From IMG/VR virus record IMGVR_UViG_3300031251_000042, positions 1 to 44,918 of that record: a DNA stretch of 44,918 bases. One strand, 5' to 3'. The notes below the pieces were generated by a model. It saw only the letters and a list, made by a program, of their open reading frames with translations. It ran no database searches and had not been told where the DNA came from. This DNA is from a virus. How positions within the stretch are numbered: position 1 is the first letter of the stretch; the number at the start of each line of letters is the position of its first letter. Of the stretch, positions 1 to 44,918 are shown piece after piece. The position numbers and the translations under genes are program-made.

Positions 1-127
1 CCAGCCGGGCTACACGGGCGAGTAGGGGGTCCCTAAGCGAGGGTACTTCCGTTTTTTCGACCTGAATTGAGGCGGACTTGAGCCGCTCGATCTCCTGGGC
101 CTGTTCTGCGATTTTTTGGGCGAGTTC
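1..127. repeat. Terminal direct repeat 1, left copy
   Basis: These 127 bases are identical to 43949-44075 and encode the shared C-terminal part of the two repressors. The identity stops sharply after CGAGTTC. The partner copy lies 43948 bp to the right. Confidence 0.95.
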
Positions 128-376
128 GACTAGGGTGGGTGATGGCTTGGCTGACTGTTGCACTAAGTCAGGATCTTGAAATAGGCGGCTTTCTTCACAG
201 CCAAGCAAATCCGCTAACGCTTTAATGGTGGATTCCTCTGGATATGTGGCCTTTGTTTCGAGGCGGGCAATAGCAGTTTGGGAAAGGTTGGCTTTCTGAG
301 CCATGCTTTCCTGAGTGAGTTTAGCCTTAGCTCTCAGCTCTTTTAAATTATGGGCCACGCATTCTCTAGTGTTCAC
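1..376 (-). CDS. CI-type repressor, immunity variant A (C-terminus cut by window start)
   Basis: This is an XRE-family helix-turn-helix repressor that should bind the operators at 412-462 and keep the lytic genes silent. The start is GTG at 376-374, because the codon just upstream in frame is TAA. Residues about 8-62 form the HTH (LKELRAKAKLTQESMAQKAN, then SQTAIARLE). From about residue 84 the protein is the same as the 43854-44333 repressor (LELAQKIAEQAQEIERLKS), including at the DNA level. Only the DNA-binding half differs. Joining base 1 to base 43948 gives 471 nt, an intact 156-residue protein ending at 43854. There is no LexA-type peptidase domain in the shared tail, so induction by RecA-stimulated self-cleavage is not expected. 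Confidence 0.85.
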   Translation of the reverse strand, partial: MNTRECVAHNLKELRAKAKLTQESMAQKANLSQTAIARLETKATYPEESTIKALADLLGCEESRLFQDPDLVQQSAKPSPTLVELAQKIAEQAQEIERLKSASIQVEKTEVPSLRDPLLARVARL

Positions 377-411
377 TTAGACTTATCATCCCATCAAAAA
401 CGAACTATGTT

Positions 412-462
412 TATAGCGCCAAATGCAATTAGACGTTGCATGTGATTGCATTTGGCGCTATA
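412..462. promoter_or_regulatory. Operator pair of immunity variant A
   Basis: A perfect 18-bp inverted repeat lies between the divergent repressor and Cro-like genes. The left arm is 412-429 (TATAGCGCCAAATGCAAT) and its exact reverse complement is 445-462, with a 15-bp spacer. The half-site TTGCAT occurs again in the spacer at 436-441, and TATAGCG recurs at 474-480. This position and symmetry are what is expected of operators shared by CI and Cro. The sequence has nothing in common with the operator of the second immunity region at 44339-44407. Confidence 0.75.
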
Positions 463-464
463 AC
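436..464 (+). promoter_or_regulatory. Candidate early promoter (PR-like), variant A
   Basis: TATAAC at 459-464 matches the sigma-70 -10 box at five of six positions. TTGCAT at 436-441 is a weak -35 with a 17-bp spacer. The promoter overlaps the inverted repeat, so a bound repressor would block it, and it reads toward the Cro-like gene at 498. The weak -35 keeps confidence modest. Confidence 0.4.
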
Positions 465-497
465 GTATGTATGTATAGCGGACGGCTAAACGGAAAA

Positions 498-698
498 ATG
501 ATTACCGAAGTGAAGCAAACAAAGGGAATTACCCACTATTGCCTTGCAGGGCGTTTAGGGGTTTCGCCAAGCCTCTTGAGTCAGATGGAACAGGGTTACT
601 TGCCGCCCAGGAATCGTGAACGGATTCTTGGGGCGTTAGCCGCAGAAATAGGGGTCAGCGTTGCCGCGCTGTTCCTCCCTGAGGCCATAACAGCCTAA
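498..698 (+). CDS. Cro-like small HTH regulator, variant A
   Basis: This 66-residue protein is almost entirely one helix-turn-helix domain (LAGRLGVSPSLLSQMEQGY, residues about 17-35), followed by a short hydrophobic C-terminal helix. It is divergent from the repressor across the palindromic operator, which is the usual Cro arrangement. The start at 498 is chosen because it begins the HTH fold and follows AACGGAAAA. A longer frame from 423 would start inside the operator. No equivalent protein sequence is seen in the second immunity region, where a different HTH gene occupies the same place. Confidence 0.7.
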   Translation: MITEVKQTKGITHYCLAGRLGVSPSLLSQMEQGYLPPRNRERILGALAAEIGVSVAALFLPEAITA

Positions 699-780
699 CG
701 CAGGGCGTTTATCAGATTTAGAATAGTTTTGCAAGGCGTCATGAAACGTAGGGATTTCTATATCCAGAGGGTGGAGTTTT

Positions 781-1026
781 ATGCAGATTGAGCTTTCAAA
801 AGTAATTCAACGTCGAGACCGGACGATTATCGTTGTCGAGGCCATGAACGATATTCGACCTGTCTTCACTCCCACGGAGCAGTACGAGGGCACCCTCGAA
901 GAAGTGGAACGGAAACATATCAAATTCGTGTTGGACGCCGCGCAGACGCTTGAAGAGGCCGCGGGCATCCTTGGGATTAACCTGTCCACGCTTTGGCGGA
1001 AACGTCGCACGTACGGGCTGGAGTGA
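781..1026 (+). CDS. Fis-type (HTH_8-like) DNA-binding protein
   Basis: The protein has 81 residues. The C-terminal half (about 45-80) reads as a Fis/NtrC-type HTH: helices around AQTLEEAAGILGINLSTLWR and a final RRTYGLE, as in the DNA-binding tails of bacterial enhancer-binding proteins but without an AAA+ domain. The ribosome site GAGGGTGGAG lies just upstream. It occurs only in immunity variant A, because the second cassette runs straight from its Cro-like gene to the following gene. A role as an early transcription activator or repressor is inference. Confidence 0.6.
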   Translation: MQIELSKVIQRRDRTIIVVEAMNDIRPVFTPTEQYEGTLEEVERKHIKFVLDAAQTLEEAAGILGINLSTLWRKRRTYGLE

Positions 1027-1035
1027 GGAGAAACC

Positions 1036-1335
1036 ATGGAAACGATAGTTGAGAATGGAGTGAAGTTGGAATTGGTGCCTATCGAACCGCTGACGCAGGA
1101 GGCATGCCGACTCAGCGTGTGCGAATGGTTCGATAGGTTTTGGAAAGAACCCATCAACGGTATTGCATCGGAGATTGAAGGATTGAGTTCAGAGCATCGA
1201 GCTGAGATTCAGCAGTACGCGGTCATCAGAATCGCTGAGCAGTTTCGACAGAACTTCAAGACAATTGACATCGAATTAATCTGCAAGGGTGCGGTTATGG
1301 ATTACCTCGGGATTGACGACGTGAGGTTCGCATGA
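1036..1335 (+). CDS. Small early protein spanning an immunity anchor
   Basis: The family is not recognised. The protein has 99 residues, acidic and helical, with the stretch CEWFDRFWKEPINGIASEIE. From codon 30 (base 1123) the DNA is identical to the window's right end, so codons 30-67 are shared by both immunity variants while the first 29 codons are variant-specific. The start is supported by GAGGAGAAACC. The stop overlaps the next start (ATGA), so the two genes are probably translationally coupled. Confidence 0.6.
   Translation: METIVENGVKLELVPIEPLTQEACRLSVCEWFDRFWKEPINGIASEIEGLSSEHRAEIQQYAVIRIAEQFRQNFKTIDIELICKGAVMDYLGIDDVRFA
1123..1237. repeat. Terminal direct repeat 2, left copy
   Basis: These 115 bases are identical to 44804-44918, the end of the window. 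The identity begins at codon 30 of the small early gene. The offset is 43681 bp, 267 bp less than for repeat 1, because cassette B is shorter than cassette A. Confidence 0.95.
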
Positions 1336-1571
1336 ATTACTCGTCGTCGGTCTTCTCCTCAGAGTTCGGTAAGAAAATGTCTGAGGAGTCTCACGAAGTG
1401 AACGAGATCCATTGGCTAAAGGCTGAGATCTCGGCTCTCAAGATGCAAAACGACCGCCTCGTAACCGAGACCGATAGAACCTTAAAAACCATGGAGCTGG
1501 TCATACAATTGTTCCATGGGCAAATTCAGGACCTTCGACGCCTGGCGAGGGATCGTGGGGAAATGGAATGA
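1332..1571 (+). CDS. Small coiled-coil early protein
   Basis: The protein has 79 residues and its function is unknown. Residues about 25-70 form a heptad-rich helix (LKAEISALKMQNDRLVTETD), consistent with a coiled coil. It overlaps its neighbours on both sides by ATGA junctions (1332 and 1568), which marks a tightly coupled early operon. Confidence 0.55.
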   Translation: MNYSSSVFSSEFGKKMSEESHEVNEIHWLKAEISALKMQNDRLVTETDRTLKTMELVIQLFHGQIQDLRRLARDRGEME

Positions 1572-1843
1572 GGGAGGCACTTGTGCGGCGTGTTGAAGTC
1601 CTTTTCACATTTGAAACGGCTCAGCCAGTTCGGATGCAGTACCGCGGAGTCCGGGGCATTCGTGGTGAATTTCGGATGGAGACAAAAGGACCAGAGGCGA
1701 AGCATTTTAGGCCGATCGTATGGACTTGGGAGATGGGGCTCGTTGAGTATTATCTCATGCTCGTTCGCTATTACGGGATTTCTGGGGTTACTCCTCAGTG
1801 GATTGAGGACCGACATCCCTGGAACACTCTAGGTGTACTCTAG
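1568..1843 (+). CDS. Hypothetical early protein
   Basis: The protein has 91 residues and is not recognised. It is aromatic-rich (FRPIVWTWEMGLVEYYLMLV). This frame is preferred over the overlapping frame at 1581-1832 because its ATG overlaps the stop of the preceding gene (ATGA at 1568-1571), continuing the pattern of the operon. Nothing in it suggests a catalytic role. Confidence 0.5.
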   Translation: MREALVRRVEVLFTFETAQPVRMQYRGVRGIRGEFRMETKGPEAKHFRPIVWTWEMGLVEYYLMLVRYYGISGVTPQWIEDRHPWNTLGVL

Positions 1844-1887
1844 GCATACAGAGGACGACTGAACAGAAAAAAAAAGGGGGGCAGGGA

Positions 1888-2253
1888 ATGAAGCCAATTT
1901 GGAATTACGACACTAACTGGATGAGTACGATTGGTTCTGAGACTAAAACGAATGTGACTGAGGCTACTTCAGAAGTTAAAATGGCAAGTGTTTTGAAATT
2001 ACGCCATGCCAGGGCGGCTGTTCAACAAAAGCGAGCCCAATTCGTCAAAGCGAAGCGAGTTGAGGATCTCCCTGATTTGCTGACGGTGAAAGAGGCGGCT
2101 GATAAACTTAAGCTTAGGCCCAGCACTATTTACGCCTGGATTTATTCCGGATTCATTGTTCCGATCAGGCTTGGGGTCAATAAGCGGAGAATTCGCATCA
2201 GTGTGTCCTGTTTGCAGGAGTTAATGTTGAATGGCGCCCAAACCGCTTCATAA
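1888..2253 (+). CDS. Excisionase-like / HTH_17 DNA-binding protein
   Basis: The protein has 121 residues. Residues about 64-115 match the MerR-like HTH_17 (excisionase) fold: LLTVKEAADKLKLRPSTIYA, then WIYSGFIVPIRLG, then RRIRISVSCLQELM. It overlaps the integrase gene by 23 bp, and in temperate phages this partner is commonly the recombination directionality factor. The ribosome site is in GGGGGGCAGGGA before 1888. The N-terminal 60 residues are not recognised. A transcription regulator is the alternative role. Confidence 0.7.
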   Translation: MKPIWNYDTNWMSTIGSETKTNVTEATSEVKMASVLKLRHARAAVQQKRAQFVKAKRVEDLPDLLTVKEAADKLKLRPSTIYAWIYSGFIVPIRLGVNKRRIRISVSCLQELMLNGAQTAS

Positions 2254-3502
2254 AAAAAGCCTGATCAAAAAGAAGCAGTACGGGATCCGGTTAGCTGGAA
2301 AGCTCTACCGCGAAAGCTTTTCGTCCGCGACCTCCGCGCGCGCATGGCAGCGAAAAATGCGCGAAGAATACGAGCGCGCAATCGACGTAAAACAAAAGCT
2401 CATCTTAAGCCAGCATCCGGAACTCAATGCCGTCCAGGAGGTTCTCGAGGACGATTGGATAATTGAGAACAAGAAAAAGAAATTCCGTCCGATGCTTGTC
2501 GAGGACGCCGCAAAAACATTTCTGATCGCGAGAGTGAATCAAAAGACTTATCGGCACGATTTGTTTCGGATGACGAAATATGTGCTCCCGTATTTCGGGA
2601 AGCGTTACATGCATGATGTCGATTCGGACGATTGGAAAAAGCTTCTTGGCGACGGAGAGACGAATTCTCCCGGTTTGCTCGTGACTGAGTATGGCTTGAG
2701 CCCTACGACGTCGAATCTCATTCGGGCGCTTTTGAGTCGGTTTTACAACGTTGCCCGAAAAACTCTGAAATGCTCCAAGGAAAATCCGATCTCCGATATT
2801 GATCCACTCGAGCAGAGCGGCGAAAGTGGGGAGATCGAGTTTCTGGAAACCGTCGATCAGATCCGGGCGTATTTGAGCCATGCCAGGACGGACAACTACC
2901 CGGCGTTTCATATTTTTACGTTAATCAGTCTGAACACGGGCCAGCGAATGGGTAACGTGATTGGACTGAAATGGGAAGATGTCAATTTTGAAACCGGAGT
3001 GATCACGTTCCGTCGGAAATGGTTTCGGCGGAAAGATCGGGACGGACTTAAAGAGGAAGGATTTGAGCCAGGGACCAAGGCGGGTAATGCCCCTCATAAG
3101 GTCGGACTAACTCAGAAGCTCCGGGCTGCTCTTATCGCGTGGAGGAATACCACTTCATTTAGTCGTCCGACTGATTGGATCGTTCATGACTCGGTGGGGA
3201 TTTATCTAGGTGATCATAAAATTTGGCACTCCCACGAGCGGACGATCAAGAAGATGCAGAAGGTGGGATGGGGGATTAAATATCTTAAACCTCACGCACT
3301 GCGGCATACCTATGCCACTCAATATCTTGAGAATGGCGGCAGCATTTATAAGTTGTGTGAAATACTCAACCATTCTTCGGTAAAAGTGACTGAAAAGTAC
3401 AAGCGGCACGTTGGGTCGACGCTTGTTGAAAAAATGGAGGCTTTTGAAATTGGCGGTGATGAGCAGTTAGCCGGTGTATTACCCCTCGTCCGGACCAAGT
3501 AG
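2231..3502 (+). CDS. int: Tyrosine-family site-specific integrase
   Basis: This 423-residue tyrosine recombinase catalyses integration between attP and the host att site. There is a basic N-terminal arm-binding region (1-55), a core-binding SAM-like domain (about 88-195) and a catalytic domain (about 203-400). Visible active-site residues are R239 (TGQRMGN), H355 and R358 (PHALRHTYA), H381 (LNHSS) and the nucleophile Y390 (EKYKRH). The gene is complete and lies directly beside the attP at 3503-3740, as usual for phages that integrate in tRNA genes. Confidence 0.93.
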   Translation: MAPKPLHKKSLIKKKQYGIRLAGKLYRESFSSATSARAWQRKMREEYERAIDVKQKLILSQHPELNAVQEVLEDDWIIENKKKKFRPMLVEDAAKTFLIARVNQKTYRHDLFRMTKYVLPYFGKRYMHDVDSDDWKKLLGDGETNSPGLLVTEYGLSPTTSNLIRALLSRFYNVARKTLKCSKENPISDIDPLEQSGESGEIEFLETVDQIRAYLSHARTDNYPAFHIFTLISLNTGQRMGNVIGLKWEDVNFETGVITFRRKWFRRKDRDGLKEEGFEPGTKAGNAPHKVGLTQKLRAALIAWRNTTSFSRPTDWIVHDSVGIYLGDHKIWHSHERTIKKMQKVGWGIKYLKPHALRHTYATQYLENGGSIYKLCEILNHSSVKVTEKYKRHVGSTLVEKMEAFEIGGDEQLAGVLPLVRTK

Positions 3503-3504
3503 AG

Positions 3505-3521
3505 TGTTCTACCTGTGTTCT
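3505..3521 (+). repeat. Arm-type direct repeat, copy 1
   Basis: The 17-bp sequence TGTTCTACCTGTGTTCT starts three bases after the integrase stop. It recurs exactly at 3713-3729, on the other side of the tRNA-like core. It is probably an integrase arm-binding site. Confidence 0.65.
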
Positions 3522-3712
3522 AGCGTCGAGGGTGGCAAGTTTTAAGGGGTTGTTTTGGTTTAAGTTTATGGTGGCTCCGGAGAGAATCGAACTCTCACAA
3601 AGCTAGTTCTGTAAACTCTTAAAATCTAACGCAAACCCCGAAAAACAAAGGAAAAATGATGAGGTCACATACGTTGTGATTTTCGTCCGATTTCATCGTT
3701 TTTTCCAGAGTC

Positions 3713-3729
3713 TGTTCTACCTGTGTTCT
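3713..3729 (+). repeat. Arm-type direct repeat, copy 2
   Basis: This is an exact second copy of the 17-bp repeat at 3505-3521. The rest of 3740-3898 holds no gene that I can support. It must contain the start signals for the early operon, but I see no strong sigma-70 promoter in it. Confidence 0.65.
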
Positions 3730-3898
3730 TTAACACGGGAAAGGCCGATTCCTAAAAAGTGGGGTTAGAAATGTTGAGTGAGGGAATAAATCTTCAACTG
3801 TTTTTTAAATCAAGGCGCTTCCAAAAGCCTGACCTAATAAGTCTACAGCCGTTCTGTTTATGTCCCGACTGCGTAGCAGGTCTGCTCGAGGTGCGATC

Positions 3899-4126
3899 AT
3901 GAGTGAGGTACTCCGGCGCAATTGTCGCGGCTGCGGCATGCCCTTGATCTTCATCCAAGGACCCGAGGGACGGACTGTCCCACTCGATACCCAGGCACCG
4001 GTCTACAAAGTCGAGAGAGACCTGACCGGCGTTGAAGTCGCGGTACGGGTCGAAGCCTTCGTTTCGCATTTCGCGAGTTATCCGAAGGCAAGCGACCTCT
4101 CTCGATCCAAGCGTTCCAAGGTTTAA
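3899..4126 (+). CDS. Small zinc-ribbon-like phage protein
   Basis: The protein has 75 residues. It begins with CRGCG (C-x2-C) followed by PLIFIQGPEGRTVPLD, a pattern common in small phage early proteins of unknown role. No second cysteine pair is present, so metal binding is uncertain. The start at 3899 is chosen for GAGGTG eight bases upstream; an upstream start at 3860 lacks a ribosome site. It is the first gene of the replication operon. Confidence 0.6.
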   Translation: MSEVLRRNCRGCGMPLIFIQGPEGRTVPLDTQAPVYKVERDLTGVEVAVRVEAFVSHFASYPKASDLSRSKRSKV

Positions 4127-4239
4127 GTCATTCCAGCATTACCCCGCCGCCAAGGACGGTAGTGGGGCGTCTCCATCACGGATGAAAGAAGTACAGCACG
4201 GCGCACGTCGAGTGCGTCTGAGAGCGTCTGAGGGAGCAT

Positions 4240-5040
4240 ATGGCAAGGATAAATTTTGAGGATGACGTCGAAGCTCAGGATGAGTTTTGGCGTTTATTGG
4301 AATTGATTGGCGGCGATCGAGATAAGGCATTGGGGAGGCTCCTGAGATTCTTTAGAATCGCTCAAAAGGCATGGGGGAGGGGTGAGCCCATGTCAGGGGA
4401 TGACCTCCGATCTAAGGGCTTTTCTGACATGATCGAAAGCGGATGGGCTGTCCCATTCGATGAGGGTTTTCACGCGCTGGGGGCCAAGAAGCATTTTGAA
4501 TGGTACCGGCAAAAAGTTGAAGCGGCGAAAAAGGGCGGTGAGGCTCGGTCTGAGAAATTCGGCTTTGGACGAAACGTGCCTATAGGGTCCCGTTCGGGTG
4601 CCGAAACTGATTTCCGGCAAGCGGAACTTGATTCCGCAAGCCCTCTTGCTCCTGTTCCCGCTCCCGTTCCCGCTCTTGCTCTTTCTCCTGTTCAAAAAAC
4701 AAATACAAATGCGCGCGCGTGTGTCTCGGAGCATATCCAGGACTGCATCCAGGAATGGGAAGCGACGTTGAAGCATTTCGAGATTGGGCGTCCAATCGGG
4801 GAACGGGATGAAGTCGCAATAGGTCAAGCTGTCCAACGCTATGGGGCTGATTGGGTAAAGCTTGCCTTCCTGGGCGCCAGGAAACAGACCAAAGGCAAGA
4901 CGTTTGACCCGAAGAATTTTGTCTCGCTGAGCATCTACCTGCACCGTGATCGCATTGAGCGGCTTGTGAATATCGGAGCCGGCAAAGAATCGGCCGACGG
5001 CGTCGACTGGACGAAAGTGTTCGGATCGGAGGTCGCATGA
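4240..5040 (+). CDS. Putative replication initiation protein (phage O-like)
   Basis: The protein has 266 residues. The N-terminus (1-100) resembles winged-helix N-domains of phage replication proteins (INFEDDVEAQDEFWRLLELI, then GDRDKALGRLLRFFRIAQKAW). A Pro/Ala-rich linker follows (about 135-148) and then a C-terminal helical domain. It sits just before a helicase-loader-like gene, as lambda O precedes P. The linker is encoded by 12-bp repeats followed by an A-rich stretch, so the origin may lie inside the gene. Assignment rests on position and general likeness, not on a definite motif. Confidence 0.5.
   Translation: MARINFEDDVEAQDEFWRLLELIGGDRDKALGRLLRFFRIAQKAWGRGEPMSGDDLRSKGFSDMIESGWAVPFDEGFHALGAKKHFEWYRQKVEAAKKGGEARSEKFGFGRNVPIGSRSGAETDFRQAELDSASPLAPVPAPVPALALSPVQKTNTNARACVSEHIQDCIQEWEATLKHFEIGRPIGERDEVAIGQAVQRYGADWVKLAFLGARKQTKGKTFDPKNFVSLSIYLHRDRIERLVNIGAGKESADGVDWTKVFGSEVA
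4642..4710 (+). repeat. Short tandem repeats next to an A-rich stretch: possible origin
   Basis: Units of 12 bp (CCTGTTCCCGCT 4651-4662, CCCGTTCCCGCT 4663-4674, then degenerate copies to 4693) encode the Pro/Ala linker of the putative initiator. They are followed by the A-rich CAAAAAACAAATACAAAT. Iterons beside an AT-rich segment inside the initiator gene is the lambda origin plan. The repeats may equally be plain low-complexity linker DNA. Confidence 0.3.
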
Positions 5041-5603
5041 CGCCAGCTGAATTTCAGGTTCAGGTCGGCAGGCTTTCGGAGACTTTTGGAAAGAATGCGT
5101 ACGGTTCCGAGCGCATTGCTTTGATTTGGAAAGAGGTCTCTCTGCTTTCAAACGAAACGTTCATTCGGATTGTGGACCGATTCGTCGGAGAGCTTCGTCA
5201 GGCGCCGCTTTTGCCGGACTTCCGCGAAGCTGCCTCGAAAGAGCGCGAGCAATTGTGGGGTCAGAAAAAGCAAGAAGAGCGAGTCACGGCAAAAGAGTTC
5301 GAGAGTGCGTTTTCCCGCGACGACACGTCGATGATCGCGAGTGCGATTATCAAGCGCATAACCGCTGACCTCACGGACGCCGAATGGGAGTCGGTTTTAC
5401 GAATGCTCGATAATCTCTCGAAAACTGGCCCACGGGCTAAATGCACGCGTTGTCAGGACACCGGGGCACTGTTTGCACGGCGAAAGGGGGACGTTTGCGG
5501 CGATCATGCGTTTCGGTGCGATTGCCCGGCAGGAGAACGCAACCGAAGTGCGTCCGCACGGTGGAACTTTTCGATGCTCAAGAATTTCGAGGTGTGCTCA
5601 TGA
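5037..5603 (+). CDS. Putative helicase-loader-like replication protein
   Basis: The protein has 188 residues. The N-terminal 80 residues (GRLSETFGKNAYGSERIALI, then FVGELRQAPLLPDF) resemble the helical N-domain of phage helicase loaders such as the G39P type. The C-terminus has CTRC, D-x-G, then H-x3-CDC, a probable zinc site. The ATG overlaps the stop of the initiator-like gene (ATGA), so the two products are likely made in step. The exact role (loader versus unknown zinc protein) is inference. Confidence 0.5.
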   Translation: MTPAEFQVQVGRLSETFGKNAYGSERIALIWKEVSLLSNETFIRIVDRFVGELRQAPLLPDFREAASKEREQLWGQKKQEERVTAKEFESAFSRDDTSMIASAIIKRITADLTDAEWESVLRMLDNLSKTGPRAKCTRCQDTGALFARRKGDVCGDHAFRCDCPAGERNRSASARWNFSMLKNFEVCS

Positions 5604-5950
5604 TCGAGATTAATCTAGCGAAACCCAAGCGACTCAGGGACAAAAAGCTCTTCGCGGAAATCAAGACAATGTCTTGCGTCGTTTGCGGACGCCCTCCCGG
5701 AAATCCCGCAAACCCAATAGATCCGTCCCATATCAAAACCCGTGGGTCAGGAGGGCCTGATGCGCCGTTTAATCTCTGGCCGAAATGTAGAACCTGCCAC
5801 ATCCAGTGGGGAAAAAGTTGGGTCAGGTTCCTGGAGCAAAATCCGAGGTTTCGCAACCTGCTGGCAAGGGTCGGCTGGACCTTCACGGATGAGTTCGGAT
5901 GTCCAAAACTGTGGCATCCGCTTCTCGAGAAGGGCGCCCATGAAATCTGA
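5600..5950 (+). CDS. HNH-type nuclease-like recombination protein
   Basis: The protein has 116 residues. An HNH-type fold is visible: C26 and C29 (CVVCG), H44 (DPSHIKTRG), N58 (PFNLWPKC), C63 and C66, and H67 (CRTCHIQWG). Similar small HNH proteins lie beside RusA in many phage recombination or replication modules and probably act on branched or single-stranded DNA ends. The start at 5600 overlaps the previous stop (ATGA). Confidence 0.7.
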   Translation: MIEINLAKPKRLRDKKLFAEIKTMSCVVCGRPPGNPANPIDPSHIKTRGSGGPDAPFNLWPKCRTCHIQWGKSWVRFLEQNPRFRNLLARVGWTFTDEFGCPKLWHPLLEKGAHEI

Positions 5951-6344
5951 AAAACAGTCACACGAGCCGTACCTGCTCAAAATTGTTATCCCGGGACTCT
6001 ACAAAATGGGCAATCGGAGCGGCCGCCGCGGTAATCACTGGAACGAGCGCCAGGAGATCATGGCACTCAAATGCACCGTCATGGCTCTTGTGGGTAGCAG
6101 CAAGCCGCCTAAGCCGCTTGCCAAGGCTGAACTGATCTGCGTCCGGTTTTCTTCAGTAGAGCCCGATTGCGACGGCCTGGTCATCGGTTTTAAACACGTG
6201 ATCGATGCGCTGAAAAATTGTGGCGTGATCGTGGACGATAAGCCGAGTGTGATCGGTTTCCCCCGATATGAGTGGCGCAAAGCCAAGCCAAAAAAAGGAT
6301 TTCTGTACGTTCAGGTGAAAGAGTCCGCCAAGGAGGAAAAATGA
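5940..6344 (+). CDS. rusA: RusA-family Holliday junction resolvase
   Basis: The protein has 134 residues. The C-terminal two thirds fit RusA endonuclease, which cuts Holliday junctions as a dimer. The acidic cluster D76/D78 (EPDCDGLVIGFKHVIDAL) and D99/D100 (GVIVDDKPSV) corresponds to the metal-binding aspartates, followed by the basic strand WRKAKPKKGF. It overlaps the HNH gene by 11 bp, suggesting coupled expression for resolving replication and recombination intermediates before packaging. Confidence 0.85.
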   Translation: MKSEKQSHEPYLLKIVIPGLYKMGNRSGRRGNHWNERQEIMALKCTVMALVGSSKPPKPLAKAELICVRFSSVEPDCDGLVIGFKHVIDALKNCGVIVDDKPSVIGFPRYEWRKAKPKKGFLYVQVKESAKEEK

Positions 6345-6514
6345 GTGAGCCTGTAATTCAAAAAAAGAAACATAAACCGAGCCTTTGGCAGAAGGGCTAC
6401 AAGCCGTGCCTAAAAGGCTGCGGAAAACTTGTGATGAATCGAGACATGATTTGTCAGCCTTGCAAAAAGATTCCAGCTCGGAATGGCATCCAGGTGAAAG
6501 GGGCTACTGGTTGA
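6341..6514 (+). CDS. Small cysteine-rich zinc-binding-like protein
   Basis: The protein has 57 residues with two cysteine pairs (CLKGC and CQPC) about 17 residues apart, in a basic context, consistent with one zinc knuckle. The ribosome site AGGAGG is ideal and lies inside the end of rusA, fixing the start at 6341. The function is unknown; a nucleic-acid-binding role is likely from charge. Confidence 0.6.
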   Translation: MSEPVIQKKKHKPSLWQKGYKPCLKGCGKLVMNRDMICQPCKKIPARNGIQVKGATG

Positions 6515-7179
6515 GAGAGCGCTTGACGCCAGATCAGGCCATCAAGTTTTTAAAGCGGGCTAAACTGTCTGCGAGTCGAATGGGATGGGTTAACGATGCT
6601 GAAGATATTGCTCAAGAAGTGCTTCTCAAGTTCTGCGAAGGCAGGGGTCAACACCAGACCATTGATCAAGCAGTTGGAGATCTTATTCGAGGAAAATATC
6701 GAGTGCTTGGGTTTAGTCGCAATGAACATCGGAGACAGCGGCTCCGAATGGTCCCAGTGGAGGACGCACGAGGCGTTGCGGCTCCTGAGGCAATCGGAAG
6801 AGATTTTGAGAACATTATTGGAAGCCTGCAAGGGTTAGAGAGGGTCATGGTTAAGCTGCGTTATGAGTGGGGATTCACAGCACGGGAGATTGCAGATTGT
6901 TTCGGAGTTACTGAGAGCCGGATTAGTCAAAGGCTCAAGGGAATACAAAAAGGCTTATCACTCGAAATGGCGCTCGATGAACAAAGACCGGATCAGGTTG
7001 TACGCTCAAAAGCAGAACTTGAAGCCTGGCGTGAGAGAGAAAAGGAACGCCTCGTGTCGGGCTTACTTCCGCCGGCGACCGCCGGGATGGAATGCCCAGA
7101 GGATCGCGAAATGGCGGAGGGAAAATTCTGGGAAGTGGAAATTGATCATGGCGCGAGCTTCCCGGAATGGTTTGCATAA
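6511..7179 (+). CDS. Phage-encoded sigma-70-like factor
   Basis: The protein has 222 residues from a TTG start that overlaps the previous stop (TTGA, 6511-6514). A region 2-like segment (MGWVNDAEDIAQEVLLKFCE, about 24-43) and a region 4-like HTH (LRYEWGFTAREIADCFGVTE, then SRISQRLKGIQKGL, about 116-149) are visible. It could redirect host RNA polymerase to middle or late promoters. The last 70 residues have no family likeness and overlap another long frame (6977-7402), so the true C-terminus is uncertain. Confidence 0.65.
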   Translation: MRERLTPDQAIKFLKRAKLSASRMGWVNDAEDIAQEVLLKFCEGRGQHQTIDQAVGDLIRGKYRVLGFSRNEHRRQRLRMVPVEDARGVAAPEAIGRDFENIIGSLQGLERVMVKLRYEWGFTAREIADCFGVTESRISQRLKGIQKGLSLEMALDEQRPDQVVRSKAELEAWREREKERLVSGLLPPATAGMECPEDREMAEGKFWEVEIDHGASFPEWFA

Positions 7180-7402
7180 GCGCTGGTACGCGAAACATAG
7201 AATCGAAAAGTTGAGGAAAACGCATGAAAGAAGCAAAAAACGAAATCCACTCCACGGGCTTACAAGGCTCAGGCAACAAGCAGCCGCCGGCCATATCGAC
7301 ATCGATGCCTATCTCAGTGAGCTTGGCAGAATACTTGTTCTCGCTCGCGAAGGAAGTGACCAAAACGGAAAAGACGCCCAGGACAGCGCGTGCGGCGTGT
7401 GA
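6977..7402 (+). CDS. Basic Lys/Arg-rich protein overlapping the sigma-like gene
   Basis: The frame is open from 6863, and I place the start at the internal ATG 6977. The product has 141 residues, strongly basic (MNKDRIRLYAQKQNLKPGV, then RIAKWRRENSGKWKLI), and resembles the basic helical region that precedes HNH domains in phage nucleases, but no HNH site follows. It overlaps the sigma-like gene by 203 bp and the next gene (7224) by 179 bp, each in a different frame. Either it is dual coding or one of the frames is not used. No clear ribosome site is seen. Confidence 0.4.
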   Translation: MNKDRIRLYAQKQNLKPGVREKRNASCRAYFRRRPPGWNAQRIAKWRRENSGKWKLIMARASRNGLHKRWYAKHRIEKLRKTHERSKKRNPLHGLTRLRQQAAAGHIDIDAYLSELGRILVLAREGSDQNGKDAQDSACGV

Positions 7403-7463
7403 GTGTGCTCGAGAGATTCACAGGCTTCTTGATCTTCAGCAAAAGGCAAAAAATAGGGTTTAA
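7224..7463 (+). CDS. Small hypothetical phage protein
   Basis: The protein has 79 residues. The C-terminal helix (TPRTARAACECAREIHRLLD) resembles a family of small phage early proteins of unknown role. A good ribosome site (GAGGAAAA) precedes ATG 7224. It ends six bases before the methyltransferase start. Confidence 0.55.
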   Translation: MKEAKNEIHSTGLQGSGNKQPPAISTSMPISVSLAEYLFSLAKEVTKTEKTPRTARAACECAREIHRLLDLQQKAKNRV

Positions 7464-7468
7464 AAAGG

Positions 7469-8230
7469 ATGCTTAATGGCTTGGATTTATTTAGCGGAAT
7501 CGGCGGGTTTTACCTCGGCTTATCTCCATGGGTATCCCCAGCCGCTTATTGTGAGGCAGACCCATACTGCCAGGGAGTCCTTTTGTCGCGAATGGCATCG
7601 GGGCAAATCCGAAAGGCTCCAATATGGGATGACGTTAGAACCCTTAAACGCTCCGACCTGGAACGAACTCCCATTGACATTATCGTCGGAGGATTCCCGT
7701 GCCAGGACCTTAGCGTTGCAGGAACTGGAAAAGGCCTGGGAGGAGAGCGAAGTGGACTATTCTTTGAAGTCATCCGATTGGTTAGCGAGTTTCGACCTCT
7801 CTTCGTTTTCTTGGAAAACGTCCCAGCTATCACTGTTCGAGGGCTTGATCGAGTTCTCTTGGAGTTCGCTGCGCTCGGGTACGATTGTCGATGGACGGTT
7901 GTATCAGCCGCAGAGGTTGGAGCCGTCCATATTCGTGAACGATGGTTCCTTCTTGCCTACGCCAACCGCATGCGACTACGGCAAGAACGTTGGGAGAAAA
8001 TCGGACGGGATAACGCCGTCGGGAAGAGACCGTTGGAGCATCACAGTTCGGGCCAAACGAGGGGAATTGCCCGGACACCCAAAGGGGAAATTACACCCAG
8101 AGTGGATCGAGCAGGCGATGGGATATCCTGTTCGGTGGACCGAGCTAGAGGATTGGGCAATAGCGTGGTTCCGGTTCAAGCGCGTGAAGCGTTCATGCGG
8201 TTAATGGGTTTAACAACTTTCCGGGAATAA
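7469..8230 (+). CDS. dcm: DNA (cytosine-5) methyltransferase
   Basis: The protein has 253 residues and methylates cytosine C5 using S-adenosylmethionine. Conserved motifs in order are: I (LDLFSGIGGF, 5-14), IV with catalytic C78 (GGFPCQDLSVAG), VI (ENV, 117-119), VIII (HIRERWFLLAY, 154-164) and X (RGLGNSVVP, 227-235). The target-recognition region between VIII and X is short (about 60 residues). It probably protects phage DNA from host restriction. A second 242-codon frame lies wholly inside it (see 7476-8204). Confidence 0.92.
   Translation: MLNGLDLFSGIGGFYLGLSPWVSPAAYCEADPYCQGVLLSRMASGQIRKAPIWDDVRTLKRSDLERTPIDIIVGGFPCQDLSVAGTGKGLGGERSGLFFEVIRLVSEFRPLFVFLENVPAITVRGLDRVLLEFAALGYDCRWTVVSAAEVGAVHIRERWFLLAYANRMRLRQERWEKIGRDNAVGKRPLEHHSSGQTRGIARTPKGEITPRVDRAGDGISCSVDRARGLGNSVVPVQAREAFMRLMGLTTFRE
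7476..8204 (+). CDS. Alternative-frame protein nested in the methyltransferase gene
   Basis: This frame is open for 242 codons across nearly the whole methyltransferase gene. It reads like a family of phage proteins usually found beside cytosine methyltransferases: SRARTLALQELEKAWE, SWKTSQLSLFEG (112-123), GSFLPTPTACDYGKN (157-171) and KLHPEWIEQAMGYPVRWTEL (205-224). A start at ATG 7629 (residue 52) is as likely as 7476. The function is unknown; a DNA-modification partner is inference. If real, the two proteins are encoded on the same strand in different frames. Confidence 0.5.
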   Translation: MAWIYLAESAGFTSAYLHGYPQPLIVRQTHTARESFCREWHRGKSERLQYGMTLEPLNAPTWNELPLTLSSEDSRARTLALQELEKAWEESEVDYSLKSSDWLASFDLSSFSWKTSQLSLFEGLIEFSWSSLRSGTIVDGRLYQPQRLEPSIFVNDGSFLPTPTACDYGKNVGRKSDGITPSGRDRWSITVRAKRGELPGHPKGKLHPEWIEQAMGYPVRWTELEDWAIAWFRFKRVKRSCG

Positions 8231-8254
8231 GCCCGGATTATGAAGGGGGTCAAA

Positions 8255-8338
8255 ATGTTCATAGGTTTGTTCATGGCGGGATTGTTTTGTGGGGTGTTGA
8301 TTATGTCGATTTGCGCGGCGGGAAGGGATGTGGGGTGA
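8255..8338 (+). CDS. 27-residue single-span membrane peptide
   Basis: The short gene encodes MFIGLFMAGLFCGVLIMSIC plus a small polar tail. It is one transmembrane helix resembling DUF3789-type phage micropeptides. The ribosome site GAAGGGGG lies eight bases upstream. It is followed by another membrane gene three bases after its stop. The role is unknown. Confidence 0.55.
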   Translation: MFIGLFMAGLFCGVLIMSICAAGRDVG

Positions 8339-8341
8339 GAA

Positions 8342-8500
8342 ATGGACATTATAATTGCATGGGTTTTGATCATTGCTGGCATATTGATACTGGTTTATGG
8401 GTGGAAGGTCATGGTTATGATTTTGGTTAGCGTTCCAGTCCTTCTAGGAGTCGGATCATTGCTGGCGTTTTGTTTTCACAAGATGGGGTTGGGCACATGA
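8342..8500 (+). CDS. 52-residue two-span membrane protein
   Basis: The gene starts just after the 27-residue peptide. It encodes two hydrophobic segments (AWVLIIAGILILVYG and MILVSVPVLLGVGSLLAF) and a short polar tail. Its stop overlaps the next start (ATGA at 8497-8500), which supports it as a real gene. The function is unknown. Confidence 0.55.
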   Translation: MDIIIAWVLIIAGILILVYGWKVMVMILVSVPVLLGVGSLLAFCFHKMGLGT

Positions 8501-8760
8501 CAACCCCACACGTTTACGAGGGCTTGGACTGTTCGGGGGCGATTGAACCGAAGACAGCACGCGAGAAGGCTAAAAAATGGCTAAATGATGGTGTTGTCAG
8601 AGATGCTTGGAGATATGAGATTCAATTACGTAGCTATGAGGACGGGTACCGCGCCGGAATGGAGCGAGCGGCGGAGATGGCGGCGGGACCAGACGAGGGT
8701 TACCTGCATGGATGTAGTTGTCGTGCGAATATTCTCGCAGAGATGAGGAGTGAGAAATGA
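8497..8760 (+). CDS. Hypothetical early protein
   Basis: The protein has 87 residues and is not recognised. The central segment (SYEDGYRAGMERAAEMAAGP) is a pattern often seen in small phage proteins, and a CSCR motif follows near the end. The start at 8497 is fixed by its ATGA overlap with the membrane gene; a longer start at 8470 has no ribosome site. It also overlaps the next gene by ATGA. Confidence 0.55.
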   Translation: MTTPHVYEGLDCSGAIEPKTAREKAKKWLNDGVVRDAWRYEIQLRSYEDGYRAGMERAAEMAAGPDEGYLHGCSCRANILAEMRSEK

Positions 8761-8966
8761 AGAATCTAGATGAACGATATTTTAAAGACCCTATGTTTAG
8801 TAAGGTTGTAGACTTACTTGTAAGTCTTATTCGGGAGCAAACTTTATCCCCCGGTGAAGTTAGAGAGGCAGCTTTGTTTGCTCAAATGAAAGTTGAGCTA
8901 GAGCGTCCACAGTGTATTTGTATTTCTGAAAATCTAAAGTATGAGTTGAGGCTGCGTGGTCTATGA
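8757..8966 (+). CDS. Hypothetical early protein
   Basis: The protein has 69 residues, helical (FSKVVDLLVSLIREQTLSPG, then EVREAALFAQMKVELE), and similar to small phage proteins without assigned function. It is coupled to both neighbours by ATGA overlaps at 8757 and 8963. The local DNA is more A/T-rich than its neighbours. Confidence 0.55.
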   Translation: MKNLDERYFKDPMFSKVVDLLVSLIREQTLSPGEVREAALFAQMKVELERPQCICISENLKYELRLRGL

Positions 8967-9343
8967 CCACACAAGACGAAATCAAGGCGGTTGAGGAATA
9001 TCTGAAATTGGCACTCCAAGGACTGACTGAGTCGTGGGCGGCAAATAGGGCATTTTTAGCCGGTGTCTCATGGCAGAAATCCCGCTGCGATTGCGAGGCG
9101 CTGAAGGGTCAGAAGATTGGTTTAGAGGTAGCATTAGCTGTGACAAAATCGGAGCTCGCCGAATCCCGCGCCGAGAATGAGAGGCTGATTGAAATACTTC
9201 GTGATGTCTACACTCACGACGAAGGAAACTTGTCTGATTATGGCGGTGGGAACGTGTCGTGGTGGCATGACTATATCCGAGCAATTATTGATCGCATTCA
9301 GTCCAAATCCCTGGCCGACGCCAGTGGTGAGGAGAATAGGTAA
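8963..9343 (+). CDS. Hypothetical coiled-coil early protein
   Basis: The protein has 126 residues with a helical N-terminus, CDCE near residue 45, a coiled coil (ALAVTKSELAESRAENERLI, about 60-80) and a C-terminal amphipathic segment. No family is recognised. The ATGA overlap at its start and the TAATG junction at its end place it within the same transcript. Confidence 0.5.
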   Translation: MTTQDEIKAVEEYLKLALQGLTESWAANRAFLAGVSWQKSRCDCEALKGQKIGLEVALAVTKSELAESRAENERLIEILRDVYTHDEGNLSDYGGGNVSWWHDYIRAIIDRIQSKSLADASGEENR

Positions 9344-9708
9344 TGGAAGATATTGAATGCCCGTATTGTAAAGAATCGTTTGAGTATGACAGTGATCCTA
9401 TTGGGCAGGACGAAGAAACAGAGATTGAGTGCTACGCGTGCGATAAGTCCTTTGTCGTCAGTGCACATTGGGATGTCACGTATTCGTCGCGCAAAGCGGA
9501 CTGTCTGAACGACGGCTGTTGCACGTTTAAGGATCTTTGCAGAACACCATTTATCATCGCTAAAAAAGTGGGCCAGATGTGCTCCCAGTGTGGAAAAGAA
9601 AAAGATCGTGACGCCACTGTGGAAGAAATAAAAGCGGAACTAGAACAATTAAAGGACTACCCATCACTTCACAAAATTACGTTAGGAAGGGATTACAACC
9701 ATGATTGA
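9343..9708 (+). CDS. Zinc-ribbon phage protein
   Basis: The protein has 121 residues. Two zinc-ribbon halves are visible at the start (CPYCKESF, residues 6-13, and CYACDKSF, about 31-38), followed by a second cysteine cluster (CLNDGCC, then CSQCGKEKDRD near 80). Phage proteins with this layout are common and uncharacterised. A DNA- or RNA-binding role is inference. Confidence 0.6.
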   Translation: MEDIECPYCKESFEYDSDPIGQDEETEIECYACDKSFVVSAHWDVTYSSRKADCLNDGCCTFKDLCRTPFIIAKKVGQMCSQCGKEKDRDATVEEIKAELEQLKDYPSLHKITLGRDYNHD

Positions 9709-10204
9709 CAGAATCGCGGAAATAAAAGCAAGACTGAAGGCTGCTACGCCGGGGCCGTGGACTCCGCATGATAACCATGGCGTCAAGTATGTCAGTAATG
9801 GAAAGGATGGTCGATTCGCTAAATTTGATAACCGGATTTGTGAAGCCGCGTTTAACTTGAATCATCCCCCCATTAACGAGAACATGAGTTTGATAGCACA
9901 CGCTCCATCCGACCTCGCCTATCTGATCGAGCAGAACGACGGGCTTGAGGACAACTTAGCAGTAGCTCTTGATACACTCAGAGATGAAGGGGAAGAAAAT
10001 AACAGGCTGTGGGATGAGAACGAGAGAATGCGGAAGGCGCTTCAAGACGTTAACGAGTATTTTGAATGGGAAAAAGAAGCGTGGGAAAAGTCATGGTGTC
10101 AAGACGGTAGCCGTCGCATGTTCGCCGAGGAGGTAGTGCGCAAGTGCCTTGCCGCGGCCGCGATAGGGGAGGCGGGGGATTTTATTACGGGATTTCGGCC
10201 CTGA
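9701..10204 (+). CDS. Ead/Ea22-like early protein
   Basis: The protein has 167 residues. The N-terminus (IKARLKAATPGPWTPHD) and IAHAPSDLAYLIEQND near residue 65 match the pattern of Ead/Ea22-like early proteins of temperate phages, whose function is not settled. A coiled coil (about 75-115) follows. The ribosome site is in TTAGGAAGGG. Its stop codon lies in the loop of the terminator hairpin that ends the operon. Confidence 0.6.
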   Translation: MIDRIAEIKARLKAATPGPWTPHDNHGVKYVSNGKDGRFAKFDNRICEAAFNLNHPPINENMSLIAHAPSDLAYLIEQNDGLEDNLAVALDTLRDEGEENNRLWDENERMRKALQDVNEYFEWEKEAWEKSWCQDGSRRMFAEEVVRKCLAAAAIGEAGDFITGFRP

Positions 10205-10229
10205 TCGATAACTCTAGGCCGATTTTTTT
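10195..10229 (+). terminator. Intrinsic terminator at the end of the early operon
   Basis: The stem TCGGCC (10195-10200) pairs with GGCCGA (10217-10222) and is followed at once by seven T residues (10223-10229). The loop is 16 nt. It ends the run of overlapping genes that begins at 3899, just after the last stop codon. Confidence 0.6.
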
Positions 10230-10287
10230 GAAGCGGGCGCTATTGCGTTTGCTTCCGCTTTTTTTGATTCAGCCGATTAACGTAAAT

Positions 10288-11328
10288 ATGGACACACGTG
10301 TATCTGAACGGCCAAGCTGGGATCAAGTTTCTGACTATTTCGATCGGCAGATCGAGTTTTATCTCGGTAAGCACGGTGCCGATCTCCCTTTTGAGCAGAA
10401 GGATGAGGTTCGGCAGCGAGGGCGGTTGAGGGTCATTGAGGCCTTTCCCAAGATCGTCGAAGCTTACGATGCATGGGAATCAGCGGCTTCAATCGATAAG
10501 CCAGCCTGGAAATCTTTCGTTCAGACCCATTGTAGGGGGGCTGTGCTGGATTATATCCGGGATGGGGCAGGATTTGAGGAGAGCTACCTCGAGGACGATG
10601 AAGCTGAGGACGAAGCCGAGAATGCGGCGCCGATTTTAGAAAATGAGCTGACTGCGGAGGACGCGGAGCCCGAAGTTGCCGCTGTGACGGACGTCGGTGT
10701 TAAAAGAAGGCCCAGGCCGCGTTTAAAATATCGAATGTCTCCAATCGACCAGGAGCAGGATCATCCTTTGGACGTGGAGGAGGTCGTTGCGCTCTACGGT
10801 GAGCCTCCGGACGAGATCGCCTCGATCATTAAGCCAAGGTGGGACCTTGTGGCTAGGCTTGCGCGTCATCGTCCGGATATTCATTTGGTTGCGAAGATTT
10901 TAATGGGGTTCACCCAAGCGCATGAGTCTGAAAATTTTAACGTATCGAGGGAAAGACTTTCGCAGCGAATCAGTGAATTTTTCGCGCGGCTTGATTCTCC
11001 AGAATATTATCATGATCCGATGACCAAACAGCTCATTTACGCCCTGGGGATGTGTGAATATTACGGGATGAAAGACGAGGATCAGGGGCTTGGTTGGGAG
11101 TGGGAGCCCGTCGATCTATTCGCGCACAATTCCGTAATGGAGATTTTCTTGGTTCATCAGTCTGAGTCGCCCGAGCTATTAGGGGTCCGAATGGACCGAC
11201 CTAAGAAAGAAAAGAGTCCGAAAAATATTTCCATGTGGGCCGTCCCGACCGGGCCGTCTGTGGTGATTCAGGAAGAAGTAAAGATTTCCAAAGAATCGCT
11301 CGAGCAGCTCGGTTTTCCAAGTTTCTAA
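10288..11328 (+). CDS. Putative sigma-like late regulator
   Basis: The protein has 346 residues. Residues about 34-90 (EVRQRGRLRVIEAFPKIVEA, then WKSFVQTHCRGAVLDYIR) resemble sigma-70 region 2 of the FliA type. An acidic linker (about 96-130) follows, and an HTH-like segment (NFNVSRERLSQRISEFFARL) lies near 220. It stands alone between the early terminator and the late genes, where phages often place their late activator. The ATG at 10288 is preferred, because the frame upstream overlaps the Ead-like gene. Sigma activity is inference. Confidence 0.45.
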   Translation: MDTRVSERPSWDQVSDYFDRQIEFYLGKHGADLPFEQKDEVRQRGRLRVIEAFPKIVEAYDAWESAASIDKPAWKSFVQTHCRGAVLDYIRDGAGFEESYLEDDEAEDEAENAAPILENELTAEDAEPEVAAVTDVGVKRRPRPRLKYRMSPIDQEQDHPLDVEEVVALYGEPPDEIASIIKPRWDLVARLARHRPDIHLVAKILMGFTQAHESENFNVSRERLSQRISEFFARLDSPEYYHDPMTKQLIYALGMCEYYGMKDEDQGLGWEWEPVDLFAHNSVMEIFLVHQSESPELLGVRMDRPKKEKSPKNISMWAVPTGPSVVIQEEVKISKESLEQLGFPSF

Positions 11329-11347
11329 GCATGCTCCATTTACGAAA

Positions 11348-11770
11348 ATGAATCTCAACGCGACAAAGCCGGTAATGAGAAACTCCTATCGTTTTCTCTT
11401 GGCATACCTATCATTTGTAATCTTGGTCTTGTTCACGCTCAATGGGTTGGCAAGGGCGGACACGATTCCCGTGATCAAATTGCGACGCGTGACGAATTCG
11501 GTTTCATCCGGATTCTCAGTTCCTAGCCTCGCCAAGGATTACATCCTGACCGTCGATACATCGGGCGGCGGAGTCACGATCACGCTCCCGGATGCGGTTG
11601 CATCGGACGGTTGCTGTATCGATATGAAAAACATTGGATCGCCTGCGAGCGCTGTAAGTGTCGCTCCGCTTGGCTTGCAAAAGATCGACGGATTTTCGTC
11701 GGATGCGCTCACGGTTCAAAATGAATCAAGGAAGTTTTGCGCGGTGAGTGGAAACTGGTTCAACTATTGA
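11348..11770 (+). CDS. Secreted beta-rich fibre-like protein
   Basis: The protein has 140 residues. An N-terminal Sec signal peptide is clear: a basic start, then the core FLLAYLSFVILVLFTLNG and ARA before D. The mature part (TVDTSGGGVTITLPDAVASD, then KNIGSPASAVSVAP) is a small beta-rich domain typical of phage tail-fibre and appendage proteins. Export is unusual for a virion protein. It is the first of three secreted fibre-like genes in a row. Confidence 0.6.
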   Translation: MNLNATKPVMRNSYRFLLAYLSFVILVLFTLNGLARADTIPVIKLRRVTNSVSSGFSVPSLAKDYILTVDTSGGGVTITLPDAVASDGCCIDMKNIGSPASAVSVAPLGLQKIDGFSSDALTVQNESRKFCAVSGNWFNY

Positions 11771-11781
11771 AAGAGGAAAAT

Positions 11782-12720
11782 ATGTTAAAGAAAATTGGAT
11801 TACTGGGCATCGTTTTGATGCTTACGACGAGTATCGCTTTTGCGTCCTATGTTCAGGCTCCGGCTCCGGTCAGTAAGGGCGGCACTGGCAGCACGAGTCA
11901 ATCGGCAAGTATGGCCGTGACGACCGATTCAATCGGCCATATCGTTTCGACGTCGTCTACTACGGCGGCCGAGATCGGATATGTTCACGGTGTGACGAGC
12001 GCTATTCAAACCCAATTTTCGGGCAAAGCGTCTTTGGCTCTGGATAATCTAGCCTCGGTTGCGCTCAATACGCATTTATTGCCGGGCTCGTCTGGCGCGG
12101 TTAATCTAGGGAGTCAGGCGCTTCTTTTCGGCGACGCGTACATGACGCTGATCAAAGATGCTTCAGGCGTGAAAGCCATTGATCCACTGAATCGTTCCTT
12201 TTGGAATGCTTCGGGCGTAAAGCTTTTGGACTTCTCCGGTAGCTATGCTGCAATGCCTGTCGTGGGACTTCTGGGCTCGAGCAGTGGCAATCTTCAATTG
12301 AAGGTACCGGCGACTGTTACCTCCTATTCCGTGACTCTTCCTGCGGCTCAGGGATCAAGCGGTCAATATATGGTCAATGACGGTTCTGGGAATATGACCT
12401 GGACATCGCCTGCCTCCGGGAACTGGACGGTGGTTAACGGCGGGGACGCTGCCTACAGCATCCTAGCCGGCGATCAGCACGTCAGATCTGGCACGGCACT
12501 GACTGCGACCAGGACGTACACGCTTCCGACCTGCACCTCATCCAATATCGGTGAGCGGCATGAGGTCAAAAACCTTGCATCTCAGTCCTACGCGCTCTCA
12601 GTGGCAGCTAATGGTTCTGATAATGTCGATGGTTCGGCAAACTACTCTTTGAATCCCGGCGACTCGGTCCAGATCATTTGTGCGGCGTTCGCGACGAATG
12701 GGACCTGGGATATTGAGTAA
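11782..12720 (+). CDS. Secreted tail-fibre-like protein
   Basis: The protein has 312 residues from ATG 11782, which follows AAGAGGA. The signal peptide is MLKKIGLLGIVLMLTTSIAF ending AFA-S. The mature protein begins with the fibre motif VSKGGTGSTSQSAS, then the low-complexity trimer-like region DNLASVALNTHLLPGSSGAV, and ends with a beta domain (about 215-312) related to the one in the preceding gene (TYTLPTCTSSNIGERHEVKN). It could be a phage fibre that passes through the periplasm, or a lysogen surface adhesin. Confidence 0.65.
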   Translation: MLKKIGLLGIVLMLTTSIAFASYVQAPAPVSKGGTGSTSQSASMAVTTDSIGHIVSTSSTTAAEIGYVHGVTSAIQTQFSGKASLALDNLASVALNTHLLPGSSGAVNLGSQALLFGDAYMTLIKDASGVKAIDPLNRSFWNASGVKLLDFSGSYAAMPVVGLLGSSSGNLQLKVPATVTSYSVTLPAAQGSSGQYMVNDGSGNMTWTSPASGNWTVVNGGDAAYSILAGDQHVRSGTALTATRTYTLPTCTSSNIGERHEVKNLASQSYALSVAANGSDNVDGSANYSLNPGDSVQIICAAFATNGTWDIE

Positions 12721-12759
12721 TTTTGAGTGAAATTTGACGGCGAACCGGGGATCATCAGC

Positions 12760-13410
12760 ATGAAAACAGGCATGAAACAATATCTCTTAATTCTTGGAAC
12801 TCTGCTTTGTTCCTCGGTCGCCTCAGCCACGTATCAAGGACAGCCCGTCAAAAACAAAAATGGCGGCACTCAGACGGATAGCTCTACGGCGACGGGTGTG
12901 GCACATGTGAGTGCCGGGAGCTGGTCCTATGGCGCTGTTAATCTTGGAAACTCTGACGTTACAGGGAACCTTCCGGTCGCGAAACTGAACTCCGGAACGG
13001 GTGCGAGCTCCTCGACGTTTTGGAGAGGCGATGGAACGTGGGTGAACCCGGCTGTCGCTCAACAGAGCTTTACTGTGGCGAACAATCAAAGCTCGGCCGC
13101 AAACGTTACGGGCCTTTCGTTCAGTAGTGCAAGCGTTACTGCGGTGCGGGTTTTTTACAAACTTTATCGCTCGGATTCAAACGGTGAACGCCAAAACGTG
13201 GGTCATCTTTTTGTCCAATACCTGCCAACGGCTGCGAGCTGGACAATCGTTGACGAGCGAATCAGTGTTTTCACCGGATCTTATACCGACGCGGCAGGGG
13301 TGACGTTCACCGTGACTTCCGGCGGACAGGTCCAATACACCTCCGACAATATGAGCGGGACCGGGTATTCCGGCTCGCTTACGTTTAAAACGGAGCTTTC
13401 GATTCAGTAA
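12760..13410 (+). CDS. Secreted fibre-like protein with C-terminal knob domain
   Basis: The protein has 216 residues. The signal peptide is [20 protein letters not shown] ending ASA-T. A short fibre segment with [11 protein letters not shown] and GDGTWVNP is followed by a domain of about 110 residues (from [16 protein letters not shown]) that is clearly related to the C-terminus of the virion fibre gene at 32563. Shared positions include a conserved ending with [19 protein letters not shown]. The start at 12760 follows CGGGGATC; ATG 12772 is the alternative. Confidence 0.6.
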
Positions 13411-13429
13411 AAGGGGAGAGGTTGCTTAA

Positions 13430-13840
13430 ATGAATACAGTGCCTGCCGGAATTACTCTTCCGTTTGAAGTGTCGCTTGATCGAAGCGATCTTTATGTTGC
13501 GATGAATGTTTTTGATTGCACGGGAGGCACACCGACTCTTCATGCGCAAATTCCGATGCCTCATGTGGGTAATTTTACCTATGTTGGATTTTTCCAAGCA
13601 GTCGCGGGGAAGTCCTACGTCCTTAATAAGTCGGTTTACACGGACTCTACCTATGCCACTCGAGACGTGCAGAATTATCCCGAAGTGGGCAGCGAAAGTT
13701 TCTATGCCTCAGCCGAAACTGACGTCTCGGTAGCCATTGGGCAGCTCCAGACGATCGCTGACGCTCTTGCACAGTTTGGGAATTTTGAAGTGATCGCAGA
13801 AAATAGCATCGGAATTGATGCCAGCGACGAGGATTTTTAA
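13430..13840 (+). CDS. Hypothetical fibre-associated protein
   Basis: The protein has 136 residues with no signal peptide. It is a beta-sandwich-like sequence (PFEVSLDRSDLYVAMNVFD, then GKSYVLNKSVYTDSTYATRD) with a helical tail (VSVAIGQLQTIADALAQF), the same general plan as the gene at 41371. The ribosome site AAAAGGGGAGAG precedes it. It is probably a fibre accessory or adaptor. Confidence 0.45.
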   Translation: MNTVPAGITLPFEVSLDRSDLYVAMNVFDCTGGTPTLHAQIPMPHVGNFTYVGFFQAVAGKSYVLNKSVYTDSTYATRDVQNYPEVGSESFYASAETDVSVAIGQLQTIADALAQFGNFEVIAENSIGIDASDEDF

Positions 13841-14200
13841 ATGCAAGAAAAGACCAGAGACCATTTTGAGATCATCCGTGGCGATACGGCCGTCATTCCA
13901 ATCTGGATATTTAGGCGCTCTTCGCGCGATTCCGATGCCCGTTATCCTGTGATTTTGACGTCTGACATGACATTTGAGGTGATTTTACCCGGTGGGGTGA
14001 GTGCCACGACAGCCGGTGCTCAGGTAACGTTTGTTGCTGGATCGGTTCCGTACATCATAGCGAAGTTTTCGACGACGCAAACGCCGCTCCTCACCGTGAA
14101 AAAGTTCGCCACGATTGTCGTGAGAGTGACCAAAGCGGACGGAACCGTGAAGACCTACCAAAAAAAGAAGGTATTAGACATTGTCGATCGAGATAATTAA
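13841..14200 (+). CDS. Hypothetical fibre-associated beta protein
   Basis: The protein has 119 residues. The opening FEIIRGDTAVIPIWIFRRSS and the later TSDMTFEVILPGG resemble small phage proteins beginning with an adaptor-like domain, as also in 35685-36053 (IEQGTTFNLLIPPI). It starts immediately after the previous stop (TAAATG), so translation is coupled. Confidence 0.45.
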   Translation: MQEKTRDHFEIIRGDTAVIPIWIFRRSSRDSDARYPVILTSDMTFEVILPGGVSATTAGAQVTFVAGSVPYIIAKFSTTQTPLLTVKKFATIVVRVTKADGTVKTYQKKKVLDIVDRDN

Positions 14201-14462
14201 AAAACTATACGTCCGCGTTGAATACGAAGGTATTCCAAAAGCCAAACAGGTCGAACGTGACCTGATTGAAGCCGCACTCCGCGCGACTGATGGCAACAAA
14301 ACGCGCGCTGCTCAGGCATTGGGTATCTCGCTTCGGGGCATCAGAAATAAGGTGATCGAATACGGTTTAAGTGAATTTAAAATCGAAGCTTATTCAAGAA
14401 AAGTTCAAACGGGCTCAGGAGGAGACTTGGCACATGGAAGTGCCGCTTTCCAAACGGAGTGA
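14181..14462 (+). CDS. Fis-type HTH DNA-binding protein
   Basis: The protein has 93 residues from a TTG start preceded by AAGAAGG. There is no in-frame ATG before the fold. Residues about 23-63 are a strong Fis/NtrC-type DNA-binding domain (ERDLIEAALRATDGNKTRAA, then QALGISLRGIRNKVIEYGL). It is a standalone version without receiver or AAA+ domain, like the gene at 781. It lies at the border of the fibre and head genes, so a role in late transcription is possible. Confidence 0.65.
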   Translation: MSIEIIKKLYVRVEYEGIPKAKQVERDLIEAALRATDGNKTRAAQALGISLRGIRNKVIEYGLSEFKIEAYSRKVQTGSGGDLAHGSAAFQTE

Positions 14463-14468
14463 ATAGTC

Positions 14469-15101
14469 ATGCTCAAGATCAATCTTAATAAGGAAATTAA
14501 GAAGCTCAGTCATTTGGTCGGCCAGATGAGTGACGATGTGGTTAAACGTTCATTTTTTCATGCCATTAATCGCGCGGCGACTTCCGGAAAAACGATTGGG
14601 GCGAAACAAATCGCTGGTTATATCAAACTCAAGCAAAGCGAGATTAAAAAACCTATCGCAGTTTTTAGATCGGTCTCTTCGCATGCAGAGCTGAACCAGA
14701 TGTCAGCGGGTATCGGATTCTCTGATAAGCCGATTGCGTTGACCGATTACAAGCCGAGGCAGACCGCTACCGGCGTGTCTGTGAACGTCAAGGGAGTTCG
14801 TAAGATCATCAGTCATGCGTTTATCGCAACAATGCCGGGCGGTCACGTGGGCGTATTTCAACGGCGCCAGATTGCACTAGGAAAAAAACACAGTGATTCA
14901 AAGCGTCGAATCTACAAGAACCACAACAAAGAGGTGCTTCCCATCATTCAACTTTACGGAACACGTGTATCCGATGCCGCGAAAGACTTGCCGGTGAATC
15001 GGCCCATTATGGATAGGATGTACACTGCATTTATTAAGAACTTTGAACATGATTTGAAATTCAATCTGCGACGCGCGATCGCGAACGCCAAAGGCAAATA
15101 A
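14469..15101 (+). CDS. Minor tail protein Z-like (tail completion) protein
   Basis: The protein has 210 residues and the pattern of the lambda gpZ / Minor_tail_Z family: a helical start (FFHAINRAATSGKTIGAKQI), a basic middle (PRQTATGVSVNVKGVRK), the hairpin ATMPGGHVGVFQRR, and a helical end (MYTAFIKNFEHDLKFNLRRA). In lambda, gpZ helps complete the tail tip that enters the head. Here it lies before the terminase genes rather than after the head genes. GGAG lies upstream of the start. Confidence 0.65.
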   Translation: MLKINLNKEIKKLSHLVGQMSDDVVKRSFFHAINRAATSGKTIGAKQIAGYIKLKQSEIKKPIAVFRSVSSHAELNQMSAGIGFSDKPIALTDYKPRQTATGVSVNVKGVRKIISHAFIATMPGGHVGVFQRRQIALGKKHSDSKRRIYKNHNKEVLPIIQLYGTRVSDAAKDLPVNRPIMDRMYTAFIKNFEHDLKFNLRRAIANAKGK

Positions 15102-15315
15102 CCATGGGAGATGTGGGACTCATGAGTGAATCCGGACGCAGGTTCACAGCTTGGCACGCTATGTGGCTGTGCCCCCCCCATGGGCCTAGGTTCTTCCTGC
15201 GTTTTAGAAGGGGCGGGTGGCGCCGAGCGCGCCAAACATCTAGTGACACATGTCAATATGTGCCGTCACCCCAGGCGCGTCACCACGCGGTGCAACGAAA
15301 AAAGTGGACCAATCC
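15102..15315. other. Intergenic region before terS: candidate cos site
   Basis: This 214-bp gap is long for this tightly packed genome and lies directly upstream of the small terminase gene, where lambda carries cosN and cosB. It is G/C-rich, with a run of C and CATGGG near 15171-15184, the inverted-repeat-like GGCGCCGAGCGCGCC near 15218-15232 and CACAT/ATGTG around 15246. Frames through it have no family likeness. The lambda-type terminase predicts cohesive ends, but the exact nick positions cannot be read. Confidence 0.35.
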
Positions 15316-15933
15316 ATGGCCCTGATGGGTTTTCGCGAATATGCGCGGCATCGCGGCGTCGCTCTGAAGACGGTTCAGCGCGCGGTTGAGTCGGGCCGCA
15401 TTTCACAGGTCGTCGGAAAAAAGGGCGAGAAGAAAATCGACTCAAAAAAAGCCGATCGCGAGTGGGACAGCAATACGGACGTCTCAAAGGTCCCTGCCGC
15501 TTACGCCGAAAAGGTTGAAGAATTCGCTCGAAAGCTGAAACCGATCGATAGGACTCCCGACAATATCGATGACGAAATTCCTGACGTAGAAGACTTTGAA
15601 AGTGAAGACGATTTTCTAGCAGACGACGAAAAAACTCCCGACTTTATGAAAGCCCGCGCACGGCGCGAAGAGTACATGGCTCGGATTAAGGAAATTGAGT
15701 ATCGAAAACTCTCGGGCAGCCTGGTCGCGGTCGAGGCGGTCAATAAGAGTCTGTTCAAGCTTGCCCGAATCGTCCGGGACTCGATGCTTTCGTTACCGGC
15801 CAAAATCTCCCACAAACTTGCCAGTGAAACGGACGCTCACGCCGTAAGTATTCTTTTGGAGAAGGAACTCCGAAGGGCTCTTGAGGAACTCACCCATGAA
15901 AGACTTCGCAAACGCTCAAGCGGTAGCGACTGA
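15316..15933 (+). CDS. terS: Terminase small subunit (gpNu1-like)
   Basis: The protein has 205 residues. The N-terminus (GFREYARHRGVALKTVQRAV, then ESGRISQ) is the winged-helix DNA-binding domain of Nu1-type small terminases that recognise cos. An acidic linker (about 70-110) and a coiled-coil C-terminus that would bind the large subunit follow. ATG 15316 is chosen because it begins the wHTH; the frame is open to 15250. The end overlaps terL by 38 bp. Confidence 0.75.
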   Translation: MALMGFREYARHRGVALKTVQRAVESGRISQVVGKKGEKKIDSKKADREWDSNTDVSKVPAAYAEKVEEFARKLKPIDRTPDNIDDEIPDVEDFESEDDFLADDEKTPDFMKARARREEYMARIKEIEYRKLSGSLVAVEAVNKSLFKLARIVRDSMLSLPAKISHKLASETDAHAVSILLEKELRRALEELTHERLRKRSSGSD

Positions 15934-17848
15934 CGCTTTCTTCGGGGGGATGCGCCCGGATCCGATGCTCACGGTTTCCGAGTGGGCTGACCGGCATCGC
16001 TACCTCCCTCAGAAGTCGAGCGCCGAGCCGGGCCCTTGGAGTACGGACAGAACTCCTTACCTTCGGGAGATTATGGATTGCCTCTCTCCCTGTTCTCCGA
16101 TTGAGACGGTAGTATTTGCCAAAGGGGCTCAGGTCGGAGGGACTGAAGCCGGAAATAACTGGATCGGCTTTGTGATTGATTACGCTCCTGCTCCGATGAT
16201 CGCGGTTCAGCCCACGGACGCTCTAGCCAAGCGCGCATCCAAACAGCGCATTCAGCCATTGATCGACGAATGCCCGCGGCTTGCCAGTAAGGTGAAACCC
16301 GCGCGGTCGAGAGACTCAGGCAATACCCTTTTAATGAAGGAATTCCCGGGGGGGCTCTTGGCGATTGTGGGAGCAAACTCAGCGGTTGGCCTTCGGTCGA
16401 TGCCTGCTCGGTTTCTCTTTCTCGACGAGACGGACGGTTATCCCCAGGACGTGGACGGAGAAGGGGACCCGGTCACGCTCGCGCGCGCCCGGACGCGAAC
16501 CTTCTTTCGCCGAAAAATCTTCGAGTGCTCAACGCCGACCTTTGATGGTCGTTCCCGGATCCAGAAGTCCTATGACGAGTCCGATCAGCGGAAATATTAC
16601 GTCCCTTGCCCTCATTGTGAGCATTTTCAGGTGCTCAAGTGGGGGCAGGTCAAATGGCCCAAGGGTGAGCCTCATAAGGCCATCTATGTCTGCGAAAGCT
16701 GCAAGAAGGAAATCCTTGAGCATCACAAAACCAAAATGCTCGAGCGCGGCAAATGGATTGCGGATAAGCCAGGGGCTAAGAACGGAAAAGTCGCGGGTTT
16801 TCATATCTCTGCCCTTTATTCACCTCTGGGATGGTTTTCGTGGGGAGAATGCGCGGAATTATGGGAAAAATCGCAAAAATCTCAGGAAATGCTTCGCGGT
16901 TTTATCAACACGGTTTTGGGCGAGACGTGGAAAGAAAAGGGCGATGCTCCCGAGTGGGAGAAAATTTTCCATGCAAGAGAGAGCTATCCACTCGGAACGG
17001 TGCCAGATCAGGTCGTATTTCTTACGGCCGGCGCCGACGTCCAGAAGGATCGCATTGAAGTTGAGGTCGTGGGTTGGGGAGTCGGGAAGCAAAGCTGGTC
17101 GATTGATTATCGGGTGATTTACGGTGATACGGCGACTGATAAGCCATGGAGTGAGCTCGACGAGCTCGTGGGGAAGGAATATCAGCGCGCGGGAGGTTCA
17201 GCGGGATTGTCGATTCGTCTCTTTGCGATCGATTCGGGTTTCAATACTCAGCAAGTTTATACCTGGACCAGGCGTCATCCCATTACGAAAGTGATCGCGA
17301 TCAAAGGCCAGAACTCGCTGACTCAGGCGATCGGACTTCCCACGATCGTGGACATCAACTTAGGAGGGAAGAAGATCAGGCGAGGCGCGCGGGTATGGCC
17401 GGTAGGAGTCAATACGATCAAGGCCGAACTCTATGCCTGGTTGCGCCTTGATAAGCCCACCGATTCCAATGAGTCGTTTCCTTCCGGATTCTGTCATTTT
17501 CCCGAATACGGAGAAGAGTATTTTCGGATGCTGACGGCGGAGCAGCTCGTGGTTCGGGTCGTTCGCGGATATGTCAACTATGAGTGGCAAAAAATCCGTG
17601 ATCGAAACGAGGCATTGGACTGTCGGGTTTACGCCCGCGCGGCTGCTGCGGCAATTGGGATGGATCGATGGAAAGAGGAGCATTGGCTCGACCAGGCGGG
17701 AGCGGTTGGGGTTGCGCTCAAGAAGCAAGAGCCGGCAGCTATTGAAAAGAAGTCCGATGTGGCGGTTAACTCTGAACCCTTACGTTCAGACGCGCCAGTG
17801 CGAAGAAGATTAAATAAATCGTTTTGGGATCGAAATAAGCGGGGATGA
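15896..17848 (+). CDS. terL: Terminase large subunit (lambda gpA family)
   Basis: The 650-residue packaging ATPase and endonuclease cuts concatemers and drives DNA into the prohead. Visible are the gpA-type Walker A (KGAQVGGT, 76-83), Walker B (RFLFLDETD, 172-180), a four-cysteine zinc site (C238, C241, C266, C269) and the nuclease domain with LTAGADVQKDRIEVEVVGW and NEALDCRVYA. The start at 15896 follows GAGGAA. This family usually makes cohesive ends. Confidence 0.92.
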   Translation: MKDFANAQAVATDAFFGGMRPDPMLTVSEWADRHRYLPQKSSAEPGPWSTDRTPYLREIMDCLSPCSPIETVVFAKGAQVGGTEAGNNWIGFVIDYAPAPMIAVQPTDALAKRASKQRIQPLIDECPRLASKVKPARSRDSGNTLLMKEFPGGLLAIVGANSAVGLRSMPARFLFLDETDGYPQDVDGEGDPVTLARARTRTFFRRKIFECSTPTFDGRSRIQKSYDESDQRKYYVPCPHCEHFQVLKWGQVKWPKGEPHKAIYVCESCKKEILEHHKTKMLERGKWIADKPGAKNGKVAGFHISALYSPLGWFSWGECAELWEKSQKSQEMLRGFINTVLGETWKEKGDAPEWEKIFHARESYPLGTVPDQVVFLTAGADVQKDRIEVEVVGWGVGKQSWSIDYRVIYGDTATDKPWSELDELVGKEYQRAGGSAGLSIRLFAIDSGFNTQQVYTWTRRHPITKVIAIKGQNSLTQAIGLPTIVDINLGGKKIRRGARVWPVGVNTIKAELYAWLRLDKPTDSNESFPSGFCHFPEYGEEYFRMLTAEQLVVRVVRGYVNYEWQKIRDRNEALDCRVYARAAAAAIGMDRWKEEHWLDQAGAVGVALKKQEPAAIEKKSDVAVNSEPLRSDAPVRRRLNKSFWDRNKRG

Positions 17849-18076
17849 ATGGCGTTTCAATTAGAAGATCTTGAAAATCTCGAAGCCGCAATCGCCCAGG
17901 GTGTGACCCGGGTGAAGTACACTGATAAAGAGGTGGAATATCGGTCGATTAACGAGATGGTTCAGATTCGCAATATGATGCGGAAGGAACTCGGCATCTT
18001 GCCGAAAGGTCCGAATCGTAAATTTGCCTCGATTTCAAAAGGTCTGGATCATACGGGCCGTCGGGAACGGTGGTGA
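17849..18076 (+). CDS. Head-tail joining protein gpW-like
   Basis: The protein has 75 residues. LENLEAAIAQGVTRVKYTDK and EVEYRSINEMVQIRNMM match the gpW family, which plugs the portal after packaging and forms the tail attachment site. Its place between terL and the portal is the same as gene W in lambda (A-W-B). The start directly abuts the terL stop. Confidence 0.75.
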   Translation: MAFQLEDLENLEAAIAQGVTRVKYTDKEVEYRSINEMVQIRNMMRKELGILPKGPNRKFASISKGLDHTGRRERW

Positions 18077-19644
18077 ACATGAAGTCGACTCTTCCCGATA
18101 AGATCGTCTCCTATTTCAATCCGGAAGCCGGCATGAGGCGTTATCGTGCCAGAATCGCAGAGGCTCAACTAGGGCAAATCGCCAAACGCCATTTTGAGGG
18201 AGCCTCGAGCGGGAGGCGAACCGAGGGCTGGATGACTCCGGGATCTTCGGCGAATACGGCGGCGGCATTGGCGCTCCCTGCACTCCGAAACCGATCTCGA
18301 GACTTGGTCCGCAACAATCCTTATGCCGAAAGAGCCATCCGAATCCTGAGTTCCCACGCCGTTGGGCCCGGAATTGTACCCAAGGCCGGCGGTCCAAAAG
18401 GGAAAGCCAAAAAGGCAAATGATCTTTGGAAACAATGGGCCGAAAGTACGGATTGTGATCTCACGGGTCGCTCAAACTTTTATGGGCTTCAGACGCTGGT
18501 CATGCGGGGGATTGCAGAGGGCGGTGAGGTTTTAGTTAGGAGGGTGAGGAGTGCCGAGAAGGGGCTCAACGTACCCTTTCAGCTTCAACTTTTGGAGGCT
18601 GACTTTCTTGATCACAATCGGACGTGGCTTAGGACCAAGGTGGACGAAAATTATATCATTCAAGGAATTGAGTTTGACCCAAAGGGTCGACGGGTTGCTT
18701 ACTGGATTTTTCCTGAGCATCCGGGGGGCTATGTCACCGGAAAGCTCATGGGGGTGCAGGCCGAGCGCGTTCCAGCTTCTGAAATTCTTCATCTTTATAG
18801 GCTAGATCGCATTGGTCAACTTCATGGAATTCCGTTTCTGGCTCCGGCACTGTTACGCGTTCGAGACTTCGATGTTTTAGAAGACGCATGGCTTACCCGT
18901 GAACAGGTTGCTTCATGTTTTGCCGCTTTCATTTACGATATCGACGGGACTATCGATGCGCCGGCAGGAAAAAAAGACGACGAGAAGCTCGAAAGGCTTG
19001 AACCAGGAACGATCGAGACATTGCCTCCCGGAAAAAAGATTGAGTTTGCGAACCCTCCAGTGGCCCAGGGAGCGGCTGACTTTGCCAAGAGCGTTTTACG
19101 AGGAATCTCAGTCGGAACGGGGGTCACGTATGAGGCACTCACGAACGACTACTCAAACGTAAACTTCTCATCGGCACGAATGGGTCATCTCGAATTTCGA
19201 AAAAACGTAACAGAGCTGCAATGGCACGTGATGGTTCCTCAGTTTTGTGAACCCGTTTTTCGATGGTTCTCCGATGCGGCGTTGATATCTGGGGTCAATA
19301 TTCAGGGCGTTACCTCTCGGTGGGCTCCTCCAAGGCCTGAGATGATCGACGTCGATAAAGAGACTCGCGCGAATACGGCTCAGATCCGCTCCGGTCAAAA
19401 GACTCTTTCCCAGGTCATTCTCGAGAACGGGGACGATCCTGAGGAACATTTTGAAGAGCTTGCAGCCGATTTCAAGAAATTGGATGAGTTCGGCCTGGTT
19501 CTAGATTGCGATCCGCGAAAAATGACGGCGCAGGGAAATGCTCAGCCTCCCCTCGATGCGGAGACTGGCGAGGCTGAAGATCAATCAGATTCTAAACCGG
19601 GAAAAAAGCCTAAAAAGACATCTGACCAGGAGGATGAATCGTGA
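18070..19644 (+). CDS. Portal protein (lambda gpB family)
   Basis: The protein has 524 residues. It forms the dodecameric DNA channel at one vertex. Family marks include ALPALRNRSRDLVRNNPYAE, ASEILHLYRLDRIGQLHGIP, REQVASCFAAFIYD and VTYEALTNDYSNVNFSSAR. The C-terminal 40 residues are a charged, low-complexity tail. The start is GTG 18070, or ATG 18079 three codons later. It overlaps both gpW and the next gene. Confidence 0.9.
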   Translation: MVNMKSTLPDKIVSYFNPEAGMRRYRARIAEAQLGQIAKRHFEGASSGRRTEGWMTPGSSANTAAALALPALRNRSRDLVRNNPYAERAIRILSSHAVGPGIVPKAGGPKGKAKKANDLWKQWAESTDCDLTGRSNFYGLQTLVMRGIAEGGEVLVRRVRSAEKGLNVPFQLQLLEADFLDHNRTWLRTKVDENYIIQGIEFDPKGRRVAYWIFPEHPGGYVTGKLMGVQAERVPASEILHLYRLDRIGQLHGIPFLAPALLRVRDFDVLEDAWLTREQVASCFAAFIYDIDGTIDAPAGKKDDEKLERLEPGTIETLPPGKKIEFANPPVAQGAADFAKSVLRGISVGTGVTYEALTNDYSNVNFSSARMGHLEFRKNVTELQWHVMVPQFCEPVFRWFSDAALISGVNIQGVTSRWAPPRPEMIDVDKETRANTAQIRSGQKTLSQVILENGDDPEEHFEELAADFKKLDEFGLVLDCDPRKMTAQGNAQPPLDAETGEAEDQSDSKPGKKPKKTSDQEDES

Positions 19645-21587
19645 AAAAGAAACTCAACTTAGGCACGCAGGTTCGCGCAGCCGAGTTCTCTCCCCAATCC
19701 ATCGACAAAGATAATCGAACGGTTGATTTGGTCTGGAGTACGGGGGCTCGAGTGCTGAGGCGCGATTGGGACGGAGATCCTTATTATGAGGAACTCTCGA
19801 TGGACCCGGCGCATATCCGAATGAGTCGACTTAATTCCGGAGCTCCGCTTCTGGGTGTTCATAATCAATGGAGCCTGGGCGATGTTTTAGGTGTGGTCGA
19901 TAATGCCAGAATTGAAAATGGAAGCGGCATTGCCAAGGTTCGCTTCAGTAAAAGATCTGAGGTCGATTCGGTTATGCAGGACGTTGCGGACGGGATTCTT
20001 CGCAACGTCTCAGTCGGTTACCGAACCCTCAAAGTTGAAAAATACAGGGAGGCTAATTCGGACATCCCTGTTTATCGTGCAATCGATTGGGAGCCTTACG
20101 AGATTTCGTTAGTTCCTGTTGGTGCTGATGCGGGTGCAGGGACTCGTGCGGCTTCCGAACAATCTTATCCTTGCGAAATAGTAGAGCGCGCAGAAGGCGC
20201 AATAAAGGGGAATCTAATGCCTGAAAATGATACCAGAACTGCCATTCCTGCGGCAACCACTGAAGTGACTCCGGCTGTGCCGACTGTTGCTGTCGAAGCT
20301 GCGCGCAAAGAAGGGGTAGAGTCTGAACGTAAACGAGTGAATGAAATTGGTCTTGCGGTTCGTACCGCTAAGCTTCCTGAGGCTTTTGCAGCGGGTTTGG
20401 TCGAAAAAGGTGTTTCGATCGACGCAGCACGTGCCTTGATCATTGAAGAATGGTCAAAACAAGTTCCACCTCCAGGTGTGGGTGTTCGTGTCGAAGCGGG
20501 CAGTCAGGATGAGTCTGCAACACGCAACCTGTCGATTGAAAGTGCCATACTGCACCGATTTGACCCAAAGAAATTTAAGGCAGAACACAATGCCCGCTCT
20601 TATGTGAATTTGAGCTTTCTTGAGATCGCACGCGAATTACTCGAAGCGAAAGGTGAGAAAACCCGTGGTTACTCAAAAATGGAACTTGCAGGTCGCGCCA
20701 TTACGACCTCGGACCTTCCTGGCATTGTCGCGAACGTGGCAAACAAATCGCTTCGCGATGCCTATGAGTCCGCTCCGCAGACATTCCGGCCCTTTACCCG
20801 CGAAGCCGAACTGCCTGACTTCAAGCCAGTGAGTCGCACTCAGTTGGGTGATGCTCCTCAGCTTGAGCCAGTCGGTGAAGACGGCGAAATCAAGCGTGGA
20901 AGCATTTCGGACGGAGTGGAAAGCTATAAGCTTGGAACTTTTGCCAAGATCCTTCCCATTACCCGCCAAACCATTATCAACGATGATATGGGAGCCATTA
21001 CTCGGATCCCTATGCTTTTCGGGCGTGCAGCGGCAGATCTCGAGTCCGATCTGTTGTATGCTCTGTTCTCGGCTAACGGTGGATTGGGCCAGACACTTAT
21101 GGTCGACAGTACGGCGGTTTTCAATGCAGCCAAGCACAAGAATCTTGCTGCCACGGGGGCCGTGATCAGTGTTGCGGCAATCGGTGCGGGTCGCGCGGCG
21201 ATGAGACAACAGAAAAACTTGCAGGGTCGTCCCATCAATGTGACACCGAAGTTTCTCCTGGTCCCGACAGCAATCGAGACTTTGGCCGATCAGTTCGTAA
21301 CAACCGCCATGCTTGCAAACCAGCCTTCGGCAACCAATCCGTTTGCGGGTCGACTCCAAGTGCTGTCTGAGCCACGTTTAGACGCTGTCAGCGCAACGGC
21401 ATGGTATCTGATGGCAGAATACGGTCAGATCGACATTTGTGAAATTGCCTACCTCCAAGGCCAAAAAGGCGTCTTCTTCGAGACCCGTCAGGGCTTCGAT
21501 GTGGAAGGTTTGGAATTCAAGGCTCGCCTCGATATCGGTGTGAAGTTCATCGACTACCGCGGCGTTTACAAAAATCCAGGAGCCTAA
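19641..21587 (+). CDS. Prohead protease - major capsid protein fusion
   Basis: The 648-residue protein joins an HK97-type prohead protease (1-180) to an HK97-fold capsid protein. Protease residues H74 (LLGVHNQ), S124 (NVSVGYR) and E154 (EPYEISLVPVGAD) fit the U35/S78 triad. Residues 193-330 are helical and probably a scaffold segment. The capsid domain follows (TFAKILPITRQTIINDDMGA, then GRAAADLESDLLYALFSANG). Such fusions are known in related phages. An internal ribosome site before codon 193 may produce capsid protein without protease. Confidence 0.9.
   Translation: MKKKLNLGTQVRAAEFSPQSIDKDNRTVDLVWSTGARVLRRDWDGDPYYEELSMDPAHIRMSRLNSGAPLLGVHNQWSLGDVLGVVDNARIENGSGIAKVRFSKRSEVDSVMQDVADGILRNVSVGYRTLKVEKYREANSDIPVYRAIDWEPYEISLVPVGADAGAGTRAASEQSYPCEIVERAEGAIKGNLMPENDTRTAIPAATTEVTPAVPTVAVEAARKEGVESERKRVNEIGLAVRTAKLPEAFAAGLVEKGVSIDAARALIIEEWSKQVPPPGVGVRVEAGSQDESATRNLSIESAILHRFDPKKFKAEHNARSYVNLSFLEIARELLEAKGEKTRGYSKMELAGRAITTSDLPGIVANVANKSLRDAYESAPQTFRPFTREAELPDFKPVSRTQLGDAPQLEPVGEDGEIKRGSISDGVESYKLGTFAKILPITRQTIINDDMGAITRIPMLFGRAAADLESDLLYALFSANGGLGQTLMVDSTAVFNAAKHKNLAATGAVISVAAIGAGRAAMRQQKNLQGRPINVTPKFLLVPTAIETLADQFVTTAMLANQPSATNPFAGRLQVLSEPRLDAVSATAWYLMAEYGQIDICEIAYLQGQKGVFFETRQGFDVEGLEFKARLDIGVKFIDYRGVYKNPGA
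20204..20219 (+). promoter_or_regulatory. Internal ribosome site and start inside the protease-capsid gene
   Basis: AAAGGGG at 20204-20210 lies seven bases before an in-frame ATG (20217-20219, codon 193). Initiation there would give a 456-residue product beginning MPENDTRTA, made of scaffold plus capsid without the protease. Excess scaffold-capsid over protease would match the needs of assembly. It is inferred from sequence only. Confidence 0.45.
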
Positions 21588-21593
21588 CTCCGT

Positions 21594-21640
21594 TTGAGTT
21601 GAACTAGGGCGATGCAAAAAGTCGTCCTAGTTCAACTCAA
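21594..21640 (+). terminator. Long perfect hairpin after the capsid gene
   Basis: A 15-bp perfect stem, TTGAGTTGAACTAGG (21594-21608) with its complement at 21626-21640, encloses a 17-nt loop. No clear T-run follows, so it may be a partial terminator or an mRNA 3'-end stabiliser that keeps capsid message high relative to downstream genes. Confidence 0.55.
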
Positions 21641-21666
21641 TTGAAATTTGAAAGAAAGGATTTGCG

Positions 21667-22002
21667 ATGAAGAATTTTGTTCAGAAGGGCAAAGAATTAA
21701 GCGTCGTCCTGACGTCTGCGGCTAGCGCCGGTGATGTTTTGGTCGTCGGTCGTGTGGTGGCAGTGGCCGCTCAAAGTGGCGGCATCGGAGACACGGTCGA
21801 AGCTTGGGATGATGGCGTTTACGATCTGGCGAAGGACGGCAATGCTTACGCCCAGGGCGATAAGGTCTATTGGGATGCCACTGCTAAGCAAGTGACCAAT
21901 ACTGCGAATTCTGGCGCCAATCTTGTCGCTGGGTCCGCATGGCTTGCGGCTTTGGCGGGTGATTTGACGGTTCGCGTGAAGCTGATCGGTACGGTACAAT
22001 AA
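21667..22002 (+). CDS. Capsid decoration/cement protein (DUF2190)
   Basis: The protein has 111 residues. It matches DUF2190-type cement proteins: KNFVQKGKELSVVLTSAASA, GDTVEAWDDGVYDLAKDG, AYAQGDKVYWDATAKQVT. These small beta proteins bind the outside of HK97-fold capsids and stabilise them, like lambda gpD. The ribosome site GAAAGGA precedes the start. Confidence 0.8.
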   Translation: MKNFVQKGKELSVVLTSAASAGDVLVVGRVVAVAAQSGGIGDTVEAWDDGVYDLAKDGNAYAQGDKVYWDATAKQVTNTANSGANLVAGSAWLAALAGDLTVRVKLIGTVQ

Positions 22003-22021
22003 CCATTTTGCTGTGGGAAGG

Positions 22022-22051
22022 GTCGGCGGCTCAGTCCATGGGGCTGCCGAC
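22022..22051 (+). terminator. Hairpin before the head-tail joining gene
   Basis: GTCGGCGGC pairs with GCTGCCGAC (one G-T pair) around a short loop. It is followed by TCAATTTTA and then the ATG at 22060. It could be a weak terminator or could occlude translation of the next gene, which has no visible ribosome site. Confidence 0.4.
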
Positions 22052-22059
22052 TCAATTTT

Positions 22060-22395
22060 ATGAGTTTTAACCGCTTGGCTGATTTAGTGCTTCGCACCTG
22101 CACCCGACCTAACGTGTTTGGGGAATGGGTTCACTACCTTCCTGCGAAGGGGGATGAACAAAGAATCCGTGGGATTTTTGATGAAGCCTTTCAGCAAGTG
22201 GACGCTTCGTCGCAGGATCCGGTGAGTTCTACGCGTCCAAAACTTGGGGTCATACTTTCAGATTTAAGTGATGAACCAGGACCTTCTGATCGTGTACGAA
22301 TTCGCGGCAAACTTTATTCCGTTATCGAAGATCGTCCCGACGGTCGTGGCGGAGCAACGCTTTATCTGGAGCTAATGGGTAATGGTCAGGCTTAG
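22060..22395 (+). CDS. Head-tail joining protein (gpFII-like)
   Basis: The protein has 111 residues. Its size, position after the decoration gene, and the segment DEPGPSDRVRIRGKLYSVIE, then DRPDGRGGATLYLE fit the lambda gpFII/Phage_attach family, which forms the head-side surface for the tail. It overlaps the next gene by 14 bp. Confidence 0.65.
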   Translation: MSFNRLADLVLRTCTRPNVFGEWVHYLPAKGDEQRIRGIFDEAFQQVDASSQDPVSSTRPKLGVILSDLSDEPGPSDRVRIRGKLYSVIEDRPDGRGGATLYLELMGNGQA

Positions 22396-22933
22396 AAATC
22401 ATCAACGGACGCTCATCCGAAAACAGGTCATGTCCATGATTTTGGGCAACACTCTAGCCGAGGAGCGCGTGTTTCCCAATCGGGTTATTCCTTTGTGGGA
22501 AAAAGAACTTCCTGCCATTTGTGTTTACACTCTCAATGATTCTCCGAGCATTGAAGTAGAAGCACCCAGGTCGCTGAAAATCGCTTTGGATTTGATTGTC
22601 GAAGTGACTGTCAAAATGTCTGAATGGGCCGATGATCTCGTGGATACGATCTGCATGCAGGTCGAGGATTTAATCTCTCAGGATTATACCCTGGGAGAAA
22701 CTGCCATGGATTGCCTTCTTGGAACGACTGATATTACCGCCTCCGGAGAGGGTAATCAGCCGACGCTCAGTGCAAAAATTAAGTTTGATGTCACTTACAG
22801 AAGATATTGGCCCGAAGAAATCACGGGTCCGGACGCCTTGACGGATCTTCATTCAATTTCCAGTCAAATCGAGAACAAGAATCCGGCGGGAGGCTCCGCC
22901 GACATTGATACGAATGTTCATTTCAATGGTTAA
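22382..22933 (+). CDS. Tail terminator-like protein (gpU/Mu gp37 type)
   Basis: The protein has 183 residues. ERVFPNRVIPLWEKELPAIC, then KIALDLIVEVTVK and SAKIKFDVTYRRYWP match minor tail proteins of the lambda gpU / Mu gp37 kind that cap the tail tube and stop its growth. It lies at the junction of head and tail modules. An in-frame ATG at 22430 is a possible shorter start. Confidence 0.65.
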   Translation: MVRLRNHQRTLIRKQVMSMILGNTLAEERVFPNRVIPLWEKELPAICVYTLNDSPSIEVEAPRSLKIALDLIVEVTVKMSEWADDLVDTICMQVEDLISQDYTLGETAMDCLLGTTDITASGEGNQPTLSAKIKFDVTYRRYWPEEITGPDALTDLHSISSQIENKNPAGGSADIDTNVHFNG

Positions 22934-22953
22934 CTAAAAATGAGGGCTACGCG

Positions 22954-23124
22954 ATGAAGGTCATGGTTGTGGATGGGAAAAGAGTTCGAGATCCGGGGTC
23001 CAAGCTGATTTTAAAGCCAGGTGAGTTGCGTGACGTTCCGGAGACAACCTTCTGGTTGCGACGCCTGGCAGAGGGCGATGCAAAGCGGGTTGAAAAGGAA
23101 GAAAAACCTTCCGATAAAAAGTGA
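22954..23124 (+). CDS. Mu gp38-like small tail protein (DUF2635)
   Basis: The protein has 56 residues: MKVMVVDGKRVRDPGSK, PGELRDVPETTFWLRRLAEG and a lysine-rich end. This matches DUF2635, the Mu gp38 family, which lies just before the tail sheath gene as here. No biochemical role is established. The ribosome site is weak (GAGGGCTACGCG). Confidence 0.75.
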   Translation: MKVMVVDGKRVRDPGSKLILKPGELRDVPETTFWLRRLAEGDAKRVEKEEKPSDKK

Positions 23125-23135
23125 GGAAATGAACG

Positions 23136-24605
23136 ATGACCATTCAGTTTAATCTGGTTCCAGGAAACCTTCGAGTTCCATTTTTTTCTACCGAGTTTGC
23201 GTCGGGAAATTCTCAGACTGCCTCTCAGGTGGAAAGCATTTTACTGATTGGCCAGAAGCTTCCGGGCGGATCGGCCGCAGTCAATGTGCCGGTTCAGATC
23301 ACGAATCCCGCAGCTCTTGACGCACTTTTCGGACAGGGTTCCATGCTCTCATCGATGGGCAAGGCCAGTCTTCAGATCGCAAGCGGCCTTCCGACCTGGG
23401 CGATTCCGCTCTCGGACAATTCCGCAGGCGTTGTAGCGGCAGGCTCGATCACGATCAGCGGCCCTGCAACGAAGGCCGGGATTCTTGCCGTGTATATCGG
23501 CGGAGTTCAATATCAGGTCGCCGTTGCCTCGGCCGACACCTCCCAAGTGATTGCAGCCGCACTCGTAGCGGCACTCTCGGCTGACGGCGGGTGTTTTGTG
23601 ACCGCTGCTGTGGATGGAACAAATTTAAGCAAAGTCAATTTGCAGGCCAAGCATAAGGGCGAGGTTTGCAATAGTTTAGATGTCCGGGTGAATTATTACT
23701 CAGACGACGTTTTGCCGGCAGGGGTGACCGCTGCGGTTGCACCGTTAAGCGGCGGCGGCGGAAACCCATCTTTGACTGCGGCGATCTCAGGAATGGGCGA
23801 GACTCAATATGATTTGATCTCGATGCCCTACACTGATGCTCAAAGTTTAACTGCCATCGAAAATGAGCTTGAAGACCGTTGGGGTCCGGTTCGTCAAAAT
23901 GATGGAAAACTGATCACGGCGGCTCGGGGCAGTTTTGGGACTTTGGCGACTCTTGGAAATTCGCGTAACTCAAAACAGGATTCGATTGTCGATGATCAAA
24001 GCAGCCCTTCTCCGCTCTGGGTGATTTGTGCGTCGGTTGCGGCCGCTATTGCTCTTTCTGCCGAGAACGACCCTGCGATGCCGCTTCAGACTTTAGCACT
24101 TCCGACGGTTTTGGCTCCGGTACTTTTGGATCGTCGTACCGTTGAGGAGAGAAATCTCCTTCTTTACGACGGTATTAGTTCCTTTAAAACGGCAGCGGGT
24201 GACCAAGTCGTGATCGAACGAATCATCACGACCTATAAAACGAATGCTCTAGGCGCACCGGATACGTCGTATCTCTCGCTCGAAAAGCTTCTGACGTTGT
24301 CTCTTCTTCGGTATGAATACAACGCGCTATTTGCGACAAAATATGCTCGATTTAAGCTCGGAAATGATGGCACGAAGTATGGCCCAGGTCAGTCTATTAT
24401 GACTCCGAAGCTCGGAAAATCTGAAATTATCAAATTGTACGAGCAATGGGCGCTTCGTGGATTGGTCCAAGACACGGACATTTTTGCAGCAAATCTGATC
24501 GTTGAGAGAAATGCAACGGATCCAGATCGATTGGATTCCCTCGTGCCGGCCCATGTGATGGATCAGCTCCGAGTGATGGGTACGCAGATCGGTTTCTTGG
24601 TATAA
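23136..24605 (+). CDS. Contractile tail sheath protein (Mu gpL-like)
   Basis: The protein has 489 residues and the pattern of Mu-type sheath proteins: FNLVPGNLRVPFFSTEF at the start, the central PYTDAQSLTAIENELEDRWG, and a C-terminal domain with YNALFATKYARFKLGNDGTK, then FAANLIVERNATDPDRLDSL. The sheath surrounds the tube and contracts on infection, so the virion should be a myovirus. GAGGAAATGAACG precedes the start. Confidence 0.9.
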   Translation: MTIQFNLVPGNLRVPFFSTEFASGNSQTASQVESILLIGQKLPGGSAAVNVPVQITNPAALDALFGQGSMLSSMGKASLQIASGLPTWAIPLSDNSAGVVAAGSITISGPATKAGILAVYIGGVQYQVAVASADTSQVIAAALVAALSADGGCFVTAAVDGTNLSKVNLQAKHKGEVCNSLDVRVNYYSDDVLPAGVTAAVAPLSGGGGNPSLTAAISGMGETQYDLISMPYTDAQSLTAIENELEDRWGPVRQNDGKLITAARGSFGTLATLGNSRNSKQDSIVDDQSSPSPLWVICASVAAAIALSAENDPAMPLQTLALPTVLAPVLLDRRTVEERNLLLYDGISSFKTAAGDQVVIERIITTYKTNALGAPDTSYLSLEKLLTLSLLRYEYNALFATKYARFKLGNDGTKYGPGQSIMTPKLGKSEIIKLYEQWALRGLVQDTDIFAANLIVERNATDPDRLDSLVPAHVMDQLRVMGTQIGFLV

Positions 24606-24619
24606 AAAAGGGGGATTAA

Positions 24620-24991
24620 ATGGCAAGTCAACAACGCCGTGCAGGGATCATTTACTTAAAGATCGACGGTCAGCAGTATGACGCGAAGGGGAGTTTTTCC
24701 TATAACCTTGGTCAACCCAAGCGAGAAGCCGTCATGGGCTCCGATGGTGTCCATGGTTACAAAGAAGTCCCTCAGGTGCCTTTCATTGAAGGCGAGCTGA
24801 CGGATAGTTCGGCATTAAGCCTCAAGAGCCTAGTCACGATGGATGGCGTTACAGTCACTCTCGAACTGGCCAACGGCAAGGTGATCGCCGGTTCTCAAAT
24901 GTGGTACGCCGCCGATGGAAAAGCGCAGACCGAAGAAGCCAATGTGGAAGTCAGGTTCGAGTCGACCATCCCGTTGACGGAGGTCCTCTAA
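24620..24991 (+). CDS. Tail tube protein (Mu gpM-like)
   Basis: The protein has 123 residues. AGIIYLKIDGQQYDAKGSFS, then GSDGVHGYKEVPQVPFIEGE and ANVEVRFE match the Mu-type tail tube family, which polymerises into the inner tube through which DNA passes. The position after the sheath gene is standard. GGGGG lies upstream. Confidence 0.88.
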   Translation: MASQQRRAGIIYLKIDGQQYDAKGSFSYNLGQPKREAVMGSDGVHGYKEVPQVPFIEGELTDSSALSLKSLVTMDGVTVTLELANGKVIAGSQMWYAADGKAQTEEANVEVRFESTIPLTEVL

Positions 24992-24992
24992 G

Positions 24993-25262
24993 ATGAAAGA
25001 GGCCGTTACAATTCTGCTGGTTCATCCCATTGAGCATGGAAACGAGAAGATTGAAAAATTGGTCCTCCGGCGTCCGTTGGCCGGTGACCTCTACGATTTT
25101 CCTGCTGAAGCGAAAATGGGAGATCTGATGGACCTCGCTGCGAAGCTATCGAGTCAGCCTCCTTCAGTGATCAAGCGGCTCGAAATGGACGACACATTTC
25201 CGGTTTTGGAGGTTGTTGGAAATTTTATGAAGAGTGGCCGGGAGACTGGAAAAGCCAAATAG
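24993..25262 (+). CDS. Tail assembly chaperone (Mu gp41-like), unshifted form
   Basis: The protein has 89 residues. KLVLRRPLAGDLYDFPAEAK, then MGDLMDLAAKLSSQPPSVIK matches phage tail assembly chaperones of the E/gp41/gp14 type, which load the tape measure protein. The gene lies between the tube and tape measure genes, and a second product is made by frameshift near its 3' end (see 24993-25375). Confidence 0.82.
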   Translation: MKEAVTILLVHPIEHGNEKIEKLVLRRPLAGDLYDFPAEAKMGDLMDLAAKLSSQPPSVIKRLEMDDTFPVLEVVGNFMKSGRETGKAK

Positions 25263-25375
25263 GTTGTTTGGCCACTTTCTTTCACTTCCAGCCTTCAGAG
25301 CTTTGGGCAATGGACGTCGCTCAGATTGAATTCTGGATGGCGCGTCTTAAAGAGCACGTGAACCATGGGAAATGA
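24993..25375 (+). CDS. Tail chaperone -1 frameshift product (gp41-42-like)
   Basis: An in-frame slippery heptamer A AAT TTT lies at 25220-25226. After a -1 shift the reading continues for 49 codons as YEEWPGDWKSQIG, then CLATFFHFQPSELWAMDVAQ and IEFWMARLKEH, to TGA at 25375. This extension has the character of the P2 E' / Mu gp42 domain and would otherwise have no start codon. The extended protein ends 11 bp inside the tape measure gene. A second possible slip (A AAA G, 25250-25254) is weaker. Confidence 0.75.
25220..25226 (+). promoter_or_regulatory. Programmed -1 frameshift site
   Basis: AAATTTT is aligned to the chaperone frame as A|AAT|TTT, the canonical X XXY YYZ form. It lies 34 bp before the zero-frame stop at 25260-25262. 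Confidence 0.65.
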
Positions 25376-27305
25376 TCAAAGCTTTCCAGTAAAGATCGTC
25401 TTAGAAGCGGTCGACGAACTCACGAAGCCACTCCAGATGGTCAACGCGCAGTTGGCGAAAATTTCTAAGCCTGCCGCTCAAATCGGAGGCGCATTCGTTC
25501 ATCTCGGAGAGGCGAGTGGGGTGACTCAACTTGTTTCGAGCCTGAAGGATGTTCGAGATAAAACAGCCGACGTCGGGAAAGAAGCCTTCGCGCTCGGAGC
25601 CAAGCTCTTTGCGCTGGGCGCTCTTGGGGCCGGAGCGACCTTTGAGTTGGCCAAGTCCATGGCCGAATCAGGCCGTGAAATCGGGGAGACCTCGAAGCTC
25701 CTGGGCGTCCATATTGGATGGCTGCAAGAGACTGAGTTCGCCGCGGCTCGTGCCGGACTGTCTCAAGAAGAGTTTCGCCATGCGATGCTGCGTTTCAACC
25801 GAAATATTGGGGAAGCAGCCGCCTATACGGGCGAGGCCTTGATCGCCTTTCGTGCGCTTGGAATCGAAATACGAGATGGAGCCACGGGTAAGCTCAAGAG
25901 TCTTGAGACGATCTTGCCGGAGGTTTCCGATAAACTATCCGGGATTAAAAATGAGGCTATTCGCGGTGCGCTGGCGTTCAAGCTCTTTGGGCGAGAGGGC
26001 GGCAACAAGATGCTTCGCGTGCTCTCCGATGGCTCGAAGGGCATGGAAGAGGCACGCGCCCACGCGCGGGAACTCGGCTTTGCCCTGGGAGAGGACGGGG
26101 TCCGAGACTCCGAGGAGTTCATGAAATCCTACCGGGATGTGGAATACACGCTTATTGGACTTAAAAACGCCATTGGATCGGCGCTCTTGCCGGCCGTTCA
26201 AGAAGCCATGGATAAGTTTGTCGAGTTCATTGGGTCCCATCGTGAGCAGGTGAAGAAGTTCGCTGACGAATTCGCGGATCGAATACCGGACATCGTGGAT
26301 GCCATTGCTTCTGCCGCCGACGGGGCCTGGACCGCGCTTAAAAGAGTGGGGGCCGCTATTGGATGGGTGAGTGATCTGATCGGCCCGGCAAATACGGCAA
26401 TGCTTGGGATTGCTTTGACGATCGGGTTTCCTCTTGTTAGCTCAATTGCCTCACTCACCGTAGCTCTGGGTAAACTCTGTCCAATGCTTGTGACTACAAC
26501 GCTTCGTCTGGGATCCATGATGTTCGGTCCTATTCTTATCGCTTTCAAGGATTTATTTAGCTTGATCATGGGCGGTACTCCGATATTGGAGGCATTCAAT
26601 CTGGTTCTTGCTTGTAGCCCCATTGGCTTAATTGCTGGTATTATCGCTCTCGGAGTTGCGATCTACGAGTTGATTGTACATTGGGATTTTGTAAAAAAAT
26701 GTCTCCTGTCTTTATGGGGGGTTGTTGAAAACGTTTTTTCAGGTTGGAGGGCTCTCCTGATTCCTGTGCTTACCCCTGTTGGGTTATTAGGCGCCGCTGC
26801 CTTTGAACTGATTGAGCACTGGGGAGCCGTGAAATCCTGGTTTGGGTCCTTCTGGGAATATCTGAAAAATATTTTCTCGGGATGGGGAGCCTTACTTCTT
26901 CCACTTACAGGCCCTATTGCATTGATCGGGGTCGCCGGTTACCAGTTGATTAAGCAGTGGGAGTCAGTCAAATCCTGGTTCATTTCTTTTTGGGATTTCA
27001 TGAAAAATCTCTTTAACGACGGGGTCGCTTCTGTTCTCGGTGTGATCGACCAAGTAAAAGACGCTCTCGGTTTTTCTTCGGGAGCAAAGCCTTTCACTGC
27101 GAATGTGAATTCATCACTCGGGCCGGCAACGGGCACTCAGCAGTTGATCAGCGCAATCTCTCCCGGGAATCAATCCTATTCCCGCCAAGAAACAGCATTG
27201 AAAGTCTCGTTTGAAAATATGCCCAAAGGTACAAGAATCAGTACAGAAAAGAGCAGTGAGACGCCTGTCGAATTATTCATGGGATACGCCATGGTGAATC
27301 CATGA
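25365..27305 (+). CDS. Tape measure protein
   Basis: The protein has 646 residues. The N-terminal half is helical and coiled-coil (FPVKIVLEAVDELTKPLQMV, GREIGETSKLLGVHIGWLQE typical of Mu/P2-type tape measures). The second half has several hydrophobic segments (IALTIGFPLVSSIASLTVAL, IGLIAGIIALGVAIYELIVH) that may insert in the host membrane during DNA entry. At about 1.5 angstrom per residue the tail would be near 97 nm, an inference. Three segments with EHWGAVKSWF-like sequence between 455 and 560 look like an internal repeat. Confidence 0.88.
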   Translation: MGNDQSFPVKIVLEAVDELTKPLQMVNAQLAKISKPAAQIGGAFVHLGEASGVTQLVSSLKDVRDKTADVGKEAFALGAKLFALGALGAGATFELAKSMAESGREIGETSKLLGVHIGWLQETEFAAARAGLSQEEFRHAMLRFNRNIGEAAAYTGEALIAFRALGIEIRDGATGKLKSLETILPEVSDKLSGIKNEAIRGALAFKLFGREGGNKMLRVLSDGSKGMEEARAHARELGFALGEDGVRDSEEFMKSYRDVEYTLIGLKNAIGSALLPAVQEAMDKFVEFIGSHREQVKKFADEFADRIPDIVDAIASAADGAWTALKRVGAAIGWVSDLIGPANTAMLGIALTIGFPLVSSIASLTVALGKLCPMLVTTTLRLGSMMFGPILIAFKDLFSLIMGGTPILEAFNLVLACSPIGLIAGIIALGVAIYELIVHWDFVKKCLLSLWGVVENVFSGWRALLIPVLTPVGLLGAAAFELIEHWGAVKSWFGSFWEYLKNIFSGWGALLLPLTGPIALIGVAGYQLIKQWESVKSWFISFWDFMKNLFNDGVASVLGVIDQVKDALGFSSGAKPFTANVNSSLGPATGTQQLISAISPGNQSYSRQETALKVSFENMPKGTRISTEKSSETPVELFMGYAMVNP

Positions 27306-28582
27306 GCACGACTTGGAGAAATAAACTAAGGCCAGCTTCATTCCGAGGAGTTGAATTCGGGGTCAAAGAGGCAGAACTGTCGACGGGTAGGCGAACTGCA
27401 AAACACGAGTTTCCTGGAAAGGATATTGGATACACGGAAGACCTGGGAAGAAAATTAAGAGGATTCCCGCTCCAAGGTTTTGTGATTGGCTCGAACTACA
27501 TGCTCCTTCGAGACAGGTTGATTTCGGCCTGCGAAAAAAGTGGGTCTGGCCAGTTAATCCATCCCTACCTCGGAACAAAAGAGGTTGTTTGTCTTGATTG
27601 CAAGGTGAGGGAGGTTGATCACGATGGGGGGATGGCAATATTTTCCCTCGTATTTGATGAGGCAGGAGAGCTTGTTTATCCGGCAGCGACCTCGGACGCT
27701 CTTAGTCAGTTAAGCGCCGCTGCGGACGATGTGCAGAGCGCGGCGGCTGCGGTACTTGAGGCGATCTATGATGTCGGGGGCCTGGTCGGGGCCGCAATAG
27801 CAGCGGTTCAAGACAAGTTGAATTCGGTGACCGACGTGATTGATTCGGCGGTGATGGCTGCAAAAGCGGTCTACCGGATAACGGCATCGACCGCTTTTGC
27901 TCTTAAAAATATGAAGGCTCAGATATTAAACGCGATCGCAGCTCCTTCTCAAATAGCAGAGATTTTGAATTCGGCGCTGGATACGTTCAAAGGGCTTGGA
28001 ACCAGTCCTCAACAAATTCGAGATGCCTATCGCGGCATGATTGGATTTGGGAGCAGCAGTACCGGGATCGTGCCGGGAGTCAATAATCAATCCGGACAGT
28101 CTCAGTCTGTAGGAAGCTTCCCGTCCTCGACTCCTGTGATTTTATCGATATCTCGAACGAAGACGAATTTACAGGTTACGGCAACCAAGCAGGCCATTGT
28201 CAATTATGTCCAGCAACTTTCTATAGCGAAGGCTGCCGTCGCGGTTTCTCAAGCGCCCGGCGCGTCCTATCAGGAAGCCACGGCCCTTCGTGATGAGATT
28301 TCTTCGGCGATTGATTCTCAGTTGCAGACGGTGACGGATGACACTCTTTATCTCGCACTCACAAAAATGCAGACTCTTTTGCGCGTAGCCGTTCCACCTC
28401 AGAAACAAACTCTAGGCAGTGTCATTTCGATCACGCCTGATAGGACCTCCTCCTCACTCGTACTGCTTTACGATCAATTTGAATCATTAGCTCAAGAAGC
28501 CGATCTGCTGGCTAGAAACGGAATAGTGAATCCTTCATTTTTAACCGCAAAAAAAGATCTGAAGGTGATCCAAAGTGGCTGA
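27302..28582 (+). CDS. DNA circularisation/baseplate protein (Mu gpN-like)
   Basis: The protein has 426 residues. The first 120 (WRNKLRPASFRGVEFGVKEA, then ARREF-type HEFPGKDIGYTEDLG) match the DNA_circ_N domain of Mu gpN, a baseplate hub protein. The rest is Ala/Ser-rich and helical. It overlaps the tape measure stop (ATGA) and the next gene by 8 bp. Confidence 0.82.
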   Translation: MSTTWRNKLRPASFRGVEFGVKEAELSTGRRTAKHEFPGKDIGYTEDLGRKLRGFPLQGFVIGSNYMLLRDRLISACEKSGSGQLIHPYLGTKEVVCLDCKVREVDHDGGMAIFSLVFDEAGELVYPAATSDALSQLSAAADDVQSAAAAVLEAIYDVGGLVGAAIAAVQDKLNSVTDVIDSAVMAAKAVYRITASTAFALKNMKAQILNAIAAPSQIAEILNSALDTFKGLGTSPQQIRDAYRGMIGFGSSSTGIVPGVNNQSGQSQSVGSFPSSTPVILSISRTKTNLQVTATKQAIVNYVQQLSIAKAAVAVSQAPGASYQEATALRDEISSAIDSQLQTVTDDTLYLALTKMQTLLRVAVPPQKQTLGSVISITPDRTSSSLVLLYDQFESLAQEADLLARNGIVNPSFLTAKKDLKVIQSG

Positions 28583-29651
28583 GCCAAAAATTGAACTTTA
28601 CGTCAATGACTCAGTCTATGCGGGTTGGACCGAGGTCTCGGTTAAACGAAGCATTAAAGCGGTTTCAGGATGCTTCGATATTTCCTTAAATGACAGATGG
28701 GATCTCACGAGTAAACCATGGCCCCTCATTCCAGGGGACGAATGTCAGCTTAAAATCGAAGATCAAGAAGTGATCAGTGGATTCGTGGACGACGTGGATA
28801 CGGAAATCGATGCAAACTCGAAGCGAATTCGAGTCGCAGGGCGCGACAAGACGGCCGACGTCGTAGACTGCTCAGTCGTTCATAAGACCGGGCATTGGAA
28901 TAAGCCCATTGACATCGTGGATCTCGCTACCGCACTTTGCGAGCCGTACGGGATATCCGTCTCAGCGGATGTTGACACGGGAGAGCCCTTACCTAATTGG
29001 GATACTCGTCCAGGAGAGACGGTCTTTCAAAATCTCGATCGTGCCGCCAAGTACCGAGGATTACTTATCGTGTCGGATCGAAACGGCGGAATTGTATTCA
29101 CGCGGGCCGGTCAAAACAAGGCAGGTTTTCAACTTTCCTACGGTATCAACTTGCTTTCGGTCAAATCGAAATACTCTCAGAAGGAGCGCTTCTCAGAATA
29201 TGTGGTCTCGATGGCGCTCGGGGGAATGGATGTCACGGCTCCGGAGTTTACAAATAAGGCATTGATTTGGAAAGCAGGCGATTCACAAATCAACCGTTTT
29301 AGAAGGCTTACGATCGTTGAGGACGGACTCTCGACTCAAATCCCTGTAGCGGAACGGGCACGATGGGAAGCTTCCACTCGGGCCGGTAAGTCTCAGGTGA
29401 TCGATGTTTCGATCGTCGGTTTTACCAAACCCAACGGAGATTTATGGGTCGAAAATGAATTGATTCCCATCAAAATCCCGTTTCTAGGAATCGATTTAGA
29501 ACTCTTGAGTACCGATGTCACTTATCGATATTCAGGCGGAGGTTCGATCACGGATATTAGCCTGACCAGGAAAGACGCTTTTGAACTCCTTCCGCTGATC
29601 GATAACCAGCAAGATCTTTGGAATAAGCTGGCTCGGCAGGGGGCTCTATGA
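28575..29651 (+). CDS. Baseplate hub protein (Mu gpP / late control D type)
   Basis: The protein has 358 residues from GTG 28575. The sequence ELYVNDSVYAGWTEVSVKRS, then PGDECQLKIEDQEVISGFVD, and RVAGRDKTADVVDCSVVHKT is typical of the gpP/gp27-like hub ring that links tube and spike. It sits between the gpN-like and gp45-like genes, as in Mu, and overlaps both. Confidence 0.88.
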   Translation: MAEPKIELYVNDSVYAGWTEVSVKRSIKAVSGCFDISLNDRWDLTSKPWPLIPGDECQLKIEDQEVISGFVDDVDTEIDANSKRIRVAGRDKTADVVDCSVVHKTGHWNKPIDIVDLATALCEPYGISVSADVDTGEPLPNWDTRPGETVFQNLDRAAKYRGLLIVSDRNGGIVFTRAGQNKAGFQLSYGINLLSVKSKYSQKERFSEYVVSMALGGMDVTAPEFTNKALIWKAGDSQINRFRRLTIVEDGLSTQIPVAERARWEASTRAGKSQVIDVSIVGFTKPNGDLWVENELIPIKIPFLGIDLELLSTDVTYRYSGGGSITDISLTRKDAFELLPLIDNQQDLWNKLARQGAL

Positions 29652-30205
29652 TCGGGACGATCCAAAAGATGATCGAGCCGCTCAAGAGGCGATTACTTTT
29701 GATGATCGGGAAAGGATACGTCAATCGGGTAGACGACTCGACCTACATTCAGACCATGCAGATCGATTTCGGAAATGACGAACTTCGAGACGACGTAGCC
29801 CGAGTTCAGTCCTACGGATTTACTTCCGTGCCCCTCGAGGGAGCCGAGGCCATCACTCTTTTTCCGGGCGGGAATCGCGCGAACGGGATTGTCATTGCGG
29901 TGGAGGATCGGCGTTACCGAATCAAGGGCCTCGAGGGCGGAGAGGTCGCGATCTATACGGACGAAGGGGATCAGATCTATTTCAAGCGCGGAAACACCAT
30001 TCAGGTCAAAACTCAAAATTTCGAGGTCGACACAGGCAAAATGAAGATCACAAGCGGCAGTAATGAATTTGTCTCGATCTTGAGTGAACTCATCGGCGCA
30101 TTGATCACGGCAAGGACCGCGACCATGGGCGGCCCGCAACCTCTTCTCAACCCCTCCGATCCATTCGATACGATCAAATCGAAGATCGATTCATTTAAGG
30201 CATAA
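29648..30205 (+). CDS. Baseplate spike protein (Mu gp45-like, gpV type)
   Basis: The protein has 185 residues. TYIQTMQIDFGNDELRDDVA, then VQSYGFTSVPLEGAEAITLF, and IYTDEGDQIYFKRGNTIQVK match Mu gp45, the trimeric membrane-piercing spike with an OB domain and a beta-helix. The beta-helix part is here followed by a helical tail. The start overlaps the preceding stop (ATGA). Confidence 0.88.
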   Translation: MIGTIQKMIEPLKRRLLLMIGKGYVNRVDDSTYIQTMQIDFGNDELRDDVARVQSYGFTSVPLEGAEAITLFPGGNRANGIVIAVEDRRYRIKGLEGGEVAIYTDEGDQIYFKRGNTIQVKTQNFEVDTGKMKITSGSNEFVSILSELIGALITARTATMGGPQPLLNPSDPFDTIKSKIDSFKA

Positions 30206-30207
30206 CT

Positions 30208-30441
30208 ATGGGCACAGGAATGGATGGAACCCGGCTTGGAAATGCGATTACGGCGGTTCTTCAGGGTCTCAATCCGGAGCTCACGGGAGCTGAGCTGACC
30301 AAGATTCAGAATCTGTGGCAGGCGATCGGCAAGGAAGTCGTGAAAGAAGTCCAAAACGCCCAGGTCGCTGCCGGGATTGCGGTGCAAGTGGTTCCTTCCA
30401 CCGGAACGGGCGCGACGAATGCGCCGGGGAGCCTTGTATGA
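30208..30441 (+). CDS. Small hypothetical tail-module protein
   Basis: The protein has 77 residues with a helical middle (LTGAELTKIQNLWQAIGKEV) and a low-complexity Thr/Gly-rich end. Similar small proteins are found between spike and gp46 genes in Mu-like tail modules, without known role. Its stop overlaps the next start (ATGA). Confidence 0.55.
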   Translation: MGTGMDGTRLGNAITAVLQGLNPELTGAELTKIQNLWQAIGKEVVKEVQNAQVAAGIAVQVVPSTGTGATNAPGSLV

Positions 30442-30908
30442 CCACAAATTATATTGATCTCGCTGTCACGGAAAATGACTCAGGGGAGTGGGACCTTGTT
30501 TTAGATCAACAGGATCTCGTCCTCGAGGACGGACTTGAGTCGGCTTGCGTTGTATCTCTCTTCACGGACGCAAGGGTTACGCCCGATGAATTGCCTCCGG
30601 GTCAAACCGATCTCGGTGGATGGTGGGGGGATGCAGTCGACGATACGGGCGATCGGATTGGTTCGAAACTTTGGCTGCTTGAAGGAGCGGCGCCGAATCA
30701 AGAGACTTTGGCCAAAGCCATCGAATACGGCCAGGACGCGCTTCAGTGGATGATCTCCGACGGCGTAGCTCAAACGGTTACGGTTGACGCCTCATTTTCG
30801 ACTAATGAAGAGCTTTTGATTCAGGTCGAGATTGTGAGGCCTGATGGTCGTATCTCAAACTTTGAATTCTCTTACGCCTGGGCGCAACAGCTTCAGAAGG
30901 GGACCTGA
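30438..30908 (+). CDS. Baseplate wedge protein (Mu gp46 / gpW-like)
   Basis: The protein has 156 residues. DWDLVLDQQDLVLEDG-like opening, TDLGGWWGDAVDDTGDRIGS, then KLWLLEGAA and QDALQWMISDGVAQ are diagnostic of the phage GP46 family, a wedge component that connects hub and fibres. The start at 30438 is chosen from the ATGA overlap; the longer frame from 30315 would run across the previous gene. Confidence 0.88.
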   Translation: MTTNYIDLAVTENDSGEWDLVLDQQDLVLEDGLESACVVSLFTDARVTPDELPPGQTDLGGWWGDAVDDTGDRIGSKLWLLEGAAPNQETLAKAIEYGQDALQWMISDGVAQTVTVDASFSTNEELLIQVEIVRPDGRISNFEFSYAWAQQLQKGT

Positions 30909-31981
30909 TGCCTTTCGTTCGACCGAGTCTGTCTGATCTCACACAACGGATTAAGTCCGATCTTTCTACGCGGATACTTGGAACCCCAAACGTTCTGAGG
31001 CGGGCCGTGATCAGTGTGATTGCTCAGGTCATGGCCGGAGCCGTTCATTTGCTCTACGGCTATGTCGATTGGTTATCGAAACAAGTTTTTCCCGATACTG
31101 CGGAAGCGCCTTATCTTTATCGTATCGGAGCGTGGTGGGGTATTTTCCTAAAGCCCGCAACCTATAATTCTGGCGGAGTGACCTTCACCGGGGCTCCCGG
31201 ATCTGTCCTAACCGCTGCGACGACGGTTCTCGTGCGCAGTGACGGCGTACTTTTCAATTTAAGTGCAGACGTGACGATTCCGGCAGGTTCGGGCTCGTCG
31301 GTAACTGCTGCCGGATTGATTGTGGCTCAGGACCCAGGGGCCGCTCCTGCGTGTGATCCCGGGACGATCTTGACTCTTCAATCTCCCGCAGCCGGAGTGA
31401 GTTCTTCGGTCGTGGTCGATCAGAATGGAATTTTTGGCGGGTTTGATGTCGAGACGGACGCATCTTTTCGGGCGCGTCTTCTTTATCGGATCGGGAACCC
31501 TCCGCGCGGGGGGAATGACGGCGATTATGTCGTTTGGGCATTGGCATATGTGGGAGTGACACGCGCATGGCCTTACCCGCTACTTTACGGCCCTTCCACC
31601 GTAGGGTTGACCTTTGTGATGGATAATCAAACAAGCTCGATTGCGCCAAGTTCGGGTCAGCTTGCGGCCTTCCAGGCCTATATCAATCAACTCAAGCCGA
31701 GCCATGCGGATGTCACCGTGTTTGCACCGGCAACGATACCGCTCAATCCGACCATTCACCTGAGTCCAGACACTCCGACGATTCGAGCGGCAGTCCAAGC
31801 CGAACTGGATGATCTCCTGATCACCGAAGGGGGGCCGAGTACGACCGTCCTTCTCTCTCACATCCGGGATCGAATCGGAACTGCCGCAGGCGTGAATGAT
31901 TACGCGCTTGTTTCACCGACTGCGGATCAGACCTATGGGCAGGGGCAAGTTCCTGTCGTTGGGACGATTACATGGCAATGA
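30908..31981 (+). CDS. Baseplate J-like protein (Mu gp47)
   Basis: The protein has 357 residues. RPSLSDLTQRIKSDLSTRIL, AVHLLYGYVDWLSKQVFPDT, FDVETDASFRARLLYRIGNP and GGNDGDYVVWALAYVGVTRA are characteristic of the baseplate J family, the main wedge arm. TGATG links it to gp46 and it overlaps the gp48-like gene by 10 bp. Confidence 0.9.
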   Translation: MPFVRPSLSDLTQRIKSDLSTRILGTPNVLRRAVISVIAQVMAGAVHLLYGYVDWLSKQVFPDTAEAPYLYRIGAWWGIFLKPATYNSGGVTFTGAPGSVLTAATTVLVRSDGVLFNLSADVTIPAGSGSSVTAAGLIVAQDPGAAPACDPGTILTLQSPAAGVSSSVVVDQNGIFGGFDVETDASFRARLLYRIGNPPRGGNDGDYVVWALAYVGVTRAWPYPLLYGPSTVGLTFVMDNQTSSIAPSSGQLAAFQAYINQLKPSHADVTVFAPATIPLNPTIHLSPDTPTIRAAVQAELDDLLITEGGPSTTVLLSHIRDRIGTAAGVNDYALVSPTADQTYGQGQVPVVGTITWQ

Positions 31982-32559
31982 CCAGCGCGCAGTATGTCGA
32001 GGTTGTTCAGGGGCTACTGCCGAAGGGAAAACTTTGGCTTAGAAATGGATTTGGAGTCCTTTTTACGCTCCTTCTAGGAATCTCTGATGAACTTGCTCGA
32101 GTTGACCAGGCAATTGATTCCATTCTTGAGGAAGCTGACCCTAGAACCGCTAAGGATCTGATTTCTGACTGGGAAAATTTTGTCAGTCTTCCCGATTCTA
32201 CTCAAGCAATCTCCACGCTTTTGGATGAAAGACGTGCGGACGTCCATCGAAAATTGACAGATCCGGGCGGTCAGAGTGATGACGTTTTCGCCTCTCTTGC
32301 TCAATCTTTTGGGTACAGCGTGAAGGTGAGAAATTTTACCCCCTTTTGCGCCGGTACAGGGACCGCGGGCAAAGAAGTTTTCAGCCCGTCCTGGCGCGGG
32401 CACTGGGGAGTTTTCGCAACCGGCATCGTCGTGAGGCATTTTTCAGCCGGGGATTCAGCCGGCCAGCCGCTTACGAGCTGGAGAAATTCAATACTTGAGG
32501 CGGTCATTAAGAAAGCTGCGCAATCGCAGAGCACACCTCATTTTTACTACGGGAGTTGA
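31972..32559 (+). CDS. Baseplate protein (Mu gp48, DUF2313)
   Basis: The protein has 195 residues. AQYVEVVQGLLPKGKLWLRN, then VDQAIDSILEEADPRTAKDL and LISDWENFVSLPD match the Mu gp48 / YmfQ family, the wedge component next to the fibre attachment protein. The following gene is therefore expected to encode the virion fibre. Confidence 0.85.
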   Translation: MAMTSAQYVEVVQGLLPKGKLWLRNGFGVLFTLLLGISDELARVDQAIDSILEEADPRTAKDLISDWENFVSLPDSTQAISTLLDERRADVHRKLTDPGGQSDDVFASLAQSFGYSVKVRNFTPFCAGTGTAGKEVFSPSWRGHWGVFATGIVVRHFSAGDSAGQPLTSWRNSILEAVIKKAAQSQSTPHFYYGS

Positions 32560-32562
32560 GTC

Positions 32563-33156
32563 ATGAAAAGAATCGATACGGCAAACGCTACGACGGACAA
32601 TCACTTTCAGGAGGGAAACCCTCTCACCGGATTAGCTCCAACGGTTGTTTCAGGAGAATGGTTGAACGTCATGCAGGAGGAGATCTGTAATGCGATCATT
32701 GGCTCTGGCCAAACTCTTGACCAGACTCATACCTTTGGAGATCTGACCAACCCGAATAACACCGCTCAGCTCTTGGCCGCCATCCGAAATCTTGCGGCCG
32801 GCGGTCCAGTTGTGGCTCCGCTCAAAGTAAATATTCTAAACAATCAGAGTGCTCAGCAAAACATCGTGGGACTGCTTTTGGACAACGCGAAAATCGACAC
32901 CGCTCGGTTTATCGTCAGCGTCTATGTCAAATCCGATTCGATCGAACTTCAGGCTTCGGGAGAACTTTGGATTTCGTGGAAGCCCATCGCCGCCGCGTGG
33001 CAGCTCACTTTTGAGCCGCGTGGGGATTTAGATCACGGAATTTTGTTTTTTATCGATAACACTTCAGGTCAGGTCAGTTACAAATCATCGAACATTGCCG
33101 GAACGAATTACGTTGGCACTCTTCGCGTTGGACTCGCCTCCCTGATCCAGGCTTAA
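32563..33156 (+). CDS. Virion tail fibre-like protein
   Basis: The protein has 197 residues and no signal peptide. The N-terminus (DTANATTDNHFQEGNPLTGL, then APTVVSGEWLNVMQEEI) is the conserved attachment part of phage fibre proteins. The C-terminal 110 residues (from KVNILNNQSAQQNIVGLLL) form a knob-like domain also present in the secreted protein at 12760. Its place after the gp48-like gene fits gene S of Mu, though it is short for a fibre. Confidence 0.7.
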   Translation: MKRIDTANATTDNHFQEGNPLTGLAPTVVSGEWLNVMQEEICNAIIGSGQTLDQTHTFGDLTNPNNTAQLLAAIRNLAAGGPVVAPLKVNILNNQSAQQNIVGLLLDNAKIDTARFIVSVYVKSDSIELQASGELWISWKPIAAAWQLTFEPRGDLDHGILFFIDNTSGQVSYKSSNIAGTNYVGTLRVGLASLIQA

Positions 33157-33168
33157 AGAGGAATGATC

Positions 33169-34203
33169 ATGAGAATAATTTTAGCGCTTTTTTTTCTTAC
33201 CTTTAAACTTGCTCAGGCCGCCGACTCCGGGACGAGTTCAGACAAATTCCGTTTTGGAAATGCATCCAACACGGACAAGACACTCGAGTTTAATATTGGA
33301 TCTGGAAGCGGAAATCCACGGATCAAGTGGAATTCAAGTTCATCGCAGCTTCAATATTCAAATAATGGTTCGACCTTCTCTCCGGTAGGATCTACCGCCG
33401 CCGGTAATGCGGGAGATTTTCAATATAACAGTGCTGGCGTCTTAGGCACTACTTCAGGCATTGGCGTTTATAATGGCGGGAAAGTGGGGATCGGGACCAC
33501 TTCGCCAGCAACCACCTTGAATATAATCGCAAGTGTTTCAGCCGACAATGAAATCAGGCTACAAAATAATTCCTCAAACTCATCTGCACGCGCAGTAATC
33601 TCACTCTTAGAGGACTCCTCGGAGGGATTCATTGCTCAAAACTCATCTACGAGCACTGGCCCCGGCGGACCAAATGCCATGTTTTTGGGAAACTTAAACA
33701 ATGCGCCACTGGTTTTCATCACAAATAGTGCAAATAGGGTGCAAATTTTAGGAAATGGAAACGTAGGTATCGGGACTACGAGTCCACAAAGCTTGCTCTC
33801 TGCCAATATCCACAACAATGGTGGGACTCAAGGTAGCTCAGGTCCAGCCGTTGCATCTGGCACGGCATCACCCGTGGTTGCAGGTGTAGTGCATGTCAGT
33901 AATACCCCCACTGCAACCACTCAATGGATGAGAGTGGGGAACGTTGTCACCGTTTCTGGGATCATCCCTAGTTTGGTGGTCACTGCGACCAACGCAGCAT
34001 TTATCATATCTACCCCGGTCCCAACAACTAGTCCATCGACCGCTCAGATTACCGGGGTATGCACTACAGGGCCAACCGGTGGTTATGGTACCGCCACGGG
34101 AGTTGTTATTGGTGGCAATGGAAGTAGCGTAGCTTATTTCAGTATTCCTTTAGTGGCTGGTACATATGACATCACGTTTACTTACACATATTTGGTGAAC
34201 TAA
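33169..34203 (+). CDS. Secreted tail-fibre-like protein
   Basis: The protein has 344 residues. AAAGAGGA six bases before ATG 33169 fixes the start over ATG 33163. The signal peptide is MRIILALFFLTFKLAQA. The mature chain has fibre repeats: SQLQYSNNGSTFSPVG, GDFQYNSAGVLGTTSG, and two copies of VGIGTTSP, as in intramolecular-chaperone or adhesin fibres. The C-terminus is a beta domain (from WMRVGNVVTVSGIIPS). No endosialidase-type chaperone is seen at the end. Confidence 0.65.
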   Translation: MRIILALFFLTFKLAQAADSGTSSDKFRFGNASNTDKTLEFNIGSGSGNPRIKWNSSSSQLQYSNNGSTFSPVGSTAAGNAGDFQYNSAGVLGTTSGIGVYNGGKVGIGTTSPATTLNIIASVSADNEIRLQNNSSNSSARAVISLLEDSSEGFIAQNSSTSTGPGGPNAMFLGNLNNAPLVFITNSANRVQILGNGNVGIGTTSPQSLLSANIHNNGGTQGSSGPAVASGTASPVVAGVVHVSNTPTATTQWMRVGNVVTVSGIIPSLVVTATNAAFIISTPVPTTSPSTAQITGVCTTGPTGGYGTATGVVIGGNGSSVAYFSIPLVAGTYDITFTYTYLVN

Positions 34204-34388
34204 TGGAATCAGATTCACGATTACTCGGAAGACTTGAGGAACACGCAAAAATCACGAATGAAAGGCTCAAGTCCATCGAGGATAAAATTGAGTCTCAACA
34301 AATTTTTAAGTGGAAGCTACTGGGTGCCTCTGTGGCAGTTTCTTTCATCGTATCTGCGGGCATTGGGCTTGCGGAAATTTATAAATAG
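34203..34388 (+). CDS. Small coiled-coil membrane protein (holin-like)
   Basis: The protein has 61 residues. A coiled-coil helix (LGRLEEHAKITNERLKSIED) is followed by one transmembrane segment (WKLLGASVAVSFIVSAGIGL). This is the plan of XhlA-type holin-associated proteins. It begins the lysis cassette, and its ATG overlaps the stop of the fibre gene (TAATG). Confidence 0.6.
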   Translation: MESDSRLLGRLEEHAKITNERLKSIEDKIESQQIFKWKLLGASVAVSFIVSAGIGLAEIYK

Positions 34389-34405
34389 AGGTTAGGAGAA
34401 CTAAA

Positions 34406-34657
34406 ATGACAGCAATTATTCAGAGTTTTTTATCGGGTAGCAGTTTGACGATGATTTTGGCCGTGTTTTGCTGCATCAGCATCGTGTTGAATGCGGTTGG
34501 ACAGGGTTTTCAGGCTTTCGGTAAAACCGCTCCGGGTTGGATCGGTACGGTTTCGGGTTACATTGGGAGCATTGTCCATTTCATCAATGGAAACATTCCT
34601 GCTCCGGCACCGCTTCCAGTTCCAGCGGCAGCTCCGATAGCTCCTCCGCAGGCTTAA
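34406..34657 (+). CDS. Membrane protein of the lysis cassette (holin candidate)
   Basis: The protein has 83 residues. There is one strong transmembrane segment (LTMILAVFCCISIVLNAVG), a second weak hydrophobic helix (WIGTVSGYIGSIVHF) and a Pro/Ala-rich end. Small size, position between the coiled-coil protein and the endopeptidase, and GTTAGGAG upstream support a holin or holin partner. Confidence 0.5.
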   Translation: MTAIIQSFLSGSSLTMILAVFCCISIVLNAVGQGFQAFGKTAPGWIGTVSGYIGSIVHFINGNIPAPAPLPVPAAAPIAPPQA

Positions 34658-34660
34658 TAC

Positions 34661-34918
34661 ATGGCAGCAATTCTCGGCACGCTCACTGCGATCTTTACCG
34701 CCATACCAGTGCTCAAATCCTGGTGGGACCAAATCGTTGCGCTTTACGTGGCGCAACAGTATGCGGCAATGCTCGAAGGTGATCGTGCCGCAATTTCACA
34801 GGCGGTACAGACCCATGATCAGAGACCGATTGAGACAGCGATTAATTCGAGCAAAGCCGGTATTCCTTCCGGTGTTTCTGAGCCTACTCAGCGGCGGGAT
34901 ACTCTTCCAGGCGTGTAG
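34661..34918 (+). CDS. Small lysis-cassette protein
   Basis: The protein has 85 residues. The N-terminal helix (AAILGTLTAIFTAIPVLKSW) is hydrophobic and may be one membrane span. The rest is polar and helical (VAQQYAAMLEGDRAAISQAV). Its last 104 bp also encode the start of the lipoprotein gene (34815) in another frame, as inner- and outer-membrane spanin genes often overlap. A role as i-spanin is possible but the helix is short. Confidence 0.45.
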   Translation: MAAILGTLTAIFTAIPVLKSWWDQIVALYVAQQYAAMLEGDRAAISQAVQTHDQRPIETAINSSKAGIPSGVSEPTQRRDTLPGV

Positions 34919-35153
34919 CTCGGTGACTCGCGAGCAAGTAGATGCGGCAGTTTGGCTGAACAATGGCTTGCCTTCAGATCTATGCGACAAGGAGCCGCGC
35001 CTAAAAGACTACGGGTTTTATCGCAAGTTGGATGCTGGCGGGTACGAGTTTAAACCTTTTTGTGATGCCGACGCCAAGGATTGGGTGTCTGTCCAAAGAG
35101 ACCAATACAACAATGTGATGGATCAGCTTTTACCGAAGCCGAGTACGCCGTGA
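34815..35153 (+). CDS. Lipoprotein, o-spanin candidate (nested start)
   Basis: The protein has 112 residues. A basic N-terminus, the hydrophobic stretch PVFLPVFLSLLSGGIL and FQAC-SS give a lipoprotein signal peptide, though F at -3 is not ideal. The mature part (KDYGFYRKLDAGGYEFKPFC, then RDQYNNVMDQLLPKPS) is polar with two more cysteines. It begins inside the previous gene in another frame and ends at the start of a membrane micropeptide (GTGA). An outer-membrane location is inferred. Confidence 0.5.
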   Translation: MIRDRLRQRLIRAKPVFLPVFLSLLSGGILFQACSSVTREQVDAAVWLNNGLPSDLCDKEPRLKDYGFYRKLDAGGYEFKPFCDADAKDWVSVQRDQYNNVMDQLLPKPSTP

Positions 35154-35233
35154 AGAATGCGCATTGGTTTGCAAGTATCTCGATGTTTCTTCTTGGTTGT
35201 TTTCTGGTTTTCGTATGGGGTCAGCTTCAATGA
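35150..35233 (+). CDS. 27-residue membrane micropeptide
   Basis: A GTG start overlaps the lipoprotein stop (GTGA, 35150-35153). The product is MKNAHWFASISMFLLGCFLV then FVWGQLQ, a single transmembrane helix. Its stop overlaps the ATG of the endopeptidase (ATGA, 35230-35233). Overlaps at both ends argue for a translated gene, perhaps an accessory holin or a coupling peptide. Confidence 0.5.
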   Translation: MKNAHWFASISMFLLGCFLVFVWGQLQ

Positions 35234-35682
35234 CTTTACAAGACGCGATATCAAAATACGGCGCGATTGTGGATGGGAAATGGGCACGTGAGAGTGAATT
35301 TTGCGCGATCATCACACCGCACCCTAAATTAAAGTGGGTCAACTCCCTGACCTGCGGCCCGGTGTTCCACGTCTACTGCAACAAGGACATGTCTGTCCCG
35401 CTTTTGAGTGCGCTTGAAAACGTGGTTTTGCGAAAACTTGATACTCAACTCCTTTCGTTCGACGGCTGCAAGATGATTCGCGACGTTCGAGGTCAGCCCG
35501 GATCTCTGTCCTGCCATGCTTATGCACTCGCGATTGATATTAACGCGGCATCAAATCGGCTAGGGGATGAGCCATCGATGAGTCCAGAACTAGTGAAGTG
35601 CTTCACGGATGAAGGTTTCGCCTGGGGAGGTCATTTCCACCGAAAAGATGGAATGCATTTTTCCCGTGGATGGGAGGGGTAA
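35230..35682 (+). CDS. Peptidoglycan endopeptidase (M15 family endolysin)
   Basis: The protein has 150 residues. The zinc site of D-Ala-D-Ala carboxypeptidase/VanY-type M15 peptidases is visible: H96 and D103 (SCHAYALAIDINAASN) and H143 (WGGHFHRKDGMHF), with catalytic D140 nearby. It would cut peptide cross-links of the host wall at lysis. It has no signal peptide, so it needs the holin. The start at 35230 is preferred from its ATGA overlap. Confidence 0.85.
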   Translation: MTLQDAISKYGAIVDGKWARESEFCAIITPHPKLKWVNSLTCGPVFHVYCNKDMSVPLLSALENVVLRKLDTQLLSFDGCKMIRDVRGQPGSLSCHAYALAIDINAASNRLGDEPSMSPELVKCFTDEGFAWGGHFHRKDGMHFSRGWEG

Positions 35683-35684
35683 TC

Positions 35685-36053
35685 ATGGCGGCCGGAAAAT
35701 GCGATCTCGATATTGAGCAGGGGACTACGTTTAATTTGCTGATTCCTCCAATTAAGCACGAACACGGAGAGATTTTCGATCTGACGGGTTACACCGCGCA
35801 GGCTCAAATCAGAGCAAAGTATTCGGACCAAAACAAGATTGCCGAGTTCACCTGCACGATTGATCCCGTGGCCGGCACAATTCAATTGTCATTGCCTGCG
35901 CCTAAGACAAGTGCTCTGCCCGTCAGTCCGGCGATTTCCGCTCAAATCGTAGCTACTCAGTATGTGTGGGATCTGAAGATCACTTCAAGCGACGGAGAAG
36001 TCACAAGGCTCCTGAACGGCATCGTGAATGTCTGGCCTCAGGTCACGCGATGA
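35685..36053 (+). CDS. Fibre-module adaptor-like protein
   Basis: The protein has 122 residues. CDLDIEQGTTFNLLIPPI, EIFDLTGYTAQAQIRAKYS and YVWDLKITSSDGEVTRLLNG match a widespread small phage protein found upstream of fibre genes, probably a beta-sandwich adaptor. The ribosome site GGGAGGGG overlaps the end of the endopeptidase gene. Confidence 0.55.
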   Translation: MAAGKCDLDIEQGTTFNLLIPPIKHEHGEIFDLTGYTAQAQIRAKYSDQNKIAEFTCTIDPVAGTIQLSLPAPKTSALPVSPAISAQIVATQYVWDLKITSSDGEVTRLLNGIVNVWPQVTR

Positions 36054-36475
36054 GTGAATTACGGGCCCGGGTCCGAAAGAAACGAACCCCGATAGTTGAG
36101 GTCCCTCGAGAAGAGACGTTAGATGTCTCGGTGAAAAATGATGTTCCTTCTCCGAGAAGCGTAAAGATTTTAACCCCCCCTGCAATCCATGTTCAAATTT
36201 CTAGCCCGCGTGCGCCCGTTGTTTCGACGATAGGAGTTCAAGGGCCGCAGGGGCTCTCGGAGGATAATATGGCCTTCGCCAAGCGCACGGACTTCGTTGG
36301 AGCTGATTTGCTCTACAAGGGGGAGGCCTATCCGGGAACTCTCACCTCTCAAGCGGGTTGGCGGATCAGACGCATTACCTTCGATGAGCAAGGCAATTTA
36401 GTTGAGGAGTGGGCGAACGGGAATTCTAAGTTCGACCAGGTCTGGGACGATCGCGCCTCCCTGAGTTACTCTTAG
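36050..36475 (+). CDS. Hypothetical fibre-module protein
   Basis: The protein has 141 residues. It has a basic, proline-rich N-terminus, a short collagen-like stretch (GVQGPQGLS) and a C-terminal beta segment (ADLLYKGEAYPGTLTSQAGW, then FDEQGNLVEEWANGNSKFDQ) typical of small structural proteins in fibre clusters. It is coupled to the preceding gene (ATGA). It ends one base before the convergent gene at 36477. Confidence 0.5.
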   Translation: MSELRARVRKKRTPIVEVPREETLDVSVKNDVPSPRSVKILTPPAIHVQISSPRAPVVSTIGVQGPQGLSEDNMAFAKRTDFVGADLLYKGEAYPGTLTSQAGWRIRRITFDEQGNLVEEWANGNSKFDQVWDDRASLSYS

Positions 36476-36476
36476 G

Positions 36477-36680
36477 TCAGGCCGCTTGGATCTGGTTGTT
36501 TAGCTCGACGATTCGCGCTTCGGGATGAGCTTGAGAGGCGTCCTCGATTGATCGGTAAAAGGCCACGAGCTCAACCTTGCGCGCAGCCGTGTCGCATTCA
36601 TAAACGCCGAACGGCAAGCGTTCGGATTTATCGTGGCAGTAGATGACTTTTTTCTTCGATGCATTTTGTCCCTGGTTCAT
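36477..36680 (-). CDS. Hypothetical accessory protein, minus strand
   Basis: The protein has 67 residues and is not recognised: KKVIYCHDKSERLPFGVYEC, then RKVELVAFYRSIEDASQAHP. The start is set at 36680 because GAGGAA lies nine bases upstream and because its promoter (36706-36734) would sit inside any longer frame. It is transcribed divergently from the toxin-antitoxin-like pair, and it looks like an inserted accessory (moron) gene. Confidence 0.55.
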   Translation of the reverse strand: MNQGQNASKKKVIYCHDKSERLPFGVYECDTAARKVELVAFYRSIEDASQAHPEARIVELNNQIQAA

Positions 36681-36705
36681 TTCTAATTCCTCGCTATCTG
36701 AATAC

Positions 36706-36815
36706 AGAATAACGCAATGCGTATAAATAGTCAATGACTTTCACAATGACTAAGTAAATATTTTAATTATCTGTATTTACATAGGCATTGACTTAGTAAA
36801 CGTCTGTGCTATTAT
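36706..36815. promoter_or_regulatory. Divergent sigma-70 promoters with shared direct repeats
   Basis: To the right: TTGACT (36788-36793), 16-bp spacer, TATTAT (36810-36815). To the left on the minus strand: TTGACT (36734-36729), 17-bp spacer, TATTCT (36711-36706). A 14-mer A(A/T)TGACT(A/T)AGTAAA occurs at 36745-36758 and 36787-36800, with a partial copy AATGACTT from 36733. The repeats overlap both -35 boxes, so one regulator, probably the HTH protein at 37100, could control both directions. Confidence 0.7.
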
Positions 36816-36821
36816 GTTTAT

Positions 36822-37103
36822 ATGGTGATTGAGCTGGCTACACACAAAATTTTAAAGGACCTGAAGGATGGAAACTACCTGTTACGGTCACACGCTCTCG
36901 ATATGATGGTGGCTCGAAAACTCACAAATGCGGACATCGTTCGGATTGCTGAAACTTGTGCGGAATTTGCGGTACTGGGCAACGGCCTTTACCGCGTGAG
37001 CGGGATTAGGCTCAACGGCAGGGGCATCGCAATCGTTTGCAAGATTGAAAACAAGACTGTGATCATCACCGTCATGAAGCGGAGAGTTAGGAGAAGAAAA
37101 TGA
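36822..37103 (+). CDS. DUF4258-type toxin-like protein
   Basis: The protein has 93 residues. LLRSHALDMMVARKLTNADI, then GLYRVSGIRLNGRGIAIVCK and VIITVMKRR match DUF4258, a RelE-like fold seen in toxin-antitoxin pairs. The ATG lies seven bases after the -10 box with no ribosome site, so the mRNA is probably leaderless. It overlaps an HTH gene by ATGA (37100). Toxic activity is inference; the RelE catalytic set is not obvious. Confidence 0.6.
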   Translation: MVIELATHKILKDLKDGNYLLRSHALDMMVARKLTNADIVRIAETCAEFAVLGNGLYRVSGIRLNGRGIAIVCKIENKTVIITVMKRRVRRRK

Positions 37104-37543
37104 AACGGAAGACATTAAATGGATATGCAGGGTTAAGCTACTTGGAATTAAGAGATCTTCCCATTCGAGTGAGCAAAGACAAGGACATCGGGGAGGTTGT
37201 CGACATCGTGCCCGCCGATATGGAGCGCGAGATATGTGTTGAGATGATCAATCAGCGGATTCCTATTCGTGGTCTCGAAGTTGAGTTTTTGAGAAAGGCG
37301 ATTGGGCTCTCATTGGAAAAGTTTGCGTCTCAACTTGACCTTTCGGCAGCGTCCATTTTGAAATGGGAGCGTGCACAAACTAAGCGTCTGGCACGAATTA
37401 ATGAGTTAGCTGTCCGTGCGATGGTTGCGGAGCGCATGGGTCTTCAACCCGTCCGATTGTCGGATATTCCCGATCTAGCCAGCACACCGGAAAAACTGGT
37501 TGTTGATTTTAAGCGAGCGGCCGCGAAGAAAAAGGCAGGTTGA
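37100..37543 (+). CDS. HTH antitoxin-like regulator (MqsA/HigA type)
   Basis: The protein has 147 residues. The C-terminal part (VEFLRKAIGLSLEKFASQLD, then LSAASILKWERAQT, about 61-95) is an XRE HTH of the kind in MqsA-type antitoxins. The N-terminal part lacks the CxxC zinc motif of MqsA. It is coupled to the upstream DUF4258 gene and is the likely ligand of the direct repeats at 36745 and 36787. Confidence 0.65.
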   Translation: MKRKTLNGYAGLSYLELRDLPIRVSKDKDIGEVVDIVPADMEREICVEMINQRIPIRGLEVEFLRKAIGLSLEKFASQLDLSAASILKWERAQTKRLARINELAVRAMVAERMGLQPVRLSDIPDLASTPEKLVVDFKRAAAKKKAG

Positions 37544-37603
37544 TCGCCATTTAAGCCAAAGGGCTGACCTTCCACTTTCGCTGGGCTCAGCGATAACTGC
37601 TCC

Positions 37604-39334
37604 ATGAAGAAACCCATAGGTATGATCCAAGTGCTTTGGATATTCCTGCTCTTCGTGTCGAGCGCCTTTGCGGGCTATGTCGACAACGGACAGATCTCCT
37701 GCACAATTTCGCCTCAGATTAGCACTGGGCAGATTTTGGGCAATATCTCGGGAACGACTCAGCTCCCGTATGGGATCACTGAAACGGCCCTTCTGGACTC
37801 AGTTTTTGGGTCCGCTCAGGGTGATATGCTGTACCGAAACGCCTCGAGCTGGACCGTACTCGCTCCGGGCTCGTCGGGCCAGGTGCTTCAGAGCGGGGGC
37901 TCAAGCGGCAATCCTTCGTGGGCCACGATCAGCGCAACGGTAACTGCAACGGCTCCGCTGAGCGCGAGCGGCGGCAATGTGAGCTTAACGGGCAACGTCC
38001 CTGTAACAAACGGAGGCACGGGGCTTGGAAGTCCGACCGGACTTTTGTATTTCAATGGTGGATCGACTCCGACCTCAGAATCCATCGTGCCCGTCACACA
38101 GGGGGGCACGGGACAGAACTATTTAGCTACCGGATACGTCTTGGCAAACGGAAGTAGCGCATTCTCATCGACGACAACAATCCCGGCTTCGGTATTATCC
38201 GGCAATCTTTCATATACAAACGGCGGGACAGGCTTGGGAAGTCCTACAGGCATTCTGTACTTCAATGGGTCAAGCTCACCCACCTCGGAAAATATTATTC
38301 CCGTCTCCCAAGGTGGAACGGGGCAAAACTCGCTCTCTACCGGCTATGTGATGGCAAACGGAAGCAGTGCTTTTAGCTCAGCGAGCACGATTCCTACATC
38401 GGTTTTGAGCGGCAATCTCTCGGTAGCCAATGGGGGGACCGGAGCAGGTAGTCCCACGGGCATTCCATTTTTTAATGGCGGGAGTGCGGCCACATGGTAC
38501 TCATATCTTCCGACCTCGCTCCTCTCGGGATCAATCGGTCTTTCAAACGGGGGAACTGGAGCAACCTATGCTTTCACTCAAGGATCGATTGTCTTTGCTG
38601 GAGCTTCTGGCGTCTATACGCAGGACAATTCGCAGCTTTTTTGGAATGACTCTACTCATCGCCTAGGCATTGGCACTGCGAGCCCCGCATATTCGATCGA
38701 TACCTCCTCGAACAACATTCGGGCGGGCGGATACTACGTCGGCACCTATTCAAGCCCTGGACTGATTTACGATGGGACAGGGACGGGATCAATTACGCTC
38801 GCGTCCGGTAACGGGACGATCCAAACCGGTAACGGGCAGCAAATTAACGTCCTCAATTCTGGCGGCAGCACTGTGGTCAATCTCGCAGGCGGTGCAGCAA
38901 GCTACTTCAACGGCTACAGCGTGGGGATTGGAAACACCTCTCCCTCCTATCTGCTCGATGTTACCGGCTCTGCACGACACACGCACCTTGTGGGGGGCGG
39001 GAGTACGCCGACTCTGGCGGCTGGTACTGGAGCCGGCACGAGCCCGACTCTCGCAATTGTGGGCACCGACACGGCGGGAAAGATTTCTGTCACGACAGGC
39101 ACGGCACCGGCTGCGAGCGCTGTGATCGTCACCATGACCTTTGGGACGGCTTTCACGTCAGCGCCGTACTGCATGGTCACTCCAGGCAACGCGGCTACTG
39201 CGACCCTGCCATCGACCGCAAACAAGGTGCCTTACGTCTCCGCAACCGCAACCACGACGATGACCTTCACGCAGGGGAGTGCCGCTCTCACGGCTTCAAC
39301 CGCCTACGTTTGGTTTTACCACTGCATCCAATAA
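37604..39334 (+). CDS. Large secreted tail-fibre-like protein with 70-residue repeats
   Basis: The protein has 576 residues. The signal peptide is IQVLWIFLLFVSSAFA-G. The mature chain has three 70-residue repeats (from residue 136) built on NGGTGLGSPTG, then QGGTGQN and ANGSSAFSS, a typical trimeric fibre pattern. RLGIGTASPAYSIDTSS and VGIGNTSPSYLLDVTGS follow, and a C-terminal domain (GTDTAGKISVTTGTAPAAS, then VTMTFGTAFTSAPYCMVTP) resembles bacterial adhesin and fibre ends. ATG 37604 has no clear ribosome site; ATG 37622 is an alternative. Confidence 0.7.
   Translation: MKKPIGMIQVLWIFLLFVSSAFAGYVDNGQISCTISPQISTGQILGNISGTTQLPYGITETALLDSVFGSAQGDMLYRNASSWTVLAPGSSGQVLQSGGSSGNPSWATISATVTATAPLSASGGNVSLTGNVPVTNGGTGLGSPTGLLYFNGGSTPTSESIVPVTQGGTGQNYLATGYVLANGSSAFSSTTTIPASVLSGNLSYTNGGTGLGSPTGILYFNGSSSPTSENIIPVSQGGTGQNSLSTGYVMANGSSAFSSASTIPTSVLSGNLSVANGGTGAGSPTGIPFFNGGSAATWYSYLPTSLLSGSIGLSNGGTGATYAFTQGSIVFAGASGVYTQDNSQLFWNDSTHRLGIGTASPAYSIDTSSNNIRAGGYYVGTYSSPGLIYDGTGTGSITLASGNGTIQTGNGQQINVLNSGGSTVVNLAGGAASYFNGYSVGIGNTSPSYLLDVTGSARHTHLVGGGSTPTLAAGTGAGTSPTLAIVGTDTAGKISVTTGTAPAASAVIVTMTFGTAFTSAPYCMVTPGNAATATLPSTANKVPYVSATATTTMTFTQGSAALTASTAYVWFYHCIQ
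38009..38548 (+). repeat. 210-bp tandem repeats in the fibre gene
   Basis: Units begin at 38009, 38219 and 38429 (period exactly 210 bp, 70 codons). The third is shortened and ends at another NGGTG motif at 38546. The units are similar in protein but diverged in DNA, so they are old duplications and not an assembly artefact. Confidence 0.8.
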
Positions 39335-39344
39335 GGGGAAATTC

Positions 39345-39677
39345 ATGTCGAACTATAATCAAAATGTGGTTTCAGGAACTGAGACGAAGTGGCAGAGGTG
39401 CTGCCGGATTGAGATCCAAAACAGCTTCGCACAGGCGCCGATTGCAAACTTCTTTGAGGAGATTCTGACCACTCTTCCGGACGGCACCACGATGAAGAGC
39501 CCAACCGGAGGGCTGCAAATGGTCGCATCGGACCTGACCCAAAGCTTTAGTCTGATCGACCCATCAAGTGGCGGCGTGGTGGGCACGATGACCTACGCGC
39601 AGCTCTACGGCGCGATCTACTCACTTTATCTCACACTCGCTGCAGCTCGGGACGTGACCGCGGGAGGTTCGTCATGA
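39345..39677 (+). CDS. Hypothetical fibre-module protein
   Basis: The protein has 110 residues and is not recognised. It has a CCRIEIQNSFAQAPIANFFE stretch and an alternating hydrophobic C-terminus (MTYAQLYGAIYSLYLTLAAA). AAGGGG lies before ATG 39345. It is coupled to the next gene by ATGA. It may be a fibre assembly or adaptor protein. Confidence 0.5.
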   Translation: MSNYNQNVVSGTETKWQRCCRIEIQNSFAQAPIANFFEEILTTLPDGTTMKSPTGGLQMVASDLTQSFSLIDPSSGGVVGTMTYAQLYGAIYSLYLTLAAARDVTAGGSS

Positions 39678-39880
39678 GCTTGACTTGGATTCTAATCGTA
39701 GCGACTGCATTGATTTGGATCGCCTTCGATATTTGGACGGCGTGCAAAAACGGGTCGGTCTCGACGATTTCTTGGCAAATTTATCAAGTCAGTCTCAGTT
39801 ATCCCGCAATCCCATTTGCCCTGGGCCTTTTGATGGGGCATTTTTTTCTTGGAATGCACGGAACGGGGTGCCCGCAATGA
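39674..39880 (+). CDS. Small two-span membrane protein
   Basis: The protein has 68 residues. There are two hydrophobic segments (WILIVATALIWIAFDIW and YPAIPFALGLLMGHFFLG) with a short polar link, consistent with a hairpin in the inner membrane. It lies between fibre-like genes with ATGA overlaps on both sides, so it may serve the export or membrane attachment of the secreted fibre proteins, which is inference. Confidence 0.55.
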   Translation: MSLTWILIVATALIWIAFDIWTACKNGSVSTISWQIYQVSLSYPAIPFALGLLMGHFFLGMHGTGCPQ

Positions 39881-40233
39881 GAGGCCTCTTGATCGTGGCG
39901 CTATTTTTTATCTGCTGCCAGGCTTTTGCGGCTAATGATCAGTTCAACGTAGGCGATACAATTCCTCTCTCGTTTGTGCGCGATCTAGGTGCTGGCCGAG
40001 TCTCAGGCCTCTCGCTCACGGTTCAGGTGAAAAATGCCTCTACGGGAGCGGTCATGCTTGCTTCGAGCACAATGACTGAGAGTCCAAGCGGGAGCGGGAT
40101 CTATCTCTATGCGTGGACGCCCAATTTGAATTCAAAGACTTCCTGCCTTGTTCTTTACACGGTAGGGGGGGTGCAGACGTTCGAGGAATACATAACGCTC
40201 ACGGACGAGGATTCCAACGCAAGAGCGTTTTAA
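39877..40233 (+). CDS. Secreted beta-sandwich fibre accessory protein
   Basis: The protein has 118 residues. The signal peptide is MRGLLIVALFFICCQAFA-A. The mature part (DTIPLSFVRDLGAGRVSGLS, then GSGIYLYAWTPNLNSKTSCL) is one beta-sandwich like the N-terminal domains of the next two proteins. It ends in NARAF, as the next protein ends in GGRAF. The start is fixed by an ATGA overlap. Confidence 0.6.
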   Translation: MRGLLIVALFFICCQAFAANDQFNVGDTIPLSFVRDLGAGRVSGLSLTVQVKNASTGAVMLASSTMTESPSGSGIYLYAWTPNLNSKTSCLVLYTVGGVQTFEEYITLTDEDSNARAF

Positions 40234-40250
40234 TTTAATAAGGAGAAACT

Positions 40251-41360
40251 ATGTCTTTCAAACCGCTTCCGCTTTCATATCAGGGTAAAAATAACTCGAC
40301 AGGTCTGACGATCAAGGCTCAGGCCTACCTAAACGGCGTTGCAAAGGCCGTCGGGGTCAGTGCTTTAACTCTTTCGGAGCTTGACTCAACAAACGTACCT
40401 GGAATCTACATCGGTTCCATTAGTGCAGCTCAACTCGTTAGCTGGGGCGCCGCCAATGGTGACACCGTCCGCGTTGAAATGGACGCGACGAACTCCGGCA
40501 AGTCTTCTCCTTATCCGATCAGTTTCACCGTCAGCTCGATTTCGACGGACGATCTGGACGCGCATCTTGGCACCCAGGACACTGCAATCGCGGCTGTAAA
40601 GAGTGACACTGCTGCGATCAAGAGCGATCTCGAAAGCGGATCGGCAGATCTTGCAAACATCCTGGCCGCCGTTCAAGCGATCCAAAACAACGCCGGCTTC
40701 GCGATGCCGGTTCCGGCTCAGTTGATCAAGCCAGGTTCAGGGTCAAACACCTATCGCATTCCGTTAACTTTCTATAATAGCCAAAATGCTCTCATTGATC
40801 CGGATGGAAAATCAGTGATCGTAAGCCTGGTCAACCAATCCGGTGCGGATCGAGGCTCCTATTTGGTTGGCTCTGCCGGTTCGCCCGGAACAGTCGCGGC
40901 GACATGGGACAGTCTCGGGCAGCTTCATGTCGATGTTTCGATTCCATCGACCGCTTCGCAGGAACAGCTCACCGCTTCGTTCGCATATGCGATCGGCGGA
41001 GCTGGTACGGTTCGGAAGTCTGTTACTGAGATCGTATCCGATGTTACGGCCGATGGGTTTGCCCTTCAGAGTACGCTGACTTCGGTTCAATCGGATGTCT
41101 CCGCTATCAAGAGCGACGTCGAAAACGCAACCTCGGGCGTTGTGGCGATCAAGACAGAACTGGATGCGGTAAAAATCCAGACCGACAAGATCGGGGACGC
41201 AACGATTGGGCTTTCGGCGATCAAAACTGCCGTGAACGGAGTGCTGGCTGAGGCGCAGAACAATATTGAGGGAACAGGCTTCAACGCTACGACAGACAGC
41301 TTGCACGCGATTGCTGCGTTCTTGACTGCCAATGTTTATAGTGGCGGCAGAGCGTTTTAA
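40251..41360 (+). CDS. Fibre-like protein with two beta domains and coiled coils
   Basis: The protein has 369 residues. An N-terminal beta domain (LTIKAQAYLNGVAKAVGVSA) is followed by a coiled coil (DTAIAAVKSDTAAIKSDLES), a second beta domain (about 155-270) and a second coiled coil (TSVQSDVSAIKSDVENATSG). This resembles trimeric fibre shafts. There is no signal peptide. AAGGAGAAACT precedes the start. Confidence 0.6.
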   Translation: MSFKPLPLSYQGKNNSTGLTIKAQAYLNGVAKAVGVSALTLSELDSTNVPGIYIGSISAAQLVSWGAANGDTVRVEMDATNSGKSSPYPISFTVSSISTDDLDAHLGTQDTAIAAVKSDTAAIKSDLESGSADLANILAAVQAIQNNAGFAMPVPAQLIKPGSGSNTYRIPLTFYNSQNALIDPDGKSVIVSLVNQSGADRGSYLVGSAGSPGTVAATWDSLGQLHVDVSIPSTASQEQLTASFAYAIGGAGTVRKSVTEIVSDVTADGFALQSTLTSVQSDVSAIKSDVENATSGVVAIKTELDAVKIQTDKIGDATIGLSAIKTAVNGVLAEAQNNIEGTGFNATTDSLHAIAAFLTANVYSGGRAF

Positions 41361-41370
41361 GAAGGGATAG

Positions 41371-41817
41371 ATGGGACAGATTTCGTCCGCATACCGAGCA
41401 CTTTATAGAGCCGTGGGTTTCAGGACGGGATTGACCGACGTGGTTGCTCTCGTTCTGAAGCCCGACCTCAGTATTTCAGGACCTTATCCAATGGTCGAGC
41501 TGCCGGGATATTTTCGTGGCCTGTATTATTTTGACCTGATCACGAATCCATCAGACCCTCAGGGCGAGTACGTTGTTTTGATGGTCTCTCCCACCGAGGG
41601 CACGAAGGATGTTTACCGGATTCCGCTTTATCAGAGCGCGGTCTCAGCGATTCAATCCACCGTCCCTTCGATTTTAAATGTTCAGCTAGGAGACGGGTCA
41701 GGAATCGCAAACGCGGTGTGGTCAGCGCTGATTCCGAGCTCTCCGGTGAGAGGTAGCTTTGGCGAAAGAATCGCGAAGAAACTTCTGACGGCGCGGCGGT
41801 TTTTAGCGTGGAAGTAA
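41371..41817 (+). CDS. Beta-sandwich fibre accessory protein
   Basis: The protein has 148 residues. FRTGLTDVVALVLKPDLSIS, then YPMVELPGYFRGLYYFDLIT and DPQGEYVVLMVSPTEG repeat the domain type of the two preceding genes, with a short helical C-terminus. AAGGGA lies just before the start. It is the last gene of the fibre cluster, with a convergent gene 33 bp away and no clear terminator between. Confidence 0.5.
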   Translation: MGQISSAYRALYRAVGFRTGLTDVVALVLKPDLSISGPYPMVELPGYFRGLYYFDLITNPSDPQGEYVVLMVSPTEGTKDVYRIPLYQSAVSAIQSTVPSILNVQLGDGSGIANAVWSALIPSSPVRGSFGERIAKKLLTARRFLAWK

Positions 41818-41850
41818 TTCAAAACGTCAAAATTTAAATGGCGACATACA

Positions 41851-42462
41851 TCAGCTTGCGCGCTTATGGTGTGAGGCATACTTTCCGGGCTCATAGTTGA
41901 CCGGAATTTTTTCATTATATGGGAGAATTTCCATTTTGGATGGGAAGAAAGTCTTACTTCTTTTTGTTCTAACGCAGATGGCAGTGATATAAATTCCATC
42001 AAATTCCTTCGGAATTATTTCGCGGACTGCGCCCGGCTGGCTCCCTCCATGGTAGCGGATCTTCAGAACCTCTCCATTTTGGATCGCCTGAGTGATTCTA
42101 TTGATTAATTGTGGATCTGCTTCGCCGAAATCGTCATCGAGTCCTAATTGCGCTCGAACTTGTTGTGTTTCCACTTTATTTTTTTCAATCATCGCGAGTA
42201 TGCGTTGTCGAATGTGATCGGGAGGCGATCTGCCAAGCCAAGTATCAAGCAGAAGTCTATGTTGAGACAGGCGCGAGAGGCGTAACTTCGGATCTTTCCA
42301 GATCGTGAAGAGAATAAGCGCCGACATAACAAAAATGGTCAAGACCACTGCCGCTTTAAAACCGACCAAATAACAGAGAAAAAGGAAGGGAAGGAGTATA
42401 AGAATTCCAGTAACAGCTTGAGTGGTGTCGTCTCTTGTGTCTTTTCTTGAACGCCTTCCCAT
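41851..42462 (-). CDS. Membrane protein with WYL-like C-terminal domain
   Basis: The protein has 203 residues. Two adjacent transmembrane helices (AVTGILILLPFLFLCYLVGF and AVVLTIFVMSALILFTIW) are followed by a helical linker and a C-terminal domain (about 128-190: LKIRYHGGSQPGAVREIIPK, then AICVRTKRSKTFFPSKMEIL) resembling WYL domains that sense ligands or nucleic acid. Minus-strand isolation from the late genes suggests expression in the lysogen, perhaps for host defence or exclusion of other phages. Confidence 0.5.
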   Translation of the reverse strand: MGRRSRKDTRDDTTQAVTGILILLPFLFLCYLVGFKAAVVLTIFVMSALILFTIWKDPKLRLSRLSQHRLLLDTWLGRSPPDHIRQRILAMIEKNKVETQQVRAQLGLDDDFGEADPQLINRITQAIQNGEVLKIRYHGGSQPGAVREIIPKEFDGIYITAICVRTKRSKTFFPSKMEILPYNEKIPVNYEPGKYASHHKRAS

Positions 42463-42518
42463 GGTGGTGGTATCGACGACGACACTAGAACTCTTGAGTT
42501 AAGTTTTCTTAAATGGGT

Positions 42519-42710
42519 TTACTCCTCGATCAGATCCCGGACTTTGCATCCTATCGCGTTGGCCCATTTTTCGAGAGTTTTTACGGTGGGGTTTATCCCT
42601 GGCTTAAAGTATCGGTCCATGTGTTTCATGTCTCGGCCAAGATTTTTAGCGAAACGGTATTTGGTCATGCGTTTACGTTTGAGCATCTTTTCGAGCACGA
42701 CTTTTACCAT
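42519..42710 (-). CDS. Small HTH regulator
   Basis: The protein has 63 residues of XRE/HTH_26 type (KYRFAKNLGRDMKHMDRYFK, then NPTVKTLEKWANAIGCKVRD). It probably controls the accessory genes around it. A near-perfect 20-bp palindrome (42746-42765) lies 36 bp upstream of its start and is a likely operator. Confidence 0.7.
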   Translation of the reverse strand: MVKVVLEKMLKRKRMTKYRFAKNLGRDMKHMDRYFKPGINPTVKTLEKWANAIGCKVRDLIEE

Positions 42711-42745
42711 TATTCAACGGTAAGTTCGGGCATCATTTTGGTGTA

Positions 42746-42765
42746 GCTCCACATATATGCGGAGC
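42746..42765. promoter_or_regulatory. 20-bp palindromic operator candidate
   Basis: GCTCCACATATATGCGGAGC reads the same on both strands apart from one mismatched pair. It lies upstream of the minus-strand HTH gene and on the edge of the structured region, so it could regulate both directions. Confidence 0.5.
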
Positions 42766-42851
42766 ATGCAAACCGGGGCGTTCTCTTTAAGATGTAGACT
42801 GGTTAAGAATACTTAAGTCGACCATCGCGACGCAATGCGATATCTCAAGGC

Positions 42852-42992
42852 TTCAGGGAAACCTGAACACAGTAGGGCGGCGGAGTGTGCTGTATAACAC
42901 CCATGCTCCGCCGTCCTCGCAAAACGTACCCCTATGGGACACCTCTGTTAGTTTCTCAGGCAATCAGAGGCGCAGCTAACCGATCTTATCGG
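42852..42992 (+). ncRNA. Candidate structured RNA / 5' leader
   Basis: Several hairpins follow one another in a non-coding stretch: TTCAGG-GAAA-CCTGAA with a GNRA tetraloop (42852-42867); an 11-bp stem GGGCGGCGGAG/CTCCGCCGTCC with one G-T pair (42875-42885 and 42906-42916); GTACCC-CTAT-GGGAC with one bulge (42926-42940); CCTCTG/CAGAGG (42942-42947 and 42965-42970), crossed by TTAG/CTAA (42948-42951 and 42976-42979), a possible pseudoknot; and CCGAT-CTT-ATCGG (42980-42992). It ends 17 bp before a 48-codon gene. No known riboswitch class fits. The rest of 42711-43009 holds nothing else I can support. Confidence 0.45.
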
Positions 42993-43009
42993 TAGGAAGA
43001 AGTGCGCCT

Positions 43010-43156
43010 ATGAGAAACATCAAAGATTTGGCTATCGTGATCGAGTTCCCAAAAGACCGAATCGTGAGATTGAAAGAGGTTCCTTCTGGAGAAGAAGTGC
43101 GGAAGAAATTGAGGCGAATTCTTGCGCTTATTTTCGAGCTACTGAGCGTTGCGTAG
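43010..43156 (+). CDS. 48-residue hypothetical protein downstream of structured leader
   Basis: The product starts MRNIKDLAIVIEFPKDRIVR and ends with a helical RRILALIFELLSVA. It is not recognised. TAGGAAGAAG lies about ten bases upstream. It is the only plus-strand gene in this accessory block, and its stop touches the convergent gene at 43157. Confidence 0.5.
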   Translation: MRNIKDLAIVIEFPKDRIVRLKEVPSGEEVRKKLRRILALIFELLSVA

Positions 43157-43549
43157 CTATTTTTTTATGATCTGTGATTCAATGGGTTTTCTGAACATCC
43201 AGACGACACCAGCCAGCGTTGCTAGAGGGCCAAAAAACATAGTTAGACCTTCGATTGGCCTTCCTTCTCGAATCAGAACGATTGCTCCAATTAAGCCAAC
43301 CAAGATGATCACAAAAGAGGTGAGCTGCCCGATCAATTTTGACCACCGCTCAGATCTGTCATTCGCGTGACGATTTTTTTGCTCATCCCGCGCCATGGTG
43401 AGGATCTCTCGCGCGGCGGTCGGAACTAACTGGTTCCAGTGCTCGACAAGGATGGGATTTGGAAGGTTGTCGGTGATGCCAATTGTAACGGATTGGTTCC
43501 CGTCAGAGTCCTGCGTGGCCTCGATGAGCATTTTATTTTTGTCAGACAT
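43157..43549 (-). CDS. DUF2335 membrane protein
   Basis: The protein has 130 residues. NPILVEHWNQLVPTAAREIL, then MARDEQKNRHANDRSERWSK and two transmembrane helices (LTSFVIILVGLIGAIVLI and LTMFFGPLATLAGVVWMF) match DUF2335, a family common in prophages with no settled role. It lies next to the repressor on the same strand and is probably expressed in the lysogen. Confidence 0.75.
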   Translation of the reverse strand: MSDKNKMLIEATQDSDGNQSVTIGITDNLPNPILVEHWNQLVPTAAREILTMARDEQKNRHANDRSERWSKLIGQLTSFVIILVGLIGAIVLIREGRPIEGLTMFFGPLATLAGVVWMFRKPIESQIIKK

Positions 43550-43551
43550 GA

Positions 43552-43779
43552 TTATAATTTATGACTTTTGCGGAAGGTGGCTACAGAATTTTGGAAGTCG
43601 CCTCCGATGTGGTTCCAGTCCGAACGAAATGCATTGCGGTCACGCTCTGAACCAAGCACTTTGTATGGGGCGCGGTTTTCTTTGGGTTGAAACCGGGTAA
43701 CGCCAAAAATATCAAGTGTCCGAAGAATCCCAAGCAGGAAGGCAGGGAAAACGGGAGATTTTCTAAAATGCTGGTCCAT
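43552..43779 (-). CDS. Hypothetical protein upstream of the DUF2335 gene
   Basis: The protein has 75 residues and is not recognised (FLLGILRTLDIFGVTRFQPK). Two ATGs are possible; AGGAGG lies eight bases before the one at 43779 and only two before 43785, so 43779 is chosen. Its stop is two bases before the DUF2335 start, so both are one transcript. Confidence 0.5.
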   Translation of the reverse strand: MDQHFRKSPVFPAFLLGILRTLDIFGVTRFQPKENRAPYKVLGSERDRNAFRSDWNHIGGDFQNSVATFRKSHKL

Positions 43780-43853
43780 GTACATGCCCTCCTTTAACTA
43801 AGTTTATCATCGGCGCAAAGCATAAAGAACTGAATTTAATTCATTAGCAAGAA

Positions 43854-44333
43854 TCATGACTTCCGGCGCTTTCGATCTTGCTGCTCGTCTGCCTCGTTTT
43901 CCTCGATCGCTTCAATGGCGTGCATGAGGTGCCTGCGTCCCACCGGACCCAGCCGGGCTACACGGGCGAGTAGGGGGTCCCTAAGCGAGGGTACTTCCGT
44001 TTTTTCGACCTGAATTGAGGCGGACTTGAGCCGCTCGATCTCCTGGGCCTGTTCTGCGATTTTTTGGGCGAGTTCAAGGATACCGGGGGATGAAAAGGTT
44101 TCTTTCGGAGCCAGGTCGGGGTCTAGGAATAGGTGGGATTCTGGAACTCCGAGTGTTCGAGCAATTGCGGCTAAGTTCTTGCGTTCGGGCCAGCTTCTAC
44201 CTCGCTCTATGTCACGATAAGTTGGAAAGGGGATATTTGCCTTTTCTGCAAAAGCTTCTTGCGAGCGAAACCCTTTCGACTTGCGTAAACGTACGAGATT
44301 ATTAAATAGAGTTTCCTCAAGTGTTTTCAACAT
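43854..44333 (-). CDS. CI-type repressor, immunity variant B
   Basis: The protein has 159 residues. The XRE HTH is at 10-68 (RLRKSKGFRSQEAFAEKANI, then PFPTYRDIERGRS). From about residue 84 it is identical to repressor A, including a coiled-coil-like linker (LELAQKIAEQAQEIERLKSA), and a basic tail. The DNA-binding half and its operator are unrelated to variant A, so the two should not cross-immunise. There is no ribosome site; the -10 box TATAAT (44344-44339) lies six bases before ATG, so the message is probably leaderless, like lambda cI from PRM. Confidence 0.85.
   Translation of the reverse strand: MLKTLEETLFNNLVRLRKSKGFRSQEAFAEKANIPFPTYRDIERGRSWPERKNLAAIARTLGVPESHLFLDPDLAPKETFSSPGILELAQKIAEQAQEIERLKSASIQVEKTEVPSLRDPLLARVARLGPVGRRHLMHAIEAIEENEADEQQDRKRRKS
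43949..44075. repeat. Terminal direct repeat 1, right copy
   Basis: This is an exact copy of 1-127. Its flank to the left (43854-43948) supplies the end of the repressor that is missing from the left copy, with the reading frame preserved. Confidence 0.95.
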
Positions 44334-44338
44334 TTACA

Positions 44339-44407
44339 ATTATATATGGTTTGGCCGTGCATTGTAGTCGCTCGAACCATTCTTTTATATTGCAGAATGA
44401 ATGGTTC
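44339..44407. promoter_or_regulatory. Operator and promoter region of immunity variant B
   Basis: A 9-bp perfect inverted repeat GAACCATTC (44374-44382) / GAATGGTTC (44399-44407) with a 16-bp spacer, and a third related half-site ATGGTTT at 44346-44352, form the operator. ATGGTT-x2-GCCGT also occurs as a direct repeat near 44346 and 44401. The minus-strand -10 TATAAT is at 44344-44339. On the plus strand TATATT (44386-44391) with TTGTAG 18 bp upstream may serve the Cro-like gene. None of these motifs occur in operator A. Confidence 0.65.
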
Positions 44408-44455
44408 AGCCGTATATTGGTTTTCATGAGAAGCAAGCGACTTAAGAGAATAAAC

Positions 44456-44701
44456 ATGGAGCTGGTCGAATCCAAAATGATCGAGAAGGGTCTGAATCGT
44501 GCGGATCTAGCTGAGATACTGGAAATTAATCTTTCCACGTTATGGAGACTCCTCACCGGCCATACCAGGGCGCGCTACGTGTTCTTAGCCGCCTTGGCTC
44601 ATACTCTTGGGATAAGCGTATCTGAGCTGCTAGACGTGCCAGCAAATTCTGGTTGCTGTCCTCGCTGTAATTTTAAACTGGAAGAGCAGAAAACAGCCTA
44701 A
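44456..44701 (+). CDS. Cro-like HTH regulator, variant B
   Basis: The protein has 81 residues. The HTH is NRADLAEILEINLSTLWRLL (about 15-34), followed by a helix and a C-terminal CCPRCNF cysteine motif that may bind zinc. It is divergent from the repressor and replaces the unrelated gene at 498 of variant A. ATG 44456 follows AAGAGA; ATG 44426, ten codons earlier, is possible. Confidence 0.65.
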   Translation: MELVESKMIEKGLNRADLAEILEINLSTLWRLLTGHTRARYVFLAALAHTLGISVSELLDVPANSGCCPRCNFKLEEQKTA

Positions 44702-44785
44702 TAACGCGCCTCATATAACAATATTTCATTTTGATTACAAGTGTCAAGTTGACGCGAATGGATAACTGCGTTCAAAGGGGGAAAA

Positions 44786-44918
44786 GTGGAAAATGAAATC
44801 TGTGAATGGTTCGATAGGTTTTGGAAAGAACCCATCAACGGTATTGCATCGGAGATTGAAGGATTGAGTTCAGAGCATCGAGCTGAGATTCAGCAGTACG
44901 CGGTCATCAGAATCGCTG
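44786..44918 (+). CDS. Small early protein, variant B (cut by window end)
   Basis: A GTG start follows AAAGGGGG. After six variant-specific codons (MENEIC) the sequence is identical to the 1036-1335 gene from its codon 30. If base 44918 is joined to 1238 the frame continues to 1335, giving 76 residues. The function is unknown. Confidence 0.6.
   Translation, partial: MENEICEWFDRFWKEPINGIASEIEGLSSEHRAEIQQYAVIRIA
44804..44918. repeat. Terminal direct repeat 2, right copy
   Basis: This is an exact copy of 1123-1237, running to the last base of the window. It marks where cassette B rejoins the common sequence. Confidence 0.95.

Follow-up and report, generated by a model that had tools for sequence, protein, structure and literature searches.

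The closest described relatives of the locus analyzed here are C5-cytosine DNA methyltransferases that are divided between two polypeptides. Two such enzymes are M.EcoHK31I and M.AquI, the YGGCCR and CYCGRG methyltransferases, respectively. The beta subunit of M.EcoHK31I was reportedly found by Lee, Kam and Shaw in 1995 to be encoded within the alpha gene in another reading frame. To our knowledge, bacterial viruses offer few examples of long same-strand overlaps whose two products are both conserved and can each be assigned a function. The larger M.EcoHK31I polypeptide carries motifs I–VIII and X together with the predicted TRD, and the smaller carries motif IX (PMC3404938). M.AquI is likewise split, its second chain holding motif IX (PMC3404938), and it is well established that the parts of split C5 methyltransferases can complement each other (PMC3404938; PMC3439449). 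Our literature search for overlapping methyltransferase genes in phages returned nothing on point.

The window (the whole stretch of DNA analyzed) is a 44,918-base virus record in which a family search identified a terminase, a lambda-type portal, a tape measure protein and a phage integrase, genes which indicate that it is a tailed phage or prophage. Comparison of the window DNA with E. coli genomes gave no match. Its methyltransferase gene, here called alpha, occupies positions 7469..8230 of the plus strand (frame 0, 253 aa, ATG start). A second ORF, beta (7476..8204, 242 aa), also with an ATG start, is nested within alpha in the +1 frame of the same strand. Based on these coordinates the two overlap by 729 nt, or 96% of alpha, and the beta ATG lies 7 nt after that of alpha. 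Three further ORFs on this strand overlap one after another at 6385-7463: a sigma-factor-like gene (6385-7179; phrog_1740, 3.6e-9, Sigma70_r4), an Arg/Lys-rich ORF (6863-7402) and a 79-aa ORF (7224-7463), the latter two having no match in the family search. We consider it very likely that the alpha and beta genes, one nested almost completely in the other, code for the two subunits of a C5-cytosine DNA methyltransferase similar to M.EcoHK31I. Alpha, the putative catalytic subunit, would bind S-adenosylmethionine, hold the catalytic cysteine with motifs I–VIII and X, and attack the cytosine. Beta, the putative specificity subunit, would recognize the target site and supply the TRD and motif IX.

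Alpha matched PF00145 (1e-36) over profile positions 2-175 of 324 only, as well as phrog_363 (1.4e-60), and M.HhaI was among its closest solved relatives, matching the first 180 residues with a profile E of 2e-32. Five motifs expected of a C5-cytosine DNA methyltransferase were found on its plus-strand frame: motif I (DLFSGIGG, 7484..7507), motif IV with its PCQ and the catalytic cysteine (GGFPCQD, 7688..7708), motif VI with its ENV (FVFLENV, 7802-7822), motif VIII (RERWFLLA, 7934..7957) and motif X (LGNSVVP, 8153..8173). Residues G75, F76, P77, C78 and D80 of motif IV were invariant in 66 alpha proteins, and G230, N231, V234 and P235 of motif X were nearly so. A preliminary description of this DNA had reported 242 open codons in a second frame of a methyltransferase gene having all key motifs. 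The ORFs lie where it placed them, and motifs I, IV, VI, VIII and X are indeed in alpha, but motif IX and the TRD, which PF00145 enzymes have on the same chain, are both in the +1-frame beta. Only ~60 residues separate motifs VIII and X in alpha. In an AlphaFold2 model of alpha (mean pLDDT 84) residues 190-215 were disordered, and the confidently predicted catalytic fold is complete except for this gap, which is at the place of the TRD.

The window beta matched phrog_1008, "DNA methyltransferase" (1.3e-15), as did the others among the 72 beta proteins aligned, and the PHROGs entry is annotated only as methyltransferase. A paper found under "phrog1008" was a false match, as it concerns phrog_10089. 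Searches with the window beta in Pfam and NCBIfam found no family, a beta profile had no match in PDB sequences, and no relative was found when bacterial genomes were scanned with the beta core; the scan with alpha found 22 loci. AlphaFold2 modeled beta alone poorly (pLDDT 60, best over residues 190-220), and poor prediction may be expected for half a domain. A structure search with this model (Foldseek/VIA) gave no significant PDB match; the top Foldseek rows were DNMT3 chains, with E about 8, and were discounted as evidence.

The identity of beta was indicated by single-chain phage enzymes. In these (e.g., Saroj gp68 and prophiFVLQ01-1 gp6), one frame runs from alpha motifs I–VIII through the beta TRD/IX segment to motif X where detected, the motif X match being solid in the former and weak in the latter. 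A beta segment at 7944..7988 on the plus strand, GSFLPTPTACDYGKN, aligns with four single-chain phage methyltransferases (L139, L141, L146, L150) in the interval from motif VIII to motif X, where these have their TRD region. Further along the same strand, beta motif IX, KLHPEWIEQAMGYPVRWTEL (8088..8147), lies over a stretch that in the alpha frame is a poorly conserved linker. The C-terminal part of beta aligns with the TRD/IX segment, and exactly that part is missing from alpha. The order of these segments in the single-chain enzymes suggests that beta is the missing specificity half of the methyltransferase, and, as beta holds the TRD and motif IX absent from alpha, that the pair represents one split enzyme.

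Relatives were gathered from viral contigs by separate searches with alpha and with beta, and layouts were called by searching alpha and beta profiles against the ORFs of annotated relatives. A tally over 184 loci, which includes some loci twice (the same contig via both searches) and in which a few layouts may reflect sequence errors, gave 144 nested, 12 partly overlapping, 10 single-chain, 6 with a beta fragment lacking motif IX and 11 with alpha only. The nested arrangement of the window was observed in Spikelee, Lily and S-H1, in Vibrio, Acinetobacter, Stenotrophomonas, Sulfitobacter and Bacteroides phages, and also in Leptospira, Bacteroides, Lacticaseibacillus and Enterobacter plasmids, the Enterobacter hormaechei plasmid having a 341-aa alpha. 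A different layout was observed in RemusLoopin, Sebastisaurus, Samy and Medusa, where alpha terminates beyond motif VIII while the +1 ORF runs on through the TRD and motif IX; in the first three, motif X is next in this +1 frame. Among 13 distant bacterial methyltransferases of single-chain length (26-36% identity), no motif-IX beta was found in the +1 frame, and in the 12 examined for stops this frame had 3.5-10 per 100 codons. Two loci had other arrangements. In Mycobacterium phage Llama (L120, 1501-2260) the alpha and beta frames are exchanged within motifs VI-VII through a change of frame by one base; two "DNA methylase" pieces are annotated there, and the two-piece match is common to several related mycobacteriophages. 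In a Vampirovibrionales sequence (L164, 2872-3678) the N-terminal half of alpha is joined in frame to the C-terminal half of beta, and this appears to be a frameshifted or newly fused copy.

The starts of the two genes are also paired. In 65 of 79 loci the +1 frame has an ATG 11 nt ahead of motif I, and in 69 of the 79 a +1-frame stop occurs within the 27 nt upstream. The alpha codon supplying the AT of this ATG encodes Asn, Tyr or His, and it is xAT in 65 cases versus xAC in 3, the alpha residue being the same either way; the beta ATG is thus maintained by a bias in codon usage. A deeper beta start occurs in some lineages (e.g., Lily LILY_63, at +184). Upstream of the window genes, at 7454..7468 (plus strand), candidate paired ribosome-binding sites were read from the sequence: alpha has TAGGG 10 nt ahead of its ATG, and beta has AAAAAGG 7 nt ahead of its own. 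This suggests a separate site for each start. Ribosomes would then start at either of the two ATGs 7 nt apart, and both chains would be made from one mRNA in related amounts.

A different possibility is that the locus makes a single-chain enzyme by programmed frameshifting, in which alpha is read to motif VIII, a +1 shift leads into TRD/IX, and a shift back provides motif X. This would yield the same motif order as in the single-chain relatives, and the Llama and Vampirovibrionales loci resemble alpha/beta frame swaps. Nested loci, however, would need two opposite shifts. The beta frame also shows conservation ahead of any shift point, across alpha motifs VI–VIII, a part that the frameshifted product would not use, and beta has a conserved ATG of its own. 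Because of this upstream conservation and separate start we regard a single chain made by frameshifting as unlikely.

Marginally less probable still is that beta is made as a separate regulator or anti-restriction partner instead of the TRD/IX half. Most single-chain enzymes lack a counterpart of the first ~125 residues of beta, SWKTSQLSLFEG among them, which speaks for this reading, but the C-terminal alignment described above covers just the part that alpha lacks.

The preliminary description had also supposed that the overlap might couple the methyltransferase to a partner. The partner would be the enzyme's own TRD and motif IX and not an independent protein. Under the two-subunit reading, the alpha and beta chains would assemble into one active methyltransferase. 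Phage methyltransferases are known to protect phage DNA from host restriction, and on this basis the enzyme most likely acts on a specific site in the phage genome, whose methylation would confer such protection. We infer translation of both chains, assembly of the heterodimer, its activity and its protective role.

Whether the +1 frame is itself under selection was analyzed across the relatives. Each of the 80 loci recruited by alpha alone also matched beta, without exception in the +1 frame with respect to alpha. As a shadow control, synonymous codons were shuffled within each alpha gene, so that the alpha protein and codon usage were unchanged. Of 88 distinct loci, 87 had an open +1 frame throughout the core (alpha codon 56 to 27 codons before the end), where 1.6 were expected; the N-terminal part (alpha codons 4-55) was open in 74 against 21.7, and the +2 control frame in none. 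For the window alpha, the core +1 frame was open in 0 of 500 synonymous shuffles, with 5.6 stops expected and 0 seen. The similarity of homologous +1 frames to the window beta was greater than in all 40 alpha-preserving shuffles in 85 of 87 loci. These data uphold the proposal of the preliminary description that two conserved proteins are encoded in the same DNA: stops in the second frame are nearly absent from the core in homologous loci, and the similarity is not mere out-of-frame annotation of alpha, given its excess over the shuffles and that beta-frame proteins have also been annotated separately.

The constraint on beta was not uniform. In a regional test over 87 loci, in which a locus was counted when it beat all 30 alpha-preserving shuffles, 42 loci did so for beta residues 1-20, 15 for residues 21-66, 57 for residues 67-125 (over alpha motifs VI–VIII), 50 for residues 126-200 and 83 for residues 201-242 (motif IX). 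These counts suggest that residues 21-66 are mostly just kept open and that the remainder of beta is constrained in sequence. Part of beta may be only linker, as residues 21-66 show little sequence constraint. Two regions of the plus strand are conserved in both frames: the DNA of alpha motif I codes for the conserved beta N-terminus MAWIYLAES (7476-7502), and the stretch 7802..7844 codes for alpha motif VI and beta SWKTSQLSLFEG (7809-7844). In a +1 overlap the third codon positions of alpha coincide with second positions in beta codons, and third-base identity was therefore determined at alpha fourfold-degenerate codons between diverged relatives (random expectation 0.25). It was about 0.35 in alpha codons 31-75 and at the C-terminal end (241 onward, mostly past the beta stop), 0.43-0.55 in codons 76-165, 0.58 in codons 1-15 (over motif I and the beta N-terminus) and 0.87 in codons 211-225, over beta motif IX. 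Constraint at the DNA level thus peaks where alpha is a poorly conserved linker.

The least probable alternative, that nothing is translated from the +1 frame and that alpha codon conservation and base composition leave it open and similar-looking, can draw on the partial inflation of +1-frame profile scores by alpha's own conservation (alpha-preserving shuffles yield 17-49 bits with the beta profile over conserved motifs in several genes) and on residues 21-66 being barely above shuffle, but it is opposed by the openness of the core, the real scores above all shuffles in 85 of 87 loci, the constraint peak exactly at the least conserved part of alpha, motif IX being in frame in single-chain relatives and the start-codon bias. 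Overall, both frames are under selection, the start-codon pair is conserved, and beta is homologous to the TRD/IX segment of the single-chain relatives. Beta is a real second gene and not a shadow of alpha, and selection maintains the double coding in far more than 100 related phages and prophages.

Beta was absent from most of the records that we looked at. Beta-frame proteins have separate annotations as LILY_63 of Paenibacillus phage Lily ("g62 internal gene"), NVP1291O_11 of a Vibrio phage and SAMYPH_50 of Samy. In two Vibrio phages (L128, 850-1548; L134, 1205-1903) beta is annotated as a "hypothetical protein" and the alpha methyltransferase is omitted. In RemusLoopin (gp35; L119, 1465-2361) and Samy (SAMYPH_50; L130, 994-2112) the annotated second "DNA methylase" begins late; the annotated starts are probably wrong, because the conserved beta region reaches upstream into the first gene. 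Our analysis corrects these annotations, both where beta is missing and where it stands in place of alpha.

We tentatively propose, with considerably less confidence than in the two-subunit assignment itself, that these loci form a phage-wide family in which an ancestral methyltransferase was split by reciprocal frame changes. Almost every base would code for both subunits, whose starts lie 4-7 nt apart and which would evolve under mutual constraint at the DNA level, and the locus could shift among a single chain, a partial overlap and full nesting. More speculatively, two compensating frameshifts around TRD/IX may have turned a single-chain gene into a nested locus, each frame then being extended over the other. 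The opposite direction is hinted at by weak +1-frame beta remnants in single-chain phage enzymes. In four of seven of these (L139, L140, L141, L146) a +1-frame stretch like the N-terminal half of beta scored above all 100 alpha-preserving shuffles, some narrowly, and such fragments are possible fossils of the nested state. As the overlapping genes code for the two halves of one enzyme, the catalytic and specificity chains can both be altered by one and the same base change. The 144 nested loci (some counted twice), with the partly overlapping and single-chain relatives, represent a natural series for studying how overlapping genes originate and resolve.

Among annotated phage genes, LILY_62/LILY_63 of Paenibacillus phage Lily resemble the window pair in that GenBank lists an internal gene in the +1 frame of a cytosine methyltransferase; they differ in the later start (+184 versus +7 in the window), and GenBank assigns the internal gene no function. 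Saroj gp68 and prophiFVLQ01-1 gp6 share the alpha motifs and the beta TRD/IX segment, but as one chain in one frame. M.AquI is best matched by the RemusLoopin/Samy layout, which has motifs IX and X in the second chain, whereas the window keeps motif X in alpha and its genes are nested instead of consecutive. The window resembles M.EcoHK31I in having motifs I–VIII and X in the large chain and IX in the small chain, and in a small subunit lying in an alternative frame inside the large-subunit gene, as reportedly holds for M.EcoHK31I. It differs in that a TRD-like segment is in beta, while the predicted M.EcoHK31I TRD was placed in the large subunit. Compared by motif partition and layout, the window is best called a variant of the M.EcoHK31I kind. 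What is new relative to M.EcoHK31I is the near-total nesting (beta covering 96% of alpha), the paired starts (7 nt apart), the wide and mostly unannotated spread, and the occurrence of three layouts.

Follow-up and report, generated by a model that had tools for sequence, protein, structure and literature searches.

Alternative immunity cassettes at the two ends of a temperate myophage contig, a probable case of sister phages joined by assembly

The window analyzed here, the whole 44,918-bp stretch of IMG/VR record IMGVR_UViG_3300031251_000042, most probably (around 0.7) represents two temperate myophages of one lineage with different immunity modules, present as a mixed population and unrolled into a single sequence by assembly at k = 127. 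One cassette (A1) lies at the start of the contig and the other (A2) at its end, and both most likely stand in one linear contig because the sample contained the two sister phages and the assembler placed their sequences one after the other. The two cassettes would thus belong to separate, coexisting DNA molecules.

Repeats, inserts and backbone

The cassettes are framed by two exact repeats, and any further direct repeat of the window is 28 bp long at most. The left anchor (L, 127 bp) corresponds to the 3' half of the repressor gene, and is found at 1-127 beside A1 and at 43949-44075 beside A2; the right anchor (R, 115 bp) is found at 1123-1237 beside A1 and at 44804-44918 beside A2, where it reaches the contig end. 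Both repeats had been described in an earlier sequence-only reading of this DNA and were reconfirmed as identical. Between the anchors lie 995 bp unique to A1 (128-1122) and 728 bp unique to A2 (44076-44803), and a DNA comparison of these inserts found no match longer than 10 bp. The same reading had called them unrelated, which holds for the DNA but not for the repressor N-termini, where tblastx aligned a colinear stretch of 69 aa with 35% identity, as in distant homologues. Terminal redundancy of a single phage was ruled out because the interior of the two end copies differs.

When base 43948 is joined to base 1, the full A1 repressor frame is restored (157 codons including the stop), and the junction of 44918 with 1238 restores the frame of the A2 form of the gene at the right anchor (R gene, 77 codons including the stop), just as had been proposed from the sequence. 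The 42.7 kb between the anchors (1238-43948) carry one temperate myophage gene set, with genes for an excisionase-like protein, a tyrosine integrase, a C5 methylase and the small and large (GpA-type) terminase subunits, and structural genes for a lambda-type portal, a major head/protease protein, head decoration, tail sheath and tube, tape measure and baseplate. This combination of integrase, head, packaging and contractile tail genes is that of a temperate tailed phage (myovirus). Since the gene set is single, the natural reading would be that the genome is circular and measures 43,948 bp in the A1 form or 43,681 bp in the A2 form, and the contig fits a complete genome from a circular map, cut within the immunity region.

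Two further backbone genes deserve mention. The frame at 6385-7179, in the early region, weakly matches the RNA polymerase sigma factors of PHROG 1740 (E 3.6e-9). The product of 43157-43549, on the minus strand, is a membrane protein assigned to PHROG 3996 (moron/host takeover), and its match to DUF2335 is sub-threshold; the gene has the same orientation as the repressor gene, lies downstream of it, and is possibly expressed in the lysogen. Searches for tRNA and Rfam matches found none.

Repressors, operator candidates and exchange points

Both cassettes encode, on the minus strand, an XRE-type repressor N-terminus, divergent between A1 and A2 (about 35% identical as proteins). The A1 repressor begins at a GTG, with a second GTG 6 codons downstream, and its 5' part covers 1-376, the remainder being found at 43854-43948 across the join. 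The A2 repressor (159 aa, 43854-44333) has an HTH N-terminus (HTH_3, E 1.7e-10) and shares residues 87-159 with that of A1, the DNA being identical from residue 87 onward. A profile search of the A2 repressor, whose C-terminus is common to A1, gave HTH hits only and no match to the S24 peptidase domain, so that the protein falls outside the definition of LexA/CI autocleavage. A single-sequence structural model of low confidence (pLDDT 65) showed a short helical C-terminus, with helices up to residue 69, a low-confidence linker at about 70-82, and helices at 83-104 and 118-158. According to this model, the left crossover is placed near the boundary between the repressor HTH domain and the shared C-terminal helices, so that the repressors have different DNA-binding domains and a common C-terminal region, which may serve for dimerisation.

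Candidate operators were located in each cassette between the minus-strand repressor and a plus-strand Cro-like gene, and their sequences are different. That of A1 (411-463) has perfect 19-nt inverted arms (411-429 and 445-463), with no comparable score in 100 shuffles. The A2 dyad (44374-44407) is weaker, with arms GAACCATTCTTT and AATGAATGGTTC paired at 11 of 12 positions and one of 100 shuffles reaching an equal score. Promoter scans of both cassettes stayed near chance level. When the whole window was searched for further copies of the A1 arm or of the 17-base A2 site, allowing up to 4 mismatches, only their own dyad partners were recovered and, with no full match elsewhere in the window, each candidate switch looks self-contained. 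As a separate observation, the right anchor opens with 11 bases (GAATGGTTCGA, at 1123-1133 and 44804-44814) that recur on the minus strand within the A2 operator candidate, at 44372-44382, and the 9-mer GAATGGTTC, present in both A2 dyad arms and at the start of the right anchor, is absent from the rest of the window. The shared bases may mark a further, third operator site of A2 that lies in the R gene, may reflect microhomology where the exchange took place, or may be due to chance.

The A1 Cro-like HTH gene (423-698, plus strand) matches PHROG transcriptional regulators and, weakly and below the Pfam cut-off, HTH_31 and HTH_3; translation probably begins with the ATG at 498, because 423 falls inside the dyad. 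The A2 Cro-like HTH gene (91 aa, 44426-44701, plus strand) matches HTH_26 and HTH_31 above the cut-off on the longer frame 44321-44701, and has relatives of about 40% identity in other phage contigs. The proposal that each version has its own repressor DNA-binding domain, operator and Cro-like gene is therefore borne out in both cassettes, the operators as candidate dyads. Only A1 carries a Fis-type HTH gene (781-1026, plus strand; HTH_8, E 4.7e-9), with no counterpart in A2 and with a 55% relative in phage contig L059 that adjoins a relative of the gene at 4240-5040. In the backbone, the gene immediately preceding those for terminase (14181-14462) shows 48% identity over 50 aa to a small HTH protein of contig L061, which also matches the A1-only Fis-type gene, and it is possibly a second regulator of this kind. 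The R gene lies on the plus strand, with an A1 form of 99 aa (1036-1335) and an A2 form whose 5' part (44786-44918) resumes at 1238-1335 past the join; it gave no useful family match and none among phage records. The right exchange point is located close to the start of this gene.

Assembly geometry and competing explanations

Contig ends of length maxK remain at graph branches in metaSPAdes and MEGAHIT assemblies, and a maxK of 127 is common in metaSPAdes (PMC10914622). Taking maxK as 127, the left repeat has exactly this length at a branch; in a toy k = 127 graph of two local haplotypes the branch likewise fell exactly at L, in agreement with the coincidence between repeat and k-mer size pointed out in the sequence-only reading. 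An A2 path merged at R would share 127 bases in such a graph, and the right repeat measures 115, which suggests that the A2 path ended as an unmerged tip; tips ending within R were uncommon in the toy runs, which do not predict the exact tip end. The best reading of the contig is a closed loop (L-A1-R-backbone-L, the A1 phage) followed by an unmerged tip (L-A2-R', the A2 phage), and this arrangement accounts for the contig start, the order of its parts and a right repeat below 127.

Under this explanation, the A1 phage, with a circular map of about 43.9 kb, would carry repressor, operator and Cro of type A1 plus the extra Fis-type HTH gene, and the A2 phage (about 43.7 kb if the backbone is the same) the repressor, operator and Cro of type A2. 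In either phage, lysogeny would be kept by repressor bound to the operator that separates its own gene from the divergently oriented cro, and the two phages are proposed to be heteroimmune because their HTH domains and operators differ. Module exchange probably took place by recombination at two sites, one inside the R gene and the other where the 3' halves of the repressor genes are homologous. The assembler, as we infer it, used a de Bruijn graph with k = 127: the 127-mer L would have been both start and end of a closed loop representing the A1 phage, to which the A2 path would then have been added as a tip ending 115 bp into R, before a possible merge.

Metagenome assembly collapses small strain differences, and a single consensus is therefore no evidence that the backbones are identical. 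The earlier interpretation of a swappable block in a mixed population unrolled by assembly is supported by the anatomy of the cassettes and by the k = 127 geometry, but its "otherwise single consensus" is not, as the DNA linking A2 with the backbone amounts to 127 bp at its left side and 115 bp at its right side. These short links, together with the unmerged A2 path, are what would be expected if A2 came from a more distant phage sharing a few hundred bases at L and R and had been joined to the A1 backbone as a partial chimera. We consider this unlikely, since both anchors are exact, the repressor frame is continuous from A2 into the backbone, and different DNA upstream of A2 should have produced a branch to the left of L, where the contig continues unbroken.

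A tandem heteroimmune double lysogen, with an A1 and an A2 copy integrated head to tail in the chromosome of one host and then collapsed during assembly, is likewise an improbable source. The order A1-backbone-A2 would suit two consecutive prophages, and transient polylysogens of two similar phages are known in Sulfitobacter, where tandem integration was proposed, but those polylysogens were unstable (PMC7305329). Moreover, the contig is unbroken through the integrase/att and terminase regions and contains no recognised host gene, and an equal copy number of both cassettes would give A2 no reason to stop unmerged at R. Far less credible is that both cassettes lie in cis in one genome, near each other and each between copies of L and R: the contig as written does hold both, and the DNA past either end lies outside it, but such a genome requires one more 3' end for the repressor gene and one more for the R gene, and the contig contains neither, whereas closure into a simple circle is enough to complete the two genes. 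It is equally hard to credit a single phage lineage that keeps two cassettes between shared repeats, one as reserve immunity, and switches by recombination. Two sister phages in a mixed population therefore remain our preferred explanation.

Relatives and known immunity systems

IMG/VR searches returned no relatives for either anchor, for the baseplate hub or for the repressor, and one weak match for the integrase; these searches may omit the records nearest to the window. Terminase relatives were found at 53-56% identity, with no repressor match and no immunity-region genes. Searches of phage records gave generic HTH matches only (about 29-42%), and no relative with either cassette was found in searches that may leave out records very near the window.

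In lambdoid phages the immunity segment comprises the CI repressor, the operators and Cro. Here, a different repressor DNA-binding domain, operator candidate and Cro-like gene lie between common flanks, as in an exchangeable immunity region of the lambda/434 type. In lambda imm434 and lambda imm21 a non-homologous immunity segment was exchanged on a common backbone (PMC9119081), and in our case the repressor, the candidate operators and the Cro-like gene appear similarly swapped. However, the lambdoid hybrids are laboratory recombinants of enteric siphoviruses, whereas this is an uncultured myophage with the left exchange point inside the repressor gene, the C-terminal half of which is common, and with an A2 repressor lacking an S24 peptidase match. 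The Sulfitobacter phages phi-A and phi-D are similar temperate phages that are largely near-identical but have dissimilar regulators, with XRE repressors devoid of a LexA/peptidase domain, and each able to infect a lysogen of the other (PMC7305329). Our proposed pair resembles them in its differing regulators and in an XRE-type repressor without peptidase match, although phi-A and phi-D are isolates of tested biology (79% average identity) and ours is deduced from one contig. In Cluster A mycobacteriophages, heteroimmunity was ascribed to recognition-helix changes with matching operators, and the binding sites are dispersed, 23-36 in number (PMC3029335), in contrast to the present cassettes, within which the only full matches to each dyad occur.

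Most likely, then, this is a case of immunity swapping in a phage that has not been cultured, a process long known from lambda, 434 and 21 and from phages A and D of Sulfitobacter. If this is right, the swapping has been caught inside one natural sample, with the exchange points placed to the base. As both repressors retain the same C-terminal region, cells infected by the two phages could form mixed dimers, and each immunity might be weakened by them. On this reading, k-length end repeats of metagenome contigs can also expose sister phages that assembly conceals.
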